From positions 620,001 to 684,000 of the forward strand of contig NZ_CP011070.1 of NCBI RefSeq assembly GCF_000956175.1: DNA of 64,000 nt. The letters are read 5' to 3'. A program made the position numbers and the translations under genes. Under the pieces are notes generated by a model. It was not told the DNA's origin, searched no databases, and worked only from the letters and a program-made list of their open reading frames with translations. This stretch comes from Nitrosopumilus adriaticus. GTDB taxonomy: Archaea; Thermoproteota; Nitrososphaeria; Nitrososphaerales; Nitrosopumilaceae. This document shows, piece after piece, positions 1-64,000 of the stretch (positions within the stretch are counted from its first letter, which is position 1; the number at the start of each line of letters is the position of its first letter).

Positions 1-420
1 CATAATTCCTGGAGTGTTAGGTCCGATTACTACTGCTCCTTTTTGATTTGCAAGTTCTAAAGTCTCCATAGTGTCTCTAATAGGGACATGTTCTGGAATT
101 GCAACTAGCAGTTTGATTCCTGCTTCTAATGCTTCTTTTGCAGCTGATAGAAAGAATTTTGCTGGAACAAAAATGATTGAGATTTTAGCGTGGGTGGCAT
201 CAACTGCCTCTTGCATGGTATTGTAAATTGGTACACTTTCATTCCATGTTTGGTCTCCTTTGCCTGGAGTGACACCAGCAACAATGTTGGTTCCATACTC
301 CAACATTTTTCCTGCATGCAGTGATCCATATGATCCTGTAATTCCTTGAACTATGACTCCTTTATTTTCATAATCATCTTCTCCTGGATTTCCTTTTAGG
401 AGTCCAAAAATATCTGTCAT
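1..420 (-). CDS. sucD: Succinyl-CoA ligase alpha subunit (partial)
   Basis: This is the N-terminal 140 residues of a succinyl-CoA synthetase (ADP/GDP-forming) alpha subunit, running off the left edge. It would bind CoA and carry the phospho-histidine, with SucC supplying the nucleotide-grasp part, interconverting succinate and succinyl-CoA. The translation has the CoA-binding Rossmann segment VIVQGITGSYGSLHAGKM near residues 22-39, TPGKGDQTW after it, and GPNTPGIM at the edge. It begins with ATG at 420, overlapping the sucC stop as ATGA, so the two subunits are translationally coupled. The catalytic His lies outside the window. In ammonia-oxidising archaea succinyl-CoA is also an intermediate of carbon fixation. 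Confidence 0.93.
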   Translation of the reverse strand, partial: MTDIFGLLKGNPGEDDYENKGVIVQGITGSYGSLHAGKMLEYGTNIVAGVTPGKGDQTWNESVPIYNTMQEAVDATHAKISIIFVPAKFFLSAAKEALEAGIKLLVAIPEHVPIRDTMETLELANQKGAVVIGPNTPGIM

Positions 421-1523
421 TTCTTAACTCCCATTACTGCAGCATTGATAGCATCCTCTACTGAATCAAATATTTTGGTTCTGGATCCTTGCAACATTTC
501 TTTTGCTTTATCTGACTCTGTTCCCTTTAATCTTGAAAATACTGGCAAGTCAATTAAATTATCTTCATATGCTTTTAGAAATGCTTCAGCTACCACTGTT
601 GTCTTTACAATTCCTCCATACAGATTCACTAAAATTCCTTTTACTCTATCTAATTTACTAATCAAAGTCAATGCCTCATAAACTGATTCAGTAGTTGCGC
701 CGCCACCAACATCTAAGAAACATGCTGGCTTTCCACCATTATCTGATAACATGTCTAATGTAGACATTACAAGACCTGCACCATTTCCTACAACTGCAAT
801 GTCTCCATCTAACTCTACTAATGAAAATCCACTTTTTTCAGCTTGCTCTTCAATCTCTGTCTTTTCTTGATATTTTTGTAGTTCTGGATGTCTAAAGTTA
901 CTGTTGTCATCTGTTACAAATTTACCATCAAGTGCCATGATTGTGTCATCTTGCATTATTGCAAGTGGATTAATTTCTACCAATTCTGCCTCTTTTTCAA
1001 TAGTGAGTTTTGATAATTTTTTCAAAGTGTCTACAAATTGTTCTGCAGTAGTTCCTTCCAGCCCCATCTCTTTTGCAACTTCTTTTGCAAGTTCATCTGA
1101 AACATGTCCTAATCCAACTTCTTTGATAATTTGATTTTTGACTGATTCGATCTCTACGCCCCCTTCTGCAGATGCAATGATTGTGTAGCATCTTTTTGAA
1201 CGATTCAAAAATAGTGACAGATACAGCTCTTTTTTAATATCTGCCATTTTTTCAAGTAAAATTGCTCTTGCTTTCTCTCCTTTGATTGTCAAGTCCATTA
1301 CTTGAGGATATTTTAGTTCAAATTCATCATCGTTTTGACATTTTTGAATTCCGCCTGCTTTTCCTCTACCTCCAACTGGGACTTGGATTTTAATTACAAA
1401 TGGATATCCTAATTCTTTTGCATGCTTTCTACCGTCTTCGATATTTGTAGATGATATGCTCTCTAGTAGGTTAATTCCGTATTCTCTAAATAATTCCTTT
1501 GCCTGAAATTCTAGTAATTGCAT
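417..1523 (-). CDS. sucC: Succinyl-CoA ligase beta subunit
   Basis: This ATP-grasp subunit binds the nucleotide and succinate in the succinyl-CoA synthetase reaction. It has 368 residues, near the family norm of about 380. The N-terminus MQLLEFQAKELFREYGI is typical. VPVGGRGKAGGI near residue 48 is the ATP-grasp loop, LVEINPLAI near 180 carries metal-binding residues, and GNGAGLVMSTLDML near 247 followed by FLDVGGGAT is the CoA-ligase domain. The stop TGA overlaps the start of sucD, so the pair is one transcript with sucC first. Confidence 0.95.
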   Translation of the reverse strand: MQLLEFQAKELFREYGINLLESISSTNIEDGRKHAKELGYPFVIKIQVPVGGRGKAGGIQKCQNDDEFELKYPQVMDLTIKGEKARAILLEKMADIKKELYLSLFLNRSKRCYTIIASAEGGVEIESVKNQIIKEVGLGHVSDELAKEVAKEMGLEGTTAEQFVDTLKKLSKLTIEKEAELVEINPLAIMQDDTIMALDGKFVTDDNSNFRHPELQKYQEKTEIEEQAEKSGFSLVELDGDIAVVGNGAGLVMSTLDMLSDNGGKPACFLDVGGGATTESVYEALTLISKLDRVKGILVNLYGGIVKTTVVAEAFLKAYEDNLIDLPVFSRLKGTESDKAKEMLQGSRTKIFDSVEDAINAAVMGVKK

Positions 1524-1563
1524 GCAAAAAATGTGAACTCTACGGTCTTTATTAACTATGATG

Positions 1564-1893
1564 CTATTTTAATTGCTCATCAAGAAAATCAATCATTTCT
1601 AAAAAGCGATCTTTGCTCTTTCGTAATAATTCCTCAGGATACTCTTTAATTGTAAATACAAACTGCTGATGAAAACTTGGAACTAAAACACCGCCTGATG
1701 TCACCATCTGTTCAATAACATATCCTTTGGTTAGAGTGCAGACAATTTCTTCATAGGATTCATCCTCTTCTTCAAGAGTTTGTCTGTACAGTACAATTGG
1801 TCTATTTGTCTTTGCAACAATGTTTGAACCCTTTTCTAGTAGATCTGATAACTGTTGAATCTGCCATGCATCTAAGCTAATCTGTTTTACCAT
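1564..1893 (-). CDS. Hypothetical protein, 109 aa
   Basis: I do not recognise this small soluble protein. It starts MVKQISLDAWQIQQLSDLLE, has an acidic stretch EEEDESYEE near residue 41, and ends in an amphipathic helix. There is no signal peptide, membrane segment or metal motif. It sits 40 bp upstream of sucC on the same strand and could share its transcript. Base composition matches the neighbours, so it looks native. Confidence 0.75.
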   Translation of the reverse strand: MVKQISLDAWQIQQLSDLLEKGSNIVAKTNRPIVLYRQTLEEEDESYEEIVCTLTKGYVIEQMVTSGGVLVPSFHQQFVFTIKEYPEELLRKSKDRFLEMIDFLDEQLK

Positions 1894-2004
1894 ATTCTCT
1901 GTGAGTGATTTTTCTATTTAACCGTGATAAAACAACGCATCTTCACAACTTGTCGTCAATAAAATCACAAAATTTACAATTAAAAGAAAGAAAGTGATTT
2001 GGCC

Positions 2005-2592
2005 TTAGGCCATATCGAGTGCTCTAGAGTGTTTTCCAGTATGTGGTCTTTCACCAGAAAACTTTCTTCTCATGTGTCCTGATGGTCGCCCGTAGATTAG
2101 TTCTAAGAACCAAGACTCGTGCTCAATCTCTTCAGCTAAGATATCTTTTGCAATATCATATGTGGCAGGATCTTTTCCTAATGTCATCTGGCAAATTTTA
2201 TTCCAATTGACAATTGCACCCTGTTCTGCTTTGAGACATTTCTCTAGAATTGCTTTATGATCTGTTGGATTTGCTGGAAGCTGTAAGAACTCACATCCAG
2301 ACATTTTGATAAATTCTGTTGCATCATTTGGAAGGGCTCCTCCTAATTGGTAGATTCTCTCAAGACATGATTCAAAGTGACTGAGATCTTCTAGTCTTGC
2401 ATCTTCAATAATTCCTTTTAGTCCTTCACCTTCCATGCCTGTACAATGTGCTCGTAGATTGGTAAAGTAATAGTATGCAGTAAATTCAACTGCTGCATTT
2501 TTTATCAACTCTTTTACCAGTTCATCAACATCTAGCCCATTTTGCTTTAGAACATTGATTCCAACAACATTTGGTTCATTTGATTCAGACAT
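2005..2592 (-). CDS. Dps-like ferritin-family protein
   Basis: This is a 195-aa four-helix ferritin-like protein of the Dps/DPSL type, expected to store iron and consume peroxide in an oligomeric cage. Visible metal-ligand motifs are EFTAYYYF near residue 36, LEDLSHFE near 70, KAEQGAIVNW near 122 and AEEIEHESWFLE near 153, matching the E...ExxH pattern of a di-iron site. Five cysteines are present, at about residues 50, 76, 100, 119 and 133. DPSL proteins carry a conserved Cys pair, so that subfamily is likely. A basic C-terminal tail (MRRKFSGERPHTGKHSR) might contact DNA. It stands alone between ileS and the 109-aa gene. Confidence 0.85.
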   Translation of the reverse strand: MSESNEPNVVGINVLKQNGLDVDELVKELIKNAAVEFTAYYYFTNLRAHCTGMEGEGLKGIIEDARLEDLSHFESCLERIYQLGGALPNDATEFIKMSGCEFLQLPANPTDHKAILEKCLKAEQGAIVNWNKICQMTLGKDPATYDIAKDILAEEIEHESWFLELIYGRPSGHMRRKFSGERPHTGKHSRALDMA

Positions 2593-2644
2593 TTGATTTT
2601 ACACTTTCTGGTTGTAATAAAAATATTACATTGAATTTTGATAT

Positions 2645-5600
2645 CTATTCTACGGATATTCTTATTTTTTGACCGTCAATATCATCGTCTTTATACTCTT
2701 TGCATGATTCTGAAAAATTCACCTGTTTTACTCTGACTAAAAATGCCAAGTCATCTGCCTTGTCTTGAATCATTTCCAGTGATTCCTCATCCAAATCAAG
2801 AATTGATGCTGTCTCTAAGACATCAGTAGGATTGTATCCTCTCTCTTTTCTGAGAGTTTGGAGCCTTCTTGCAATATCTTTTATCAGTCCTTTGGCCATC
2901 ATCTCCTTATTTCTGGATGTTGAAATGAATACTATGTAATTGTCCCTTTTAGATACTGCAAAATTTTCACTTGCATCAAAATCTACAACATAATCTTCCT
3001 TGTCTAATGAAATGATTTCTCCATCAATATCAAAGTCATATTTTGAATTTTCTTGTAATGATGAAATGATTTCTTCTGGATTTGTTTCTGCAAATTTTGC
3101 AACAAGTTTTCCCATGTGTTGTTTTGCTTTGGGTCCGATTCTTTTTCTCTCTAATTCGATTACTGGTTTTACTGGCATTCCTAATTGTCTTAATTCTAAA
3201 ATTTGTTCCAGTCCTGAATCTTTTTGAGTTTCTACAATTGAGAATTTTTCTACATTTAATTGAGATTGCAACAAATCTGATAGTGATTCAAGTTTAGTTT
3301 TTTGATCTTTTTTGACACAAATCTGTGCTTCATTTAATGGCCATCTTCTTTTTAATTTCCCTTTCATCCTTGCCGCAGATGATACAGACACCACGTCTTT
3401 CATAATGTCAAAAGATTCCTCAATCTCTTCGTTTACAAGTGACTTTTCATATTCTGGCCATTTGTCTAAAAGAATACTCTGCTTGCCCTCAAATACTGTC
3501 TGGTATAGATACTCACTTGTAAATGGACAAAATGGATGAATCAAAATATCTAACGTTTTGAGTACTTCACTTAGTACTGCATAAATTGATAGTCTTCTAT
3601 TCTTTTTGTCTTCGTCCTCATCCCACAATTCCCCTCTAGTAATTGGAATGTAGATTTGACTTAGATTGTTAATTATGTAATCATCTATTGCTTTTGCACT
3701 TTCATGGAATTTGCATGTTTGATTTTTTTCTGTGATTTTTTGAATTAGTTTTTGAAGTTTTGATAGCAGCCAAATATCTGGTGATGTGAGTAAATCATTT
3801 TGCTTTGCCCATGAAATTGTATTTGATTGTTCAAAATTATCGTATTGACTATTTTGTTTGAAATACAAGTGGAGATTAAATAATGTATTAATGACTTGAT
3901 ATGGTCTGGACATTAATTCATCAGTGCTGAAACTAAGTGGCTCAATAGGACTTGCCTTCCACATGAAATAGAATCTTATCAAATCAACTGGATATTTTTG
4001 CAATAACTCTGCACCTTCCAAAACATTCCCTTTACTTTTGCTCATTTTTCCACCATTCTCATCAAGCACATGTCCCTGAAACAAAAATGATTTGTAAGGT
4101 GGATTGGGGCCATTGTTTAAGATTACATTTTCAATTAGTAGAGTGTATGCCCACCCTCTAGTCTGATCAATTCCTTCAGTGAAAAATGGGGCTGGAATTT
4201 CATTGGCGTATTGCTCATCAGTCAATGATGAGTATGGTGCAGATCCACTATTGTGCCATGTATCTAAAACATACTCTTCTCTTTTTGTTTTTGAGCTTTC
4301 ACATTTTTTACATTTTATTGTAATGTTGTCAATCCAAGGTCTGTGTAATTCAAAGTCGGGGCCATCAGGCAAGTTGGTTGCAGCATCAACAATTTCTTTT
4401 CTTGAGAAAAACCAGTTTTTCTCACCACAATCCTCGCAATTCCATACAGGTAAAGGGCATCCCCATATTCTTTCTCTTGAAATGCACCAAGGGTGTTTTT
4501 CTTTGATTATTCCCAAGAATCTATTTTTTGGTTGCTCAAAAAAATACTCTACACTTTCTGCTGCATCTATTGCTTTGTTTTCTAGTCTGTCTAATTTGTA
4601 AAACCATCCTCTTCTTGCAAGCCACACTATTGGATGGTGTGATCTCCAACAAAGAGGATACTTGTGTTTAATTTTTCCAATTTTTACTAGTGCATTATGC
4701 TCTTTTAGATCTTCTACTATGGTCCTGTCTGCATCTCTTACAAACATTCCCTGATATTTTCCAGCATCTTTGGTAAATTTTACTTCATCATCAATTGGGC
4801 TGAAAATCTTTACTTTTCTTTTGTTGGCTATTTTGATATCTTCTTCTCCGTTAGCTGGAGATAAATGAACAAGACCACTGCCTGTACTTGCATCGACAAA
4901 TGTTTCTGAGACTGCCACATGAAAATTATTACTTTTTGAGCATTCTCTTAACTCTGGTATTTCTTCAAGTAATGGGTGGGCGTATTTCTTCCCTTCAAAT
5001 TCAGAACCTTTTACAGTTTTTTCAATTTTATAATTCTCAATTTTAATCTCTGTCATAAATTCTTCTAGTCTTGTTTTTCCAACAACCCATGTTTCGTTTT
5101 CAATTTTGACATATGCATAATCTTCTTCTGGCTGTAATCCTACCATTGCATCAGTAACTAGAGTAAATGGCATGGTCGTCCATACAATCAAAAATGCATC
5201 TTCATCAACTAGTTTTACTTTGTAATATAATGAAGGATCCTTTACTTCTTCATATCCTTGATTTACTTCTGCATGACTTAGTGATGTCTGGCAACTGGGG
5301 CAGTATGCAATCACTGTGAAATCTTCTTCTAATATTCCATTTTCATGTGCTTTTTTTAGTACTTGCCATTCTCTTTCAATAAATTCATCTCTATAAGTCC
5401 AATATGCTTTTTCATGATTAAATGACATCCCAAGAAGTTCATCTACTTCTACCCAAGACTTGTTGTATTTTTTTACAACTTTTTTACATTCAGTGACAAT
5501 TCTTTCAATTCCAAATTGTTTAATTGCTTCAGTCTTTCCACCTGAAACCCCTAACTCTTTTTCCACTTGCAATTCTACTGGAAGGCCTTGTGTATCCCAT

Positions 5601-5842
5601 CCTCCATTAAATTCAATTTTTTTTCCTTGTAATGTATTGAATCTATACCACAAATCTTTGATGACTCTGCCTCTTAGATGTCCTGCATGTGGAATTCCGT
5701 TCATTGTTGGTGGACCTTCAATAAATCTAATTTTTTCAGGTTTATCTGATGCAAAAATTTGTTTTTCTAAATCAATAGATTTGATGTATTCTTTTACTTG
5801 GGTCTCTACTGATTTTGCATCAAACTTTGTAGAAAGTTCCAT
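2645..5842 (-). CDS. ileS: Isoleucyl-tRNA synthetase
   Basis: This class I aminoacyl-tRNA synthetase charges tRNA-Ile. Its 1065 residues fit archaeal/eukaryotic-type IleRS. The HIGH signature appears as PHAGH at residues 51-55 after GPPTMNG, the KMSKS loop as GGKMSKSKGN near residue 598, and CPSCQTSLSH near 183 is a zinc-binding cluster. The editing domain lies between them. The gene is divergent from purD, with 83 bp between the two starts. Essential single-copy function is expected. Confidence 0.97.
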   Translation of the reverse strand: MELSTKFDAKSVETQVKEYIKSIDLEKQIFASDKPEKIRFIEGPPTMNGIPHAGHLRGRVIKDLWYRFNTLQGKKIEFNGGWDTQGLPVELQVEKELGVSGGKTEAIKQFGIERIVTECKKVVKKYNKSWVEVDELLGMSFNHEKAYWTYRDEFIEREWQVLKKAHENGILEEDFTVIAYCPSCQTSLSHAEVNQGYEEVKDPSLYYKVKLVDEDAFLIVWTTMPFTLVTDAMVGLQPEEDYAYVKIENETWVVGKTRLEEFMTEIKIENYKIEKTVKGSEFEGKKYAHPLLEEIPELRECSKSNNFHVAVSETFVDASTGSGLVHLSPANGEEDIKIANKRKVKIFSPIDDEVKFTKDAGKYQGMFVRDADRTIVEDLKEHNALVKIGKIKHKYPLCWRSHHPIVWLARRGWFYKLDRLENKAIDAAESVEYFFEQPKNRFLGIIKEKHPWCISRERIWGCPLPVWNCEDCGEKNWFFSRKEIVDAATNLPDGPDFELHRPWIDNITIKCKKCESSKTKREEYVLDTWHNSGSAPYSSLTDEQYANEIPAPFFTEGIDQTRGWAYTLLIENVILNNGPNPPYKSFLFQGHVLDENGGKMSKSKGNVLEGAELLQKYPVDLIRFYFMWKASPIEPLSFSTDELMSRPYQVINTLFNLHLYFKQNSQYDNFEQSNTISWAKQNDLLTSPDIWLLSKLQKLIQKITEKNQTCKFHESAKAIDDYIINNLSQIYIPITRGELWDEDEDKKNRRLSIYAVLSEVLKTLDILIHPFCPFTSEYLYQTVFEGKQSILLDKWPEYEKSLVNEEIEESFDIMKDVVSVSSAARMKGKLKRRWPLNEAQICVKKDQKTKLESLSDLLQSQLNVEKFSIVETQKDSGLEQILELRQLGMPVKPVIELERKRIGPKAKQHMGKLVAKFAETNPEEIISSLQENSKYDFDIDGEIISLDKEDYVVDFDASENFAVSKRDNYIVFISTSRNKEMMAKGLIKDIARRLQTLRKERGYNPTDVLETASILDLDEESLEMIQDKADDLAFLVRVKQVNFSESCKEYKDDDIDGQKIRISVE

Positions 5843-5899
5843 CTGGATTTTGATATGTATGTGGCATTATAAAGCTAAATTGACTTGATGAGACTTGGA

Positions 5900-5908
5900 T
5901 TATATAAT
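5900..5908 (+). promoter_or_regulatory. TATA-like box for purD
   Basis: TTATATAAT lies about 22-25 nt before the TTG codons that open the purD frame. This spacing is expected for a leaderless archaeal transcript starting at or next to the start codon. Confidence 0.55.
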
Positions 5909-5925
5909 TGAGCAAAAGATGATTT

Positions 5926-7191
5926 TTGTTGGTAAATATCCTAGTAGTCGGCTCTGGAGGAAGAGAGCATGCATTATCCTGGAAATTATCTCAAAGTGAT
6001 AAAGTTGATACAGTTTTTACAGCTCCCGGAAATGGTGGGACTAAAAACAATGTCTCAATTGATGTCAATGACTTAGATGGATTAGCTGATTTTGCTAAAA
6101 AAAATAATTGTTTTACTGTAGTTGGCCCAGAAGATCCCTTGGCTGCAGGAATTGTTGATAAATTTAATCAAATAAATCTCAAAGTTTTTGGCCCTTCTAA
6201 AAAGGCAGCACAACTCGAATCAAGTAAGATATGGGCCAAAGATTTCATGAAGCGAAATAATATTCCAACAGCTAGATTTGAAATTTTTGATGATGCAACT
6301 AAAGCTCAAGATTATGTAAAATCACTTGATTACAACGTGGTGGTAAAAGCTGATGGACTTGCAGCAGGCAAAGGTGTGATTGTTTGTGATAGTCTTGATG
6401 AAGCAGTATCTGCAATTCAAACAATTCTGATCAAAAAATCATTTGGTGAGGCTGGAAATCGAATAATCATTGAAGAACGAATTGATGGGATTGAGGCATC
6501 ATACATTGCACTTTCTGATGGAAAAATTGCTTTAGCTATGGCATCTAGTCAAGACCATAAGAGAATCTATGATGATGACAAAGGTCCAAACACTGGTGGA
6601 ATGGGTGCTTATTCCCCAACTCCGATAATCACAGATACAATGGCAGAAAAAATACAGAAAAAAATTATTGATAAAACAATACAATCAATGAAAAATGAAT
6701 CTATTGAATTCAAGGGTTTTTTGTATGCAGGAATAATGATTAGAGATGATGAGCCCTATGTTTTAGAATACAATGTTAGAATGGGTGATCCCGAATGTCA
6801 GCCAATTCTAATGCGAATGGATTTTGATTTGTATGATTATTTTGTCGCAAGTATTGAAGGTAAATTATCTGACATGCCTTTGCCCACTTGGAAAAACCAA
6901 TACGCCGTATGTGTTGTCTTGGCATCAAAGGGATATCCAGAGTCTTATCCAAAGGATGAAACCATTTCAGGTTTTGATTCAATTCCAAACGAATCATATG
7001 TTTTTCATGCCGGTACAAAAAAAGTAGATGGAAAAATTCTTTCAAATGGAGGGCGTGTTTTGGGTGTTACTGCTTTGGGTGATAGCTTGGAGGACGCAAT
7101 AAAAAATGCATATGCTGCATCTGATAAAATATCTTGGAATAGTAAGTATTGTAGAACAGATATTGGTAAAAAGGGAATATCTTATTTTTGA
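5926..7191 (+). CDS. purD: Phosphoribosylamine-glycine ligase
   Basis: GAR synthetase joins phosphoribosylamine to glycine using ATP, the second step of purine synthesis. The 421-residue protein opens with LVNILVVGSGGREHAL, carries the ATP-grasp loop KADGLAAGKGVIV near residue 142, DKGPNTGGMGAYSP near 218 and the metal motif MGDPECQP near 287. Two TTG codons (5926, 5929) precede the conserved start and no in-frame ATG exists upstream, so a TTG start is likely. The 3' end overlaps the convergent cyclo-ligase gene by 10 bp. It works with purN and folD nearby. Confidence 0.95.
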   Translation: MLVNILVVGSGGREHALSWKLSQSDKVDTVFTAPGNGGTKNNVSIDVNDLDGLADFAKKNNCFTVVGPEDPLAAGIVDKFNQINLKVFGPSKKAAQLESSKIWAKDFMKRNNIPTARFEIFDDATKAQDYVKSLDYNVVVKADGLAAGKGVIVCDSLDEAVSAIQTILIKKSFGEAGNRIIIEERIDGIEASYIALSDGKIALAMASSQDHKRIYDDDKGPNTGGMGAYSPTPIITDTMAEKIQKKIIDKTIQSMKNESIEFKGFLYAGIMIRDDEPYVLEYNVRMGDPECQPILMRMDFDLYDYFVASIEGKLSDMPLPTWKNQYAVCVVLASKGYPESYPKDETISGFDSIPNESYVFHAGTKKVDGKILSNGGRVLGVTALGDSLEDAIKNAYAASDKISWNSKYCRTDIGKKGISYF

Positions 7192-7745
7192 GTCTGAAAA
7201 AATCTATCTTCTGTTACTATCCAATCAATAGTTACATCATGATCTGATTTTGGAATATTTTTTACAATTTGTTTTTCTAAAATTAATGCAATTGTTGTTG
7301 TGCTATTTTCTGCTAGAAATTTATCGTAGAATCCATACCCGTATCCTAATCTTACTCCCTCAGGAGAAATGCCTACTGTTGGAACTAAAATGACGTCTAG
7401 ATTGTTATCTGTTGGACAGTCCTCTTTTGGCTCCATAATGTCGAAATTACCCTTCTCTAGGCTCGCAAAATCCTTTATTTTCCTAAATTCCATTTTTTCT
7501 CCAATTACTTTTGGTAGGAACACCTCTTTTCCATCACTAATTAATTCTTGAATGATGTCCTGTGTGAAAATTTCACTTTGAATTGGATAATATGCCCCGA
7601 TTTTTTTGGCATTTTTGAATGCATAAATCTTTTTAATTTTTTTCTGCATCTTTTGACTTGCAATCTTTAGAAGATCAAAAGATGTGTTATCTCTTTTTTC
7701 TAGCAAAAGATTTCTCAGTGAATCTTTTTTCGAACTATCTTCCAA
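7182..7745 (-). CDS. 5-formyltetrahydrofolate cyclo-ligase
   Basis: This enzyme converts 5-formyl-THF to 5,10-methenyl-THF with ATP, recycling folate into the one-carbon pool. The 187-residue protein has the family hallmark PEGVRLGYGYGFYDKFL near residue 130, preceded by DVILVPTVGIS, and a basic N-terminal helix SLRNLLLEKR. Its start overlaps the end of folD by 11 bp, so the two are co-transcribed and act on neighbouring folate forms. Confidence 0.9.
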   Translation of the reverse strand: MEDSSKKDSLRNLLLEKRDNTSFDLLKIASQKMQKKIKKIYAFKNAKKIGAYYPIQSEIFTQDIIQELISDGKEVFLPKVIGEKMEFRKIKDFASLEKGNFDIMEPKEDCPTDNNLDVILVPTVGISPEGVRLGYGYGFYDKFLAENSTTTIALILEKQIVKNIPKSDHDVTIDWIVTEDRFFQTQK

Positions 7746-8598
7746 TTTGAGTACTCAATGATGCAGCAGTAATTGTATTTTTTAATAGCATGGCAACTGT
7801 CATTGGACCAACTCCTCCTGGAACTGGTGTTGCAAAAGATGCTTTTTTAATAATTTGCTCATAATCCGAATCTCCTACAAGTTTTTCTTCAAATCTGGAT
7901 ATTGCAACATCAATAACAATTGCATCTTGTTTAATCATTTCTGGTGTTAGAGTGAACTTGTTTCTATCTCCCACTGCTGTAATGATGATATCTGCGGATT
8001 TGCAAAACTCTGTAAGGTTCTTTGTTTTAGAGTGGCATGTTATTACCGTGGCATTTTTTTCTAATAATAGATGATAAAGTGGCTTTCCTACTAGATTGCT
8101 TCTATTAATCAAAACAATATTTTTTCCTTCTAGATCAATTTTATGATGTTCGAACATTTCCATTACACCTGATGGTGTACATGCTACAAGTGCAGCTTTT
8201 TTCATGGCAAGTAATCCTGCATTATGTGGGGTTAATCCATCAACATCTTTAATTGGTGATATTCTTGATGTGGTTGCAAATTCATCTAGCTGTGGGGGTA
8301 ATGGAAGCTGAACTAGAATTCCATGCACTGAACTGTCGGAATTGAGATTATCGATGATTCCATTTAGTTCTATTTGTGTGACATTTGAATCCAGTTTATG
8401 ATCTTTTGTTACAATTCCTACTTCCTCACATGCAATGTGTTTGTTTCTTACATATGTGGCAGATGCAGGATTGTCTCCTATCAAAATCGTGGCTAAACAT
8501 GGGTTGATTCCTTGAGATTTGAGCTCTTCTGCTGCCTTTTTTACCCTGTCTTTGACTGATTGAGCAATTACTTTGCCGTCAATCTTAATGCCTGTCAT
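7735..8598 (-). CDS. folD: Methylene-THF dehydrogenase/methenyl-THF cyclohydrolase
   Basis: Bifunctional FolD interconverts 5,10-methylene-, methenyl- and 10-formyl-THF with NAD(P). The 287 residues show the classic motifs: SATYVRNKHIACEEVGI near 47 (catalytic K), VQLPLPPQL near 97, DVDGLTPHNAGLL near 119, INRSNLVGKPLYHLLL near 165 (Rossmann loop) and PVPGGVGPMTVAMLLKNT near 258. It leads a two-gene operon with the cyclo-ligase. A THF pathway is expected in this lineage and would feed purN with 10-formyl-THF. Confidence 0.97.
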   Translation of the reverse strand: MTGIKIDGKVIAQSVKDRVKKAAEELKSQGINPCLATILIGDNPASATYVRNKHIACEEVGIVTKDHKLDSNVTQIELNGIIDNLNSDSSVHGILVQLPLPPQLDEFATTSRISPIKDVDGLTPHNAGLLAMKKAALVACTPSGVMEMFEHHKIDLEGKNIVLINRSNLVGKPLYHLLLEKNATVITCHSKTKNLTEFCKSADIIITAVGDRNKFTLTPEMIKQDAIVIDVAISRFEEKLVGDSDYEQIIKKASFATPVPGGVGPMTVAMLLKNTITAASLSTQIGR

Positions 8599-8642
8599 AC
8601 TTTGATTTTGATTTGTAGATATTTAATTCTTGGAATTCATAA

Positions 8643-8975
8643 TTGCGAATCTCAGAAAAGAAATTTAATGGTGATATTTCTAGTCACAGCATGTTTGTAA
8701 TGATGGCAGATGTTCAGCTAAAAGATGGTGCTGAAGAAGATTTTAAAAAATGGTTTTCAGAATCAAACAAAATACTGGCAAACTTTCCTGGATTTATCTC
8801 AAGACGCTTTCTAAAAGCAAACGATGGGGGATATAGAATAATAGTGGAGCATGAGAGCAAAGAAACTTTCATCAAGATGCATAATAGCCCTGAACACGAT
8901 AAACTCCATCCAGAGGGACATTCCTATATGAGTGCGCCACCCGCACGAAAAACATTTTCAATTGCTGCTGAATAA
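8643..8975 (+). CDS. ABM-domain (monooxygenase-like) protein
   Basis: This small dimeric alpha/beta-barrel protein is of the antibiotic-biosynthesis-monooxygenase superfamily. The core reads MFVMMADVQLKDGAEEDFKK, then FPGFISRRFLKAN and EHESKETFIKMHNSPEHDKL, the usual ferredoxin-like fold pattern. Substrate and true activity are unknown; some relatives degrade haem. Start choice is uncertain: TTG at 8643 lies about 25 nt after an AT-rich box near 8619, while ATG at 8691 begins exactly at the conserved core. The stop at 8973-8975 is followed after one base by the likely TTG start of the cupin gene, so the two form an operon. Confidence 0.7.
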   Translation: MRISEKKFNGDISSHSMFVMMADVQLKDGAEEDFKKWFSESNKILANFPGFISRRFLKANDGGYRIIVEHESKETFIKMHNSPEHDKLHPEGHSYMSAPPARKTFSIAAE

Positions 8976-8976
8976 A

Positions 8977-9297
8977 TTGAAACTAGATTATGACTTAAAT
9001 TCATATCTTGAAAAAATTAAAAAAAATAATTCATATTTTCACACTTTTATTAATAGAGATAGTCTTGCTGCAGGTATTTTGGTTTTACAACCTGGTGAGG
9101 AGGACACACAAGAGCCTCATGACACTGATGAGGTTTATTATGTGATATCTGGAGATGGCTTTTTAAAAATTAATGACAAAGATTACCCTGTTTCAAAAGA
9201 TAAATTATTTTTTGTTGGAAAAGACGTAGAGCATTTTTTTCACGGGAATTCAAAAGAGCTTAAAGTTTTGTATTTTTTTGGTGGGCCTGATTCTTAA
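8977..9297 (+). CDS. Single-domain cupin protein
   Basis: This is a 106-residue cupin with a six-strand barrel. LQPGEEDTQEPHDTDEVYYVISGDG matches cupin motif 1 (metal-ligand H and E) and EHFFHGN matches motif 2. Such proteins may be dioxygenases, isomerases or sugar binders, and the substrate cannot be read here. I chose TTG at 8977, right after the stop of the ABM gene, because the frame upstream (ATG 8932) encodes residues antisense to nothing conserved and lies inside the ABM gene. The 3' end overlaps the convergent purN by 4 bp. Confidence 0.75.
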   Translation: MKLDYDLNSYLEKIKKNNSYFHTFINRDSLAAGILVLQPGEEDTQEPHDTDEVYYVISGDGFLKINDKDYPVSKDKLFFVGKDVEHFFHGNSKELKVLYFFGGPDS

Positions 9298-9911
9298 CTG
9301 ATGATAGTTTTTCTTCCAAAAACTTTGACTTTATTTCTTGCAATTAGATTTACTGCTTCAGGATAGATTCTGTGTTCTTCTTTTAGGATTCTTTTTGATA
9401 ATGATTCTTCTGTATCATTTTCCTTGATTTTTACAACTGCCTGAATGATCACTGGGCCTGTATCCATTCCTGCATCTACAAAGTGTACTGTACATCCTGA
9501 ATACTTGGCACCATAATCTAATGCCTGTTTTTGAGCATTCAATCCTGTAAAGCTTGGAAGCAATGCTGGGTGAATATTGATTATTCTATTTTTGAATTTT
9601 TTTACAAATTGTGGGCTAATGATTCTCATAAATCCTGCAAGACATACTAGGCCGTTATCCGGGGTAACCCCGTATTTTTTTAGAATTGAGATTATTTTTT
9701 TATCATAATCTTCTCTATTTCCTTCAAAACTTTTGCTCTCGATTACCTCTGTGTTGATTCCTAATTTTTTAGCAATTTTGAGGCCTTTGGCATCTCTTCG
9801 ATTTGAAATAACTACTGATGGATTTATTGGAATTTTTTTCCTTTTAATTGACTTGAGAATACTCTCCATGTTGCTCCCACGACCTGAGATTAGAATTCCT
9901 AGATTTAGCAA
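9294..9911 (-). CDS. purN: Phosphoribosylglycinamide formyltransferase
   Basis: PurN transfers a formyl group from 10-formyl-THF to GAR, the third purine step. The 205-residue protein has LGILISGRGSNMESIL at the N-terminus (phosphate binding), VCLAGFMRIISPQF near residue 89 and the active-site segment NIHPALLPSFTGLNAQ near 112, with catalytic N, H and later D in HFVDAGMDTGPVI. It is divergent from the metallo-beta-lactamase gene and convergent with the cupin gene. Confidence 0.95.
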   Translation of the reverse strand: MLNLGILISGRGSNMESILKSIKRKKIPINPSVVISNRRDAKGLKIAKKLGINTEVIESKSFEGNREDYDKKIISILKKYGVTPDNGLVCLAGFMRIISPQFVKKFKNRIINIHPALLPSFTGLNAQKQALDYGAKYSGCTVHFVDAGMDTGPVIIQAVVKIKENDTEESLSKRILKEEHRIYPEAVNLIARNKVKVFGRKTIIS

Positions 9912-9969
9912 CTAGTCAATACTAGATCAAACCTGCAATTTATATCAAATCCAATTATTTTGATTTTCA

Positions 9970-10953
9970 TTGCCTAGAAAAGTCAGGATGACTAAAAATG
10001 GAATCCTGTGTGAGGTAAATGAAAATCGTGTTTACCTAGATCCTAAAAATACTGATAAATCTGGAATCAATTTTGTTTCTCATGCTCATTCCGATCATCT
10101 CCCAACTAAAAATGGCGGTACAATTTTAGCATCAATTGAGACAAATGAAATTGCAAATCTTCGTGGATTTAAAATGGAAAAGCATGTGGAAGCATTGGAG
10201 AATTTCTCTCTAATTGATAGTGGTCATATTCTTGGTGCCAAAGGATTGCTTTTTGATGATATTTTTTACACTGGAGATATCTGTACAAGAGATAGAGGTT
10301 TTTTGCAAGGAGCAAAAATTCCAAAATGTAAAACATTGATTACAGAATGTACTTTTGGATTACCCGAATTTGTTTTTCCAAAAATAGATGAAATACAAAA
10401 GCAAGTCAATGAATTGATTTCAGAACTTTACGGTAAAGGAATACCAGTTATTTTAATGGGGTATCAATTGGGAAAAGCTCAAACCATTACCCAACTATTT
10501 GGTCATTGGGGACCTCTTTATTTTCATGATTCTGTAAAAGACATGAATTCACTTCATCAGAAACTCGGAGTGCCACTAAATGATGGAATCGGTCATTCAG
10601 AGGCTGAAAAAAATGGACTACTAGATAAAAAACCATGGGTGATGGTAGCACCTCTAATGTCAAGTAAAAATAAATTCCTTCAAGATATGAAATCAAAATA
10701 TGGTGCAGTAACAATTGGATTCAGCGGATGGGCTCAATCTACTAGATTCTCTTTTGGAAGAAGAGCTGACTATTCAATTACAATGAGTGATCATTGTGAT
10801 TATAATGAACTTGTAGATATGGTTGTACAATCCGGGGCAGAGCAAGTATACACAATTCATGGTTTCGTAGATGAGTTTGCACAAGAATTACGCAAAATCG
10901 GTATTAATGCCCAACCCCTTATAGAAAATTCTTTAGATGATTTTACTAGTTGA
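9970..10953 (+). CDS. Metallo-beta-lactamase exonuclease (beta-CASP-like)
   Basis: This 327-residue metallo-beta-lactamase fold protein is related to RNA 3'-processing factors and to ligase-associated exonucleases. NFVSHAHSDHLPTK near residue 36 is the zinc motif HxHxDH, DSGHILGA near 86 and FYTGDI near 100 supply further ligands, and TMSDHCDYNEL plus YTIHGF near the C-terminus match the beta-CASP B/C region. It probably processes nucleic-acid ends in the cytosol. RNA versus DNA cannot be decided from sequence alone. The start is TTG at 9970 (LPRKVRMTKNGI). It converges with and overlaps the small Cys-rich gene by 21 bp. Confidence 0.8.
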   Translation: MPRKVRMTKNGILCEVNENRVYLDPKNTDKSGINFVSHAHSDHLPTKNGGTILASIETNEIANLRGFKMEKHVEALENFSLIDSGHILGAKGLLFDDIFYTGDICTRDRGFLQGAKIPKCKTLITECTFGLPEFVFPKIDEIQKQVNELISELYGKGIPVILMGYQLGKAQTITQLFGHWGPLYFHDSVKDMNSLHQKLGVPLNDGIGHSEAEKNGLLDKKPWVMVAPLMSSKNKFLQDMKSKYGAVTIGFSGWAQSTRFSFGRRADYSITMSDHCDYNELVDMVVQSGAEQVYTIHGFVDEFAQELRKIGINAQPLIENSLDDFTS

Positions 10954-11196
10954 AAATCTACTACAATCACAATTCTCAACTAGACATGTTTCAGTATTTC
11001 TAATGTGGTCGTGTGAAAAATGTTTACATTTTTCATTTTTACATATTCTTCTTTGAGATTCCTTTTGTACTATGGATTGAGCAATTGCATTTGCCTTGTC
11101 TTTTGAATACCCTTTTTTATCAATGTAAAAATGAACAATTCTATTATACAGCAAATCTGGATTGAATTGTTTTTCAAGCATCTTGTTTCTAGGCAT
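10933..11196 (-). CDS. Small Cys/His-rich protein
   Basis: This is about 87 residues starting MPRNKMLEKQFNPDLLYNRI. A helical N-terminal part is followed by a C-terminal cluster with RICKNEKCKHFSHDHIR and ETCLVENCDCSRF, giving five Cys and three His, enough for one or two zinc sites. A GTG at 11205 would add three residues, but the TATA-like TTTTAATA at about 11214-11222 fits ATG at 11196 better. Function is unknown; nucleic-acid or protein binding is a guess. Confidence 0.65.
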   Translation of the reverse strand: MPRNKMLEKQFNPDLLYNRIVHFYIDKKGYSKDKANAIAQSIVQKESQRRICKNEKCKHFSHDHIRNTETCLVENCDCSRFSTSKII

Positions 11197-11341
11197 TATT
11201 ACCACTTTGTTGTATTAAAAGATCATGTGATGTCTACCTTGTATGAAAAATTCTCGCCCTATATTCATGCAGATAAAAATTAATGGTATCAAACTTGAAA
11301 ATTATGACTCTGCTAATATGTAGTGATTTATGACTTAATTT

Positions 11342-11476
11342 ATGAGCGATAAGGATGATAATACAGCCAAAGAATGGAAGAAACTAGAGCAGGATGAAAT
11401 GAAAGAACAGGAACATCAACTGGAGCTACAAGATAATTATATTCAGGATGAAAAATACGATGATTCTGAGGATTAA
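11342..11476 (+). CDS. Very small acidic protein, 44 aa
   Basis: An ATG-initiated frame encodes MSDKDDNTAKEWKKLEQDEM followed by a Gln/Glu-rich helix and a DDSED tail. The composition is that of a charged, probably helical or disordered peptide. It precedes another small gene on the same strand by 40 bp. No family is recognised. Coding status rests on charge pattern and position only. Confidence 0.45.
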   Translation: MSDKDDNTAKEWKKLEQDEMKEQEHQLELQDNYIQDEKYDDSED

Positions 11477-11516
11477 ATTATAAACTCTTTTTTAAACCAA
11501 AAACATAATTCCACTA

Positions 11517-11813
11517 ATGGGGTTTTTATCGAATTTCAGAAAAGATTTACAGACTCAAAAAAGAAATAAATCTGCCCAAATAAATGGTAAAAATCTCAAA
11601 GGTCTGCTAAAAAAATTCAAAGAAGAACGAGATAGAATAGAAAAAGAGACTGGTATAAGACCACAAATTGATGACACAACACAAATGTTTATGCAAAAAA
11701 TCCTTAATGTTTGGATTCAAGAAGGAAAGGATATTGACGAAGAAAAATTTTGGAAGGAAGTTGACTATAATAGACAATTCACACATCCTGTTGATTATTA
11801 TGAAAAATCATGA
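11517..11813 (+). CDS. Hypothetical protein, 98 aa
   Basis: This is a small soluble basic protein. It starts MGFLSNFRKDLQTQKRNKSA, has a coiled-coil-like charged helix KGLLKKFKEERDRIEKETGI, and a tail with FWKEVDYNRQFTHPVDYYEK. No signal peptide or membrane segment is seen. I do not recognise a family. It lies between two smaller same-strand frames. Confidence 0.6.
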   Translation: MGFLSNFRKDLQTQKRNKSAQINGKNLKGLLKKFKEERDRIEKETGIRPQIDDTTQMFMQKILNVWIQEGKDIDEEKFWKEVDYNRQFTHPVDYYEKS

Positions 11814-11878
11814 TGGATTTGAATTTTAATTTACAATAGTTTATCTTGAATCAAAAATACAAAATATCAGTGTAATAA

Positions 11879-11986
11879 TTGGATAAAGAATGGTTGCGAG
11901 TTAAAAGTGGAAGAAGTAAAGGATGTAGAGATTGTATTAATCATCGATGTATCCCAAACAGCTGCACTTGTGATTGCCATAAGTAG
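11879..11986 (+). CDS. Mini Cys-rich protein, 35 aa
   Basis: A TTG-initiated frame encodes 35 residues with six cysteines: GCRDCINH, RCIPNSC and TCDCHK. The spacing resembles a zinc ribbon or treble-clef knuckle, and the tail CIPNSCTCDC resembles CLVENCDC of the gene at 10933-11196. It ends 19 bp before the stop of the convergent glycerate kinase gene. The high Cys density in a short frame argues for a real peptide, but no homolog can be checked here. Confidence 0.45.
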   Translation: MDKEWLRVKSGRSKGCRDCINHRCIPNSCTCDCHK

Positions 11987-12004
11987 CTTCAAAATTCTAT
12001 AAAT

Positions 12005-13294
12005 TTATCTTAAAACCATGCCTATGTCCATTAGATTGGTGTGAGTGAAATCTGTTAGAATGTTTGCTTTTTGCTTTTCAAAGAATCTGCCTGAATCACT
12101 ATTTCTGAGAAACTCTTTCATTACACTCAAATCAATTTTGGTATTTTCTGTTATGGCACCTGCAAATCTGGAATTTCCATCTATCCCATCTGTTCCCATG
12201 GATGCGATGATTATTTTTTTTGATTTCTGAGTATTCTTTAAAATTCTTAAAACTAACTCTTGATTTCTGCCTCCCACACCTTTGCCCAAAACTTTCACTG
12301 TTGGTTCTCCTCCAAAAATCAGACATGTGTTGTGATTCTCTGAAATGTTTTCGAGTATTTTTGGTACTGCTTCTTTAATGTCTCCGAAAATCTGCATAGT
12401 TGACACATTATATCCTATGTCTTCAGCTTTTTTTTGCATTGCTTCTAAACAGTTTTTGTTATTTGCAATAACAAAATTATCAATTTGCGCTTTTTTTGGT
12501 GTTTCTTTGGTTTTTTTATTTAATCCGTTCTCTAGAATTTGTAAAACCTCTGTTGGTATCTTCCATCGTATTTTGTATTTATCAATAATATCTAATGCAT
12601 CTGCATATGTTGTATCATCCATGTATGTTGTACCTGACGCAATGGATGAAAGATCATCTCCTTCCACATCTGACAATATCAAACTAACTCCTTGGCATTT
12701 CATATTTTCAATTAATTTTCCGCCTTTGATTTTTGATAGGTGCTTTCGAATACAATTAAACTCTTGAATGGTCACTCCAGTTTTTAAAAGCAATTTTGTA
12801 ACGTGAACTTTGTCATCAAGAGTAATTTCATCAGGCATTGCCAAAAGAGATGATCCTCCTCCTGATACAAGAAAAATGATAAATTCATCACTTCGCTTAT
12901 TTTGAACAAATTTCATTACTTCTTTGGCAGCTTTCACGCTTATTTTATCAGGTTCAGGATGTCTGGAATTGAAAATTTGGAATTTCTTTCCTTTGATTTT
13001 TGATTTAGATCCTTTTGGAATTACCACAATTCCACTTTTTATAGGTACTATTGCATTTAATGCCCTTGTCATAGAATCTCCAGCTTTTCCAAAAGCTACA
13101 GAATAGATGTTTGAATATTTCCCAATATTGATGATTTTATTATTCATCTTAATTTCATTTGGTGATACATACTTTGGAATGATATTTTGAGGATCTGCTG
13201 CTTGAAGACCTGCCTCTAAAATTTCTAGGCAATCTTTTTTCTTATCTGTAGTTGCCAACTCTTTGAAATTTTGTATAATCATACTGAAACTCAA
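12005..13294 (-). CDS. Glycerate 2-kinase (MOFRL family)
   Basis: This 429-residue protein belongs to the GckA/TtuD glycerate kinase family, which phosphorylates glycerate to 2-phosphoglycerate. Conserved elements include FGKAGDSM near residue 70, FNSRHPEPD near 108, LVSGGGSSLLAMPDE near 143 and the C-terminal MOFRL region with SMGTDGIDGNSRFAGAI near 365. It is divergent from the iron alcohol dehydrogenase with a 40-bp gap, so both promoters overlap. Confidence 0.88.
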   Translation of the reverse strand: MSFSMIIQNFKELATTDKKKDCLEILEAGLQAADPQNIIPKYVSPNEIKMNNKIINIGKYSNIYSVAFGKAGDSMTRALNAIVPIKSGIVVIPKGSKSKIKGKKFQIFNSRHPEPDKISVKAAKEVMKFVQNKRSDEFIIFLVSGGGSSLLAMPDEITLDDKVHVTKLLLKTGVTIQEFNCIRKHLSKIKGGKLIENMKCQGVSLILSDVEGDDLSSIASGTTYMDDTTYADALDIIDKYKIRWKIPTEVLQILENGLNKKTKETPKKAQIDNFVIANNKNCLEAMQKKAEDIGYNVSTMQIFGDIKEAVPKILENISENHNTCLIFGGEPTVKVLGKGVGGRNQELVLRILKNTQKSKKIIIASMGTDGIDGNSRFAGAITENTKIDLSVMKEFLRNSDSGRFFEKQKANILTDFTHTNLMDIGMVLR

Positions 13295-13334
13295 TAATGC
13301 AAGATATAATAATAATCAATGATGCCTTTGATTT

Positions 13335-14279
13335 ATGCACACAGTACGTATTCCAAAAGTTATCAACTTTGGAGAAGACGCACTTGGTCAAACAGAGTAT
13401 CCAAAAAATGCCCTTGTTGTAACAACCGTTCCACCAGAACTTTCTGATAAATGGTTGGCAAAAATGGGAATTCAGGATTACATGTTATATGATCAAGTGA
13501 AACCTGAACCATCAATTGACGATGTCAATACATTGATTTCACAATTCAAAGACAAAAAACCATCTGTTCTAATCGGATTAGGTGGGGGAAGTTCAATGGA
13601 TGTTGTAAAATATGCTGCCCAAGATTTCGGTGTAGAAAAGATCTTAATTCCTACTACATTTGGAACTGGAGCTGAAATGACAACTTATTGTGTTCTAAAA
13701 TTTGATGGAAAAAAGAAATTGTTACACGAAGATAGATTTTTGGCCGACATGGCTGTAGTCGATTCATATTTCATGGATGGAACTCCAGAACAAGTCATCA
13801 AAAATTCTGTCTGTGATGCATGTGCTCAAGCTACTGAGGGCTATGACAGTAAACTCGGTAATGACTTGACTAGAACTCTATGTAAACAAGCATTTGAGAT
13901 TCTCTATGATGCAATAATGAATGACAAACCAGAAAACTATCCTTATGGTTCAATGTTATCTGGAATGGGATTTGGAAATTGCTCAACAACTCTAGGACAT
14001 GCTTTGTCCTATGTGTTCTCAAATGAAGGTGTGCCACATGGCTATTCCTTATCATCTTGTACTACAGTTGCACATAAACATAACAAGTCAATCTTCTATG
14101 ATCGATTCAAAGAAGCTATGGAAAAACTTGGATTTGATAAATTAGAACTCAAAGCCGATGTTTCTGAAGCTGCAGATGTCGTAATGACTGATAAAGGACA
14201 TTTGGATCCAAATCCAATCCCAATATCCAAAGACGACGTTGTTAAATGTCTTGAAGACATCAAATCAGGTAATTTGTAA
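13335..14279 (+). CDS. Short iron-type alcohol dehydrogenase
   Basis: This is an iron-dependent group III alcohol dehydrogenase with LIGLGGGSSMDVVKYAA near residue 81 (NAD(P) binding), IPTTFGTGAEMT near 112 and metal-ligand regions CDACAQATEGYDS near 168, GHALSYVF and PHGYSL near 220-236. At 314 residues it is shorter than the usual 380. In ammonia-oxidising archaea related enzymes reduce malonic or succinic semialdehyde in the 3-hydroxypropionate/4-hydroxybutyrate cycle, so that role is a good inference rather than a reading. It precedes a luciferase-like oxidoreductase. Confidence 0.82.
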   Translation: MHTVRIPKVINFGEDALGQTEYPKNALVVTTVPPELSDKWLAKMGIQDYMLYDQVKPEPSIDDVNTLISQFKDKKPSVLIGLGGGSSMDVVKYAAQDFGVEKILIPTTFGTGAEMTTYCVLKFDGKKKLLHEDRFLADMAVVDSYFMDGTPEQVIKNSVCDACAQATEGYDSKLGNDLTRTLCKQAFEILYDAIMNDKPENYPYGSMLSGMGFGNCSTTLGHALSYVFSNEGVPHGYSLSSCTTVAHKHNKSIFYDRFKEAMEKLGFDKLELKADVSEAADVVMTDKGHLDPNPIPISKDDVVKCLEDIKSGNL

Positions 14280-14306
14280 AAAATTCACAAATTTTTTACC
14301 TTTTTT
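14277..14306 (+). terminator. T-rich terminator-like end
   Basis: Directly after the alcohol dehydrogenase stop, AAAAAATT and AATTTTTT can pair around a short loop and are followed by two T6 tracts. T tracts alone suffice for archaeal termination. Confidence 0.45.
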
Positions 14307-14373
14307 CTATTTTCTTGATAAACTGCGAAATTGGCAGCTAGATGAAACTTTTTATGCTAATAATCTAAGGTAA

Positions 14374-15480
14374 TTGTACTTGGCTTCAAAGAAACTCAAA
14401 TTTGGAATTCAAAATGGATTAAATGTTGCAAGAGCTGGTTATACTGAAGATCAAATTTTAACGGCTTGCATGCTTGCTGATAAAACTGGCTATGATTCAA
14501 TTTTCTATATGGACCACACCAATGTCCCACAATGGAAAAATGCTACTGTGCTTGATCCATGGGTTATGTTATCTGCAATAGCTGCTGTCACAAACAATGT
14601 TGAATTGGGAACTTGTGTTACTGATGCAATTAGAAGACACCCATCAAATATTGCTCTAGCTGCTATCACTCTTGATAGAGTTTCAAAGGGAAGGGCAATC
14701 CTTGGAATCGGTGCAGGTGAGGCTCAAAATCTAAAAGAATTTTGTATTCCATTTGAAAAACCAGTTTCAAAATGGGCTGAACAAATCGAAGTTATTCATA
14801 CATTGTATGACTCTACTCCAGATAATACAGTTGATTATGCTGGAAAATATTATCAATTAGAAGGTGCATGTTTGCAGGCACCACCAATTAGAAAACCACG
14901 TCCTCCAACTTACATGGCTTCTGGTGGTAAAAGAACATTAGAATTAACAGGAAAACTTGGTGATGGTTGGCTACCAATTGGCTACACTCCAGAATTATTT
15001 GAGGATCATAGAAAACAAATCGAAGTTTCAATGGATAAACATAACCGAACTCAGGAAGAAAAAGATAACTTCCAAATGGCTTTGGATATCGATGTTTACT
15101 TTTCTGAAGATGCAGAAGAATCATGGGCAAAAATGAAAGAAGCTGTAAAGGTTAGTTTATTCAAACCTGAAGTTTTGAGAGTTCATGGATTAAAAGAGAT
15201 TGAAGGATTTGATTTCGTAAAATACTTTACAGAATATTCTATGTCTGATCAAAGTTGGATTGTTAAAATGAGAGAGGCAGCTACCAAAATACCAGACAAA
15301 ATAGCACGTTCATCTACTGCTGTTGGAACTCCTGAAGATATAATCCCGACATTTGAGCGATTCATGGATGCTGGTGTTAATCACTTTGTAATTCGATTCT
15401 GGGGAAAGAACTACTTTGGCTCTATTGATAAATTTGCAAGTCATGTCATGCCTGCACTTAGAGCAAGAGCCAAACAATAA
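14374..15480 (+). CDS. Luciferase-like (F420/FMN) oxidoreductase
   Basis: This TIM-barrel protein of the bacterial luciferase-like superfamily is closest in style to F420-dependent methylene-H4MPT reductase and dehydrogenases. KFGIQNGLNVARAGYT at the N-terminus, FYMDHTNVPQWKNATVLDPW near residue 46, ELGTCVTDAIRRHP near 77 and AILGIGAGEAQNLKEF near 109 are typical, and TYMASGGKRTLELTGKLGDG near 180 is the cofactor region. Substrate is unknown. Candidate starts are TTG at 14374 and TTG at 14380, about 25 nt after a TTTATG-type AT box. The protein is 368 residues, full length. Confidence 0.82.
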   Translation: MYLASKKLKFGIQNGLNVARAGYTEDQILTACMLADKTGYDSIFYMDHTNVPQWKNATVLDPWVMLSAIAAVTNNVELGTCVTDAIRRHPSNIALAAITLDRVSKGRAILGIGAGEAQNLKEFCIPFEKPVSKWAEQIEVIHTLYDSTPDNTVDYAGKYYQLEGACLQAPPIRKPRPPTYMASGGKRTLELTGKLGDGWLPIGYTPELFEDHRKQIEVSMDKHNRTQEEKDNFQMALDIDVYFSEDAEESWAKMKEAVKVSLFKPEVLRVHGLKEIEGFDFVKYFTEYSMSDQSWIVKMREAATKIPDKIARSSTAVGTPEDIIPTFERFMDAGVNHFVIRFWGKNYFGSIDKFASHVMPALRARAKQ

Positions 15481-15539
15481 CCAGTCTCATAATATTACAT
15501 ACAGAAAATCATTTACTTAGCTTGTTTTGATGATGTATT

Positions 15540-15770
15540 ATGAAGGATGATCTTCCTGAATCTGTTAAAAAATGCCTTGATATTTTAGATGAAAACGTCG
15601 AAATCTTGGCGAATCTAGAATTTGATCTAGATGATGAACAAGAAGATCAATTGACTCCGGAGATGGAACTTCATAATTTGTATGATATGACTGAAGATGT
15701 TGCTGAATCTTCAAAACTCAAACGCGCTGAATTTAATTTTTCACGAAGACAGTCTGAAGATTCTTTATGA
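15540..15770 (+). CDS. Acidic hypothetical protein, 76 aa
   Basis: This is a small acidic protein (MKDDLPESVKKCLDILDENV, then LDDEQEDQLTPEMEL), probably helical, with a basic tail KRAEFNFSRRQSEDSL. No domain is recognised. Its last 100 bp are antisense to the end of the 170-aa gene on the other strand, so one of the two 3' ends may be spurious. Confidence 0.55.
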   Translation: MKDDLPESVKKCLDILDENVEILANLEFDLDDEQEDQLTPEMELHNLYDMTEDVAESSKLKRAEFNFSRRQSEDSL

Positions 15771-16183
15771 TTTGTGTGGTCTTCTGTTTTTAGCCTTTGA
15801 AAATGCCTTTGCCCTACGTTTGTTTTTTGTTTTTCCAACCTTTTACGTGTACGTTCAGTGGCATTTGTTGAGCCTTGAATAATTTTTGTTTTACTCCCAT
15901 CCCTCAACATAATCTCCTTTCCTTTGAATCTAAATTCTACATCTCTGCATTTGATATAGTATTTTTTGAGACAAAAAAATATCCTGTTATTTGTACCATG
16001 CATGTCTTTGACTTCCTTTGATTTTTTTAATTCATTGATGATATTCCGCAGTAGTCCCTTGTCTATGTCTGTAATTCTATGTATTTCTCTAAACCAGATA
16101 AATTTTGACTCTGAGCCCCATTCCTCTAAAAGTTCTAGTACTTTTTGGGTTGCATCCTCATATTCTTCATTAATTTTACTCAT
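15671..16183 (-). CDS. Winged-helix-like hypothetical protein
   Basis: The N-terminal 75 residues resemble a winged-helix DNA-binding domain: KVLELLEEWGSESKFIWFRE, then ITDIDKGLLRNIINELKK as a helix-turn-helix and a wing ending RIFFCLKKYY. A strand-rich middle part (VEFRFKGKEIMLRDGSK) and a basic tail TERTRKRLEKQK follow. It might be a small transcription factor. The final 33 codons overlap the opposite-strand acidic gene by 100 bp and have low-complexity Ser/Arg character, so the functional part may be the first 135 residues. Confidence 0.6.
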   Translation of the reverse strand: MSKINEEYEDATQKVLELLEEWGSESKFIWFREIHRITDIDKGLLRNIINELKKSKEVKDMHGTNNRIFFCLKKYYIKCRDVEFRFKGKEIMLRDGSKTKIIQGSTNATERTRKRLEKQKTNVGQRHFQRLKTEDHTNHKESSDCLREKLNSARLSFEDSATSSVISYKL

Positions 16184-16296
16184 CTATTCTGGAATCCTAA
16201 ACCTAAATTTAGCAATTTACATTGATTAAAAGTATGATGGGAAAAGTCAATTTTTGTGATGTCTTTTCTTTTTGAGTTTTTTTTAAATTAATTGAT

Positions 16297-16389
16297 ATGA
16301 GTACAAAATTAGAAAATGAATGCACATATCTTGAATGCAGAATTTTACAAATAAAAAAAATGGCTCAAGAATTTGAAAACGAGGATTAA
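16297..16389 (+). CDS. Possible 30-aa peptide
   Basis: An ATG frame encodes MSTKLENECTYLECRILQIK plus ten residues, ending two bases before the stop of a convergent gene. Two Cys are spaced by four residues. It is short enough to occur by chance; support is only the charge pattern and fit in the gap. Confidence 0.3.
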   Translation: MSTKLENECTYLECRILQIKKMAQEFENED

Positions 16390-16391
16390 TG

Positions 16392-16616
16392 TTACTTTTT
16401 TGATTTTTTCTTTTTTTCTTTTAATCTAGATTTTGTTACTTTGACTGATTGCTTTTGATTATTCTCCATTTTATTTGCAATAGAATCAATCTGTTTGATA
16501 ATTTTTGTCTGTAATTCTGTAGAATTTGCTTTTAGAAGTTTCTTTTTTAATTTTTTTAATTGATCAGAATAATTTTTAAAATCATTTTTTAGTTCATCAA
16601 GATATGGATCATCCAT
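16392..16616 (-). CDS. Lys-rich coiled-coil protein, 74 aa
   Basis: This is a small helical protein with heptad-like spacing (YSDQLKKLKKKLLKANSTEL) and a strongly basic C-terminal tail of KEKKKKSKK type. The basic tail suggests nucleic-acid contact; no family is recognised. No TM or signal segment is present. Confidence 0.55.
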   Translation of the reverse strand: MDDPYLDELKNDFKNYSDQLKKLKKKLLKANSTELQTKIIKQIDSIANKMENNQKQSVKVTKSRLKEKKKKSKK

Positions 16617-16694
16617 ACTTGCTTTCTACCTATCTTGTATTTTAGCTATTTTTTTATGATCTGGATTTATAATATTATTTATTTCATTTAATCT

Positions 16695-17327
16695 ATGCAG
16701 CTAGTAGGGATTCTTCAGATTAAATCGTATGAGAAAATTAAAGAATTTCTACATGATGAACATGTAGGTCGTCTATCAAGTATTGATATCAATGGATTTC
16801 CTCAAATCATTCCAATGAATTTTGTATTCCTCAATGATGTAATTTACATGCATTCTCATGTAAGGGGTGAAAAATTAGATAATATTTCTAGAAATAATAA
16901 AGTTGGATTTGAAGCAGATAGGGAACTAGAATTTTTACCCTCTTACTTTGAAGATCCACATAATGCATCCCTTGCAGATACATTGTACATCAGTGTTGTA
17001 GTAAAGGGAACTGGAATATTCGTAACCAATAGAGATGAAAAAACACTAGCACTCAACGGTTTGATGGAAAAATATCAGCCCGAAGGAAAATATGATCCAA
17101 TTGAATCTGAAATGAAAGTATTAGATGCTGTTAGTATAATCAAAGTTGTTCCAAATACAATTCACGGTAAATACAAAATAGGACAGCATTTGAAGCCAAA
17201 AGATAGGATGGAACTTGCAAAAAATATTCTGAAAAAAAATTCCCCATCATCAAGACAAACTCTCAAAATAATGGGTTTTGAGGAAACTGCTGATGGGTTA
17301 AGAATGATTGATGAGCCTATTTGGTAA
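16695..17327 (+). CDS. PPOX-fold flavin/F420-binding protein
   Basis: This is a 210-residue split-barrel protein of the pyridoxamine-phosphate-oxidase-like superfamily. FLHDEHVGRLSSIDINGFPQ near residue 17, IPMNFVFLNDVIYMHSH near 38 and NNKVGFEADRE near 68 are the usual flavin-site strands of NimA/PPOX-like proteins. A redox role with FMN or F420 is likely, the substrate unknown. A TATA-like TTATAATATTA lies about 25-30 nt before the ATG. Confidence 0.75.
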   Translation: MQLVGILQIKSYEKIKEFLHDEHVGRLSSIDINGFPQIIPMNFVFLNDVIYMHSHVRGEKLDNISRNNKVGFEADRELEFLPSYFEDPHNASLADTLYISVVVKGTGIFVTNRDEKTLALNGLMEKYQPEGKYDPIESEMKVLDAVSIIKVVPNTIHGKYKIGQHLKPKDRMELAKNILKKNSPSSRQTLKIMGFEETADGLRMIDEPIW

Positions 17328-17412
17328 TTTAATACATTTTACTCATACATGTTTCAAGTTTATTCAAATCAAACATACACATCTACTATATTGTTTGAGA
17401 TTATTTTGAATT

Positions 17413-17583
17413 ATGGCAAAAAGTTACACCTGCTCTAGCTTGGTTAAAGATTGTACTTGGTCAACAACTGCTAATGACACTGCAACTTTGATGAAGAAAA
17501 TAGTTGCTCATGCAGAATTCAAACACGATCTTCAACTATCAACAGCAGATAAAATCAAAATACAATCCTCAATCAGGGGATAG
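17413..17583 (+). CDS. DUF1059-type small metal-binding protein
   Basis: This 56-residue protein has MAKSYTCSSLVKDCTWSTTA near the start and IVAHAEFKHDL later. That is the C...DC-W...H...H arrangement of the DUF1059 family, annotated as small metal-binding proteins. Function is unknown. It has its own ATG and lies alone between the PPOX gene and the uvr operon. A second, divergent copy of this family is at 61938-62102. Confidence 0.65.
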   Translation: MAKSYTCSSLVKDCTWSTTANDTATLMKKIVAHAEFKHDLQLSTADKIKIQSSIRG

Positions 17584-17680
17584 ATAAACACCATTTATAC
17601 AAAAATCATTTTTATTTTTAATCTCTAAATTTCCCAAAATCATTTTTTTGTTCACTTGAGGGTTCCAATTAAGAAACGTT

Positions 17681-17690
17681 AGCTATAAGT
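17681..17690 (+). promoter_or_regulatory. TATA-like box for uvrBAC
   Basis: AGCTATAAGT lies about 22-27 nt before the first possible uvrB start codons (TTG 17705, ATG 17711), consistent with a leaderless operon promoter. Confidence 0.45.
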
Positions 17691-17704
17691 TCTGTTTTTA
17701 GGGA

Positions 17705-19666
17705 TTGTATATGTTGGAGCAAACAACTAGATTTGAATTAATATCTGATTATTTGCCTACGGGGGATCAACCTCAAGCAATTGATGCCCTAGTTGAAGGG
17801 GTGAAGAAAAAATCAGTTCAAACTTTACTGGGAGTTACTGGAAGCGGAAAAACGTTCTCTATTGCAAATGTTATTGCTAGAACAGGGAAAAACACACTTG
17901 TAATATCGCATAACAAAACTTTAGCAGCTCAACTATATTCTGAATTAAAGCAGTTCTTTCCTAAAAATAATGTTGGTTATTTTGTCTCATACTATGATTA
18001 TTACCAACCAGAAAGCTATCTGCCTCAAACTGATACGTATATTGAAAAAGATACTCAAATTAATGAAAAAATTGAAAAATTAAGACTAGAGGCAACTGCA
18101 ATGCTTTTATCAGGTGAGCCTACAATAATTGTCTCTACAGTTTCATGTATTTACTCTCTGGGAAATCCAAAGGATTGGGAAGATTTAGCAATTACAATAA
18201 AAACTGAAGATGAAATTAAACGAACAGAAATTATTAGAAAATTCATTGATGCAAGATATGAAAGAAACGATACAGAGGTAGCACCAGGAAACTTTAGAGT
18301 AAAAGGTGATACTATTGATGTTACTCCTGCATATTCTGAAGATTTGGTGCGAATCTCCATGTTTGGAGATGAGATAGAAAAAATTACATTACTTGATCAT
18401 GTTTCTTTAAAAGAAAAAAAGAAAGTATCCCAAATGAAAATTTTTCCTGCAAAACACTATCTTATAGCAAAAGATGTCCGTCAAAAAGCTGTTAACTCTA
18501 TCAAAAAAGAATTACAAAAACGACTACCTGAATTAAATGAATTAGAAAAACAAAGACTTGAGATGAGAACAAACTATGATTTGGAGATGATTGAGGAATT
18601 GGGATATTGCTCCGGGATTGAAAATTACTCTAGACATTTTGATGGAAGGTCTCCTGGAGAAAAGGCATTCTGCTTGATGGATTTTTTTGGGGATGATTAT
18701 ATTTTGGTAATTGATGAATCCCACGTTACACTGCCACAACTACATGGAATGTACAAAGGTGATCATTCACGGAAAAATGAACTTGTAACATATGGATTTC
18801 GATTGCCAAGTGCCTTTGACAATAGGCCCCTGAAATTTGAGGAATTTGAAGAATATATCCAAAATACGATATTTGTCTCTGCTACTCCTTCTGATTATGA
18901 GAAAAAAATATCCTCTAAAATTGCCGAGCAAGTCGTAAGACCTACGGGACTGCTAGATCCTGTGGTCGAAATTAGACCCACACAAGGACAAATGGATGAT
19001 TTAATCAATGAAATTAACAAAAGATCTGCCATTTCTGAGCGTGTTTTGGTTACTACTCTTACCAAAAGAATGGCAGAAGATTTGGCAGAATACCTCTCAA
19101 AAAAACAAGTCCGTGTAAGATACATGCATTCAGAAATTGATGGATTGCAAAGAACTGAGTTAATTAGACAATTACGCCTTGGGGAATTTGATGTCCTCGT
19201 TGGAATCAACTTGCTAAGAGAAGGATTGGATATTCCTGAAGTGTCACTTGTTGCAATTTTGGATGCAGACAAAGAAGGATTCTTGAGAAATTTTACCAGC
19301 TTAATTCAAACATGTGGAAGAGCTGCAAGAAATGAACATGGGACTGTGATAATGTATGCTGATAACAATACCAAATCTATGAAAAATGCTATGAATGAAA
19401 CTAAACGTAGAAGGGAAAAACAAATCCAATATAATCTTGAACACAACATCACACCTAAGACTATAATAAAATCAGTACCAGAACAAGAAACTGCATTAGA
19501 TGAATCTAAATTAAAATCGATTCATGATTTACATAATGATGTTGTTGATTTGGAAGCTCAAATGAAAAAATATTCTGAAGATTTAGACTTTGAGCATGCA
19601 ATTGAATGCAGAGATAGGATAAAAAGACTAGAAAAGGAGATTCAATTCAAAGATGACAGAAAATAA
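17705..19666 (+). CDS. uvrB: Excinuclease ABC subunit B
   Basis: UvrB is the damage-verifying helicase-like subunit of nucleotide excision repair. The 653-residue protein has Walker A GVTGSGKT at residues 43-50, the [12 protein letters not shown] hairpin region near 98, DESH, and helicase motifs ending with [12 protein letters not shown] near 540. The C-terminal UVR motif ([20 protein letters not shown]) binds UvrC. The start is TTG 17705 or ATG 17711. It overlaps uvrA by 14 bp in a uvrB-A-C operon. Such genes are typical bacterial repair genes acquired by mesophilic archaea. Confidence 0.97.
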
Positions 19667-22472
19667 ATTAAAAATTCGTGGAGCTAGACACCACAATCTA
19701 AAAAATTTAGATATTGATATTCCAAAAAATAAACTAGTTGTAATTACTGGTTTATCTGGCTCTGGTAAATCTACATTGGCCTTTGACACAATTTATGCTG
19801 AAGGGCAAAGACGGTATGTTGAATCTCTTTCTGCATATGCACGACAATTTCTAGAGATGATGGATAAACCTGACGTTGATTCTATTGAAGGATTATCTCC
19901 TGCAATTTCTATTCAACAAAAAACTACCAGTAAAAATCCTCGCTCAACTGTGGGTACTACAACTGAAATTTATGATTACATGAGATTATTATATGCTAGA
20001 ATTGGGATTCCTTATTGTACAAATTGTGGTAGAAAAGTATCTACTCAATCCATTGAGAGAATATGTGATTCTGTACTGAAAGATTTTTCAGGAAAAAAAA
20101 TACTGATTTTGGCTCCAATTATTCAAAGAAAAAAAGGTACCTATGAGAAATTGTTTGAGCAAATCAAAAAGGATGGATATTCTAGAATACGCGTTAATGG
20201 GGAGATTTTGAGCCTCGATGATGACATTCCTCCACTTGATCGTCAAAAATGGCATAATATTGAGATAATAGTTGATAGAATAACTACTGAAAAATCAGAA
20301 AGATCAAGATTATTTGAGGCAATTCAGACTGCAATAAAATCATCCAAGGGTGAGGTGATGATTGCAACTGAGAAGACTGAAAAAATATTCTCACAAAATA
20401 ATGCATGTCCATATTGTGGATTAACAGTTGGTGAATTAGAGCCACGCTCTTTTTCATTTAATTCTCCATTTGGTATGTGTAAAACTTGCAATGGGTTGGG
20501 AGTTAAAATGGAATTTGATGCTGATTTAGTAATTCCTGACAAATCAAAATCGATTTTGGATGGTGCAATTGTTCCATGGAGTGGTAGGTTCTCATCATTT
20601 AGAAGACAAGCATTAAGAGCAGTTGGAATGAAATTTGGTTTTGACTTGATGACTCCTTTGGAAAAAATTAAACCAAAACATTTTGATATAATTTTGCATG
20701 GGACATCTGATTTGATTGATTTTAAATATCGCTCAAAATCTGGAGATTCATCATGGCAATACACTGATGCATTTGAGGGAGTTCTTGTGAATCTTCAGCG
20801 CGTTTTTATGGAAACTGACTCTGAATCAAAACGCGAATGGCTAAAACAATTCATGCGTGATACTCCATGTACTGCATGCAATGGAAAAAAATTAAAACCT
20901 GAATCTCTTGCAGTTAAAATCAACGAACAAGGAATAATGAATGTTTGCAATATGTCAATTGATCATTGCTATGATTTTTTTTCTACACTAAAATTAACTA
21001 AAAATGAACAATACATTGCTAAAGATGTTCTAAAAGAGATCAAAGAACGTTTGGAATTTTTAATGAATGTGGGTTTAAATTATTTATCTCTAAATCGATT
21101 GAGCTCCACATTATCTGGAGGTGAATCTCAAAGAATTCGTTTGGCTACTCAGATTGGCTCTAATCTGACTGGTGTGTTGTATGTTCTTGATGAGCCTACA
21201 ATTGGATTGCATCAGCGTGATAATGCAAGATTGATTAAAACGCTAAATAAACTACGAAATCTTGGAAATTCTGTCATTGTAGTAGAGCATGACGAAGAAG
21301 TTATACGAAATTCAGACTGGATAGTTGATTTGGGTCCAGGTGCGGGTGTTCATGGAGGTAATGTGGTTTTTCAAGGGACTGTGAAAAAAATTCTTAATGG
21401 AAGTGATTCTGTTACAGGTGCATATCTGAAAGATAATTCTTTGATATCATTGCAAAATAAAATTCGTAACAAGTCTGGTTTATTAACAATTAAAAAAGCA
21501 TCTGAGAATAATCTCAAAGAAATTGATGTTGAAATTCCATTGGGGCTTTTTGTTTCAGTTACTGGGGTTTCCGGCTCTGGAAAATCTACTTTGATCAATG
21601 ATGTGCTGCTTAAAACCTTGGAGAGCCATTTTTACAAAACAAATGTTAGGCCTGGTAATCACAAAGAAATTACTGGTTTAGAAAATATTGATAAGGTGAT
21701 TGCAATTGATCAATCTCCAATTGGAAGAACCCCCAGATCAAATCCTGCAACGTACATTGGAGCATTTACTCCCATTAGAGAACTATATGCAAACACTGCA
21801 TTGTCAAAAGAGCGCGGTTATGCCCCAGGACAATTTTCATTTAATGTGGCCGACGGTAGGTGTTTTGCATGTGATGGAGATGGCGTTAAACAAATCGAGA
21901 TGCAATTTTTGTCTGATGTCTATGTGAAATGTGATGAATGTAAAGGAAAAAGATACAACACTGAAACATTATCTGTGTTGTACAAGGGTAAAAATATTTC
22001 AGATATTTTAGACATGACTGTATATGAGGCATTAAATTTCTTTGAAAATATTCCCTCAATTAAACGAAAATTACAAACCGTCTATGATGTTGGGTTGGGA
22101 TACATCAAGCTTGGCCAATCATCTACTACGCTGTCTGGGGGAGAAGCTCAAAGAGTCAAACTTGCATCAGAACTCTCAAAACGCGGTACTGGAAAAACAC
22201 TCTATATTTTAGATGAGCCTACTACTGGATTACATTTTGCAGATGTTCAAAAATTACTTGATGTTCTTAATCGATTAGTTAACTTGGGAAATACTGTAGT
22301 TGTGATTGAGCATAATATGGATGTCATTAAAAATTCTGACTGGATAATTGATCTTGGTCCTGAAGGGGGAGATGAGGGTGGTAAAATTGTGGCAACTGGA
22401 ACACCTACTACCATATCCAAGGCTCCTGGCAGTTATACGGGAAAGTTTTTGAGAAAATTATTGAAAAAATGA
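19653..22472 (+). CDS. uvrA: Excinuclease ABC subunit A
   Basis: UvrA is the ABC-type ATPase that finds DNA lesions and loads UvrB. The protein is full length at 939 residues. Two nucleotide-binding domains are visible: [14 protein letters not shown] near 33 with [14 protein letters not shown] near 487, and [14 protein letters not shown] near 640 with [14 protein letters not shown] near 830. Zinc modules are CPYCG with CKTCNG, and CFACDGDG with CDECKGK. The stop overlaps the uvrC start by 4 bp (ATGA). Confidence 0.97.
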
Positions 22473-24055
22473 CTTTTGATATTTCTACAATAAACATTCC
22501 AACCAACCCTGGAATCTATTTGATGAAAGATTCTGATAAAAAAATAATCTATATTGGCAAAGCAAAAAATTTGAAAAATAGAGTAAAGTCATATTTTACA
22601 AAAAACCAAAACTACAAGACCCAAAAACTTGTGGAAAATATTTCAGATGTTGAATTTGTTTTAACAGATAATGAAAGTGAAGCTTTTCTTTTAGAATCAA
22701 ACATGATAAAGAAATATCGCCCTAGATTTAATATTGAATTAAAAGATCAACAAAGATACACATATCTTAGAATTTCTGATGAAAAATATCCTCGTTTACT
22801 TGTCGCTAGAAGAACTCGGGATGGCAAATTTTTAGGCAAAGGAAAAACTTTTGGGCCTTTTACTCAAGGCAGTTCAAAGTTACTTACGATTGGAACTTTG
22901 AGAAAAGCCTTTCAAATTAGAATTTGTAAAACTTTGCCAAAAAAAGTATGCCTTGAATATCATTTAGGAAATTGTGAAGGGCCATGTGAGTTCAAAGATG
23001 CCCAAGAAAGATACTCAAAGCATGTTTCTGCTTTGGAAGATGTTCTAAAGGGCAAAAACCAAACAAAAATCTTTACAAAAAAACTTGAAGAAGAGATGCA
23101 TCAAGCAGCAAAACTTCAGCAATTCGAGCGGGCAAAAGACATTCGTGATACTCTAGTGAGGCTTGGAAGCCTTCAGACTAAACAAAAAATGGAATATGTT
23201 GATAAATCTGATGAGGAATACTTTGGAGTTGGTACTCAGGAGCAGTCTGTAACTGTGATGAATTTTAGAATGATTAATGGGGTGATTCGAGATAGTGATA
23301 AATTCTTTTTTGATCTGGTGGGTGATAATTCTTTTTCAAATTTTCTTTTCCAGTATTATTCAACTCACAAAATTCCAAAATTTATTCTAGTCAGTGAGAT
23401 TCCTGAAAAAAAGGAATTGTTGGAATCTTTACTTTCTGAACAAGCTGGATTTACTGTGAGAATTTCTAGACCAACCAAAGGAAAGCGAAGAGAAATCATT
23501 ACTTTGATTTTAAAAAATATCCAATTAATTCACTCAAAGGGGGGAGAACCTGGGTTGGCTGAATTAAAAGAAATTCTAAATTTACCTGAAATTCCAAAAA
23601 TTATTGAATGCTTTGATATTTCAAATCACGGAGTAGACTTTGCCGTAGGTTCGATGTCTCAATTTGTAGATGGAAAACCACACAAATCGGGATATAGAAA
23701 GTTCAAAATCAAAACAGTGTCTGGAAGAGATGATTTTGCAATGATTGGCGAAATAATTAAACGAAGATATTATAGATTGCTAGAAGAAAAATCTCAATTG
23801 CCTGACTTGATAGTTATTGATGGTGGAAAAGGCCAGCTTAATGCTGCAATTAATTCTTTAGAATCTTTAGGATTGAAACTTCCGTGTATTTCATTGGCAA
23901 AAGAAAATGAAGAAGTCTATGTTCCAAAAAATAAAAATCCTATTGTAATTTCAAGGGAAATGTCATCATTGAAAATCCTACAGCATGCTAGAGATGAAAC
24001 TCATAGATTTGGTGTTGCATATAATAGAACAATTAGGAAAAATAAAATAAAATAA
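22469..24055 (+). CDS. uvrC: Excinuclease ABC subunit C, short
   Basis: UvrC is the dual nuclease that cuts both sides of a lesion. The N-terminal GIY-YIG domain is intact (NPGIYLMKDSDKKIIYIGKA near residue 12), the CLEYHLGNCEGPC cysteines near 167 suggest an iron-sulfur or metal site, and the UVR motif is near 205. The RNase-H-like nuclease follows (ECFDISNHGVDFAVGSM, then LIVIDGGKGQLNAA). The protein stops at 528 residues just after RDETHRFGVAYNRT, so the C-terminal tandem helix-hairpin-helix domain of bacterial UvrC is missing. No HhH reading frame follows before the convergent cupredoxin gene. Confidence 0.94.
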   Translation: MTFDISTINIPTNPGIYLMKDSDKKIIYIGKAKNLKNRVKSYFTKNQNYKTQKLVENISDVEFVLTDNESEAFLLESNMIKKYRPRFNIELKDQQRYTYLRISDEKYPRLLVARRTRDGKFLGKGKTFGPFTQGSSKLLTIGTLRKAFQIRICKTLPKKVCLEYHLGNCEGPCEFKDAQERYSKHVSALEDVLKGKNQTKIFTKKLEEEMHQAAKLQQFERAKDIRDTLVRLGSLQTKQKMEYVDKSDEEYFGVGTQEQSVTVMNFRMINGVIRDSDKFFFDLVGDNSFSNFLFQYYSTHKIPKFILVSEIPEKKELLESLLSEQAGFTVRISRPTKGKRREIITLILKNIQLIHSKGGEPGLAELKEILNLPEIPKIIECFDISNHGVDFAVGSMSQFVDGKPHKSGYRKFKIKTVSGRDDFAMIGEIIKRRYYRLLEEKSQLPDLIVIDGGKGQLNAAINSLESLGLKLPCISLAKENEEVYVPKNKNPIVISREMSSLKILQHARDETHRFGVAYNRTIRKNKIK

Positions 24056-24072
24056 GAAAAAGGATTTTTTGG

Positions 24073-24702
24073 TTAGTTTACTGTAACACTGCCAACCATC
24101 CAAGGATGAACCATGCAAAAGTAATCATAACTGCCTGAATCATTAAAGGTAAATGCATATTCTGCACTTGCCATGACTAGACTGCTATCAAATACACCAG
24201 ATGGACCATCTGCTGGACTGCCACCAGTAACTGTATGTGCTGCAGAGTCTATGTTAACCCAATTCACAGTATCTCCAGCATTTATTGTAATGTCTGCTGG
24301 TAAGTAACATGCATTAGATTCTTCACATCCTGGAACTGAAGTGCCTACTGGAATATCAACAGAATGTGTTGTTGGTCCTGCTGGTTTTTCCATAGCTTTT
24401 TCTTTTGGTTTTTCTTCAACCATCTTCATTTTTTCTTCAACTTTTACAGTCTTTTCTACTGGTTTTTCCTGAGGTTTCTCCATCATCTTCTCTTCAACTT
24501 TTGGAGCTTCTTGCTTCACCTTATCTGCAATATCTGCAAATGGATCTGCTTGTGCTTTAGGCTCTACTGTTTTAGTTGCAACACTTGGAGTGGAGACTAC
24601 AGGAGCGGCATCTTGTGCTGCACCCATTGAGAATGCAATACCTACGCCTACAGCTACTATTGCAATAGAAAATGCAATTGCTGCTTTGTCTATACCTGCC
24701 AT
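24073..24702 (-). CDS. Membrane-anchored plastocyanin-like cupredoxin
   Basis: This blue-copper protein is expected outside the membrane and may carry electrons in the copper-rich respiratory chain of ammonia oxidisers. An N-terminal hydrophobic segment (residues 6-28) serves as signal or anchor. A long Lys/Pro/Glu linker (EKPQEKPVEKTVKVEEK) runs from about 60 to 110, then a cupredoxin domain. Type 1 copper ligands are visible as H156, C196, H199 and M202 in FCMVHPWMVG. A TATA-like run TTTATTTATTATT lies upstream. It converges with uvrC. Confidence 0.88.
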   Translation of the reverse strand: MAGIDKAAIAFSIAIVAVGVGIAFSMGAAQDAAPVVSTPSVATKTVEPKAQADPFADIADKVKQEAPKVEEKMMEKPQEKPVEKTVKVEEKMKMVEEKPKEKAMEKPAGPTTHSVDIPVGTSVPGCEESNACYLPADITINAGDTVNWVNIDSAAHTVTGGSPADGPSGVFDSSLVMASAEYAFTFNDSGSYDYFCMVHPWMVGSVTVN

Positions 24703-25103
24703 AATTGATTCTAAGCCATGCCAATAATAAATAAATCTAATTACTATTCGGAATTTTTATGGCTTTGCCAAAGTCTGATCTGTTTCTGTCTTAACATCAT
24801 GATCAAGTATCGTCTAATCAATTTATTCAAATAATCACAATAATTCTAAAATTTTCTTGTAAATCTCATATGATCACTCCAATTGTTCATTGGCTCTAGT
24901 CAATGATGTTGAACAATTACCTCTTTTATGAAAATGGGTTCTTATGATATGCATACGTTGCAATTGAGCTGTCACCAAGTAACATTGTGTTTTTGGTCTT
25001 AAGCTCCTTTGCTTTTTCTATATATTGTTAATAAACACCTGTTTTTTGTTTTATGTGACCTTATTTTTATTATCTTTCTTCTCAAAATTGATTTGAAGAA
25101 AGA
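24703..25103. other. 401-bp intergenic region with nested palindrome
   Basis: No coding frame is apparent. The region separates divergent genes. It holds an inverted repeat, AATTGTTCA at 24881-24889 and TGAACAATT at 24910-24918, with an inner pair CATTG/CAATG (24888-24892 and 24901-24905). The arms carry the GTTCA/TGAAC half-site that recurs in promoters further right. CTATATATTG at 25018-25027 is a TATA-like box, but it lies about 80 bp before the next start. Confidence 0.5.
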
Positions 25104-25679
25104 ATGAACAAATTGTTATTTTTACTCCCATTAATTGGAATTCCACTCCTTCTTATAATGACTAATCAAGAAGGAGAAAAGTATTCAGAACTTGAACTTA
25201 CTGGTCAATCTGCAATTTTAAAAGTTGGGGAGGATTTTATTGAGCAGGCATCAAAAGAAAAATCCACAGAAGAACATACTCTAAATGAATTGAGAGAAAT
25301 AACTGAAGAAGAAATCCGTATGGCGACAAAAATTCCTGATCTTAAAGAAGCTGAAAAGATATTTGAAAATGGAATGAAATTAAGTGATGATTATAATCAG
25401 ATAAGTTTCAATTATTCTACAGAAAAAATTAGTGATGATGAATACTATTCTGAATTATTGAATTTTCAAATAAAATATCAGAAATACATGACTGCAATTG
25501 ATTCTTACATTGGTGATAAAGATATATTGAATCTTAAACATTCGTTGATACTAGAATATGAAAAAATCACTCAAGATATCATTTCATTCAAAAATTCTGG
25601 AACAATAAATGAGGACTGGCAGTCACAATCAGAATATGACAAATACAAAGATTTTCTTCCATCTATGTTTCAACCATAA
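25104..25679 (+). CDS. Exported or membrane-anchored hypothetical protein
   Basis: The 191-residue protein has an N-terminal hydrophobic segment (LLFLLPLIGIPLLLIM, residues 4-19) after MNK, then an acidic, helical external part rich in Glu, Lys and Tyr. There is no lipobox Cys and no recognised domain. The helix content (SDDEYYSELLNFQIKYQKYM) suggests a helical bundle sensor or scaffold. It is followed by a strong intrinsic terminator, so it is transcribed alone. Confidence 0.65.
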   Translation: MNKLLFLLPLIGIPLLLIMTNQEGEKYSELELTGQSAILKVGEDFIEQASKEKSTEEHTLNELREITEEEIRMATKIPDLKEAEKIFENGMKLSDDYNQISFNYSTEKISDDEYYSELLNFQIKYQKYMTAIDSYIGDKDILNLKHSLILEYEKITQDIISFKNSGTINEDWQSQSEYDKYKDFLPSMFQP

Positions 25680-25740
25680 ATATCATTTTCAAAAATAAAA
25701 TTGATAAAAATAATAATCCGTCAATAACCAGACTAGTGTC

Positions 25741-25770
25741 CAACAAAAAAGAGTTTTTTGTTGTTTTTTT
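25741..25770 (+). terminator. Perfect hairpin plus T7 terminator
   Basis: CAACAAAAAA at 25741-25750 pairs perfectly with TTTTTTGTTG at 25754-25763 around a GAG loop and is followed by T7 (25764-25770). This is a textbook intrinsic-type terminator 62 bp after the preceding stop codon. Confidence 0.7.
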
Positions 25771-25888
25771 AGTTTTGACTCGTTACTATTTTTTATCTGT
25801 ATATACAAACTATGAAATTTGTTAAATGATATTGCGTGTTTTTTTTGAACTAGCTGATTTCTAGATGGTTTAATGGCTTAACTAAATT

Positions 25889-26554
25889 ATGGCATTAATT
25901 AAAAAAAGTGATTCTAATTACCTGTTACACCCATTTCTTGAATTTCTAATTGTAGCTATTTCTTTAATTGCAATTTTAGTGCCATTACGAATTTTTGCTA
26001 AGATAATTTTTATTGATGAGTGGATAGGAGCAATTGGAATTATTACAGCGGTATTTGGATTGATGCTTTATCTATCAAAAAAAGAAAAATTAGGAATTTT
26101 TGGCAAAATGTTCATTCGCCAAATCACTAAAAATCATAAAGGAAAGCGAAAATGGATAATTTATTCTCAAACAGGCTTGTTTTTATCAATTGGGATTATG
26201 ACTATTTTTTGCATTCATGCTGGAAATACTGAATATCTTATTTTAAAAGAACAAGTAATTAGTGAATTTGAAAACCAAGGAATACTAATTGGCTCTGAAT
26301 TAAACTTTGATGCGATAAATCAAATATCCTCTCAAGTTACTCCTGAAGAACAAGTTGGTGCAATTGCTGCATTACCTATGCTGACAATACAAAATTTTGA
26401 AATTTTCTCTGTGGTTTTGGCAGTTACTGACCAATTGATGGGAGGCTGGGTCTTGTATTTTTGGCAAATTATGGTAATAGAAACTATAGAGGTTACAATA
26501 TTCCTGGCTATTACTAGAAAATTTATTTTTAAAAATAATTTAAATATTAAATAA
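25889..26554 (+). CDS. Four-TM membrane protein
   Basis: This 221-residue integral membrane protein has hydrophobic segments at about residues 12-32, 42-58, 88-106 and 180-205. A positively charged cytosolic loop (TKNHKGKRKW) separates TM2 and TM3, and a long polar loop separates TM3 and TM4. It contains the stretch FDAINQISSQVTPEEQ. No transporter signature is recognised and function is unknown. Confidence 0.65.
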   Translation: MALIKKSDSNYLLHPFLEFLIVAISLIAILVPLRIFAKIIFIDEWIGAIGIITAVFGLMLYLSKKEKLGIFGKMFIRQITKNHKGKRKWIIYSQTGLFLSIGIMTIFCIHAGNTEYLILKEQVISEFENQGILIGSELNFDAINQISSQVTPEEQVGAIAALPMLTIQNFEIFSVVLAVTDQLMGGWVLYFWQIMVIETIEVTIFLAITRKFIFKNNLNIK

Positions 26555-26578
26555 TTTTGACTTTAATTTTATGTATTA

Positions 26579-26956
26579 TTATCTTGCTTTCTTTTTTAAT
26601 GCATCTTTATAATCTTGATATGCGTTATCTTTAGTAATTTTTGCAGCATCAAAAATTATTTTTGTTGCGTCTATATCATCTTGAACCCCTGAACTTTTAG
26701 CTGATTTATAATTCTCTTTAGCAGTCTTCCAAACTGCAAATGCTGCTTTGTAAGCTACAAAAGCTTCCTTTTTTTCTTCAATTACTTCTTTCTTATTTCC
26801 TTCATTATCATAGTCTTCACTTTTTGTTTCAGCTGATTCTCTTGCTGCTTTATTTCTAGGATCTGTATTGTGATGACCTTCTACAACTGATATGGTTTGT
26901 GCTAAAAGTAATACTGTCATTAAAACAATGGTTGGTAATATTATTTTTTTACTCAC
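26579..26956 (-). CDS. Secreted Ala/Lys-rich helical protein
   Basis: A signal peptide is clear (MSKKIILPTIVLMTVLLLAQ, likely cut after VVEG), followed by about 100 residues of charged helix with Ala, Lys, Glu and Asp (EAFVAYKAAFAVWKTAKENY). The pattern suggests an exported coiled-coil or helical protein. An HH pair near the mature N-terminus (EGHHNTD) could bind metal. It is divergent from the NDH-2 gene. Confidence 0.6.
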   Translation of the reverse strand: MSKKIILPTIVLMTVLLLAQTISVVEGHHNTDPRNKAARESAETKSEDYDNEGNKKEVIEEKKEAFVAYKAAFAVWKTAKENYKSAKSSGVQDDIDATKIIFDAAKITKDNAYQDYKDALKKKAR

Positions 26957-27045
26957 ATTAATTTTTATCTTTTAGAAAATATTATCTAGTGTTTGTTTGT
27001 TTTAATCAGTCAATTTACCTTAAGTTATTTTTCAAAATCCGCATG

Positions 27046-27062
27046 TTGTAGAAATTAAACAG
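27046..27062 (+). promoter_or_regulatory. Imperfect CTGTTYA-N3-TRAACAG site upstream of NDH-2
   Basis: GTAGAAATTAAAC at 27048-27060 followed by AG matches the right half of the palindrome found elsewhere (TTAAACAGAC). It lies about 10 bp upstream of the TATA-like TTTTTAAATC (27071-27080). The left half is degenerate, so the call is weak. Confidence 0.35.
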
Positions 27063-27098
27063 ACAGGTTGTTTTTAAATCGTTACAATTTAATTATTT

Positions 27099-28532
27099 AT
27101 GTCTGTGATTAATTGCAATTGCTGTGATCTTGTATTTGATTCTGAATCAAAATATTATGCTCATTACATAGGTATTCATAAAAGCACTTCACCTTCTGTA
27201 AAGAAAATTTTGATTTTAGGAGGGGGATTTGGTGGGATTAATGTATTAAATAAAATTGAAAAAAAGTTCCAAAATGAATCCATTGAAATTACTATTGTGT
27301 CTGATGAAAATTTCTTTCTTTTTACCCCCATGTTGCCTCAAGTAGCCTCAGGATTGCTACATCCAAGTAATATCACAATACCTGTTAGGTATTTCTGCAA
27401 AAAGGCAAAATTCCTACATGCGTCAATTGATTCAATTGATTTGGAGCAACAATTAGTTACCATTCAAAGATCATTTGATAATAAAGTCAGAACTTTAGAA
27501 TATGATTACCTGGTGTTGGCATTAGGTGGTCAAACAAATTTTTTCAATAATAAGAATCTTGAAAAACACTCTTTCACAATGAAAACTATAACTGATGCAA
27601 TTGCAATTAAAAATCATTTAATTGTAATGTTGGAACATGCTGCACAAACAGGAAATTATGAATTACAAAGAACATTGTTGACATTTGTAGTTGTAGGTGC
27701 AGGATTTGCAGGAGTTGAAACAGTAAGTGAAATTAATCAGTTTATAAAAAAATCAATTTCTAAATCATACCCAACAATTAATCCAAAAAATGTTAACGTC
27801 ATTTTAATTTCTGCAAAAGATCGAATTTTACCAGAGCTAAATGAAAAATTATCTGAAAAAGCTACAGAATTTATTGAAAAAGATAGGATAATGATAATAA
27901 AAAATACTAAAGCCGTTGATGCTGATGAGGAGAATGTTCAATTAAGCAATGGTGGTAAATTGTCTTGTGCCACGCTGATTTGGACTGGTGGAACAAAGAT
28001 GGATAGAGTGATTTCTGATTTAAACTGTGAACATGGTCTTGGTGGAAGGATCATCGTTGATGGATCATTGAGGATGAAAAATAAAGAGAATGTCTTTGTA
28101 TTAGGTGATTGTGCACTGATTAAAGATGATTCTTTGAATTCATACTATCCATCTACTGCACAACATGCAATAAGAGAAGGAAAAACTGTGGCTGAGAATT
28201 TATTACTCACATTTAAGAAACAAAACAAATTAAAAAAATTCACATTTCATAGTTTGGGAATCATGGCAATAATTGGCGAAAGAGTTGGAATAGCTACAAT
28301 TGCTGGTAAAAATATCACTGGAATTCCTGCATGGCTTATTTGGAGGGCATATTATATATCAAAAATACCCACATTTGGCAAAAAATTAAAAATCTGCGTT
28401 GATTGGCTTACTGATAGTATTCTGGCAAGAGATGTTACTCTTGTTGGCTCTATAAAGAAAAAAGAAATTCACTCAATCCATATTAATGAAAATATGCCAT
28501 CAATTAAGGAACAATTGATGTCAAACAACTAG
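27099..28532 (+). CDS. Type II NADH dehydrogenase with N-terminal C2H2 finger
   Basis: This 477-residue FAD-dependent oxidoreductase of the NDH-2 family would pass electrons from NAD(P)H to quinone at the membrane face. KKILILGGGFGGINVL near residue 35 binds FAD, FVVVGAGFAGVETVSEI near 203 binds NAD(P)H, and ENVFVLGDCA near 337 is the second FAD motif. Unusually, the first 30 residues form a C2H2 zinc finger: C6-x2-C9-x12-H22-x4-H27. The C-terminus has a hydrophobic/amphipathic stretch suited to membrane binding. The ATG at 27099 is the natural start because the finger is in frame with it and a TATA-like box lies 24 nt upstream. Confidence 0.88.
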   Translation: MSVINCNCCDLVFDSESKYYAHYIGIHKSTSPSVKKILILGGGFGGINVLNKIEKKFQNESIEITIVSDENFFLFTPMLPQVASGLLHPSNITIPVRYFCKKAKFLHASIDSIDLEQQLVTIQRSFDNKVRTLEYDYLVLALGGQTNFFNNKNLEKHSFTMKTITDAIAIKNHLIVMLEHAAQTGNYELQRTLLTFVVVGAGFAGVETVSEINQFIKKSISKSYPTINPKNVNVILISAKDRILPELNEKLSEKATEFIEKDRIMIIKNTKAVDADEENVQLSNGGKLSCATLIWTGGTKMDRVISDLNCEHGLGGRIIVDGSLRMKNKENVFVLGDCALIKDDSLNSYYPSTAQHAIREGKTVAENLLLTFKKQNKLKKFTFHSLGIMAIIGERVGIATIAGKNITGIPAWLIWRAYYISKIPTFGKKLKICVDWLTDSILARDVTLVGSIKKKEIHSIHINENMPSIKEQLMSNN

Positions 28533-28533
28533 G

Positions 28534-29001
28534 TTATCTAAAAATTACACACAAAGAATTCTCATTAGAAATTATATGATAAGAATAATTTTTTAAGCAT
28601 GTTTTGAATATTTTCTCAAAAAATTTTCCCAAAAATTTGGTTCCATTATCCCCTGATTTATGAATAACTTTAAAATTATTTCTCCCTGTTTTTTGTATAT
28701 ATTCAAATGTACCAAAATTTGAATCCTGAAAAAACTTTTCACAAATTTTAGCAATCTCATCTACATTTTTTGAACTAGTCAATATTGTTTTTGTATTAAT
28801 TATTTTAATTACAATATCGTTAATTGCTTTTTCTACTGTTTCATTAATAATGTTGTTAATTGAATGTTTTTCAAAATTTATTTCATCTTTGTAATTAACT
28901 GATTTATTAAAATTATCAAAAAGTTCATTCCTACTTATTTCATCAGGCACACTTTTGTTAAATTTGAAATCTAAATTCTTTTGCAATAAAATATTTCTCA
29001 A
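28534..29001 (-). CDS. Hypothetical protein, 155 aa
   Basis: I do not recognise this soluble protein. It has an N-terminal Asn/Lys-rich part, a helical centre (SINNIINETVEKAINDIVIK) and a C-terminal alpha/beta part (FEYIQKTGRNNFKVIHKSGD, FEKIFKTCLKNYSYHIISNE) that looks like a small sensor-type domain. It starts a run of minus-strand signalling genes (UspA, two response regulators), so a signalling role is possible. Convergent with NDH-2, one base apart. Confidence 0.55.
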   Translation of the reverse strand: MRNILLQKNLDFKFNKSVPDEISRNELFDNFNKSVNYKDEINFEKHSINNIINETVEKAINDIVIKIINTKTILTSSKNVDEIAKICEKFFQDSNFGTFEYIQKTGRNNFKVIHKSGDNGTKFLGKFFEKIFKTCLKNYSYHIISNENSLCVIFR

Positions 29002-29100
29002 AGAAATCTAGTATTATCATATGTGTGTCTTTTTTATACAAACGTCATCTCTTATCTTGTACATTTTTGTATTAATCATCAATTATGTTTTAGAATAAAA

Positions 29101-29577
29101 TCATTTCACTAGCAATACAGGAACTGGTGATTTTTGTGATACTTCAAGTGACACACTGCCTAACATTAATTTTCTATCAGAACCATTTCCTCTTGTACCC
29201 ATAATCACAAGATCTGCCTTTGTAGAATAAATATAAGACATTACAGTTTGAGTGATTGAGGATGAAGCTGCCACAAAAGTTCTACATGTAACACCGGATT
29301 CTTCTGAAATCTCTTTTAATTTTTTGTGTTTTAATTTAATTTCGTTTAATTTCTCCCTTTCTATTATGGTCTGATGTGCATTATAATCCAAAAATGAAAT
29401 TGATAAATGATCGCTATGGTAAACTGACAAAATAATTATTTCTGTTTTATGATTAAAGTTTAGATTTATTGCATGCCAAAATGCTCTGTCTGACATTTTT
29501 GAATTGTCAAATGGCACCAAAATTTTTTTAAAAAGTATCTTTGAAAATTTTTCAGATTGTGGTGAATAAACTTGCAT
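29101..29577 (-). CDS. Universal stress protein (UspA family)
   Basis: This 158-residue UspA-fold protein, a cytosolic ATP-binding stress protein, shows FKKILVPFDNSKMSDRAFWH near residue 17 and the C-terminal nucleotide motif IMGTRGNGSDRKLMLGSVS near 124, matching G-2x-G-9x-G(S/T). It neighbours response regulators, but no fusion or direct link is visible. Confidence 0.88.
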   Translation of the reverse strand: MQVYSPQSEKFSKILFKKILVPFDNSKMSDRAFWHAINLNFNHKTEIIILSVYHSDHLSISFLDYNAHQTIIEREKLNEIKLKHKKLKEISEESGVTCRTFVAASSSITQTVMSYIYSTKADLVIMGTRGNGSDRKLMLGSVSLEVSQKSPVPVLLVK

Positions 29578-29646
29578 GCTTTTTATCAGTAAGCAAATTT
29601 TAAAGCAAGTTGTATGATTAAATTAAACAGAATATTGTATCAAATT

Positions 29647-30144
29647 TTATTCTAATTTATCGTGAAGCTTTTTCATAATCTCCAGATATGTGCTAATTTG
29701 AGCATGTGTGGGCTCGAGTTCTTTTAGATTTTTTATATCTACATTGAGCTTGGCTAATTCATCGTATGTTGTTGTGTCTTCAATTACATTCAAAAGTTTT
29801 TGGAGTCCAAACGGTTTCTGAAGAAGTTCTACAATTTGCTTCAAAGTCTTAATTGATTCTTTTAATGTGTCCTCGACATATGCTGAGGCAAACAAAATTC
29901 TCTGATTTGGGCATTTAGCCAAAATTTCTGATGCCACTTGCATACCGTTTTTTCCTGATAGCTGATAATCTAAAATTACAATATCGTATGGGGTAGATTC
30001 TGAATTGGAATCAAAATTACTAAAATATGTTTTTAGCCCTGACTCACCATTCATTTCTAATGTCACAGTATGATTATTAGATTCCAGAAAAATCTTGTAT
30101 TCTTCTAATAAATCAATTTCATCTTCAACAATTAGAATTTTCAT
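29647..30144 (-). CDS. Response regulator receiver protein
   Basis: Receiver domain with MKILIVEDEIDLLEEYKIFL (acidic pocket), phospho-acceptor in DIVILDYQLSGKNG near residue 55, and conserved Lys in LLQKPFG near 112. A helical tail of about 45 residues follows, without a recognised DNA-binding domain. It is one of several stand-alone receivers in this region, probably acting by protein contacts. Confidence 0.9.
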   Translation of the reverse strand: MKILIVEDEIDLLEEYKIFLESNNHTVTLEMNGESGLKTYFSNFDSNSESTPYDIVILDYQLSGKNGMQVASEILAKCPNQRILFASAYVEDTLKESIKTLKQIVELLQKPFGLQKLLNVIEDTTTYDELAKLNVDIKNLKELEPTHAQISTYLEIMKKLHDKLE

Positions 30145-30174
30145 ATTCTTAATCCTCTATCTATTATTTATAAT

Positions 30175-30558
30175 CTATGTTGAAATAATTGGCTTTGTAT
30201 TATTTGAAACATCCTCTACTGCTTTCATAATTTGGTTAATTTTAAATGGCTTGAAAATTACTGCATCCACATTACACTCTTTTAATTTTTTATCTGTTTC
30301 TTGAGTTAAATCTGCTGTAACCATGATTATCTTTGCATCCTTGAATTTTTCCCTCAATTTCGTAATGAGATAAAATCCGTCATACTCTGGCATCCAAAGA
30401 TCTGAAAAAATTATGTCTGGCTGTTTCTCCTCAAATAATTTAATCCCATCTAATCCATTGTATGCTTTGCCAAGTACATCTATGTTTTGCAATGAAAGAA
30501 ATTCTGAAAACACTTCTACTGTATCAAAATCATCATCTACGATAACTGCACTAGTCAT
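30175..30558 (-). CDS. CheY-like single-domain response regulator
   Basis: This 127-residue receiver has SAVIVDDDFDTVEVF at the N-terminus, phospho-acceptor Asp in DIIFSDLWMPEYDG near residue 54, a conserved Thr/Ala in MVTAD and Lys in IFKPFK near 104. There is no output domain. It is divergent from the histidine kinase at 30673, whose shared upstream region carries a palindromic operator candidate, so the two may be a cognate pair. Confidence 0.9.
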   Translation of the reverse strand: MTSAVIVDDDFDTVEVFSEFLSLQNIDVLGKAYNGLDGIKLFEEKQPDIIFSDLWMPEYDGFYLITKLREKFKDAKIIMVTADLTQETDKKLKECNVDAVIFKPFKINQIMKAVEDVSNNTKPIIST

Positions 30559-30622
30559 ACTTTTTTTACAATTTTTCTATATCAAAAGGAATTGTTCTGA
30601 ATTTTTGAACAAACAAATACGT

Positions 30623-30639
30623 CTGTTTAATATAAACAA
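30623..30639. promoter_or_regulatory. Palindromic operator candidate
   Basis: CTGTTTAATATAAACAA with core GTTTA-N3-TAAAC (30625-30637) lies between a divergent response regulator and a histidine kinase gene. It matches CTGTTYANNNTRAACAG, seen at other promoters in the window. The AT-rich core may also overlap a TATA element here. Confidence 0.45.
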
Positions 30640-30672
30640 CCAGTAATTCAAGTTCGTTTTAATTTACACATA

Positions 30673-32130
30673 ATGTTGTTAGAAATTACTAGTCATTCTC
30701 AGTTTAGAATTGGAATATGTATATCTATGATAATTTTGTTGTTGGGTGTTGTTTCAATTTATACTATAAAAACAATGGATGATATTAATCAGAATTATAA
30801 TTTTATTTTAGATTACAATAAAAAAATATCCAATTTTGATGATATTAAAGTAAAATATGAACGACAGATGACGATATTTGAAAGTTTAAAATCTGAAGAA
30901 AACTTAATGGGTGTTGGTACATTTTGGATATATAATACTGAAATTAAAAATAAAATTTATGATTTTAATAGATTAATACTTGATAATCATCACATTGATG
31001 AAATTTTAGTTGATGAAAAATCATCTGAACTTGAAAATACTATTAATTTGTACTATAATTTACACTTAGAATATGAAAATAGCGCATCTAATGCATTATC
31101 GTATTTTTATGATGGAAATTTTGGTGGATTTTTACTAGAATATGAGAACTTGAAATATTTGCAATTTGAACTACTTGAGAAACTTGAAGACATAGAGCAA
31201 ATGCTTGAGATAATCCCAATATATTCAAAATTATCTGTAGATGCTATTATTACAGATTTTCAGATTTTGCAATGGACTATGATTATTTTAGTAGGGGCCG
31301 TAACCTCTATGCTGGTATTTTTTCTTAATCAGACAAATAAAAATCTCAAAAATGAAATAAAGGAACAAACAAAAAACCTCCAAAAATTAAATGAAAAACT
31401 AAAAAAAGTAGATAAGAAAAGGGAGGAGTTCATTTCAATTGCATCCCATGAACTAAAAGGTCCAATTCAACCCATTTTTGGATTTGTAGAACTTGCAAAA
31501 ACAGGCATAATTTCAAAACAAGAAGCCCTGGAAGGAATATCTAATATTGCTCTGAATTTAGAAAATATCGCCAATAATGTACTTGATCTCACAAAAATTG
31601 AAAACGATGAATTGGAATTACATTTAGAGAAAAATAATATCAATGATATTGTTTCTGAAGTTCTGGATTCTGAGCATTATAACCCTGATAGAAAAGTTCC
31701 AATTAAGACAAGATTAGATCTGGATGTTGTCATGAATCTTGATAAAACCAGAATTAAACAGGTCTTAAGAAATATCATAGATAACTGTATTAAATTCACA
31801 GAAACTGGGGATATAACCATCCAAACAAATCTTCTGAAAGATAAAAAAACTCTCAAACTATTCATAACTGATTCTGGCCCTGAAATTCCCGATGATGTTC
31901 TACCAAAAATTTTCAAAAAATTTGTAACTAAAGGCAATTACAAAGTTTCAGGTTTTGGACTAGGCTTGTATATATCTAAAAAAATTATTGATGCTCATAA
32001 TGGAAAAATTTCTGCATATAATAAAAATGGACACCCTGTTTTTGAAATTGCATTACCTATTTTTGATTTTGATCTTAATTGGAAAAATTCAGTTGTAGAT
32101 GACATTGAAAAAACTTTAAAAAATAATTAA
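30673..32130 (+). CDS. Membrane sensor histidine kinase
   Basis: The 485-residue protein has a first TM at about residues 14-33, an external sensor of about 160 residues rich in Asn, Tyr and Glu, and a second TM at about 200-217. A coiled coil follows (KNEIKEQTKNLQKLNEKLKK), then the DHp H-box FISIASHELKGPIQPIFGF near 255 and the ATPase domain with RNIIDNCIKFTE near 370 and GFGLGLYISKKIIDAHNG near 433. External ligand unknown. Response regulators flank it on both sides on the opposite strand. Confidence 0.92.
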   Translation: MLLEITSHSQFRIGICISMIILLLGVVSIYTIKTMDDINQNYNFILDYNKKISNFDDIKVKYERQMTIFESLKSEENLMGVGTFWIYNTEIKNKIYDFNRLILDNHHIDEILVDEKSSELENTINLYYNLHLEYENSASNALSYFYDGNFGGFLLEYENLKYLQFELLEKLEDIEQMLEIIPIYSKLSVDAIITDFQILQWTMIILVGAVTSMLVFFLNQTNKNLKNEIKEQTKNLQKLNEKLKKVDKKREEFISIASHELKGPIQPIFGFVELAKTGIISKQEALEGISNIALNLENIANNVLDLTKIENDELELHLEKNNINDIVSEVLDSEHYNPDRKVPIKTRLDLDVVMNLDKTRIKQVLRNIIDNCIKFTETGDITIQTNLLKDKKTLKLFITDSGPEIPDDVLPKIFKKFVTKGNYKVSGFGLGLYISKKIIDAHNGKISAYNKNGHPVFEIALPIFDFDLNWKNSVVDDIEKTLKNN

Positions 32131-32153
32131 ATCTAAAAAATTCTTTTCTAAAT

Positions 32154-32522
32154 TTATACTAATTCTAGAATTTTTGAGAGTTGGAATGGTTTTTGAAGAA
32201 ATAAAATCTTGTCTTTTAATTTTGAAAAATTTCTTTCAGTTGATAATGCATATGCTGATGCAAGAATAATTTTTTGTTTTGGGTTCAAAGATAAAATATC
32301 TGATGCTACTTCTGCCCCATTTCTTTGTGGCATAGAATGGTCTAAAATCAATACATCATATTTACTTTCTTTTGAAACATCATTCATACTATCGATGTAT
32401 TTCTTAATACAATCATCTCCATCTTTTGCAATTTCAACTTCATGATTCCCACTTTGAAGTATTTTTTCATATTGCATCGCAGTGAATCTATTGTCTTCTG
32501 CTACTAGAATTCGTTTTACCAT
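32154..32522 (-). CDS. Response regulator receiver protein
   Basis: A 122-residue receiver: KRILVAEDNRFTAMQYEKIL, phospho-acceptor in DVLILDHSMPQRNGAEVAS near residue 57, and FLQKPFQLSKIL at the C-terminus. The N-terminus closely resembles that of the regulator at 60396 (LLIAEDNKFTAMQYKKFF), pointing to a lineage-specific subfamily. There is no output domain. It converges with the histidine kinase. Confidence 0.9.
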   Translation of the reverse strand: MVKRILVAEDNRFTAMQYEKILQSGNHEVEIAKDGDDCIKKYIDSMNDVSKESKYDVLILDHSMPQRNGAEVASDILSLNPKQKIILASAYALSTERNFSKLKDKILFLQKPFQLSKILELV

Positions 32523-32558
32523 ATTTTTTCAGTTAAATTAAGGTTAATCACACATTGT

Positions 32559-32575
32559 CTGTTCAAATAAAACAC
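32559..32575. promoter_or_regulatory. Palindromic operator candidate
   Basis: CTGTTCAAATAAAACAC, core GTTCA-N3-AAAAC (32561-32573), lies between divergent genes (response regulator and membrane protein). The left half is perfect; the right half has one mismatch to TRAAC. Confidence 0.42.
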
Positions 32576-32645
32576 GAAAAAATGATTTTTGCTTTGATAC
32601 AGTTCGTTCAATTGTCACACATTATATAATATTATACAAATACTC

Positions 32646-33305
32646 ATGATTATTTTCATGAGGTTTGATAACTCTGATGATTTTGATGGATTTGAATATG
32701 ATTCTAAAAAAGAAGCGCAATTGTTAGAAAAATTTAATGATTATGCAAATCTAGAAAAAAAGATTTCAAAACGAGCATTTCTTGAAGTTTCTGATGAATC
32801 AAAACCTGGAAAGTTTGGAAAAAAATTCATTATCTCTGCAATGATACAGGGAGCAATTGTTACTGGATTGACAATAGCACTTTTTCTAAATCAACTTTTT
32901 GTGTTCAATGGAAATCCACAAAATATGTTTGAATTTGCATTTACTGATAATTTGGGAATTTTCTTTTTTGGATTTGTTCTTCAAATTGGATTGACTGCTG
33001 GGTTGGCCACTATTGGAATATTCTATAATCATATTGAAACAAATCTGCATAGCGGATTTAGTAAATTTAATACTCTGGTATCTTGGATTCATCTATTTGG
33101 AACAAATGTATTTGGAAGCATAATTACAATATCTTTAATTTTTGCAGGAATTGCCACTAGTCCATTATATCAAACTGAATTAAGCTATTTACTATCATCT
33201 ATCCCATCTCTAGTTTACATTTCTGCAATTAGTCTTGCCATAGTTCTAGGTATTGGTATTCTTGGAACATTATTTTTATTTATGAAAAAAAATTCTGATG
33301 ATTAG
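32646..33305 (+). CDS. Four-TM membrane protein
   Basis: This 219-residue protein has an acidic cytosolic N-terminus (SDDFDGFEYDSKKEAQLLEK) and hydrophobic segments at about 66-85, 100-122, 145-165 and 185-210. Two ATGs are possible (32646 and 32658), and TATA-like ATTATATAAT at 32621-32630 fits the first. No family is recognised. It overlaps the convergent beta-propeller gene by 4 bp. Confidence 0.6.
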   Translation: MIIFMRFDNSDDFDGFEYDSKKEAQLLEKFNDYANLEKKISKRAFLEVSDESKPGKFGKKFIISAMIQGAIVTGLTIALFLNQLFVFNGNPQNMFEFAFTDNLGIFFFGFVLQIGLTAGLATIGIFYNHIETNLHSGFSKFNTLVSWIHLFGTNVFGSIITISLIFAGIATSPLYQTELSYLLSSIPSLVYISAISLAIVLGIGILGTLFLFMKKNSDD

Positions 33306-34684
33306 GATAATGCACAGATGGGTAGAATACTTACCCAAATATCAAATGGATTGATGTTGTCAATATCATTGATGGGGAAAAATGCATCATCATCACAATT
33401 GATTTCTTTTTTTGGCTGATTTCCAAGATCATCACTAAACATTAGGGCTAGTTCAGTTGTCCAAGAAGGGACTTGAGCGGTTTTTGGTTGTAATTCCTTC
33501 TTTTCATTATAATCGTCAAGAAGAATTTGTGCGATTCCATTCCCATCAAATTCTCCTGTAACTCCTAAATTCTTCAATAGTCCTGCAATCATATCTGTGT
33601 CAAAATCTTCACGCTGAGGAATATTTGTTATTCCTTGAATTACCTCTAAAATCAATTCATCATTTACAGAATCATTATCCGCAATCACTTCTTCAATAAT
33701 TGGTGTAAGGCTTCTATGTTCATAATCATACATTACAGAAGAGACTGAATTAGATAATGGATTTGTAACATAAATGATATTTGAGGTTGGAGACGCAATC
33801 ATAGATTGTGGTGAGTCCAATACAGAAATTGTTTGAATTTTTCTTGAGTTCTCATCTAGTATGTATAGTTCATTTGAATGCTCATTGGAAATTATAGTTA
33901 TTCCGTTTTTTTGATTTGTTGTCATTTGCCATGCTCCAGACATAATGGGTATTTCATAAATTATTTGATTATTTTGAATATCAATTACTGTAATTTCATT
34001 AGAATCCCAACTGGACACATAAATGACATTACTCTTTTCATTAATTGATAAACCCCAAGGTTTTACTCCTGGATTTATTTCATAAATTAGACTATCTGTT
34101 TTTCCATCAATTACATTAATTGCTTCTGAAGTGCCACTTGCAACATACACTTTATTCGTATTTTGATTTATGGCAATTGACCAGGGACTAGAATTTACAG
34201 ATATTGACTTAATTACTTTAAAATTATCTTTATCCAATACAATTATTTCATTTTTAATCAAGTCTGAAATGTACAACTTGTTGTTGTTCTCATTTATTGC
34301 AATGTCCCACAATGACTCTCCAATTTTCTTTGAATTGATAACTTTGCCCTCAACGCCATCAATTATTGAAAGTGTGCCCGATATTTTATCTGTGACATAT
34401 ATCAAATGTTGATTTTTATCAACAGCAATTCTGGTGGGATTTGAATTATTTTCATTAATACTTATTGTATCCTTGATGATCATATTGGTTGCATCAATTA
34501 CCGAAATTGTCCCTGATTCATAATTTGGGACATACAGATTATTCAAAAATGGATCAAAATCTATGTCTCGTGGAAAATCGCCAACTAATACTGAATCTTG
34601 ACTAGCATACACATTTCCTGAAAAAGTGGTAATCCCAAATACCAATACTAGAATTGCTATCGCCCCACTATGTTTGAAATTCAT
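33302..34684 (-). CDS. Secreted YVTN-type beta-propeller protein
   Basis: The 460-residue protein begins with a signal peptide (residues 1-27, ending VYA) and then has about seven repeats of roughly 42 residues with the YVTN/YncE pattern: NNLYVPNYESGTISVIDATN, then similar HLIYVTDKISGTLSIIDG and NKVYVASGTSEAINVIDG units. This forms a beta-propeller outside the cell, probably a surface or binding protein. The C-terminal 120 residues leave the repeat and contain IAGLLKNLGVTGEFDGNGIA. No anchor motif is visible. Confidence 0.85.
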   Translation of the reverse strand: MNFKHSGAIAILVLVFGITTFSGNVYASQDSVLVGDFPRDIDFDPFLNNLYVPNYESGTISVIDATNMIIKDTISINENNSNPTRIAVDKNQHLIYVTDKISGTLSIIDGVEGKVINSKKIGESLWDIAINENNNKLYISDLIKNEIIVLDKDNFKVIKSISVNSSPWSIAINQNTNKVYVASGTSEAINVIDGKTDSLIYEINPGVKPWGLSINEKSNVIYVSSWDSNEITVIDIQNNQIIYEIPIMSGAWQMTTNQKNGITIISNEHSNELYILDENSRKIQTISVLDSPQSMIASPTSNIIYVTNPLSNSVSSVMYDYEHRSLTPIIEEVIADNDSVNDELILEVIQGITNIPQREDFDTDMIAGLLKNLGVTGEFDGNGIAQILLDDYNEKKELQPKTAQVPSWTTELALMFSDDLGNQPKKEINCDDDAFFPINDIDNINPFDIWVSILPICALS

Positions 34685-34833
34685 GCATAAATTACAGCAA
34701 ATTAGACTATAGGGAATCCGGAACTATTTCTTAAAATATACTTCCATTTTGGTAGAAAATCGTGTAAATGGTATGTGTTTTTTTATCCACAGATCATTAT
34801 ATTTTGCAGGATTTAACAAATCATCTGAGTTTG

Positions 34834-35211
34834 TTATTTTGTTCTTAATACTTTGTTGAATACTAATCCGACATTTCCTCTCTCAAATGGTTTTATTATG
34901 TAATCTCTAGCACCTGATTTCATTGCATCTTGAACAATGTGTTTTTGTTCAACAGATGTCACCATTATCACACGTGCATTTGGATTTACTTTCATAATTC
35001 CTTTTAATGCTTGAATTCCATCAGCTTTTGGCATGTTAACATCCATTGTAACTAAATCTGGTTTATGATTGATAAATTGGCGAACAGCTTCGACCCCATC
35101 TGGTGCTTCTACAATATCTGTTGCAAGTCCATTTGATTTTAAAATATCTTTTAAAACAGTTCTCATAAATGAAGCATCATCTGCAATTAAGACTTTAATT
35201 CCATTTCCCAA
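34834..35211 (-). CDS. cheY: Chemotaxis response regulator CheY
   Basis: A 125-residue single receiver: IKVLIADDASFMRTVLKDIL, phospho-acceptor in DLVTMDVNMPKADG near residue 56, MVTSVEQ near 86 and Lys in YIIKPFERG near 108. It closes the minus-strand chemotaxis run after cheR and should carry the CheA signal to the archaellum switch. No CheF-like adaptor gene was recognised in the window. The sequence upstream has a half operator (TAAACAG on the minus strand) beside a TATA-like GTATAATG at about 35245. Confidence 0.92.
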   Translation of the reverse strand: MGNGIKVLIADDASFMRTVLKDILKSNGLATDIVEAPDGVEAVRQFINHKPDLVTMDVNMPKADGIQALKGIMKVNPNARVIMVTSVEQKHIVQDAMKSGARDYIIKPFERGNVGLVFNKVLRTK

Positions 35212-35305
35212 TTTAATAATCTCCTGTAGATATGTGGTGAATCATTATACTTATTCTGTTTAGCAATCTCATATATTATCTTCATACTTGTATTAATATC
35301 TCAGA

Positions 35306-35326
35306 GTTTGTTTAGGAAATACAAAC
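35306..35326. promoter_or_regulatory. Inverted repeat GTTTG-N11-CAAAC
   Basis: GTTTGT (35306-35311) and ACAAAC (35321-35326) form a 6-bp inverted repeat between cheR and cheY. The arm sequence is the same as in archaellin promoters but the spacing is wider, so it is only a candidate site. Confidence 0.3.
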
Positions 35327-35365
35327 ATGAAACAATATTCCAATTAAAGTGGTGGGGGAATAAAT

Positions 35366-36205
35366 TTAATTTATTGAGTGAGGTATTTTTTGATAAATTC
35401 TTTCTTTGGGATCTAGTATTTCGAAGAATTCCTTTCCCTTAGTTCCAATCATTGATTCATCTTGTCCAAGAACTAAAATCCCTCCATCCATTAATGATTC
35501 TGAAAACTTTTTGTAAATACATTCTTGAGAGTTTTTATCATAGTATATCAAAACATTTCTACAGAAAATAATATCAAACATTTGTCCTGTAGTTTTCATC
35601 AAATCCATCTCCTCATATTGAATTTTGTTTCTGATGTTAAGTTTAACTTGGTAGTATTCCTCTGAAATTTTTTCAAAATATCTATTAATTTTGAGATTAC
35701 TCACATTCACTAAATTTGCATTTCGATATACAGCTTTTTCTGCACGAATTAATGCATGGTTGTTTATATCGTTAGCATAAATTCTATAATCTTTCCCAGT
35801 TCCTTTCAACAATTCATGTAGCATTATGGAAATACTATGTGGCTCTTCACCTGAAGCACTGCCACAACTCCAAACTTTAATTCTAGAGAACTTTGATTTT
35901 TCAATTAACTTGGGGATGGTCTCCTTTTCTAATTTCTCCCAGACTTGAGGATCTCTAAAAAATTTTGTTACATTTATTGAAAATGATGAATATAGGGATT
36001 CTGCCTCATTACAATTACTTGATACTAATTCGAAATATTCTTTTAATTCAGATATATTTAGTATTCTCATTCTGTATTGTATTCGTCTTTCAAGAAAAAC
36101 AGGTTTAAACTCTTGAATACTTTTACCTGTTTTTTTCTTAATCTCTGATATGATCTTTTCAATATAGTGACTTGTTTTGGATTCTATCAAGTTAATTTTC
36201 TCCAA
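35366..36205 (-). CDS. cheR: Chemoreceptor methyltransferase CheR
   Basis: CheR methylates receptor glutamates with SAM for adaptation. The 279-residue protein has the N-terminal helical domain (KTGKSIQEFKPVFLERRIQY), the SAM-binding loop IKVWSCGSASGEEPHSISIM near residue 110, and FDIIFCRNVLIYYDKN near 210. The start overlaps the cheC-like stop by 14 bp, so they are co-translated. Confidence 0.95.
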   Translation of the reverse strand: MEKINLIESKTSHYIEKIISEIKKKTGKSIQEFKPVFLERRIQYRMRILNISELKEYFELVSSNCNEAESLYSSFSINVTKFFRDPQVWEKLEKETIPKLIEKSKFSRIKVWSCGSASGEEPHSISIMLHELLKGTGKDYRIYANDINNHALIRAEKAVYRNANLVNVSNLKINRYFEKISEEYYQVKLNIRNKIQYEEMDLMKTTGQMFDIIFCRNVLIYYDKNSQECIYKKFSESLMDGGILVLGQDESMIGTKGKEFFEILDPKERIYQKIPHSIN

Positions 36206-36944
36206 TATTTTTTTTCAAAGATTGATTTTTAGAATTGGATTCAACTTCTGTCTTTTTTAAATTAAAATCTCCTATCAGTTCGTCAATAGAATTGTTTTTA
36301 CCGCCTAACAAATTTGTATTTGATGGGTTTTCATATTTTGGAACTTTTAAATTCTGATCTCTAAACGAAATTAGTTTTTTTGCATGTTCGGGATGTTGTA
36401 TGATTATCATGTGAAGTTCAATATCTGTGACAGCGCCTGACAAACTTACATCTGTAACTATTACATCTTTGAGATTGCTATTGACATCGTTTGCTGGTTC
36501 TTTGATTAATTCTTTTAATCTCCCTTCTTTGAATGATGGAGTTGAAAGATCAATACGATACCCCGTATTTTCAGACAATGCATTGAAGAACGAACCTGTT
36601 AAAATATTTGCAACTTCTTGTAATGCTGACATTCCCATTTCATCTAATTTATTGATTTTTGTACCTAGTAGTTTTGATGCAATATTAATCGCATGATTCA
36701 ATTTTATTGTGTAGAGTAATTCAATGTGGAGATCACCTTTACCATTTAATCTTACTGAGCACATTTTTATTTCATCTGATGAAAATGAAATTTTATTTTT
36801 AGAGTTATCGTTATTATATTGGATTGAAATCTTATGATTGATTGACTCGTTAAGAAGTGTGGATAGTGCACTGCATGTTTTATTTGTAATATATTCTTCT
36901 ATAGTTCCTACCAATGTTTGAATTTCATTATTTTTTAATTTCAT
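36192..36944 (-). CDS. cheC: CheC-like phosphatase family protein
   Basis: This 250-residue protein of the CheC/CheX/FliY family would dephosphorylate CheY-P. The signature MGMSALQEVANILTGSFFNA near residue 102 has the E-x2-N active-site pattern. A second phosphatase helix normally expected near residue 200 is not evident, so it may have one active site. The C-terminal 50 residues are Asn/Lys-rich and unlike CheC. It lies between cheA and cheR, where cheC or cheD is common in archaea. Confidence 0.82.
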   Translation of the reverse strand: MKLKNNEIQTLVGTIEEYITNKTCSALSTLLNESINHKISIQYNNDNSKNKISFSSDEIKMCSVRLNGKGDLHIELLYTIKLNHAINIASKLLGTKINKLDEMGMSALQEVANILTGSFFNALSENTGYRIDLSTPSFKEGRLKELIKEPANDVNSNLKDVIVTDVSLSGAVTDIELHMIIIQHPEHAKKLISFRDQNLKVPKYENPSNTNLLGGKNNSIDELIGDFNLKKTEVESNSKNQSLKKNIGEN

Positions 36945-36954
36945 TTTTAATCAC

Positions 36955-38484
36955 CTAATTAATTAACGCTGAAGGATCAATCACTAAAGCTACATCTCCA
37001 TCAGGAAGTATTGTTGCATTTGAAAATAAATCTGATGATTCATTTCCATCTAATTTTTTTATGACAATTTCTTGATTTCTTTCAAAACCATCTACTAAAA
37101 ACCCGTATTTTTTATTATTGTTTTCAATTACTATGACGGTTAATTCTTTATTCTCACTATAGCGGGTTTTCTGTATTTCCAAAAGATCATTAAGACGGAT
37201 TAATGGTATAATACTATCTTCAAAATTAATGAATTCTGTTCCATGTACTACGTCTACCTCTTCATTTTTTATTTTCAATGTAGAAATTATGCTGGAAAGG
37301 GGAATTGCAAATCTTTCTCCAGATATGATTACCAGAAGTCCTCGTATTATCGAAAGATTTAGTGGTAGCGATAAAACTATTTTTGTGCCTATATCTTTTT
37401 CACTAGTAATTTTTACTGTTCCATTCACCTCTTCTATTTGAGATATTACGACATCCATCCCTACCCCACGCCCTGAAATGTCTGTTACTTCCTTTGCAGT
37501 AGATAATCCTGGTGCTCCAATTAATTGCATTGCGTCTTGTTCTGAAATTTTATCTGCCTCTTCTTGAGTGATTATCCCGTTATCTACTGCTTTTTCTTTT
37601 ACTCTGTTTACATCAATTCCTTTTCCATCATCCTCTATGGTGATTAGAATATTTTCTCCTTTTCTTGATACTGTAATACTTATGTTGCCTGTCTCTGATT
37701 TGCCAAGTCTGATTCTATCTTCAGAAGATTCTATCCCGTGATCTACACAATTTCTTAAAATGTGCAATAGTGGATCCACCATTGCATCTAAAATACTTCT
37801 GTCTATCTCAATTCCTGAACTATCCATATTCAAATCTATGTTCTTTTGAAGTTTTTGTGATATATCGCGTACAGTCCTATTGCATCTATCATAAATTTGA
37901 TTTATTGGAACTAGCCTAATTTTCATTGCCTGATATTGTAAATCTGTAATTAAACGTTCAATTTGAGTTGAAACTTGTTTTAATTCATTGTGATTTTTAT
38001 TTTTTATTGTTTGTTGAAGTTGCATTTTTGATGTTAATAATTCCCCTACTAAATCCACTATGGAATCAAGATCTGACATTTTGACTCTAATTGTTGAGGA
38101 TGAAATTTTTTTACTGTTTTTTTGAAATGGCATGTTTTTAATTTCTTCTTCAGGTGATTGCAATTTTTCTAAATAAGGTGTTAAATCTACTTTTAATTCT
38201 TCATCCATGATCATTTGCTGTAATAGATCAATACAAACAAAAAGTGCACTGGAAAGATCATGTGTTAGATGTTTTTCACCTTTTCTAATTTCATCAAAAA
38301 TATTTTCAATATTTTTACATAGTTCACTTGTATCATTATAGGACATAGTTGATGCCATTCCTTTAATGGTGTGAGCTGAGCGAAAAACTTGATCTAAATA
38401 TGATCTATTTGTGGGATTGTCTTCTAGTTGTAATAATGTTTGATTTATCAGTTCAACATGTTCTGTTGCTTCTGAGACATACAT
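36955..38484 (-). CDS. cheA: Chemotaxis histidine kinase CheA
   Basis: CheA autophosphorylates and passes phosphate to CheY and CheB. In the 509 residues, P1 (HPt) carries the phospho-His in FRSAHTIKGMAST at H38; P3 dimerisation covers about 130-200; the P4 ATPase has HILRNCVDHGIESSEDR near 237 and GRGVGMDVV near 338; P5 (CheW-like) is at the C-terminus. The link from P1 to P3 is only about 40 residues, so the P2 CheY-docking domain appears absent. The ATG at 38484 follows the cheB stop by 13 bp, and an in-frame stop lies 12 bp upstream, so the P1 N-terminus is slightly short. Confidence 0.95.
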   Translation of the reverse strand: MYVSEATEHVELINQTLLQLEDNPTNRSYLDQVFRSAHTIKGMASTMSYNDTSELCKNIENIFDEIRKGEKHLTHDLSSALFVCIDLLQQMIMDEELKVDLTPYLEKLQSPEEEIKNMPFQKNSKKISSSTIRVKMSDLDSIVDLVGELLTSKMQLQQTIKNKNHNELKQVSTQIERLITDLQYQAMKIRLVPINQIYDRCNRTVRDISQKLQKNIDLNMDSSGIEIDRSILDAMVDPLLHILRNCVDHGIESSEDRIRLGKSETGNISITVSRKGENILITIEDDGKGIDVNRVKEKAVDNGIITQEEADKISEQDAMQLIGAPGLSTAKEVTDISGRGVGMDVVISQIEEVNGTVKITSEKDIGTKIVLSLPLNLSIIRGLLVIISGERFAIPLSSIISTLKIKNEEVDVVHGTEFINFEDSIIPLIRLNDLLEIQKTRYSENKELTVIVIENNNKKYGFLVDGFERNQEIVIKKLDGNESSDLFSNATILPDGDVALVIDPSALIN

Positions 38485-38497
38485 CTCTCGGTAATTA

Positions 38498-39553
38498 TTA
38501 TCTGATAAGATTTTGCACCTCCTCGGAAATTTTTGAAGGGATCTTATCTAATCCAAGTATGAAATCAGCTGCATTTAGATCAATTACTGCCTTTGGCATT
38601 CCAAAAATTACGCTAGTTTCTTTATTTTGAACAATCGTGTGTCCGCCTCTTTTTTTAATTGATTTCATTCCAAATCCTCCATCGTGACCCATCCCAGTTA
38701 GAATTACTCCTACCAAGTTTGATCCATATACTTCAGATGCAGAAACCATTGTCATGTTCACAGATGGTCGTACACCAAATCTTTTTTCACTTGAATCTAA
38801 ATGGATTTTTTTATCTGGTTGTACAATCATATGATAGTCCCCCGGGGCTAAAAGAATTTCATGATCTCTGATGATCTCTCCTTCCTTTGCTTCCCTTACT
38901 ACAAATCCTGTGTTTTCAGATAATCTCTGTGCAAACTGTTTAGTGAATTCTTTTGGCATGTGTTGAACAAGTAGAATTCCTGCAGGAATTTCTTCTGGCA
39001 ATTCAGATAATACTTTTTGAATTGTTCCTGGTCCTCCAGTTGATGAACCAATGACAATTAATCTTTCAGAGGCACCTGCACCTGAAATTCTTTTTTTGTT
39101 TGGCTTAAGAGAACAAATCTTATTTTTAATTAAATGAATTGGATCTGAATTTGAAGCAATTTTTATTTTTGACACTAAAGAATCCTGAAGTTCTTTATCA
39201 TTTCCATTCTCTTGATTGATAGTTACAAAATCCACTGCGCCATTCTCTAATGCATCTAACACTAGTTTTGATCCATCCTGTGAAAAACTACTAACTATGA
39301 TTGTTGGAATCAAAATACCTTTTTTTGTCATTTCATCAATGAATGTAAGTCCGTCCATTTTTGGCATTTCTAGATCTAATAGAATTACATCTGGTTTTTT
39401 TCGAAAAACTTTTGTTAACGCATTTTCCCCATCAGTTGCAGTTAGACTTACTTCTATTCCTTCAACTGAAATTAAATCTGAGATATATTTTCTCATTAGG
39501 TTCGAATCATTAATTATGCCAACTTTGATTGACTTTAGCTGTTGTTCTAACAA
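38498..39553 (-). CDS. cheB: Chemotaxis methylesterase CheB
   Basis: CheB has an N-terminal receiver (VGIINDSNLMRKYISDLI, phospho-acceptor in DVILLDLEMPKMDG near residue 56) and a C-terminal methylesterase with IVIGSSTGGPGTIQ near 166 (catalytic Ser), QHMPKEFTKQFAQRL near 193 (His) and GMGHDGGFGMKSI near 288 (Asp). It removes receptor methyl groups when phosphorylated by CheA. The start appears to be TTG at 39553, with a T/A-rich box 25-30 nt upstream. Confidence 0.95.
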   Translation of the reverse strand: MLEQQLKSIKVGIINDSNLMRKYISDLISVEGIEVSLTATDGENALTKVFRKKPDVILLDLEMPKMDGLTFIDEMTKKGILIPTIIVSSFSQDGSKLVLDALENGAVDFVTINQENGNDKELQDSLVSKIKIASNSDPIHLIKNKICSLKPNKKRISGAGASERLIVIGSSTGGPGTIQKVLSELPEEIPAGILLVQHMPKEFTKQFAQRLSENTGFVVREAKEGEIIRDHEILLAPGDYHMIVQPDKKIHLDSSEKRFGVRPSVNMTMVSASEVYGSNLVGVILTGMGHDGGFGMKSIKKRGGHTIVQNKETSVIFGMPKAVIDLNAADFILGLDKIPSKISEEVQNLIR

Positions 39554-39645
39554 AGGGAATTATACTCCCATACAAATTTTAAATGAATTAACATGATGAG
39601 TAATCATAATTTTTAATTAAAAAAAGTAATAATAATATGATGTTT

Positions 39646-39662
39646 GTCTGAGCCGAACAGAC
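39646..39662. promoter_or_regulatory. GTCTG-N7-CAGAC inverted repeat
   Basis: A perfect 5-bp inverted repeat with 7-bp spacer lies between cheB and the small upstream gene. Its arms are part of the GTCTGTT/AACAGAC half-site seen elsewhere, but the spacing differs from the main palindrome. Confidence 0.3.
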
Positions 39663-39677
39663 TCTGATGCTGTTTTG

Positions 39678-39911
39678 TTAATTTTCTAAAATATCATTTT
39701 GAACTTCATGTGCTCTTATTAGTGATATTCGGAATTGATTATACAATATAGGGTTGTTGTCTTTTTTTGCTTTGATTTTTAATTCTATCAAATCCTTTAC
39801 AATTCTTTGAATGTGCTCTTGTTCCCATTTTTTATCCCAAATTTTATTTTTTGACTTGATGTCTATTTTATCCCACATTGAATTAAGATCAGTTTGATAA
39901 GATATGTGCAT
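39678..39911 (-). CDS. Small charged protein in che cluster, 77 aa
   Basis: This is a short helical protein (LNSMWDKIDIKSKNKIWDKK, then HIQRIVKDLIELKIKAKKD) rich in Lys, Asp and Trp. No family is recognised. Its place between cheW and cheB on the same strand suggests a chemotaxis-related partner, but that is position only. Confidence 0.5.
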   Translation of the reverse strand: MHISYQTDLNSMWDKIDIKSKNKIWDKKWEQEHIQRIVKDLIELKIKAKKDNNPILYNQFRISLIRAHEVQNDILEN

Positions 39912-40012
39912 GATACTACAATCTTATTTTTTTAATTAAAAATAATGGTAATATCTAAGAACTTTGAATTCCAATATGGAATAGATTCAAAATATGCATA
40001 AAACCCCTGTTT

Positions 40013-40601
40013 CTAACCATTAATTTTTTGATTTATTATTTCTTCAATTTCAGGAAGAATTTCATCCTTTTCAATATTTTTAATTTCTTCAGATGAGATA
40101 TTATCAGTTTCTTTTGACTGCGATACTGGGTCTTTATTTTCGTTTTCCCCTATGAATTCAGGAATATCTAAAATAACATATAATTTCTCATTTACTTTTG
40201 CTATCCCTTTGATGTATTTTGTATCATTGAATGCTTCCAATGGAGCCGTCTCGATATCTTTTTTATTTAATCTTAATACCTCATTTACTTCATCTACTAA
40301 AAGACCTGTAAGTACATTTTTAGAATCTGCAACTAGAATTCTTTGTTTTGTGTGATTGGCATTGGTATTATTTGAAATCCCAATCTTACTGTTAACATCA
40401 ATTACTGGAATAATTTTCCCTCTTAGATTCATGACTCCTTTAACAAATGATTTTGATTTTGGTATTTTGGTAATTGTGCCAACAGTCTTAATTTCTTTGA
40501 CTTGCTGAATTGGAACTGCATAATTCCCATTTTTTTGATGATTCATTTATGGTAAATGTCACAACTTGCAGAATTTCATTTGAATTTTTTTCTTCAGACA
40601 T
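40013..40601 (-). CDS. cheW: CheW adaptor, reading frame interrupted
   Basis: CheW couples receptors to CheA. The conserved CheW core reads NGNYAVPIQQVKEIKTVGTI, then SFVKGVMNLRGKIIPVIDV, followed by an acidic tail of about 40 residues. The expected N-terminus is present in another frame: ATG at 40601 overlaps the receptor stop as TAATG and encodes [19 protein letters not shown]. The two frames meet at a run of seven T on the given strand (40530-40536, A7 in the gene). Removing one base gives a continuous full-length CheW. Unshifted, the upstream frame stops after about 36 codons, and the downstream frame could only start at an internal ATG (40546), losing the first strand. This may be a sequencing error, programmed slippage or real decay. 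Confidence 0.85.
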
Positions 40602-41968
40602 TAAAAACCGCCTTCTTTTAATTTTTTAATTATTCCTCTGAAAAATGGATTTGGGTTTTTACCAGTCTCTATATCTTTACATGCTTCTTCAATACCTGTC
40701 ATCTCCATTAATTCTGTAATGGGTGTTCCAATGCAAATGTAGCCTTTAATTTTTTTCTCTTCATCAAATATTGGACTAATTGTTGTTTTTAACCAATATG
40801 TGCTTTTATCGATAACTGTATTTCTTATGTAACCTTGGAAAACTTTTCCACTTGAAATCGTTTGCCATAAATTATCTAGTAGTTTTTTATCATGCCAATC
40901 TAATTTGAATATCTTGTGCATTTCTCCCTTTAATTCTTCTTTATCCATTTTTGTAATCTCTAAAAAGAAATTATTCATGTAATTACTTAATCCATCAATA
41001 TCTGTAGTGGATATGATAGTTGACGAATCTATGACGTCTGTAATTTCAGCTAAAGTATTTGCTGAAGTGTTTGCATCTTTTAGAATTCTTGTTTCTCTAT
41101 CTTGTGCCTGTGCAATATCTGAAAAGCTACTTAGATTTGTTTGGGCTACTGACAACACTTCTTCACTTGCAGCAGTTGCCTCTTCTGTACCGCTAGATAC
41201 CTGTTCTGTAGCTGCTGAAATTTCTTGCATTTGAGCAACAACTTCCGTAATTGAAATTGAGATATTTTTTATTGATACTAGAATATTTGTGATTACTCCA
41301 TAAGCATCTTGAACTACACTATTTCCTTTCTGAATACTATCTGTTGTTTTATCTGATGAATCTTTTAATGATGTTACAAGGTGTGATATGTCTTCAGCTC
41401 CTTTTTTAGAATTTTCAGCTAATCTTCTTACTTCATCTGCTACAACTGCAAATCCCCTGCCTACATCTCCTGCTCTAGCTGCCTCTATAGCTGCGTTAAG
41501 TGCTAACAGGTTTGTTTGTTCAGCAATTTGGGTGATAAATGCAGTCATGTTATCGACTTTGGCAAGTTCTAGTGTTAGTTTTTGAACATCTTTTGATGAT
41601 TCAGAAACAATGGACTTCATACTGTCCATCTTACTCATACCCTTTTCGGCATCAGCACTAATGGTTTGAGTAATTTTTTCTGATTCTTTCATCATATTCA
41701 TTGCTTTGTTTGCATTTACTGCAACTCCTTGAATTGCAGTTGCTATGGATTGCAATGACTGTGACACTTCTTCAATTCCACTGGTTTGACTTTTTGTTGC
41801 TGATTCTAATTCCATTACTGTATTACTAAGCTGTTCTGAAGCAATTACTGCTTCATCAAATGTCCTTAATACCTTTGATGTGATTTTTTCATCATCTGCT
41901 GAATCATTAAATGTTTGTTCTGTTCTTGTTAATTTTTTGTCAATAGCCTCAGTTGATTGTGATGTCAT
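40601..41968 (-). CDS. Soluble methyl-accepting chemotaxis protein with C-terminal PAS
   Basis: This is a chemoreceptor without transmembrane segments, 455 residues. The methyl-accepting signalling domain comes first (about residues 40-310) with the highly conserved tip [20 protein letters not shown] and [16 protein letters not shown] near 150-190. A PAS-like domain follows at about 325-430 ([20 protein letters not shown], then [20 protein letters not shown]). It would sense an internal signal such as redox or a small ligand and signal through CheW/CheA. Its stop overlaps the cheW start. Confidence 0.93.
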
Positions 41969-42056
41969 AACATCATATTGAAAATTTTCTAGTTAATGAT
42001 TTGTCTGATCATAGAGGACAGATAATATTGAAAAAATCATTTCAAGAAAATCATTC

Positions 42057-43541
42057 TTATATTCCTGGGACTGGTGCTGTAAAGATTATACTATCTAAAA
42101 AGTCTGCCATGAATTCATTTATTGCAAACATTGAGATTCCTCCAACTACAAGTAATATGCCAATATGGAAAAAGACTGTTTTGTATAGTCCTCCTTGAAT
42201 AATCTTTATTGCAAAACCACTAATTATTGATGTCATAATTAGCAAAACAGGCATAAGCATGCTCATGAGGACTGGATCAATTGGACTTAGCTCAAATGCG
42301 GCATTTGAAAGATCTCCTTCTGATAAATCATTGAATAATTCTGTAAGCTTATTCATTAATCCAAAGATTGATAGAGATAATACATGTAAAATTACTACAA
42401 CTAATTGAAATGTGGATGCATTTTGAGCTCTTTTCCCTCTTAGTTCACTAATCTTTTTCGTAATATCTGCAACTACATTTCCTACCAGGTTCATATCTGC
42501 GCCTTTGTATATTGATGTTGAAACAATATCGTTTCCATTTGCGATAATATGGTGTCCAGCTTCAATTGAGAATAATTGGAAACATATGGTTTGGTCTATC
42601 CTATTTTTAATCCTATTTTTTAATCCGTCAATAAATTCTTGAATTGTTCCAAAATTACTCCTCATTACTGCCTGAAGCGCTTGTCCCATAGAGCCTACTG
42701 TGGATAGCAATTGACCAAAATGAAGAATAAATGTTGGATACCATTCTGTGTATGTGGCAATTTTAGATTCTTGTTTTTTTGCAATAATTCCTGGATATAA
42801 CAATGGTATTCCTCCCAATCCTATTGCAAGAATTGGTGGCAACATATTTGTCAATAAAAGAACTGCTGAAACCCCAACTGTACCAAATATTCCTACATAC
42901 ATCTTCATTCTAAATTTTTTCTCAATTGCATCATCTGTATGAGCTAATACGTCTCTTGGAAACATAAAAAACATCATTGCTACAAATACTGCCATTCCTG
43001 CACCCGTCCCCATCATAGAAACTATGAGAATAGATTCTGAATCACCAAATCCCATTAACATACTCATAATTGAATTTGCAGAAATCATAAATGATGCAGT
43101 GGACATTAAAGTGTAAAACATTTCTGAAAATAATTTTTGTGTTTCAAGATTTGCCTCATATTTTATGGCATACGTCTGTAAGGAGTTTTTTAATTCATCT
43201 CTAAAAAATGTCTTCAAATCATCTCCTAATCTTACAACTTGAGATAATTTTACTAAAAGTAACTTCATAGGATCGTCTTTATTGTTTGAAACTTTTCTAC
43301 CCATCATTTCACAAGCAGAAGCTAGTCCATATGACCAACCTACACCTAATCTATAGGTGTCTCGAAATGCCTGGGAATATTTTCCATATTTAGAATCCTT
43401 TCCAGTTTTAAAAAGCTCAACGGCTCCAATCTCTCCCGTTGAAATACAGTATAGTAAACCGATGAAATACACAAAATTTTCATCTACTTTACTACCTGTT
43501 GAAAACATATTTTTTACATCTTTTACTTTGTTGACCATCAT
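42057..43541 (-). CDS. arlJ: Archaellum platform protein ArlJ/FlaJ
   Basis: ArlJ is the polytopic membrane platform on which ArlI acts. The 494-residue protein has the TadC/GspF-like fold with TM segments at about 155-175, 182-200, 225-245, 255-270 and several at the C-terminus (about 390-480). The cytosolic region (KYSQAFRDTYRLGVGWSYGL, then GDDLKTFFRDELK) is typical. It overlaps arlI by 4 bp as ATGA, so it is the last gene of the arlGFHIJ run. Confidence 0.93.
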   Translation of the reverse strand: MMVNKVKDVKNMFSTGSKVDENFVYFIGLLYCISTGEIGAVELFKTGKDSKYGKYSQAFRDTYRLGVGWSYGLASACEMMGRKVSNNKDDPMKLLLVKLSQVVRLGDDLKTFFRDELKNSLQTYAIKYEANLETQKLFSEMFYTLMSTASFMISANSIMSMLMGFGDSESILIVSMMGTGAGMAVFVAMMFFMFPRDVLAHTDDAIEKKFRMKMYVGIFGTVGVSAVLLLTNMLPPILAIGLGGIPLLYPGIIAKKQESKIATYTEWYPTFILHFGQLLSTVGSMGQALQAVMRSNFGTIQEFIDGLKNRIKNRIDQTICFQLFSIEAGHHIIANGNDIVSTSIYKGADMNLVGNVVADITKKISELRGKRAQNASTFQLVVVILHVLSLSIFGLMNKLTELFNDLSEGDLSNAAFELSPIDPVLMSMLMPVLLIMTSIISGFAIKIIQGGLYKTVFFHIGILLVVGGISMFAINEFMADFLDSIIFTAPVPGI

Positions 43542-45208
43542 TGCTCATCAAGCTCCTTTAGATATTCTTCTAATCCAATTTCATTACAATGTGAAATTGC
43601 ATTAAACACATCATAATAATTGAAAATTTTCTTCTCCATCATTTTTTCTAGAATTTTTGATCTTAATTCTAATTCATCATATAATTTTCCTTCATCTTTC
43701 TTTTTCATACCTCTTTTTTCTAAAACTTTTGAAATGAATAAGGCACTACTTCCCTTTCCTTTGAATCTTACAGTATCTGTTCCTGCATCCCAATCAAATA
43801 CAGGAATGAACATAACGTTACCATCATTTGATATTCCTAAAATTTCATTAATTGATAAAACACGACGAACTCTTTTTCCTTCGGGATTGAGAACTGCTCC
43901 TTGAAATAATGCTAGGTTTAGATTTTCCATGTAAGTCTTTGGAATGTTAATTGGATCGTTTGAGAGTCTTTGAATAAGGGGGACCATTCCTGCTGCGTGA
44001 AATGTTGCAATAACTGGGTGACCTGTCTGCATTGCTGCAAATGCTACGTTTCCTTCTGCACCTCTGATTTCTCCTACGAGAATATAGTTTGGTCTCTGTC
44101 TTAATGCTGCTTTTAGTAGATCATCCATTGTTACACTAGAAGCTGCATTCCCTGTGTTTCTTGTTGCTTCTGTAATCCAATTGTTGTGAGGTAAAGTTAA
44201 TTCTGGCGTATCCTCAATTGTTACTACTTTCCAATTTGCAGGAATAAATGCAGTTAATCCCATTAAGGTTGTTGTTTTCCCTGATGCTGTCTCTCCATTT
44301 ACAAAAAGACTCATTCCTGCTTCTAGCATCATCCACAAATAAGCAACTTCAGTAAAATTCATCACACCTGATGTTAGAACTTGAATAATTGATAATGGGG
44401 TACTTGCAAATTTACGTATTGTTGCATTTGTTCCTTTTCTACTGATATCTTTTCCAAACACTATGTTAATTCTGGAACCATCTGGTAATGTTGCATCTAC
44501 AACTGGTTTTGCATGTGATATTGTTTTTCCAAATTGCTCCGATAAACTAATAATCAACTCATCAATTGCATCCACACTAAGAAAAACAGGTACCTTCAAA
44601 GTTCCAAATGCTTTATGAATAATGTACATGTTTCCTGCACCAATAATGGAAATATCTTCAAGGTTAGGATCATTTAGGAATGGATCCAAAAGGCCCGTGC
44701 CTGCACGTTTTTGTAGAAAATGATATTTTAAATCATTCATTTTTTTTGATTCAACTGGAAAATTCTTGACTGTAAAAGGATCTCCTAATTTAGAATAATC
44801 CACAGGTGATGATGATGCTACTAACGTTTTACTGAGATATGTGTCAACCATATTGAATCTCTCTGTGATCTCTACTGGTGGATCTAACCCTCCAGCTTTT
44901 GCAGCAAATACTTTGTCTGCAAATTCCATTAATTCTCTTTCCGGCTCATCAGGTTCAATTATAACATATTCGTTATACCCGTCATCAGAAGTAGTGTGTG
45001 GATTTATGTGGATGAATGTATCTTCTGCTACTGAATAAATTAAATTTGGTTCCTTCAGCTTTTTATGTTCTGCCTTTAATTCTTCTGAGAAAAGAGGTAG
45101 TGGATTCCCTTTGCCTTGGTATGTTTCCAGATAGTTTTTTAGATATGGTTTTTCCTTTATTTTTGCAACAAACTCAGCATCATTAATTTTTGATAAGTCA
45201 AAAACCAT
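43538..45208 (-). CDS. arlI: Archaellum ATPase ArlI/FlaI
   Basis: ArlI is the hexameric secretion-type ATPase that assembles and rotates the archaellum. The 556-residue protein shows Walker A as VNGETASGKTTTLMGL near residue 308, the Asp box VVTIEDTPELTLP near 328, Walker B with NYILVGEIRGAEGNVAFAAM near 373 and the His box GHPVIATFHAAG near 394. The acidic N-terminal domain precedes these. It follows arlH with an 8-bp gap. Confidence 0.96.
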   Translation of the reverse strand: MVFDLSKINDAEFVAKIKEKPYLKNYLETYQGKGNPLPLFSEELKAEHKKLKEPNLIYSVAEDTFIHINPHTTSDDGYNEYVIIEPDEPERELMEFADKVFAAKAGGLDPPVEITERFNMVDTYLSKTLVASSSPVDYSKLGDPFTVKNFPVESKKMNDLKYHFLQKRAGTGLLDPFLNDPNLEDISIIGAGNMYIIHKAFGTLKVPVFLSVDAIDELIISLSEQFGKTISHAKPVVDATLPDGSRINIVFGKDISRKGTNATIRKFASTPLSIIQVLTSGVMNFTEVAYLWMMLEAGMSLFVNGETASGKTTTLMGLTAFIPANWKVVTIEDTPELTLPHNNWITEATRNTGNAASSVTMDDLLKAALRQRPNYILVGEIRGAEGNVAFAAMQTGHPVIATFHAAGMVPLIQRLSNDPINIPKTYMENLNLALFQGAVLNPEGKRVRRVLSINEILGISNDGNVMFIPVFDWDAGTDTVRFKGKGSSALFISKVLEKRGMKKKDEGKLYDELELRSKILEKMMEKKIFNYYDVFNAISHCNEIGLEEYLKELDEQ

Positions 45209-45216
45209 TTTCTCAC

Positions 45217-45918
45217 CTATGCGTTAGCCATTGATACAGGAACAATCTTTATGCCAAAAATCAAATCTACCTCAAATGCAAATCCTGCCTCAGGGGTATC
45301 TGCAGCACCTAATAGTTTTATGATTTTTAGAGTTTTAACTTCTCTATCTCCTACTACTACTGTTCCTAATTTAAGATATACATCTGCAGTTCCAATTACT
45401 GCCGTATTTGTAGCGTCTGAAAAATCTGATGAATGACTTGTAATAATTACTGTTTTACCCTTTGCAACAATTTCCTTACAAAATGAGAGAAAATCTAATA
45501 TTGATTCATTTTTGGAATTATTGACCATCGGTGAAATTGAATCAATAACTACTCCATCCACCTTATCTATTTTTTCTAAAATAAACTGTTTAATTGCAGG
45601 TAAAATTCTCTCAGTGTTTTTCTCAGACCATTTTGCATTTTTGATGTACATTGGAACAAATATCAGTTGACTGCGAACAAAAGGTTTAGAAAAATTAAAT
45701 GTGATTGATTTCATTTTTTGAATATGCTGTTTTACAGTATTCTCAATTACACAAAGTAGGCTTTTTTTTGTTGTTAATAATCCGTTCATGATCTGAGCTG
45801 ATATGGCACTTTTACCTGTGCCATGAGCTCCTTCAATAAACACAAGTGATGGTGATGGAATGCCTCCACCGAACTGTCTGTCGATTTCTTCATTTCCAGT
45901 AGAAATAATATTACGCAT
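45217..45918 (-). CDS. arlH: Archaellum ATP-binding protein ArlH/FlaH
   Basis: ArlH is a KaiC/RecA-like ATP-binding protein that forms a ring in the motor with ArlI. The 233-residue protein has NEEIDRQFGGGIPSPSLVFI then Walker A EGAHGTGKSAIS near residue 30, and DGVVIDSISPM near 124 as Walker B region. It does not have a strict catalytic Glu in an obvious site, as in known ArlH. It is followed by arlI. Confidence 0.92.
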   Translation of the reverse strand: MRNIISTGNEEIDRQFGGGIPSPSLVFIEGAHGTGKSAISAQIMNGLLTTKKSLLCVIENTVKQHIQKMKSITFNFSKPFVRSQLIFVPMYIKNAKWSEKNTERILPAIKQFILEKIDKVDGVVIDSISPMVNNSKNESILDFLSFCKEIVAKGKTVIITSHSSDFSDATNTAVIGTADVYLKLGTVVVGDREVKTLKIIKLLGAADTPEAGFAFEVDLIFGIKIVPVSMANA

Positions 45919-45996
45919 AAGTACACCTCAAATTGAACACGATCAAACTATGAGAATTTTCTATTAAAGAAAATGTTTGACTTTTTTGAACAGAAC

Positions 45997-46500
45997 TTAG
46001 ACTAGTTTTGTTTCTTTTACTACTATCCCGTTATCTGTTGAAATAACTATAATCATTGTGGTGCCACTTTGTAGCAGTCTACTAATTGTACCCTCAATAA
46101 TTATGGATTCTCCTTGATTGATAATTTTAGGATCTATCACATCGTTGCTAAATAGAGTGATACACCATTTTCCTACACCACAAACTTCTGCATATTCTAA
46201 ACTTTCAGTATATGTTGTACCTGCACTATCATAGGTAATGATCATGTCAAATTTATCATATGCCCATAATTTCTCAATACCTGTGTTTGTAATATCTACT
46301 GTAAATGTAGATGCAGGTGCAGCTGTAATTATAGAATCTATTGTAAATGAAGTTTTTAGAATTTTATTTTCCAAATCTGATGTTTCAGTAGATGCATCAG
46401 AAAACAATGCAGCTTGATCTGTAAATCCTCCAAATGTAAAAATCACATATGTAATTCCGAACATGATGATTCCACCACTAATTGCATTACTTAGGCCCAT
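45997..46500 (-). CDS. arlF: Archaellum stator protein ArlF/FlaF
   Basis: The 167-residue protein has one N-terminal TM (AISGGIIMFGITYVIFTFGG) followed by an external beta-sandwich domain with STFTVDITNTGIEKLWAYDK and FDMIITYDSAG, as in ArlF, which binds the S-layer and anchors the motor. Two Cys (VCGVGKWC) near residue 110 could form a disulfide. It follows arlG. Confidence 0.85.
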   Translation of the reverse strand: MGLSNAISGGIIMFGITYVIFTFGGFTDQAALFSDASTETSDLENKILKTSFTIDSIITAAPASTFTVDITNTGIEKLWAYDKFDMIITYDSAGTTYTESLEYAEVCGVGKWCITLFSNDVIDPKIINQGESIIIEGTISRLLQSGTTMIIVISTDNGIVVKETKLV

Positions 46501-46511
46501 TTGAAATCCTC

Positions 46512-46991
46512 TTAAGACACGGAGAATATGTGATCGTTTGACTCTCCATTTGATATTGTGAATTGAATCAAATATGATGTTGAAGTTTGTAATGCAGAAT
46601 CATCTTGTAATTGGATTTGTATGGTTTCCCCTTGATTCCAAACTGAACTAGGATCTTTAGTTCCATTAAAACTCCACTGGGGATTTGAACCTGAAGAATA
46701 TCCTACATAATTTACCGATGTAATCGGCCCGAAATACACATCAACTGAATCTAATTCTCGAATTGGAGTTAATCCTGTATTTTTTATCCAAGCCTTCACT
46801 GAAGTATTATTGATTTTACTTACGTGGATGATTTCAAACTTGCTTAACATTTTATCTTTCTGTGCTTCAGTATTTGCTGTGTAATATCCTTCAAATGTCC
46901 CGACTTTACTTACAACTATTCCTGTGATTAGCCCTGCAACCACTATTGATGCTATAATTAAAATCCCTTCACTAATCATTCCAGATGACAT
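46512..46991 (-). CDS. arlG: Archaellum stator protein ArlG/FlaG
   Basis: This 159-residue protein has a TM (MISEGILIIASIVVAGLITG) and a beta-rich external domain (IIHVSKINNTSVKAWIKNTG, DSVDVYFGPI). Position and form match ArlG, which forms filaments capped by ArlF. Its ATG overlaps the stop of the upstream PVVQE-repeat gene (TAATG), giving translational coupling. Confidence 0.82.
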   Translation of the reverse strand: MSSGMISEGILIIASIVVAGLITGIVVSKVGTFEGYYTANTEAQKDKMLSKFEIIHVSKINNTSVKAWIKNTGLTPIRELDSVDVYFGPITSVNYVGYSSGSNPQWSFNGTKDPSSVWNQGETIQIQLQDDSALQTSTSYLIQFTISNGESNDHIFSVS

Positions 46992-48355
46992 TATTTCACC
47001 TCATTTTCAATAGTTTTTGCCAACATTTTTTCCATATCTGATTTCTCTTCATTTTCATTGATGGGCTCATTTGAGTTATTTTTTTTATCGATAAATTGCT
47101 TTAATTGTTTTTCATCAATTGTAATGTTCAAAGTTTTGCAATGTACTTTTGTTAGCTCAAATACTTCTTCAGGGATAAAATCTCTTGATAACTCGTCTAC
47201 TAATGATATGATATCTTCAGGCAATTCTGCATCTTGCACAACAGGTTCTTGCACAACAGGTTCTTGCACAACAGGTTCTTGCACAACAGGTTCTTGCACA
47301 ACAGGTTCTTGCACAACAGGTTCTTGCACAACAGGTTCTTGCACAACAGGTTCTTGCACAACAGGTTCTTGCACAACAGGTTCTTGCACAACAGGTTCTT
47401 GCACAACAGGTTCTTGCACAACAGGTTCTTGCACAACAGGTTCTTGCACAACAGGTTCTTGTTTTTGTGAATTTGGTTTGATGTTATCTGGAGATTTTTC
47501 TGATTTTTGAACTAATGCATCCACATTAATCGTTTGAATATTTTCTTTAAATGGTGCATCTTCCTTCATAAAGTTGAGTGGATTATTCATATCTGTAGTC
47601 AATAATTTAATGTCTGTCAATGTAGTCTCAAAAGAATTTGAAAGAATTTCAACTTCTTCTTTAACGGTAGTTAGATCCTGTTTGAACTGATCAAAGTCTG
47701 TTTTTAGGGTCTGTATGTCATTTTCAATGGGTTCCATTTTTTCCATAATGATTAATTCTGTATCTGAATTATCTAGTGAAGAATCCGAATAATTATCTCC
47801 TTCATTTGTTTCTGCACCTGCCAGTAAAGCTTCAATTTCTGGATTTCCTCCAATACCTTCTTCAGGTTTATCTCCCTCTTCTGTTTTTGCTAGCATTGCA
47901 TCAATCTCAGAATTTCCATTTTCTTTACCCTCTGCTTCTGTTTTTGCCAGTAAAGCTTCCATTTCGGATGTGCCTGAATTATTTTCTGAACCTGTTCCTG
48001 CTAATAGCGCATCAATCTCAGAATTTCCTGCAATCTCAGAATCTGCATCTTCAATTTGATTTTGAGTTTCGATCTCAGAATTTTTAGTATTTCCTTTCCC
48101 TTTAATAGAAATACTCTTCAATGAAATGTTTTTTAATGAAAAGTTTTTTAAATTAATTTTTTTAATATTTAGACCGACTACAACTACAACTAGTGGTACA
48201 ACTAAAGTAAATAAAACATATTGTTCATCAAAAAGATATTCAGGAAACATTTCATATAATACAAGAAAATACATTGCAAATCCTGAAAAAATAATTAATT
48301 TTAAATTGCTTTCACTAATTTTTATTTTAGAAAAAATAGTTGATGGGAGGAGCAT
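46991..48355 (-). CDS. ArlX/ArlCDE-position motor scaffold with repeats
   Basis: The 454-residue protein lies where crenarchaeal ArlX or euryarchaeal ArlC/D/E are found. It has two TM segments (about 18-33 and 45-62) and a row of five-residue units (INLKN FSLKN ISLKS ISIKG, 67-86). Four copies of an EIDALLA-type motif follow at about 112-119, 130-137, 149-156 and 172-179. Then come a coiled coil (about 208-255), fifteen PVVQE/PVVQD repeats (301-375), a conserved helical domain (SLVDELSRDFIPEEVFELTK) and a last motif DMEKMLAKT at 440-448. The coiled coil and C-terminal domain are of ArlD/E type. It probably forms the cytosolic or membrane motor collar. Transmembrane start plus TAATG coupling to arlG support one transcript. 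Confidence 0.82.
   Translation of the reverse strand: MLLPSTIFSKIKISESNLKLIIFSGFAMYFLVLYEMFPEYLFDEQYVLFTLVVPLVVVVVGLNIKKINLKNFSLKNISLKSISIKGKGNTKNSEIETQNQIEDADSEIAGNSEIDALLAGTGSENNSGTSEMEALLAKTEAEGKENGNSEIDAMLAKTEEGDKPEEGIGGNPEIEALLAGAETNEGDNYSDSSLDNSDTELIIMEKMEPIENDIQTLKTDFDQFKQDLTTVKEEVEILSNSFETTLTDIKLLTTDMNNPLNFMKEDAPFKENIQTINVDALVQKSEKSPDNIKPNSQKQEPVVQEPVVQEPVVQEPVVQEPVVQEPVVQEPVVQEPVVQEPVVQEPVVQEPVVQEPVVQEPVVQEPVVQEPVVQDAELPEDIISLVDELSRDFIPEEVFELTKVHCKTLNITIDEKQLKQFIDKKNNSNEPINENEEKSDMEKMLAKTIENEVK
47231..47460 (+). repeat. 15 x 15-bp perfect tandem repeat
   Basis: Unit TTCTTGCACAACAGG is repeated fifteen times in a row; only the first copy differs, at its first base (A for T). It encodes PVVQE on the minus strand. 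The unit length is a multiple of three, so copy-number change keeps the frame. Confidence 0.97.
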
Positions 48356-48365
48356 AAAAAATCTC

Positions 48366-49070
48366 CTAGCCCAAATCTACTATGGTATTTGTGATTGTTG
48401 GAACTTGTCTTTCCACAGTTAAGGCTGAACCTGTTGGAGTAATTATTTCCACTTTGATTTTGTCTAATGCTTGTGGTCTATCTCCGGATGCATAAGCAAC
48501 TGCTAGAACTGCTGATTCTCCTTGTGAGAGAATATCATTACTTGTACTTTCTTGTGTAAAGTAAATGAATGCACGAGTGTATGTTGGTCCAGGACTTGCT
48601 CCTGTTGGGCTGTTATCAATTTGTCCAAATGTTTCGTCACCTGATGAACCATCAGATACTGCTTGTGCTGTTGCAGAACTGAGACTCTTGAATTCTCCTG
48701 TTAGTGTTCCGACATAAATGTCGCTGTAATCAATTGAATTGCTGACATATCTTACAGAAGTTGTTTTTGCTTCTAGATTAATGTCGTTTCCACCAGATGA
48801 AACCTTGATTGGAAATGCAGTCATATTCAAGTATCCTGTTGAAGAATCACCTTCACCGATGACCTTACCTGCAACTTGCATACTGCTACTTGCTTCTCCC
48901 AAACTGGAAATTATTGATGTCTTTGCTTTCTGTGATGTAGTAAATCCCATGTTAAGTACAACAAATGCTAAGGCTGCAGCTACGATTACAAATGCAATCA
49001 TGACTATTGCAGACTCTACACCGATGACTCCACGATGAGAATGTCGCGTTCCCTTTCGTTGTAATTTCAT
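48366..49070 (-). CDS. arlB: Archaellin 1
   Basis: This is an archaellum filament subunit, 234 residues from ATG at 49070; the frame extends further upstream but the four other archaellins show the true start. Class III signal peptide MKLQRKGTRHSHRG is cut after RG by the prepilin peptidase, then the hydrophobic helix VIGVESAIVMIAFVIVAAAL. The beta-rich C-terminal domain ends VERQVPTITNTIVDLG. It lies 10 bp upstream of the ArlX-like gene and is the last archaellin of the array. It has no Cys pair. Confidence 0.92.
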   Translation of the reverse strand: MKLQRKGTRHSHRGVIGVESAIVMIAFVIVAAALAFVVLNMGFTTSQKAKTSIISSLGEASSSMQVAGKVIGEGDSSTGYLNMTAFPIKVSSGGNDINLEAKTTSVRYVSNSIDYSDIYVGTLTGEFKSLSSATAQAVSDGSSGDETFGQIDNSPTGASPGPTYTRAFIYFTQESTSNDILSQGESAVLAVAYASGDRPQALDKIKVEIITPTGSALTVERQVPTITNTIVDLG

Positions 49071-49093
49071 TGATAGGATTAAGTGGCATGGGG

Positions 49094-49126
49094 GTATATC
49101 ATAGCGTGTGTTTGGCGTGATCAAAC
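49094..49126 (-). promoter_or_regulatory. Archaellin promoter block (archaellin 1)
   Basis: A TATA-like GATATAC (49094-49100) lies about 26 nt before the ATG, preceded by a conserved block with inverted repeat GTGTTTG-N7-CAAACAC. The block is near-identical at 50741-50773 and 51574-51606 and partly kept at 53280-53312. Confidence 0.6.
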
Positions 49127-49164
49127 ACAAGAATTCATTTAAAAATTGATTTTCTTTTGTATGG

Positions 49165-49884
49165 CTATCCTAAATCTAGTACTTCATGTGTGATGCTTGG
49201 GATGTCTCTTTCTACTGTTAAAGTGGCCCCATTTGAAACTATGATTTCAAAATTGATTTTTTCTAACGCATATGGTCTATCATTTGTTGCAAATGCTATG
49301 GCTAAAATGGCATGTTCTCCAACATCTAAAACTTGATTTGAATTCAATCTTTTAGCCCAATATAGAAACGCACTAGTTTCATCTGGCAGTGTACCGTTAA
49401 CCGGATTAGCACCATTAAATGCATCAAAAGCAGCATCTGTTTCTAGTTCTGCTTGTCTGTAAGCCAAAATTGATTGTCTATATGTATCTGCAGTTATTGC
49501 ACCTGTGTAGATATTGTCATACTGAATTGATTCACCAATATATCTAATTGATATAACATCTGGAGAAAAATTTACTGAATTCCCATCTTTTGAAATTTTG
49601 AGAGGTATGTTTGTTGCATTAATCCTTGGAATGCTAAAACACGAAGATTCTGAATCTATACATCCAACTGCGGTAATTGTTCCTGATATTTTCATTGAAC
49701 TGCTTGATTCTTCTAATCCTGCAATAGTAGTTGTTTTTACCATCTGTGATGTAGTAAATCCCATGTTAAGTACAACAAATGCTAAGGCTGCAGCTACGAT
49801 TATAAATGCAATCATGACTATTGCAGACTCTACACCGATAACTCCACGATGAGAATGTCGCGTTCCCTTTTCCTGAAATATCAA
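49165..49884 (-). CDS. arlB: Archaellin 2
   Basis: A 239-residue archaellin starting at TTG 49884 (LIFQEKGTRHSHRG, then VIGVESAIVMIAF). The leader differs from the others (IFQEK for KLQRK), although the following 100 bp are nearly identical in DNA. Two Cys in VGCIDSESSCF could form a disulfide in the surface domain. Its promoter has a TATA at 49908-49916 and a perfect palindrome just upstream. Confidence 0.9.
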   Translation of the reverse strand: MIFQEKGTRHSHRGVIGVESAIVMIAFIIVAAALAFVVLNMGFTTSQMVKTTTIAGLEESSSSMKISGTITAVGCIDSESSCFSIPRINATNIPLKISKDGNSVNFSPDVISIRYIGESIQYDNIYTGAITADTYRQSILAYRQAELETDAAFDAFNGANPVNGTLPDETSAFLYWAKRLNSNQVLDVGEHAILAIAFATNDRPYALEKINFEIIVSNGATLTVERDIPSITHEVLDLG

Positions 49885-49921
49885 TATTTTCTATTGCCTT
49901 CAAAAGAGTATATCATAAAGT

Positions 49922-49938
49922 CTGTATTTTGTAAACAG
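49922..49938. promoter_or_regulatory. Perfect GTCTGT...ACAGAC palindromic operator
   Basis: GTCTGT (49920-49925) and ACAGAC (49935-49940) form a perfect inverted repeat around the core GTATT-N3-TAAAC. It lies 8 bp upstream of the TATA-like box of archaellin 2 (minus strand) and replaces the block used by the other archaellin promoters. Confidence 0.5.
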
Positions 49939-49994
49939 ACAATACAAATTTGTAATGATTGAAAATAAGAAAGATTGGAAACCAGTTTTAGTGG

Positions 49995-50717
49995 TTAACC
50001 CATATCTACTATACTGGTGGTGATTGTTGGAATTTGTCTTTCAACTGATAGTGATGCACCAGTTGCTGGAATTATTTCCACTCTAATTTTGTCTAATGCT
50101 GTGGGTCTCTCAGATGAAGCAAACCCTATTGCTAATGCTGCATGTTCTCCTTGATCCAAAACTTGATTGGTGTTGTATTGAACTGACCAATAGATGAAGG
50201 CTGCGGTTTGTGAAGCAACAGTTCCGTTAATAGGGTTAATGGAATCTCCTGAAAATCCAGTTAATGAATCAGTATTTGCTTCTTCAAATGCTCCTCTCAA
50301 GGTTCTATGTTCTTCAGATGTTATTGGTCCAGAGTAAATGTCATCATACTCTACACTGTTACTGAGATATTTTACAGCTGTTGTAGCTGTTCCTAAATCT
50401 ATTGAATCTCCTCCTGGAGTAAGTCTAAGTGGAAATGCTGTGGCATTAATCTTTGGTGTTGTTGCACAAGTAGTATCTGATGATGATGAAGTACATCCAA
50501 CAGCTGTTACTTTACCTGCAATTTGCATACTGCTACTTGATTCTCCAAGTCCTGCCATAATAGTGGTCTTTGCTTTCTGTGATGTAGTAAATCCCATGTT
50601 AAGTACAACAAATGCTAAGGCTGCAGCTACGATTACAAATGCAATCATGACTATTGCAGACTCTACACCGATAACTCCACGATGAGAATGTCGCGTTCCC
50701 TTTCGTTGTAATTTCAT
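49995..50717 (-). CDS. arlB: Archaellin 3
   Basis: A 240-residue archaellin, ATG at 50717, with signal peptide MKLQRKGTRHSHRG and mature N-terminus VIGVESAIVMIAF. Its surface domain has a Cys pair (VGCTSSSSDTTCA) and a middle part with FEEANTDSLTGFSGD. It is closely related to archaellin 4 next door. Confidence 0.92.
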   Translation of the reverse strand: MKLQRKGTRHSHRGVIGVESAIVMIAFVIVAAALAFVVLNMGFTTSQKAKTTIMAGLGESSSSMQIAGKVTAVGCTSSSSDTTCATTPKINATAFPLRLTPGGDSIDLGTATTAVKYLSNSVEYDDIYSGPITSEEHRTLRGAFEEANTDSLTGFSGDSINPINGTVASQTAAFIYWSVQYNTNQVLDQGEHAALAIGFASSERPTALDKIRVEIIPATGASLSVERQIPTITTSIVDMG

Positions 50718-50740
50718 TGATAGGATTTAGTGTGATATGA

Positions 50741-50773
50741 GTATATCATAGCGTGTGTTTGCTGTGATCAAAC
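50741..50773 (-). promoter_or_regulatory. Archaellin promoter block (archaellin 3)
   Basis: TATA-like box TATGATATAC (50741-50750) 24-33 nt before the ATG, with the upstream inverted repeat GTTTG-N7-CAAAC (50757-50773). Identical to the block at 51574-51606. Confidence 0.6.
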
Positions 50774-50827
50774 AGAATGATGATTGAAAAAATGAAAAAT
50801 AAGAAGATTGGAAACCAGTTTTAGTGG

Positions 50828-51550
50828 TTAACCCAAATCTACTACGCTAGTTGTGATTGTTGGAACTTGTCTTTCGACTGACAATGATGCACCAGTTGCT
50901 GGAATTATCTCAGCTCTGATTTTATCTAGTGCTTGAGGTCTCTCAGCTGCAGCAAATCCTATTGCTAATACTGCATGCTCACCTTGATCCAAGATTGCAT
51001 TGGTATTAGTTTGTACTGACCAGTAAATTATTGCTGCAGTTTGTGAAGCTGTAGTTCCATTTACAGGATTACAAGAATCACATGAAAATCCAGTTAATGA
51101 ATCAGTATTTGCTTCTTCAAATGCCCCTTTCAAGGCTCTGTGTTCTTCAGCAGATATTGGTCCAGAGTAAATGTCATCATACTCTACACTGTTGCTGAGG
51201 TATTTCACTGCGGTTGTGGCCAATTCTAAATTGACTGCATCTCCACCCGTGGTTACCTTGATTGGATATGCTGTAGCATTAATCTTTGGTGTTGTTGCAC
51301 AAGTAGTATCTGATGATGTAGAAGTACATCCAACAGCTGTTACTTTACCTGCAACTTGCATACTGCTACTTGATTCTCCAAGTCCTGATATGATGGTGGT
51401 CTTTGCTTTCTGTGATGTAGTAAATCCCATGTTAAGTACAACAAATGCTAAGGCTGCAGCTACGATTACAAATGCAATCATGACTATTGCAGACTCTACA
51501 CCGATGACTCCACGATGAGAATGTCGCGTTCCCTTTCGTTGTAATTTCAT
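50828..51550 (-). CDS. arlB: Archaellin 4
   Basis: A 240-residue archaellin, ATG at 51550, same leader and helix as archaellin 3. It has the same Cys pair (VGCTSTSSDTTCA) plus an additional pair CDSC near residue 155, which its twin lacks (SGDS there). This suggests an added disulfide or local variation after duplication. Confidence 0.92.
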   Translation of the reverse strand: MKLQRKGTRHSHRGVIGVESAIVMIAFVIVAAALAFVVLNMGFTTSQKAKTTIISGLGESSSSMQVAGKVTAVGCTSTSSDTTCATTPKINATAYPIKVTTGGDAVNLELATTAVKYLSNSVEYDDIYSGPISAEEHRALKGAFEEANTDSLTGFSCDSCNPVNGTTASQTAAIIYWSVQTNTNAILDQGEHAVLAIGFAAAERPQALDKIRAEIIPATGASLSVERQVPTITTSVVDLG

Positions 51551-51573
51551 TGATAGGATTTAGTGTGATATGA

Positions 51574-51606
51574 GTATATCATAGCGTGTGTTTGCTGTGA
51601 TCAAAC
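51574..51606 (-). promoter_or_regulatory. Archaellin promoter block (archaellin 4)
   Basis: Same 33-bp block as at 50741-50773, with TATA-like GATATAC at 51574-51580 and GTTTG-N7-CAAAC at 51590-51606. Confidence 0.6.
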
Positions 51607-51619
51607 ATCTATGAAAAAA

Positions 51620-52486
51620 CTATCCTTGCAGATTTTCTCTAAAAAAATCTAATGAATATCTAACCTCTGTTTCTGTAATCAATCCCTTATCAAACCAACA
51701 CAAAGATATCTGATACCAATTTGGAACATTAACTCCATCCCAAATAAATTCCAAATCTGATAGAGGAATTTGGCATAGTTCAAGTGAACCTGAATCATAA
51801 CTAATGGTATTGCTCTGAATGTTTAATGGAATGTTTGTAGCTTCACTAGGCACGCCATAGACTAACTTGAGAGTATAATCTTGCTCCATTCTCCATATTT
51901 CTTTTGAAATATCTATGGATGAATCAAATGTTGCATCTTGATTAAACATATTTCCTTGTTGGTAAACAAGATTATTTTGATTGTTATATACTAAAATATC
52001 ATATTCTGTATTGGCAAAATCTGAATCGACTAATCCACTAACTTCCAATACCTTGTCTTCTCTAATTTTATATGAAATATCTAATGTAGATTCAATTACA
52101 TTTGGATTGTCTTCAAAAAAGATTTTCCCGGTAAACCATGGGTGAATTTCACAAAAATAATAATATCCTGCAAATCCTGTGTGTTCCAAATTAATTGAAT
52201 ATCCTTTACCTGTACCTAGACTCTCTGAGGAAAAATATTCTCCAGCGTAATCTGGATGTTCAGGTACACCACTTACAATTTTATGTATAGTTGAATCATT
52301 ATTTTGCCAAGTTATTCTGTCTCCTGACTGAATTGGAAGTTCTCTGGGTTGAAACAATTCATTTTTCCCAAAATTATCATAAGGATTAATGAAAATAATC
52401 CATGAATCCTCTGCAAAAACTGTTGAAGTTGTAATTGGGAGCATTAGTAATACCCCTGAAAAAATCACAATTGCTCTTAATGTCAT
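51620..52486 (-). CDS. Secreted cupredoxin-type protein in archaellin array
   Basis: A 288-residue exported protein. MTLRAIVIFSGVLLMLPITT is a signal peptide ending at VFA; the longer frame to 52540 adds a polar leader, so ATG 52486 is preferred. A plastocyanin-like domain spans about 20-115, with GDRITWQNNDSTIHKI (His ligand) and YFCEIHPWFTG (Cys and His), but Phe stands where the axial Met usually is. A second beta domain follows (DISYKIREDKVLEVSGLVDS), and a C-terminal helical part contains DKGLITETEVRYSLDFF. Its place among archaellins suggests a surface-filament link, but an unrelated electron-transfer role is also possible. Confidence 0.82.
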   Translation of the reverse strand: MTLRAIVIFSGVLLMLPITTSTVFAEDSWIIFINPYDNFGKNELFQPRELPIQSGDRITWQNNDSTIHKIVSGVPEHPDYAGEYFSSESLGTGKGYSINLEHTGFAGYYYFCEIHPWFTGKIFFEDNPNVIESTLDISYKIREDKVLEVSGLVDSDFANTEYDILVYNNQNNLVYQQGNMFNQDATFDSSIDISKEIWRMEQDYTLKLVYGVPSEATNIPLNIQSNTISYDSGSLELCQIPLSDLEFIWDGVNVPNWYQISLCWFDKGLITETEVRYSLDFFRENLQG

Positions 52487-52575
52487 CAAATAATCATGAA
52501 AATTTAGTAATTTGTACTGTTGTTTGATCAAAATAAACAAAATAAAAAAGTAAAAAACCTGGCTAATTATTTAGA

Positions 52576-53256
52576 TTAACCAAGATCTACTATCGATGAT
52601 GATATGTTTGGAACTGTACGCTCAATAGACAATGGTGCACCAGTTGGAAGAATTACTTCTGCTCTAATTATGTCTAGTGATTGCGGTCTTTCGCTTTCAG
52701 AAAATGCAATTGCTAGCATTCCGTGTTCACCTTGATCCAAAATGAAGTTATCATTTCTATTTACATTGAAATAGAATACTGCTTTTGTATCAGATGGGCT
52801 TGAAGCATTTACAGGGTTTGATGTTATGTATCCTGCAGTCACTGATGCCTGCATTGCACTTGCTAATGTATCATGCACACCTGATGATATTGCTCCTGCA
52901 TAGATGTTTCCATGTTCCACACTATTACTGAGATAACGAATAGCAGCATTTGAAGGATTAAGGTTAATTGATTGACCTCCGGACACTATCTTTAATGGAA
53001 CAGCTGTGGCATTAAGTTTCCCTGCAGTAATGTGGCCTGAACCAATAATTTTACCTGCAATTTCTAATGCACTACTTGCTTCATCAGCGCTTGAGACTAT
53101 GGCATTTTTTGTTTTTTGCGTAGTTGAGAATCCCATGTTAAGTACAACAAATGCTAAGGCTGCAGCTACGATTACAAATGCAATCATGACTATTGCAGAC
53201 TCTACACCGATGACTCCACGATGAGAATGTCGCGTTCCCTTTCGCTGTAATTTCAT
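52576..53256 (-). CDS. arlB: Archaellin 5 (first of the array)
   Basis: A 226-residue archaellin, ATG at 53256, signal peptide MKLQRKGTRHSHRG, mature VIGVESAIVMIAF. It lacks Cys and is shorter than archaellins 2-4. It is transcribed first from the region shared with the TrmB-type regulator, and is separated from the rest by the cupredoxin gene. Gene end VERTV..SSIVDLG matches its paralogs. Confidence 0.92.
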   Translation of the reverse strand: MKLQRKGTRHSHRGVIGVESAIVMIAFVIVAAALAFVVLNMGFSTTQKTKNAIVSSADEASSALEIAGKIIGSGHITAGKLNATAVPLKIVSGGQSINLNPSNAAIRYLSNSVEHGNIYAGAISSGVHDTLASAMQASVTAGYITSNPVNASSPSDTKAVFYFNVNRNDNFILDQGEHGMLAIAFSESERPQSLDIIRAEVILPTGAPLSIERTVPNISSSIVDLG

Positions 53257-53279
53257 TATTGAAAATTAGTATGATGTTA

Positions 53280-53312
53280 GTATATCATAGCGTGTGTTTA
53301 GAGTGATCGTAC
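53280..53312 (-). promoter_or_regulatory. Archaellin promoter block (archaellin 5), diverged
   Basis: TATA-like GATATAC preceded by a half-conserved block. The GTTT half is kept but the second half is changed (GATCGTACAAC), so the inverted repeat is weakened. Confidence 0.5.
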
Positions 53313-53445
53313 AACTTTGTGGATATTTGCTGTTCGTTTGTTAAAAACACACAGTATCTAATTATGTCAAAATTTATTGTGATATTAATGAAAAATCAAC
53401 GACTTCTATGTTATAGAGCCCAAAATAATAGATCAGATAAATATC

Positions 53446-54279
53446 ATGAATACTGGAGGAGAAAGTAATATGTTAAGCAAAGAAGAAATTTACAATTCTC
53501 TAGTTCATTTTGGTTTGGAAGAAATTGATGCCAAAATCTATGTTGGCCTTCTTCAGATGGGTTCTGTAACTGTTGGTACGATGGCACAAAAACTTAATGT
53601 TGATAGAGGAAAGGCATACAGATCTCTGAACAAGCTCAGAAATATGGGTGTGATTTCAACTACCTTTTCAAATCCTACAATCGTAAATGCTGTAGAACCA
53701 TCTGAAGCATTAACGAGTGTAATTCAAAAGAAAGAAGATGAAATTGTCATGCTACAAAAATTGGCAAGAACTGTTATTGAAAGTCTCCATAACTATGAAA
53801 ATAATGTGGCAGCAACTGACATGTCCTCCTTCTCAATTGTTCAAGGAAGATCTAACATATACACTAGAATTGGAAAACTAATCCAAGAATCTAAAGAGAA
53901 AATCTTTCTGGTTACAACTTCAGATGATTTGATGAGGATGTATCACACATCTATACCAGATAAAATACATGCAAAAATATCTACAGGTGGAGAAGTGAGA
54001 ATAATCACTAATGACTGTGATGCAAAAACAATGGAGATCATTGAACAGTTAGGTACGCCTGAAGTTAAAATTGGAAAACTGCCTTCAAAAAGTAGAATGA
54101 TTGTAGAATCAAAGAATCAGCTAATCATGTCGGGAGCTATGAAAGAATCAATGGATCTTAATGATGATGTTGACTCTATCATGTATACTAATTCTGAAGA
54201 GATGGTTGAAAACATGTTTAGTTTGTGCACTCATCTATGGAAAAAATCAAAACCAATGGAAATCTTATCTTCCAATTAA
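53446..54279 (+). CDS. TrmB-family transcriptional regulator
   Basis: A 277-residue TrmB-like protein: an N-terminal winged helix (SLVHFGLEEIDAKIYVGLLQ, MAQKLNVDRGKAYRSLNKLR) and a C-terminal phospholipase-D-like effector domain (EKIFLVTTSDDLMRMYHTSI, GGEVRIITNDCDAK). TrmB proteins bind operators near BRE/TATA and respond to ligands. It is divergent from the archaellin array, 190 bp away, and thus a prime candidate for controlling it. TTATAG at about 53413 lies 30 nt before the ATG. ATG 53446 or the later ATG 53470 may be used. Confidence 0.85.
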   Translation: MNTGGESNMLSKEEIYNSLVHFGLEEIDAKIYVGLLQMGSVTVGTMAQKLNVDRGKAYRSLNKLRNMGVISTTFSNPTIVNAVEPSEALTSVIQKKEDEIVMLQKLARTVIESLHNYENNVAATDMSSFSIVQGRSNIYTRIGKLIQESKEKIFLVTTSDDLMRMYHTSIPDKIHAKISTGGEVRIITNDCDAKTMEIIEQLGTPEVKIGKLPSKSRMIVESKNQLIMSGAMKESMDLNDDVDSIMYTNSEEMVENMFSLCTHLWKKSKPMEILSSN

Positions 54280-54291
54280 TTTTTTCTTTTT

Positions 54292-56094
54292 TTATTTTAG
54301 TAATTCTTTAAACTCAAACATATTAGATATGCTTTCAAAAATTACTTCATTGGAAGCTAGTAATTTGAAGGAATCCTCTGTCTTAATAACTTTGGATAAA
54401 ATCTCAATTGATTGTTTTGTATTGCCCTGGAGCATTTGAATTTTTGATTTTTCAAATTGTGCATAATTATAGAGAGTATCTGTTTCTGGAATTTGTTCTA
54501 AACACAGAATGGCATCTTCATATTTTTGTTGGGAAAAATATGCCATTGATTTTTTTAAAATCATTTTTGAATCCATTGGGTTCATACTTATGGCCCTATC
54601 GAAAAAATTAACTGCTTTCTCAAAATTATTCAAAATTAGATGAATCTTGCCTAATTCGTATAATGCTTGGCTATTTGTATTGTTATCTTTAATTAATTTC
54701 ATACAAATTTGCCCTGCTTCCTCATGACGACCAAGAATTGATAGAAGATGTGATTTTCTTTCTAAAATTACATCTGATGATGATTTTGTTAGTATTTGAT
54801 TTGTATAGTCTAGCCCCTTTTCATAATGCCCAACTTTTAATGATATCTCAGCTGCTTTCTCTAGGGCTTCCATATTTTCAGAATCAGATTTTAATATATT
54901 TTCTACACATAGAAGCGCTTCTTGAAATTCCTGTTTTTGTTCAAAAATTCTAGCTTTATAGATAAGGGCAACATTATTGGTTTTAGTTTTTCCTAAAATA
55001 TTATTAAAAATACTTAGTGCGTCAGAAGATTTATTGTTATTAAATAACAAAATTCCTTTTTTCAGCAATTGATCCCTTGGCTCTGAAGTTGATTCAGCTA
55101 GTTGATCACAACATTCTATTGCGTCATCTAACCTTCCACTTTTTTCTAGTAATTCAATTTTGTAGTTTAATGCATCTTTATGGTTTGGAGAAATCTCTAA
55201 AATTTTTTCAAAATTAAACATTGCTTCGTTAGGATTATTGATTTCCATGTTTGTTTTACCTAAAAGTAATCGTGCTTCTATGTGGTTTGGTGTTTTATTC
55301 AATATTTTTTCAAAATGGATAATCGCTTCATTATAATTTCCACCTGTAGCATAGGCTTTGCCCAAAAGAAGGTGTGCTTCTATGTGGTTTGGTGAAATTT
55401 CTTCAAGTTTATTTAGATAGATTATTGCTTTTTGATATTCATTTTGTTTTGAGAAAGTTTGACCCAATAATAATAGTGAATCTGGATGATCCTGATTTTC
55501 AATAATCTCCTCTAAGGTTCCAATACCCTCTTGAAAATTTCCCATTTTTACTAGGGCTTTCGCTAGATAGTATTTTGCATCAATATTATCCGATTCCAAA
55601 TCTAATACGTTCTGAAACTGTTTTACTGCTTCTGTAAAATTTTGTTTTGCATACAATATTTTACCTTTCATAAAGAATGCTTCTGGAATATTTTTGTAGG
55701 TTGATAATGCCTCATCATATGCTTCTATCGCATCATCTAATTTTGCCAGTTTAAAGAGACATAGCCCTTTATTGCATAATGCTGAGTATGATTGGGGATT
55801 TTTTGCTAATGCACTTTCATAGAATCTTAATGAATCTGAAAATTTTCTACATGCCAGAAAATAATTTGCAAGATTTAGGTCATCTGTGAAATCTTCAAAA
55901 TCATTGTCTCCGTCAATATCACATTTGATTCTCTCTCTGGATTCTAATAATTTCTCAATCTTTGATCTTACTTCTGTATCAATTTGTGGCAATTTTGGAA
56001 ATAACGATCTAAATGAAACCCTGTTTTCCTCTAAAATACTCCCAATCAGTCCATTTACCATCTTAAATTTAACCAATGCAGAATTTGCAGACAT
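54292..56094 (-). CDS. TPR-repeat protein
   Basis: A 600-residue soluble protein with about 14 tetratricopeptide repeats from residue 75 onward (for example YSALCNKGLCLFKLAKLDDA and NHIEAHLLLGKAYATGGNYN). It should be a helical scaffold for protein complexes. The N-terminal 70 residues (KMVNGLIGSILEENRVSFRS) are not TPR. No enzyme domain is present. Target unknown; neighbours are signalling and surface genes. Confidence 0.85.
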   Translation of the reverse strand: MSANSALVKFKMVNGLIGSILEENRVSFRSLFPKLPQIDTEVRSKIEKLLESRERIKCDIDGDNDFEDFTDDLNLANYFLACRKFSDSLRFYESALAKNPQSYSALCNKGLCLFKLAKLDDAIEAYDEALSTYKNIPEAFFMKGKILYAKQNFTEAVKQFQNVLDLESDNIDAKYYLAKALVKMGNFQEGIGTLEEIIENQDHPDSLLLLGQTFSKQNEYQKAIIYLNKLEEISPNHIEAHLLLGKAYATGGNYNEAIIHFEKILNKTPNHIEARLLLGKTNMEINNPNEAMFNFEKILEISPNHKDALNYKIELLEKSGRLDDAIECCDQLAESTSEPRDQLLKKGILLFNNNKSSDALSIFNNILGKTKTNNVALIYKARIFEQKQEFQEALLCVENILKSDSENMEALEKAAEISLKVGHYEKGLDYTNQILTKSSSDVILERKSHLLSILGRHEEAGQICMKLIKDNNTNSQALYELGKIHLILNNFEKAVNFFDRAISMNPMDSKMILKKSMAYFSQQKYEDAILCLEQIPETDTLYNYAQFEKSKIQMLQGNTKQSIEILSKVIKTEDSFKLLASNEVIFESISNMFEFKELLK

Positions 56095-56133
56095 TCCTTA
56101 GGATGCGATTTTTATTGTAATAGCATTCTGTAC

Positions 56134-56150
56134 GTTCAATTTGTTTAAAC
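56134..56150. promoter_or_regulatory. GTTCA-N7-TAAAC inverted repeat
   Basis: Imperfect inverted repeat upstream of the TPR gene (minus strand). It shares the flank TACGTTCAATTTG with the site at 56179, so the two are likely related. Confidence 0.35.
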
Positions 56151-56178
56151 TGAGCATTTTTTTTGGAAATGTTTGTGC

Positions 56179-56195
56179 GTTCAATTTGGGTGAAC
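56179..56195. promoter_or_regulatory. GTTCA-N7-TGAAC inverted repeat
   Basis: A perfect 5-bp inverted repeat with a 7-bp spacer, ending 6 bp before the TATA-like ATTATAAT (56201-56208). That box lies about 25 nt before the TTG start of the surface protein gene. Arms and spacing match the archaellin promoter pattern. Confidence 0.5.
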
Positions 56196-56230
56196 TGATG
56201 ATTATAATGTTAGTTTGAGTTGTTTATATA

Positions 56231-58552
56231 TTGAAATCTATCTTATTGGGAATACTTTTTTTGCTGTCTATCACAACTATCGGTACTTCATCTGCAATTG
56301 AAAATGAATATGATTTAGAATATAATTTACTGCCAAAAAAAATCCATGAAAATGATATAGTTACTTTAGAAGTTTATAATTCTCATAATGGTCAGGTTTC
56401 ATTGGAAAAAATAACAAACCTAAATGTTGAATCTCTTGATAAATCTATTATTGAAGTAATTGATTTTGAAAAAATACATCCCTATAAAATTCTAGTAAAA
56501 TTAAAAGCATATGGTGAGGGAAATACAATTCTTTATGTTTTTAATGAAGGTTCAACATCTTTGGAAATTCCTATTAATGTATATGGAAACAACATCCCTA
56601 AAAAAATTTCTTTAAACATCTTCCCTGATACATTTGAATTAGGTGAAAATAATCAAGGCGTTCTCTCAGTATTACTTACTGATGATAGCGGAATTCCAAC
56701 AAGAGCTGATAAAAATTACTTGGTAAAACTTAGCACTTCTAAATCGGGTATTGCATCTTTTTCTGAAACTAATATTCTAATCCCTAAAGGTGAGTTTGAA
56801 TCAAAACAAATTTTCACAGTAAATAAGGAAGGAATTGTTACAGTTTCTGCAAAGTCTGGAGATCTTGAAACTACTGAATTATTAACTGTTGAAAAACCTC
56901 TTGACGAAGAAATTAAAATTTTTGTAATTCCTGAAGATATTAGCTCTTCAAATACTTCAAGTGGGCATTTGATTGCACAGTTATTTTCAGATGGATCTTT
57001 AAAAAAGGCAACCAAAGATATTACGATCTATTTTGAAATTGAGAGCTCAACAGATGCAGAAACTACTAACACAAGCTCAGATACAAACACAATAAACCCA
57101 AAAGGATATTTCCAGATTAAGCAAGGACAGACATACGGGCACGAGTTATTCTCAATTCAAAAAGGTAAAACTGATTCTTATACTGTAACTGCAACTTCAC
57201 AAGATCCATTAATGATAGTTGAGGAATCTTTTGAAACAATTGATGTAGAACTGTATGGAAATAAAGAAATAAAATTCAAACCATTATCTGTTCTTTCAGA
57301 TGGTTCAAGACAATTAATTGGAGTGATTTATTTAGAAGATGAAAATGGTCATCCTGTAACAGCTGATAGAGATATTGTTGTACCATTTACCACTTCTGAC
57401 AAATCTATCTCTATTGAAAATTCAATCATCAAAAAAGGATTTGAATCCTCATTGGTTTATGGAAATATGGGTAATTTTGTACCCACAGATTCTGATGTTG
57501 CTCCAAACATCCCTAATGCAGAAGTTGTATCTTTGGATATTGATGGTTTTACAGAAGATTCTGTATCTCTAAAGACCTATGTGTCAACTGATCATTTTCT
57601 AAAAGGTGAACTGCATTGGATCATGGTCTATATGGAATCATCAGATGGATTGTTTCAAATTCCGTCAGAACAACATATTGAAATTTCCCACTCTGAAATT
57701 TTTATTGTAAATAAGAATGATGTTCAAATTTATCCCTTCTTCACCCTAATTCCTATTTTTGCTGTTGATTCTGGTGATGAAGATTTGGTGATAAATATTG
57801 ATAATTTTGAAACAAGTATTTCTCTTTCAAGCATCTCTTCAAAACCTACATCTTTAGTTGTTGATTATTCTGAAAAATTATTTACGGGCGTCAAAGATAC
57901 ATTTGTTTTACAAGTATTAGATGCCCAATCATTACCTGTGAAGATAAATGAAGATATTGATATCAAAATATTTTCTTCAAATCCTTCTATCCTTGACTTT
58001 CCAAAAAATGTAACTCTCTCCCATAAATCTAGTTTTACACAGATAGATTTGGTACCTAACTCATCAGGAATGGTTGAAGTTACTTTCATTTCTAAAGGTT
58101 TGCCAATTCTAACAGAAGAGATTGTTATAGAAGAAATAACTCCGACTATCGAAATTACCAGTGCTGATATGATTGAAGCTGGTGACTCCTTTCTTGTTTC
58201 TATTCTAGCAAAACAAAATGGTGTTCCTCTTCAAAATGCTCCCGTAAATTGGGAACTAGAGGGAGGAATTACTACTATTGGGGATGAAATGACGGGTCCA
58301 ACTGGTGAGGCTATGTTGTCAATAATTTCCACATCTGATGATTCAGTAAAGATCATGGCAAGTATTGATGGACCAATTCAGTCTGCATTCGCTTCTAAAA
58401 TAGTTAAAATAAATTCGACAACCTTCAATGATCTTGACGAATCTGATGATTCATTCAAAAAACCTGATGTGGGTGGATTTGATCCTATATTGATAATGGT
58501 GCCTGCAATTATTGTTGGTATGATATTATATATGAAGAAAAAATCAAAGTAA
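56231..58552 (+). CDS. Large secreted adhesin-like protein with C-terminal anchor
   Basis: A 773-residue exported protein starting at TTG 56231. Signal peptide KSILLGILFLLSITTIGTSS, a long beta-rich body with repeated Ig/invasin-like modules of about 100 residues (NNQGVLSVLLTDDSGIPTRA and GSRQLIGVIYLEDENGHPVT mark two), and a C-terminal TM PILIMVPAIIVGMILYMKK followed by Lys. The repeated pattern of D-x-N/S-G-x-P plus strands resembles bacterial Ig-like adhesin domains. It likely sits on the cell surface. No protease or sugar domain was seen. Confidence 0.75.
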   Translation: MKSILLGILFLLSITTIGTSSAIENEYDLEYNLLPKKIHENDIVTLEVYNSHNGQVSLEKITNLNVESLDKSIIEVIDFEKIHPYKILVKLKAYGEGNTILYVFNEGSTSLEIPINVYGNNIPKKISLNIFPDTFELGENNQGVLSVLLTDDSGIPTRADKNYLVKLSTSKSGIASFSETNILIPKGEFESKQIFTVNKEGIVTVSAKSGDLETTELLTVEKPLDEEIKIFVIPEDISSSNTSSGHLIAQLFSDGSLKKATKDITIYFEIESSTDAETTNTSSDTNTINPKGYFQIKQGQTYGHELFSIQKGKTDSYTVTATSQDPLMIVEESFETIDVELYGNKEIKFKPLSVLSDGSRQLIGVIYLEDENGHPVTADRDIVVPFTTSDKSISIENSIIKKGFESSLVYGNMGNFVPTDSDVAPNIPNAEVVSLDIDGFTEDSVSLKTYVSTDHFLKGELHWIMVYMESSDGLFQIPSEQHIEISHSEIFIVNKNDVQIYPFFTLIPIFAVDSGDEDLVINIDNFETSISLSSISSKPTSLVVDYSEKLFTGVKDTFVLQVLDAQSLPVKINEDIDIKIFSSNPSILDFPKNVTLSHKSSFTQIDLVPNSSGMVEVTFISKGLPILTEEIVIEEITPTIEITSADMIEAGDSFLVSILAKQNGVPLQNAPVNWELEGGITTIGDEMTGPTGEAMLSIISTSDDSVKIMASIDGPIQSAFASKIVKINSTTFNDLDESDDSFKKPDVGGFDPILIMVPAIIVGMILYMKKKSK

Positions 58553-58616
58553 AAATTTTTTCTATTTTCTAAATATACACTCTATAAGTAAAAAATTTCT
58601 TTTTATTTTTAAAAAA

Positions 58617-59378
58617 TTAAAATTCTACAAGTCGTTTTAATTCTTTCAATAATTCATCATTGTTTTGAATTATGTCTTCTGGTGTACAATCAAGCATGTG
58701 CCCATTCTCTATTTTATAATATTTCCATTCTTCACAAATTGTGTTATTTGAGATATCTGAATTATCATATTTCCAATCAAATCCATTAATTATATCTTCA
58801 TGAGGGTATGCTGGACCTCGTTCAAGAATCATTGAATTGGTATCATAATTTATTTTGACTTTGGAATTTAATGCTCCTGGATATAGATAAACTACATTCG
58901 GATGTGAGGTTATAGCTAAAAATTCATTTTCTGTCGCATATTGATTATGCAGTAAAACTACTGAATTAAAATTATTTAAAATACTAGGATTTTTATCTAT
59001 ATCTATATCATCAATTACACTATAACCTAAAAATTCCAAAATTCTGAAACTTTTAGCTCCTACTGAAAATATGGGATCATAATACTCTTCTATTTTAACT
59101 TCTGAACATGTTTCACAACGACCAAGATAAAAATCATGAATTCCTCCCCATGCATAAGCAGACTGGGTTAGTATTGGGTACACCACAGCAGTTTTTTCTG
59201 GAGCGCTTAATTCTTCATATTGATCAAAAAATCGAGTTTCTGGCATTTGTGTTATCCTATAATCATCATAATCATTTACTGTGTTTATTGCATCAGAAGA
59301 TCCGGTTTTTAAAATTATAATAATTGATAACATTATCAATATTGAACAAATCATTATTTTCCTATTAACTACCAACAC
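58617..59378 (-). CDS. Exported hypothetical protein
   Basis: A 253-residue protein with an N-terminal hydrophobic segment (MICSILIMLSIIIILKTG). The start is probably GTG 59378, with an internal ATG (MICS...) as alternative. The mature part has a CxxC (GRCETCSEVK) near residue 90 and a lone Cys pair near the end. No family is recognised. A strand/helix pattern with FSVGAKSFRILEFLGYSVID is visible. It lies convergent with the surface protein and divergent from the metalloprotease. Confidence 0.6.
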   Translation of the reverse strand: MLVVNRKIMICSILIMLSIIIILKTGSSDAINTVNDYDDYRITQMPETRFFDQYEELSAPEKTAVVYPILTQSAYAWGGIHDFYLGRCETCSEVKIEEYYDPIFSVGAKSFRILEFLGYSVIDDIDIDKNPSILNNFNSVVLLHNQYATENEFLAITSHPNVVYLYPGALNSKVKINYDTNSMILERGPAYPHEDIINGFDWKYDNSDISNNTICEEWKYYKIENGHMLDCTPEDIIQNNDELLKELKRLVEF

Positions 59379-59412
59379 ATGTTATGCCTAAAATGAATAC
59401 AAAAAGAACTAT

Positions 59413-59456
59413 CTGTTCATATTAAACAATATTAAAAGTTCGTTCATGCTGAACAG
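59413..59456. promoter_or_regulatory. Two adjacent palindromic operator candidates
   Basis: CTGTTCATATTAAACAA (core 59415-59427) and CGTTCATGCTGAACAG (core GTTCA-N3-TGAAC, 59442-59454, perfect arms) lie 27 bp apart in the region between divergent genes. The second ends 8 bp before a TATA-like CATATATC (59462-59469) that serves the metalloprotease gene. Confidence 0.5.
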
Positions 59457-59495
59457 ACTTGCATATATCGATACTGCTTGAATTAATAAATCTAA

Positions 59496-60344
59496 ATGAT
59501 TAGGCCAAAGAATTTTTTCAAAATTATAGAATTGAGACCGTTTAGAAAAACAAATCTAAAATCAAATTCAAAAGTTTCAAAAATTAAACATCAAAAATCA
59601 ATACTAGTATTGCAAATAGGAATTTTGATATTTTTTGGAGGTTACTTTACAGGACTCCCATTATCTTCTGGTGAAAATGAAGAATCTCTAAACCCTGTTG
59701 GACTTTTTAATTCTGTATATTCAGTTGAAAATCTTAGAGGTGACTCCATAGCCCTCTCTAAATATTGGAAGATTCCAAAAGGTTCGTCTCTTGTTGTCAA
59801 TATTCTTAACCCTGTTTCTATCTCTGATGAAACTATTTCTATTATTAAAGAAACAATTTTATCAACTGAAAAAATTAATCTTGAAGATTCACTACTGCAT
59901 AAAGGGCCTGAAAATTCTTTTTCAAATTATTATGTAGGTTGGGCAGGTGCGCTTGAAAACATTCCTGATACTAAAATAACTGTGCCTAAAAACTTTGAAG
60001 TTCTAAACTCTCAAAAATCAAATGGGGATATTGTTGTTATTCTTTCAAACATTAAAGATCGATCTGGAAATACTGGTTACACTAAAACAATTCTAGAAGG
60101 TGATGAAATTGTAAAAGCCTTTATCACAATTTATGATATTGATTCTCTGTCAAATACTCAAGTTGCTACAATTATGAGGCATGAATTTGGTCATGCATTA
60201 GGATTAGGGCATTCTACTGCACCTGAAGATCTTATGGCTCCAACTATTGATATGACTTACCCATACATTTCTGAATGTAATGTTAAAGCCGTTGCTGATC
60301 TCTATGATGGAAATTCTGATGGTACTACAATCTGTGAAAAATGA
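59496..60344 (+). CDS. Matrixin-like zinc metalloprotease, membrane-anchored
   Basis: A 282-residue protein with a basic N-terminus and one TM (ILVLQIGILIFFGGYFTGLP, about 33-52) and an external metzincin-type catalytic domain. The zinc motif HEFGHALGLGH (H229, E230, H233, H239) with the following Met-turn LMAPTID near 246 matches matrixins. The middle region contains VGWAGALENIPDTKITVPK. It likely cleaves surface or extracellular proteins. A likely operator sits 8 bp before its TATA box. Confidence 0.85.
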   Translation: MIRPKNFFKIIELRPFRKTNLKSNSKVSKIKHQKSILVLQIGILIFFGGYFTGLPLSSGENEESLNPVGLFNSVYSVENLRGDSIALSKYWKIPKGSSLVVNILNPVSISDETISIIKETILSTEKINLEDSLLHKGPENSFSNYYVGWAGALENIPDTKITVPKNFEVLNSQKSNGDIVVILSNIKDRSGNTGYTKTILEGDEIVKAFITIYDIDSLSNTQVATIMRHEFGHALGLGHSTAPEDLMAPTIDMTYPYISECNVKAVADLYDGNSDGTTICEK

Positions 60345-60395
60345 GCTTAGTTTCAACAAACAAGTCTTGATTAATTAAAAACTGATAAAACAAAA

Positions 60396-60866
60396 ATGGT
60401 CAAAAAATTACTAATTGCAGAAGATAACAAGTTTACTGCAATGCAATATAAAAAATTCTTTGAAGCAAATGGCTATGATGTTGATATTTTTAATAACGGT
60501 CTCATTTGTTTCCAAAAATTTGAAAATGAATTAAGGTATAGAAGAATTGTGTTAAAAGACAACACACCTCCATATGATTATGTTATGCTTGATCAGGATA
60601 TGCCTAAAATGACTGGTTCAGAAGTTTCTGAAAAAATTCATAAACAATGTCCAAGACAAAGAATAATTTTCTTATCTGCATACGGTCAAAGTATAATGCG
60701 ATCAAATGAAAGCACAAAGGATTCATATCTTCAGATAATGCAAAAACCATTCTCTTTGGAATTCTTGTTAAACAAAATTACTCCGAAATCATTTTCTAGT
60801 ATTAAAAGATCCAGTCAAGAGAATAATCTACTAACCGCCACTCAAAGCCCAGAAACAATCCGATAA
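60396..60866 (+). CDS. Response regulator receiver protein
   Basis: A 156-residue receiver with KKLLIAEDNKFTAMQYKKFF, phospho-acceptor in DYVMLDQDMPKMTGSEVSEK near residue 67, and QIMQKPFSLEFLLNKI near 122. A 25-residue tail (SSIKRSSQENNLLT) carries no DNA-binding domain. It is a close relative of the 32154 regulator. A possible short transcript follows the protease gene. Confidence 0.88.
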   Translation: MVKKLLIAEDNKFTAMQYKKFFEANGYDVDIFNNGLICFQKFENELRYRRIVLKDNTPPYDYVMLDQDMPKMTGSEVSEKIHKQCPRQRIIFLSAYGQSIMRSNESTKDSYLQIMQKPFSLEFLLNKITPKSFSSIKRSSQENNLLTATQSPETIR

Positions 60867-60912
60867 ATTTTTTAAATTATGTTGGATTTGAAATTTTATT
60901 CTATCTGGTGAT

Positions 60913-61296
60913 TTATCTTCTTTCTTCTAATTTAATTTTCCATTTTTTAGTTCCAAATCTAGGTGTTTCCAATTCCAAATGACCTATTACTTTGTCTCCT
61001 TTGAGAACTTTTGCATAATCTGATTTCTTTCTGCGTATGATTCTTGCAACTTCTTTATACCCGCCTTCTATCATCTTAATGCCAAATCTCTTACCAGCTT
61101 TAGAAATTAATTTTCTACTTTTGACTGAATCATCTGATAATGATAGTAAATCAAAATCTCCAAAATTCTCTGTGGACAAAACATCGCTTTCTAATTTTAC
61201 CTCTAATTTCAAACCTGTGGCTTTTGCCTGTTCATTTAACCATTCGGTAACTTTCTCACCATTACCTTTCTCGGCTCCATAAACTTGATCTTTCAT
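60913..61296 (-). CDS. Hypothetical basic protein, 127 aa
   Basis: A small soluble protein with a helical N-terminus (EKVTEWLNEQAKATGLKLEV), an SKAGKRFGIKMIEGGYKEVA helix, and a basic C-terminus (IRRKKSDYAKVLKGDKVIGH, then TKKWKIKLEERR). It may bind RNA or DNA. No family is recognised. Divergent from the next gene by about 150 bp. Confidence 0.6.
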   Translation of the reverse strand: MKDQVYGAEKGNGEKVTEWLNEQAKATGLKLEVKLESDVLSTENFGDFDLLSLSDDSVKSRKLISKAGKRFGIKMIEGGYKEVARIIRRKKSDYAKVLKGDKVIGHLELETPRFGTKKWKIKLEERR

Positions 61297-61451
61297 GCAT
61301 ATCTTGATGGTATTCTATTAATATGATTTTTCAATAAATTCATTTTTTATATTCAAATTGTTATTTCCCAAATCTAGGTTTTTCCAATTTGGAATCTGTT
61401 TTCTACCTATTTTTCCACCGAATCTATAACTTTTCTTGTGGTAATACTGGT

Positions 61452-61694
61452 ATGTATAAAATATCCTTACATTTGGGCACTTGCATTGTAACTAGACAAA
61501 ATAAACCTGCATCATATTGGACTGTTTTAAGTCATTACGGGATTACTCATACCGATCTTCAAAAATTGAATTTATCTTACGAAGAACTTTATGAGATCTA
61601 TAAAACAATTCAACGACATGAAGAAATTCGAGAATTTCTTAAAAATCTAAAGGAAAAAATTGCAATGACTGCTAAAAATAACAACGTTTCTTAG
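61452..61694 (+). CDS. Small helical protein, 80 aa
   Basis: Starts ATG 61452 (MYKISLHLGTCIVTRQNKPA), preceded by TATA-like TCTATAAC about 25 nt before; a longer in-frame extension exists from 61389 but looks unlike coding sequence. The C-terminal half is a charged helical part (LQKLNLSYEELYEIYKTIQR). It is unrecognised; hypothetical. Confidence 0.45.
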   Translation: MYKISLHLGTCIVTRQNKPASYWTVLSHYGITHTDLQKLNLSYEELYEIYKTIQRHEEIREFLKNLKEKIAMTAKNNNVS

Positions 61695-61804
61695 ATCTCG
61701 ATCAGTTGTTTCATATTTTCTAAAATCTGAACAGGTTGAGTACTTTGCACATACAACAGCCCATTAAGTAATCTTCTGTTATAATATTGTCATCGATAAC
61801 TCTC

Positions 61805-61880
61805 AATGGGATGTCGCGTCCTTTGCGACTCCCCCCTTAGGGGGATATGGATTTAACAAAAACCTCTTTTATGTCAAATG
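61805..61880 (+). ncRNA. Candidate small RNA with two alternative hairpins
   Basis: A GC-rich island in AT-rich DNA lies 20-30 nt after a TATA-like GTTATAATATT (61778-61788) and has no coding frame. It can fold as GGGA-T-GTCGC/GCGAC-TCCC (61808-61817 with 61825-61833, one bulge) or as TCCCCC/GGGGGA (61830-61835 with 61840-61845, four-nt loop). The two share bases 61830-61833, so they exclude each other. A T-rich run (CCTCTTTTATG) at 61871-61881 could end the transcript. Identity of the RNA is unknown. Confidence 0.5.
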
Positions 61881-61937
61881 TAATTTGTTTTATCTGAACA
61901 ACGTACATCATTTATTCAATATTTTATAAAAAATAAT

Positions 61938-62102
61938 ATGGTAAAAATATCGTGCAATAACTATGGCTTTGATTGTAGTTTTGAAATTAACGGCAATACT
62001 GAAGAAGTAATTAAAAAATATCAAAAGCACTCTATTGATGAGCATGGAATCGAATACAGTGAGGAAGGCCTTGATCAATTACTTCTTAGAATGAAGAACT
62101 AA
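61938..62102 (+). CDS. DUF1059-like small protein
   Basis: A 54-residue protein MVKISCNNYGFDCSFEINGN followed by KYQKHSIDEHGIEYSEEGLD. The C...DC...H...H pattern matches the DUF1059 small metal-binding family and the protein at 17413-17583. Too short for strong evidence otherwise. It follows the candidate small RNA. Confidence 0.6.
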   Translation: MVKISCNNYGFDCSFEINGNTEEVIKKYQKHSIDEHGIEYSEEGLDQLLLRMKN

Positions 62103-62182
62103 GTCTTCTCTAAGAATCTTCTTGAAGGAAATATTTTGGAATCTGATTCCGGATAAAATAGGGGTAAGATATAGCGGATAAT

Positions 62183-62305
62183 TTATTCTGTGATCTCTAT
62201 ATCTTCTAATAATTCTAAATGGTATAGGTATGACTCAAAAACCATTGGTGCATTTTGTTGAAGTGATTTTTTAATGTTTTTTGAGACTTGGGCGTTCTGG
62301 CTCAC
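62183..62305 (-). CDS. Possible 40-aa peptide
   Basis: A GTG frame encodes MSQNAQVSKNIKKSLQQNAP then MVFESYLYHLELLEDIEITE. A TATA-like CTATAATATC lies about 20-28 nt before the GTG. The amphipathic composition looks coding, but the frame is short and no homolog was checked. Confidence 0.4.
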   Translation of the reverse strand: MSQNAQVSKNIKKSLQQNAPMVFESYLYHLELLEDIEITE

Positions 62306-62418
62306 ACAGTAATATGATATTATAGATATGAAAATATGACGAACGAAATATGATTGACTAATACATGAATATGTTTTGTTAAAACCTCGCTGTTGGAATT
62401 ACTAATGCGTGCCTAAGT

Positions 62419-62435
62419 CTGTTTGAATTAAACAA
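62419..62435. promoter_or_regulatory. Palindromic operator candidate
   Basis: CTGTTTGAATTAAACAA (core GTTTG-N3-TAAAC, 62421-62433) lies about 9 bp before the TATA-like CGTAATATGC (62442-62450) of the histidine kinase gene. The same bases also read as GTTTG-N7-CAAAC (62421-62437), as in archaellin promoters. Confidence 0.5.
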
Positions 62436-62469
62436 ACTCCACGTAATATGCTCCAACTGAGAATCTTTT

Positions 62470-63549
62470 ATGATGTTAGTAGATAATCCTGTTGAGCGAG
62501 ATCCAGTTTTACGTGATTTGACAGAAATCTCAGTCAATGCATTAAAGGATTTAGAATTAGCAAGAAAAGAACTCAAAGAAAATGATCTTCAAATGCAAGA
62601 GATGAATAAATTGGCAAATGAACGAGTTAATGAAATGTCTAGAGTCAATCAACAACTTCAAGATAAAATTTCATTTGTGGAAAACATGACAAAATCAATG
62701 CAGGAGAAAAATGAACATCTAGAAAAAGAACTGAAAATTACCGAAACTGAAAAAATTAATTATAGTAAGCTTAATGCATTATTGAAAGAAGATCTCAGTA
62801 AAGTAATTAAAAAGGAAAAAGAACTTTCTATCAAACAAATTTTCCTAGAAAAGAAAGTTAAAGAGCAAGCTGAGAACTTATTGAAAGGAGAAAAAATGTC
62901 TATAATTGGGACATTTACTTCGAGACTTGCTCATGATATAAGAAATCCGTTATCAAAATTAAAAATGTCTCATGATATTTTGTGTAATTCTCCAAATATG
63001 CCCGTTCTGGATAAAATAAAACATCAGCAAAGAATTGAATCTGCAATTTCTAATATGACTCATATCATTGAAGATGTTTTAGAATTTGTAAGAATGTCTG
63101 AACTTGATATGAAAGAAACTCCAATAAAAACAATTATCAAATCCAGCATGGAATCGATAACTGTACCATCATCCGTAAAATTAGAAATTAAAGGAGATGA
63201 TAGAGCTGCTTTATGTGATTCTAGAAAATTAGAAGCAGTATTTGTAAACCTGTTAACTAATGCTATTGAAGCTATTCGCGGTAAAGGTTATGTGGCTATA
63301 AAAATTATGGATAATGGAAATAATATAGAAATATGTTTTGAAGATTCTGGTGCTGGGGTGATACCTAGCTTACAGGGTAAAATATTTGAACCAATGTTTA
63401 CAACAAAACAACATGGTACAGGATTGGGATTAGCTATTTGTAAAATGATTGTGGAACAACATGGGGGTAAACTATTATACAAAAATACGCCTTCTGCATT
63501 TTCAGTACTATTACCAAAAATCAATAACCATAAAATGGTGGCACGATAA
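62470..63549 (+). CDS. Cytosolic sensor histidine kinase
   Basis: A 359-residue soluble histidine kinase. An N-terminal coiled coil (about 25-140) leads into the DHp H-box TFTSRLAHDIRNPLSKLK near residue 150 and the ATPase domain with EAVFVNLLTNAIEAIRGKGY near 257, FEDSGAGVIP near 290 and HGTGLGLAICKMIVEQHGGK near 316. No TM. It is followed by a 55-aa Cys protein and a receiver, which suggests a local module. Confidence 0.9.
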   Translation: MMLVDNPVERDPVLRDLTEISVNALKDLELARKELKENDLQMQEMNKLANERVNEMSRVNQQLQDKISFVENMTKSMQEKNEHLEKELKITETEKINYSKLNALLKEDLSKVIKKEKELSIKQIFLEKKVKEQAENLLKGEKMSIIGTFTSRLAHDIRNPLSKLKMSHDILCNSPNMPVLDKIKHQQRIESAISNMTHIIEDVLEFVRMSELDMKETPIKTIIKSSMESITVPSSVKLEIKGDDRAALCDSRKLEAVFVNLLTNAIEAIRGKGYVAIKIMDNGNNIEICFEDSGAGVIPSLQGKIFEPMFTTKQHGTGLGLAICKMIVEQHGGKLLYKNTPSAFSVLLPKINNHKMVAR

Positions 63550-63551
63550 TT

Positions 63552-63719
63552 TTGCAATCGTCAATTGAACCATTTATTGAAAATTTAGCAAAAGAAGTTT
63601 CTAAATGTTCTTTATGCTCCTTAGATGGATATCTTTGTAAAACCCATTCTCAAATTGTGACATCTGACATTCTTCAAAACAGTAAATCTTTTTTGAGATG
63701 TCAAAAAACCTCTGCCTAG
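63552..63719 (+). CDS. Small Cys-containing protein, 55 aa
   Basis: A TTG-initiated frame right after the kinase stop encodes MQSSIEPFIENLAKEVSKCS, then LCSLDGYLCKTHS and FLRCQKTSA. The C-x2-C...C pattern may bind metal or redox-couple. It lies two bases after the kinase stop codon, so translation coupling is possible. Confidence 0.45.
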   Translation: MQSSIEPFIENLAKEVSKCSLCSLDGYLCKTHSQIVTSDILQNSKSFLRCQKTSA

Positions 63720-63777
63720 GATTGTCTGTATGAAAAAATCACACTAATCAATATCTCCACAGATAATAATATTCTAT

Positions 63778-64000
63778 ATGGCAAGAAAATTTCCTGTAGT
63801 GTTATTGGTGGATGATTCTGATGCATTTAGAATATTTTGCAGAGATGCCATTAAAGATTCTATAAAATTTATTCAAATCCTTGAAGCTAAAAATGGAATT
63901 GATGGTCTGAAACAATACCAATTACACAAACCAGATATGATCTTACTTGATTTGAAAATGCCTAAATTGGAAGGTGGTAAAGTTTTAGAATTAATCCGAA
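63778..64000 (+). CDS. Response regulator receiver (partial)
   Basis: N-terminal 74 residues of a receiver cut by the window edge: ARKFPVVLLVDDSDAFRIFC, phospho-acceptor in DMILLDLKMPKLEGGKV near residue 57. The output part is outside the window. Being on the same strand 230 bp after the histidine kinase, it is its best candidate partner. Confidence 0.88.
   Translation, partial: MARKFPVVLLVDDSDAFRIFCRDAIKDSIKFIQILEAKNGIDGLKQYQLHKPDMILLDLKMPKLEGGKVLELIR

Follow-up and report, generated by a model that had tools for sequence, protein, structure and literature searches.

A one-base break at an A7 run splits cheW in the Nitrosopumilus adriaticus assembly and is probably a homopolymer error

Introduction

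N. adriaticus has been proposed to live attached to particles, on the grounds of its motility and chemotaxis genes (PMC12448741). Here, we studied a 64,000-nucleotide stretch of its genome (the window; positions 620,001 to 684,000 of contig NZ_CP011070.1), in which cheW, the gene of the adaptor CheW, is divided between two reading frames that meet at a run of seven A residues. The locus raises the question of whether the gene is truly broken, is decoded by some form of slippage, or is whole in the cell and interrupted in the assembly. A sequence-only reading of the window had left slippage that tunes the dose of CheW, phase variation and assembly error side by side as options. We therefore compared the locus with those of relatives, and screened the genome and its relatives for similar breaks.

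Results

One CheW is split across two frames

The whole cheW locus lies at 40013-40601 on the minus strand. Upstream of it is an intact gene for a soluble chemoreceptor (40601-41968, minus strand), which shares the sequence TAATG with the start of cheW, and translation confirmed that ATG 40601, overlapping the receptor stop, opens a CheW N-terminus. As assembled, this upstream frame (40490-40601, minus strand) encodes 37 aa, namely 24 residues followed by WELCSSNSASQRN* at the stop codon 40490. Its first 22 codons (40536-40601, minus strand) form the N-terminal segment of CheW. The frames join at the A7 run (40530-40536, minus strand), which is followed by a T at 40529; after TCA AAA AAA the upstream frame continues as TGG GAA TTA and ends at 40490. 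The remainder of CheW, running from GNYAVPIQQVKEI to the stop at 40013, is displaced by one base from the upstream frame and lies in a 177-aa frame (40013-40546, minus strand) whose ATG 40546 is inside the upstream frame. No single open frame for CheW was found, the assembly breaking at 40529, where the window is shifted by +1 relative to three relatives. Both frames and their junction were thus as described from the sequence alone: one CheW, split across the A7 run.

The 177-aa frame matched positions 11-135 of the 138 positions of the CheW profile PF01584, while the intact protein of the closest relative, G036, covered positions 1-136. The body of the domain is accordingly recognized by the profile, and its missing start is found in the other frame, homologous to the N-termini of relatives. 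No second separate cheW was present in the genome, a single contig of 1,803,090 bases, the only other CheW match being the CheW domain of CheA, which bears out the view that this is the sole cheW of the locus.

We then considered which base is in excess. G036 reads ACA AAA AAA GGG AAT TAT and the window reads TCA AAA AAA T GGG AAT TAT, and because of this alignment the surplus base could be either the T or an A. Removal of the T gives KKGNYA, a form common among relatives, and removal of an A gives KNGNYA; the joined protein would read INESSK-NGNYAVPIQQVK or INESSKK-GNYAVPIQQVK across the junction. The proposal that removing one base restores CheW stands, with this refinement.

No relative examined shares the split

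Homologues of the 177-aa protein were found in 52 genomes, counting that of the window, out of 250 in the family, and G036 was 70% identical over the 177-aa query. The upstream sequence was read at 32 loci besides that of the window. In all 32, the N-terminal strand and the body of CheW share one frame, and the out-of-frame arrangement was seen in none of them (0/32), indicating that the split is confined to the window's genome. The N-terminal segment in the window is homologous to the N-termini of G036, G094, G055, G057 and G093, and ATG 40546 is not conserved as a start among the relatives. Many of the loci have an in-frame run of A at the homologous site, with A7 in G036, G055 and G128, A6 in G094 and G057, and A9-A10 in the four genomes of genus g2; a run of such length is therefore not in itself a frameshift signal in the lineage. 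In comparison with G036, the codon-position pattern was 0.18/0.14/0.45 for the N-terminal segment (22 codons) and 0.20/0.13/0.45 for the remainder (161 codons). Both segments thus retain the pattern of a functional gene, and any loss of cheW must be recent. A scan of the CheW fragment against genome contigs, a set that may omit near relatives of the window, returned two distant bacterial loci only.

Similar breaks occur in unrelated genes of the same genome

Proteins of relatives were aligned to DNA by a frame-aware dynamic programme over 264 kb of the window's genome (G000), comprising about 170 kb of compared coding sequence; sample positions 1-64000 are those of the window, and higher ones continue into the genome. 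We found about seven homopolymer-linked single-base frameshifts in these roughly 170 kb, cheW included. The others lie at sample positions 15825, 99606, 152506, 159129, 229616 and 240196, those at 152506 and 159129 being supported by one relative each, and in nearly all of them the alignments placed a one-base change within or next to a run of A or T. The broken genes are unrelated to one another and encode a conserved 139-aa protein and a 94-aa protein (both at the C-terminus), a 360-aa protein, a phosphoribosyltransferase-like protein, a Hef-like helicase and a type II/IV secretion ATPase. No broken gene other than cheW was found by this screen in the che/archaellum locus. The archaellum region also encodes a protein with about 15 tandem copies of PVVQE (46991-48355, minus strand).

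The helicase gave matches in 93 of 95 genomes, including all 56 of those at least 90% complete. Among the matches listed, it is split by a frameshift only in the window's genome (G000:C1:848457-849961) and in G009 (G009:C1:884128-885629), in the same A-run region, and both are single-contig genomes. Its Pfam domains are DEAD and Helicase_C only, 'Hef-like' being our own reading. The secretion ATPase (G000:C1:858993-860650) is split with one base missing near an A8 run, and has an unbroken frame from end to end in G094, G055, G036 and others. The conserved 139-aa protein (15788-16183, minus strand) lacks its last ~20 residues, with one base missing in an A-run at 15825-15828, and its C-terminus is intact in seven other genomes.

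Several apparent breaks were set aside. Those at 5840 (ileS), 8639 and 30568 correspond to 5′ extensions of the open reading frames in relatives, the true start being the downstream Met. At 30568-30620 (minus strand) and 8560-8640 (plus strand), relatives have an open frame upstream of the start Met that is frame-shifted in the window, and this conserved sequence is probably non-coding leader DNA. Two shifts in opposite directions (89368/89454), in the low-complexity tail of an aldolase-like protein, were excluded from the count, as were the breaks at 122162, 122337, 154841 and 235515, which were weak or too near the N-terminus.

Seven Nitrosopumilus genomes (G094, G055, G005, G007, G036, G093 and G006) served as controls in the same screen, with about 634 kb compared. 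They yielded about one homopolymer break of this kind, a count that omits mirror images of the breaks in the window's genome and was sorted by hand, with N-terminal extensions and shifts outside A/T runs set aside. The chance that at least seven of the eight events fall in the window's genome is 1.2e-4, or 0.002 when the five firmest breaks only are used. Homopolymer-linked single-base breaks are thus in genome-specific excess over the genus controls. About three homopolymer breaks were found in 89 kb of G009, and no excess in 62 kb of G007, which we take to be the sister genome N. piranensis D3C.

Elsewhere in the genome, two Cas1 genes lie 30 kb apart at 1,076,333 and 1,106,857, the second adjoining the EF-2 gene at 1,108,492 (G000:C1:1076333-1108812). 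This pair matches the two casposons described in tandem in ef-2 of N. adriaticus NF5 (PMC6563490). A second strain of the species with a sequenced genome, CCS1 (CP167059.1), shares about 98% ANI with NF5 (PMC11428151).

Discussion

Homopolymer slips that are confined to single assemblies and hit a core gene suggest sequencing or assembly error. The split of cheW is probably such an error, a one-base homopolymer indel in the assembly, and the gene would otherwise be ordinary and intact; for the excess of frameshifts as a whole, errors rather than mutations are the most likely source. This was one of the options of the sequence-only reading, and the homopolymer slips in unrelated conserved genes favour it. 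Counting against it are the lack of such an excess in G007, the support of two of the seven breaks by a single relative each, and the proneness of homopolymers to true mutation. In the cell, CheW would be translated from ATG 40601 in a single frame and would link the receptor to CheA in the normal way. If so, the chemotaxis locus of this genome is to be taken as complete, and the case is mainly a warning that the annotated truncated CheW, the split helicase and the split secretion ATPase should not be read as biology.

The main rival to an assembly error is a real and recent knock-out, in which a true frameshift cost a laboratory culture or strain its cheW where chemotaxis was not needed. The cell would then make a 37-aa fragment, perhaps together with a truncated CheW from ATG 40546, and would be non-chemotactic; archaella and receptors would be present without a working CheW. 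A-runs and other homopolymers are hot spots for true mutation, the genome has no second cheW, and a break that is private and leaves the body of the gene undecayed is what a recent loss would produce. However, a single genome would have had to suffer many separate homopolymer knock-outs, one of them in a helicase that the whole genus conserves, and elsewhere the che/archaellum locus shows no decay. We therefore consider a knock-out unlikely.

Slippage of RNA polymerase on the A7 run, restoring the frame in some mRNAs so that a truly broken gene still yields some full-length CheW, is very unlikely. The run lies exactly at the frame junction, and in Buchnera slippage at homopolymers has been suggested to rescue frameshifted genes, as discussed in PMC5574713. 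However, restoration here needs one base fewer or two more, and the available measurements disfavour this change: genome-wide data from E. coli and Buchnera show that the transcription errors prevailing in A/T runs are insertions, mostly of a single base, that deletions seldom begin there, and that no restored frame was detected (PMC5574713), while the E. coli polymerase, a bacterial and not an archaeal enzyme, requires at least seven T, and even more A, in order to slip (PMC6260861). Runs of A7-A10 at this site also stay in frame in relatives. A wider form of this idea, in which the genome holds dozens of true poly(A)/poly(T) frameshifts and makes the proteins, CheW included, through polymerase slippage at short A-runs, is highly improbable; if true, it would place a free-living archaeon beside the endosymbionts for which such rescue has been proposed.

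Equally improbable is phase variation, with the length of A7 varying in the population and switching CheW ON and OFF. There is a homopolymer at the junction, and loss of cheW could, by our reckoning, be tolerated; however, A7 is short and very common, the window holding 78 A or T runs that are exactly seven bases long, and the OFF state appears in no relative despite run lengths of A6 to A10. Programmed ribosomal frameshifting at A_AAA_AAA is hardly credible: the upstream frame TCA AAA AAA does put the canonical -1 slippery heptamer in phase, but a -1 slip leads into MGIMQFQFSKSKK..., which is unrelated to CheW and stops after 33 residues, a +1 shift being the one required. Relatives moreover read runs of A as long as this one, or longer, without leaving the frame, and the arrangement is conserved in none of the 32 other loci. 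Slippage as a means of tuning the dose of CheW, suggested from the sequence alone, thus finds no support in the direction of the standard -1 ribosomal slip or in the in-frame relatives, and similar slips in unrelated conserved genes also speak against it.

Programmed -1 frameshifting is known at heptamers of the A_AAA_AAG type in dnaX and insertion sequences. These cases resemble cheW in that the upstream frame carries an in-phase heptamer, and differ in that the shift of cheW is in the wrong direction and its arrangement is not conserved. The genes of Buchnera and Blochmannia frameshifted at poly(A) likewise share an A+T-rich genome and a break at a poly(A) run with the present case, whereas the runs or directions of slippage rescue are unmatched here, and the host of the window is a free-living archaeon. 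In content, the gene resembles the CheW (PF01584) of Nitrosopumilaceae: once both frames are joined, the window has the whole domain, beside a receptor in the che/archaellum locus and with its start overlapping the receptor stop. It differs in that the frame is uninterrupted in those genes and is broken after residue 22 by an extra base in the window. The break itself resembles the homopolymer errors of older sequencing platforms, being a single-base change linked to an A/T run, as are the breaks in unrelated genes of single genomes (G000, G009).

Follow-up and report, generated by a model that had tools for sequence, protein, structure and literature searches.

The window, that is the whole stretch of 64,000 nucleotides of Nitrosopumilus adriaticus analysed here, carries on its minus strand an archaellum gene cluster in which an open reading frame, referred to below as X, lies between arlG and a group of archaellin genes (Table 1). 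This arrangement is shared by related genomes, as arlG was located directly downstream of X in 55 of 56 related loci and X was immediately preceded by an archaellin gene of the same strand in 44 of the 56 (the contig edge falls there in 10, and the archaellin gene is divergent in 2). Beyond arlG, arlF, arlH, arlI and arlJ there are genes for MCP, CheW, CheB, CheA, CheC, CheR and CheY. We named arlI and arlJ from their position and sequence type, and the archaellin genes and some of the chemotaxis genes from their sequence type. The cupredoxin-like gene among the archaellin genes (51620-52540) encodes a secreted protein, and a similar gene is likewise present among archaellin genes in several related g1, g11 and g15 genomes. 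In two other loci, open reading frames of 869 and 795 residues with weak likeness to ArlF are inserted between arlF and arlH (L040:5711-8317 and L057:10626-13010).

Table 1. Features of the archaellum and chemotaxis region, with coordinates in the window.
Feature	Position	Strand	Basis or reading
CheY, proposed ligand of the motifs	34834..35211	-	Pfam Response_reg E 2e-27; PDB CheY matches
CheC (CheY-P phosphatase family) with C-terminal tail	36192..36944	-	Pfam CheC E 3.8e-12
CheC-tail motif NNSIDELIGDF, degenerate here (SIDELI)	36264..36296	-	Sequence
arlJ, arlI, arlH, arlF, arlG	42057..46991	-	ORFs; families for H, F, G
X, 454 aa, putative membrane-anchored archaellum switch/scaffold protein (ArlCDE/ArlX counterpart)	46991..48355	-	ORF and synteny
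Degenerate fifth motif DMEKML, C terminus, residues 440-445	47021..47038	-	Model helix 438-452; 2/6 columns conserved
C-terminal helical domain, residues 378-426, shortened ArlD/E-type	47078..47224	-	Alignment; long form by profile-profile match
Tandem array, 15 QEPVV units	47232..47461	-	Probable variable-length proline-rich linker
Coiled coil (residues 196-254) and conserved NPLNFM	47567..47770	-	Single 59-residue helix in AlphaFold model
Motif 4, EIEALL, residues 173-178	47822..47839	-	Model helix 172-179
Motif 3, EIDAML, residues 150-155	47891..47908	-	Model helix 149-156
Motif 2, EMEALL, residues 131-136	47948..47965	-	Model helix 131-141
Motif 1, EIDALL, residues 113-118	48002..48019	-	Model helix 112-118
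Imperfect 15-bp repeat, basic juxtamembrane stretch after second hydrophobic helix	48101..48166	-	Tandem Repeats Finder, 4.4 copies, 75%
Predicted membrane hairpin made of two hydrophobic helices at the N terminus (residues 15-36 and 44-64)	48164..48313	-	AlphaFold helices, hydrophobic sequence; presumed membrane location
Five archaellin genes and a cupredoxin-like gene among them	48366..53256	-	ORFs, synteny

From its N terminus X consists of two hydrophobic helices, a predicted disordered stretch, a coiled coil, a linker and a C-terminal helical domain. Of the 67 columns of the coiled coil together with NPLNFM, 64 are invariant in four species, and NPLNF at the coil end is invariant in 32 X orthologues. 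The AlphaFold confidence was low for both X models obtained (mean pLDDT 53.3 and 61.9), and a Foldseek search of the PDB with the model of the G230 protein gave no match at E 0.001 or better.

Based on analysis with Tandem Repeats Finder, the array has a period of 15, 15.3 copies, 100% matches and 0% indels, with a score of 460, and the runner-up array in the window scored just 71. On the coding strand all 15 units read CAA GAA CCT GTT GTG, and they make up residues 299-373 of X as repeated QEPVV. The initial annotation, which had described fifteen near-identical in-frame 15-bp repeats, was thus confirmed with 15 perfect units, and chance is excluded by a wide margin for a perfect 15-mer array of 230 bp. 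An open reading frame on the plus strand across the array (47058-47510) was rejected as a gene; it is a mechanical shadow of the array and stays open because 15 is divisible by 3 and the unit is free of stops.

The array was compared among four related genomes, in which 15 (window), 15 (G176), 6 (G137) and 5 (G118) exact QEPVV units were counted, corresponding to 15.3, 16.5, 7.5 and 5.2 copies in Tandem Repeats Finder. Every array is internally identical in all four species and the silent state is fixed per species, being CCT GTT GTG in the window, CCA GTT GTG in G118 and CCT GTG GTA in both G176 and G137. At four-fold degenerate sites in the flanks of X, the window and G118 agree at 63 of 98 and differ at 35 of 98, and the closest pair, G176 and G137, is identical at 115 of 127; this same pair differs in copy number, 15 versus 6 units, in frame. 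Since the arrays are uniform, the silent state is species-specific and the flanks have diverged, the units appear to turn over jointly and to outpace divergence at silent sites. It had been proposed that the array is young or homogenised and that its copy number can change without breaking the frame, and both proposals are borne out between the species; the opposite pattern, a constant number with silent changes between units, was looked for in the four species and is absent. In G024, X (L045) has a run of N where the array is expected.

In more distant relatives this site is occupied by different Pro/Glu-rich arrays, namely APEPTPS/APELTPS (G096), APEQL (G097), EPVHETA (G175) and KPPESTET (G129), and the array of G096 is built of two six-unit blocks and one intermediate unit, the pattern expected from block duplication. 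In the X orthologues of g15, g16, g17 and g2 the linkers are non-repetitive. The coil and the C-terminal Cys-Lys are separated by 87-160 residues in the array clade (9 rows), 114-121 in g15 (11 rows), 123-147 in the g16-like group that includes g17 and g2 (11 rows) and 95 in the single further row, G221. Another long array in the genus was seen in G174 (L032:541-2763), where a protein of 741 residues, TPR-like by eye, has several dozen VVKDD repeats.

As the units are uniform within and different between species, and unrelated arrays occupy the same place, the comparison supports the array as a homogenised, length-variable linker that joins the coiled coil to the C-terminal domain. The position that had been given for an adjustable spacer is therefore correct, and we infer a spacer role from it. 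Perfect in-frame units of variable copy number, as in coding minisatellites, are what was found between species, and the array may also be a coding minisatellite that evolves neutrally within disordered linker sequence, its length and sequence being of little consequence and X working regardless of it. The free replacement of the unit among relatives (APEPTPS, APEQL, EPVHETA and others) and the span of linker lengths within the nine array-clade rows are in line with neutrality. However, the linker is kept at the same place in every lineage, is Pro/Glu/Gln-rich in the array clade, and has a similar length in orthologues that have no array. Because it is retained in all lineages, at similar length also where arrays are lacking, some linker length seems to be needed, and we hold full neutrality to be possible, if somewhat doubtful.

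With respect to the identity of X, a profile search found it in 56 of 400 genomes of the class, with arlJ in 70 of the 400. In families f1-f3, comparison of the two lists placed X in 52 of 60 arlJ-bearing genomes (G139 by a fragment only). Eight arlJ-bearing genomes lack X, and in G001, G210 and G228 at least, arlJ is close to a contig start, so that X may lie off the contig. The raw X search count, 74 of 250 genomes, was not used because many of the matches are other repeat-rich proteins. When the profile was taken from the coil onward, it matched a single protein, encoded upstream of arlH, in 60 of 80 loci across archaea. Aligned by hhalign with 18 of these proteins, X reached a probability of 95.1% and an E-value of 3.1e-8, the alignment covering 101 columns of the C-terminal domain. 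As these 18 templates were chosen by their matches to the X profile, the independent support for homology comes from the operon place and from Pfam: of nine such proteins upstream of arlH, one passes the Arch_fla_DE cut-off of 21 (L185, 26.8 bits), four score below it and four have no match. X itself reached no Pfam or NCBIfam cut-off, FlaC_arch and Arch_fla_DE included; the best score of the X family with these two models was 20.0 bits versus 21, for the short form of G373. The Pfam, NCBIfam and PDB sequence matches of X were set aside, being sub-threshold and mostly in low-complexity or coiled-coil stretches, and for the middle and C-terminal domains of FliM there was no Pfam or NCBIfam match in X.

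Based on the C-terminal homology, the operon place and the Arch_fla_DE match we identify X, by its sequence, as the thaumarchaeal counterpart of ArlCDE/ArlX. The best explanation is that X serves ammonia-oxidising-type archaea as the switch/scaffold of their archaellum and is of ArlCDE type, with a membrane hairpin gained in addition. The homology to ArlCDE is not new, having been in print since 2016, when a census reported that HHpred identified counterparts in Crenarchaeota and Thaumarchaea (PMC4858521); in a review of 2022, what replaces ArlX/ArlCDE in Thaumarchaea is still described as unidentified (PMC8978795). Alternatively, X could be a thaumarchaeal ArlX, a purely structural ring with no part in chemotaxis. 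It does share a membrane anchor and a coiled coil with ArlX, and weak Pfam ArlX matches fall on the coil (best L092, 22.7 bits versus a cut-off of 28.7). Against this, the C-terminal domain matches ArlCDE-type proteins, an EIDALL-type motif is common to X and CheC, and the che genes adjoin the arl genes, which makes a pure ring very improbable. Crenarchaeota, the bearers of ArlX, are described as having no chemotaxis in the same review (PMC8978795).

The stretch of X between the membrane hairpin and the coil contains motifs 1-4, which are identical or close to the bacterial EIDALL, the CheY-P-binding motif of FliM according to passages of PMC9126983; E. coli FliM starts with MGDSILSQAEIDALLNGDSE. 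In the AlphaFold model of the window protein each motif forms a short helix within disorder, at low confidence, and the isolated helices are for this reason weak support. The motif columns are conserved above their surroundings, with 21 of 24 invariant in four species compared to 28 of 85 elsewhere in the disordered stretch (Fisher p 3e-6, with columns and species that are not independent). A relaxed DNA pattern of the motif occurred 4 times in the whole own genome (complete, 1,803,090 bases), each time in X, and its reversed control gave none. In 250 family genomes, the strict pattern had 36 matches and the reversed control 1. Ten of the 36 fall in X and 21 in the tail that ends CheC; the other 5 encode no motif, their frames containing a stop or having one or both leucines replaced by phenylalanine. 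In frame, the strict motif is thus confined, with 31 matches in the 250 related genomes, to X and the CheC tail. Among ArlCDE-type proteins outside the lineage it was found in 0 of 60. Tandem repetition also affects the motifs, with 51-bp motif repeats in G096 and G097, and because the linker and the set of motif copies both grow in this way, a single process may tune dock number and tether length.

CheC dephosphorylates CheY-P, and its tail motif was scored together with that of X in 48 genomes. Both proteins have the motif in 23 genomes and neither has it in 24; X alone has it in 1 (G095) and CheC alone in 0, giving agreement in 47 of 48, in counts that follow genera and are not independent. 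The motifs of X were scored by the core pattern, and the weaker forms of g2 (ELDELI, ELEDII) counted as present; G303 and G304 were scored as motif-less since their ELEALI lies in the C-terminal domain and not in the disordered stretch. The CheC motifs of the window, G118, G137, G176, G024 and G034 are degenerate forms that were judged by eye. G097, which has two X copies, was counted once. The count leaves out G032, G177, G206, G301, G322, G331 and G373, where CheC was not found, and G196 and G227, where the match was taken as a second CheC paralogue. The motif-less lineages are g15, f2 and f3, and within g16 the motif is lacking from both X and CheC in G221. A second, tail-less CheC paralogue lies beside the tailed CheC in G230, G217, G215, G222, G214 and others.

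CheY was present in all 22 genomes examined, and the solved structures closest to the CheY of the window include both an archaeal CheY (6er7) and T. maritima CheY, with similar E-values. Comparison of CheY did not set motif-bearing lineages apart from motif-less ones, in that those with the motif showed no evident change specific to them. The CheF family was over its cut-off in none of the 250 family genomes and in none of 15 X-bearing genomes of other families, and was positive in 3 of 14 control genomes. Weak CheF matches in 4 of the 250 genomes, at E up to 0.01, were all under the cut-off and taken as chance; a CheF that has diverged too far could also escape the Pfam model. CheF of characterised archaea connects CheY-P with ArlCDE, and its contact with CheY-P lies elsewhere than that of FliM (PMC9126983). 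As X and the che genes are present in g15, f2 and f3 and both motif and CheF are absent, another route must exist there. In many g15 loci (L048-L056, L068, L071), where X is without the EIDALL motif, a divergent CheY-like gene faces the end of arlJ in convergent orientation and may be a component of an alternative coupling.

Taken together, we consider it quite probable that X is the switch/scaffold, that the array serves as a tether, that the motifs dock CheY-P, that CheC uses the same dock and that CheF has been replaced. The gene position, the NPLNF coil, the C-terminal homology, the turnover of the array and the restriction of the motif to X and CheC can be read from the sequences; CheY-P docking on the motifs and the tether role of the array are what we propose in addition. 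Each subunit of X would offer CheY-P several docking helices in the form of the motifs, and these would concentrate CheY-P at the motor and stand in for the archaeal adaptor CheF. CheC would carry the same peptide in order to reach CheY-P and dephosphorylate it. The array would be a flexible tether with a length that drifts fast via in-frame gain and loss of units, while repeated turnover would keep the units uniform. Such a design would parallel bacteria, in which FliM has the peptide on the switch and FliY has the peptide plus a CheC-type phosphatase.

Some observations speak against docking: a six-residue motif can converge for another partner, G095 has the motif in X and not in CheC, and the CheC motif of the window is degenerate (SIDELI). 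The EIDALL-type motifs may instead bind another partner shared by X and CheC, such as CheA or ArlH, or join X and CheC directly, and the match to FliM would then be coincidental. The motif is tied to CheY by sequence only, binding to ArlH has been reported for both ArlX and ArlCDE (PMC8978795), and haloarchaeal CheF binds CheC2, CheD and CheY (PMC6718144). On the other hand, the EIDALL core is letter-identical to that of E. coli FliM, and CheD, which is another partner of CheC, is disfavoured as the shared partner, as 7 of 13 motif-bearing genomes lack it whereas CheY is found in 22 of 22. The known substrate of CheC, moreover, is CheY-P. We therefore regard a partner other than CheY as unlikely.

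In its wider form, towards which we lean with less assurance, the docking of CheY-P would mean that the wiring of FliM and FliY was reinvented or borrowed on a non-homologous motor, with direct multivalent docking of CheY-P, the same peptide on CheC, CheF dispensed with, and dock number and tether length evolving by tandem duplication. It addresses the path of CheY-P to the motor in archaea of this kind, where CheF was not found. Should the motif indeed dock CheY, one short peptide would link one signal with two rotary motors that are unrelated, and short-motif wiring would clearly have converged or been transferred. In the array, nature provides one tether in a series of lengths across species. 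FliM in bacteria and CheF in archaea are treated as a dividing line in passages of PMC6718144. Among the titles, abstract beginnings and passages covered, most subscription papers being outside this scope, we found no report of an EIDALL-type motif in an archaellum protein or in the tail of an archaeal CheC.

Among known systems, the euryarchaeal switch complex ArlCDE (FlaC/D/E) has in common with X the place upstream of arlH, the coiled coil and a homologous C-terminal domain. X differs in its membrane hairpin, EIDALL motifs and tandem-repeat linker and in that a CheF partner was not found; ArlCDE is taken to have no membrane anchor, whereas two N-terminal hydrophobic helices are present in both models of X. 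The crenarchaeal ring protein ArlX (FlaX) resembles X in its membrane anchor and coiled coil, but X has an ArlD/E-type C-terminal domain and CheY-type motifs, and two N-terminal hydrophobic helices compared to the one described for ArlX (PMC8978795). The task of the adaptor CheF is the one that we propose for the X motifs, although CheF acts as a protein of its own, contacts CheY-P at another place than FliM, and was not found in these genomes. Coding minisatellites and proline-rich spacers, for which TonB is an example, share the in-frame perfect units and the length variation with X; unlike in coding minisatellites, the array of X sits in an archaellum base protein and the unit itself is swapped between relatives. 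The N-terminal peptide of FliM has the identical EIDALL core, with Gly two positions after it, whereas X has no FliM domain and carries the motif internally and in several copies instead of one N-terminal copy. In bacterial FliY a docking peptide is combined with a CheC-type phosphatase, and parts of this layout are given in passages of PMC9126983. The CheC described here likewise joins the same kind of docking peptide to a CheC-type phosphatase, but has it at the C terminus and without a FliN domain.
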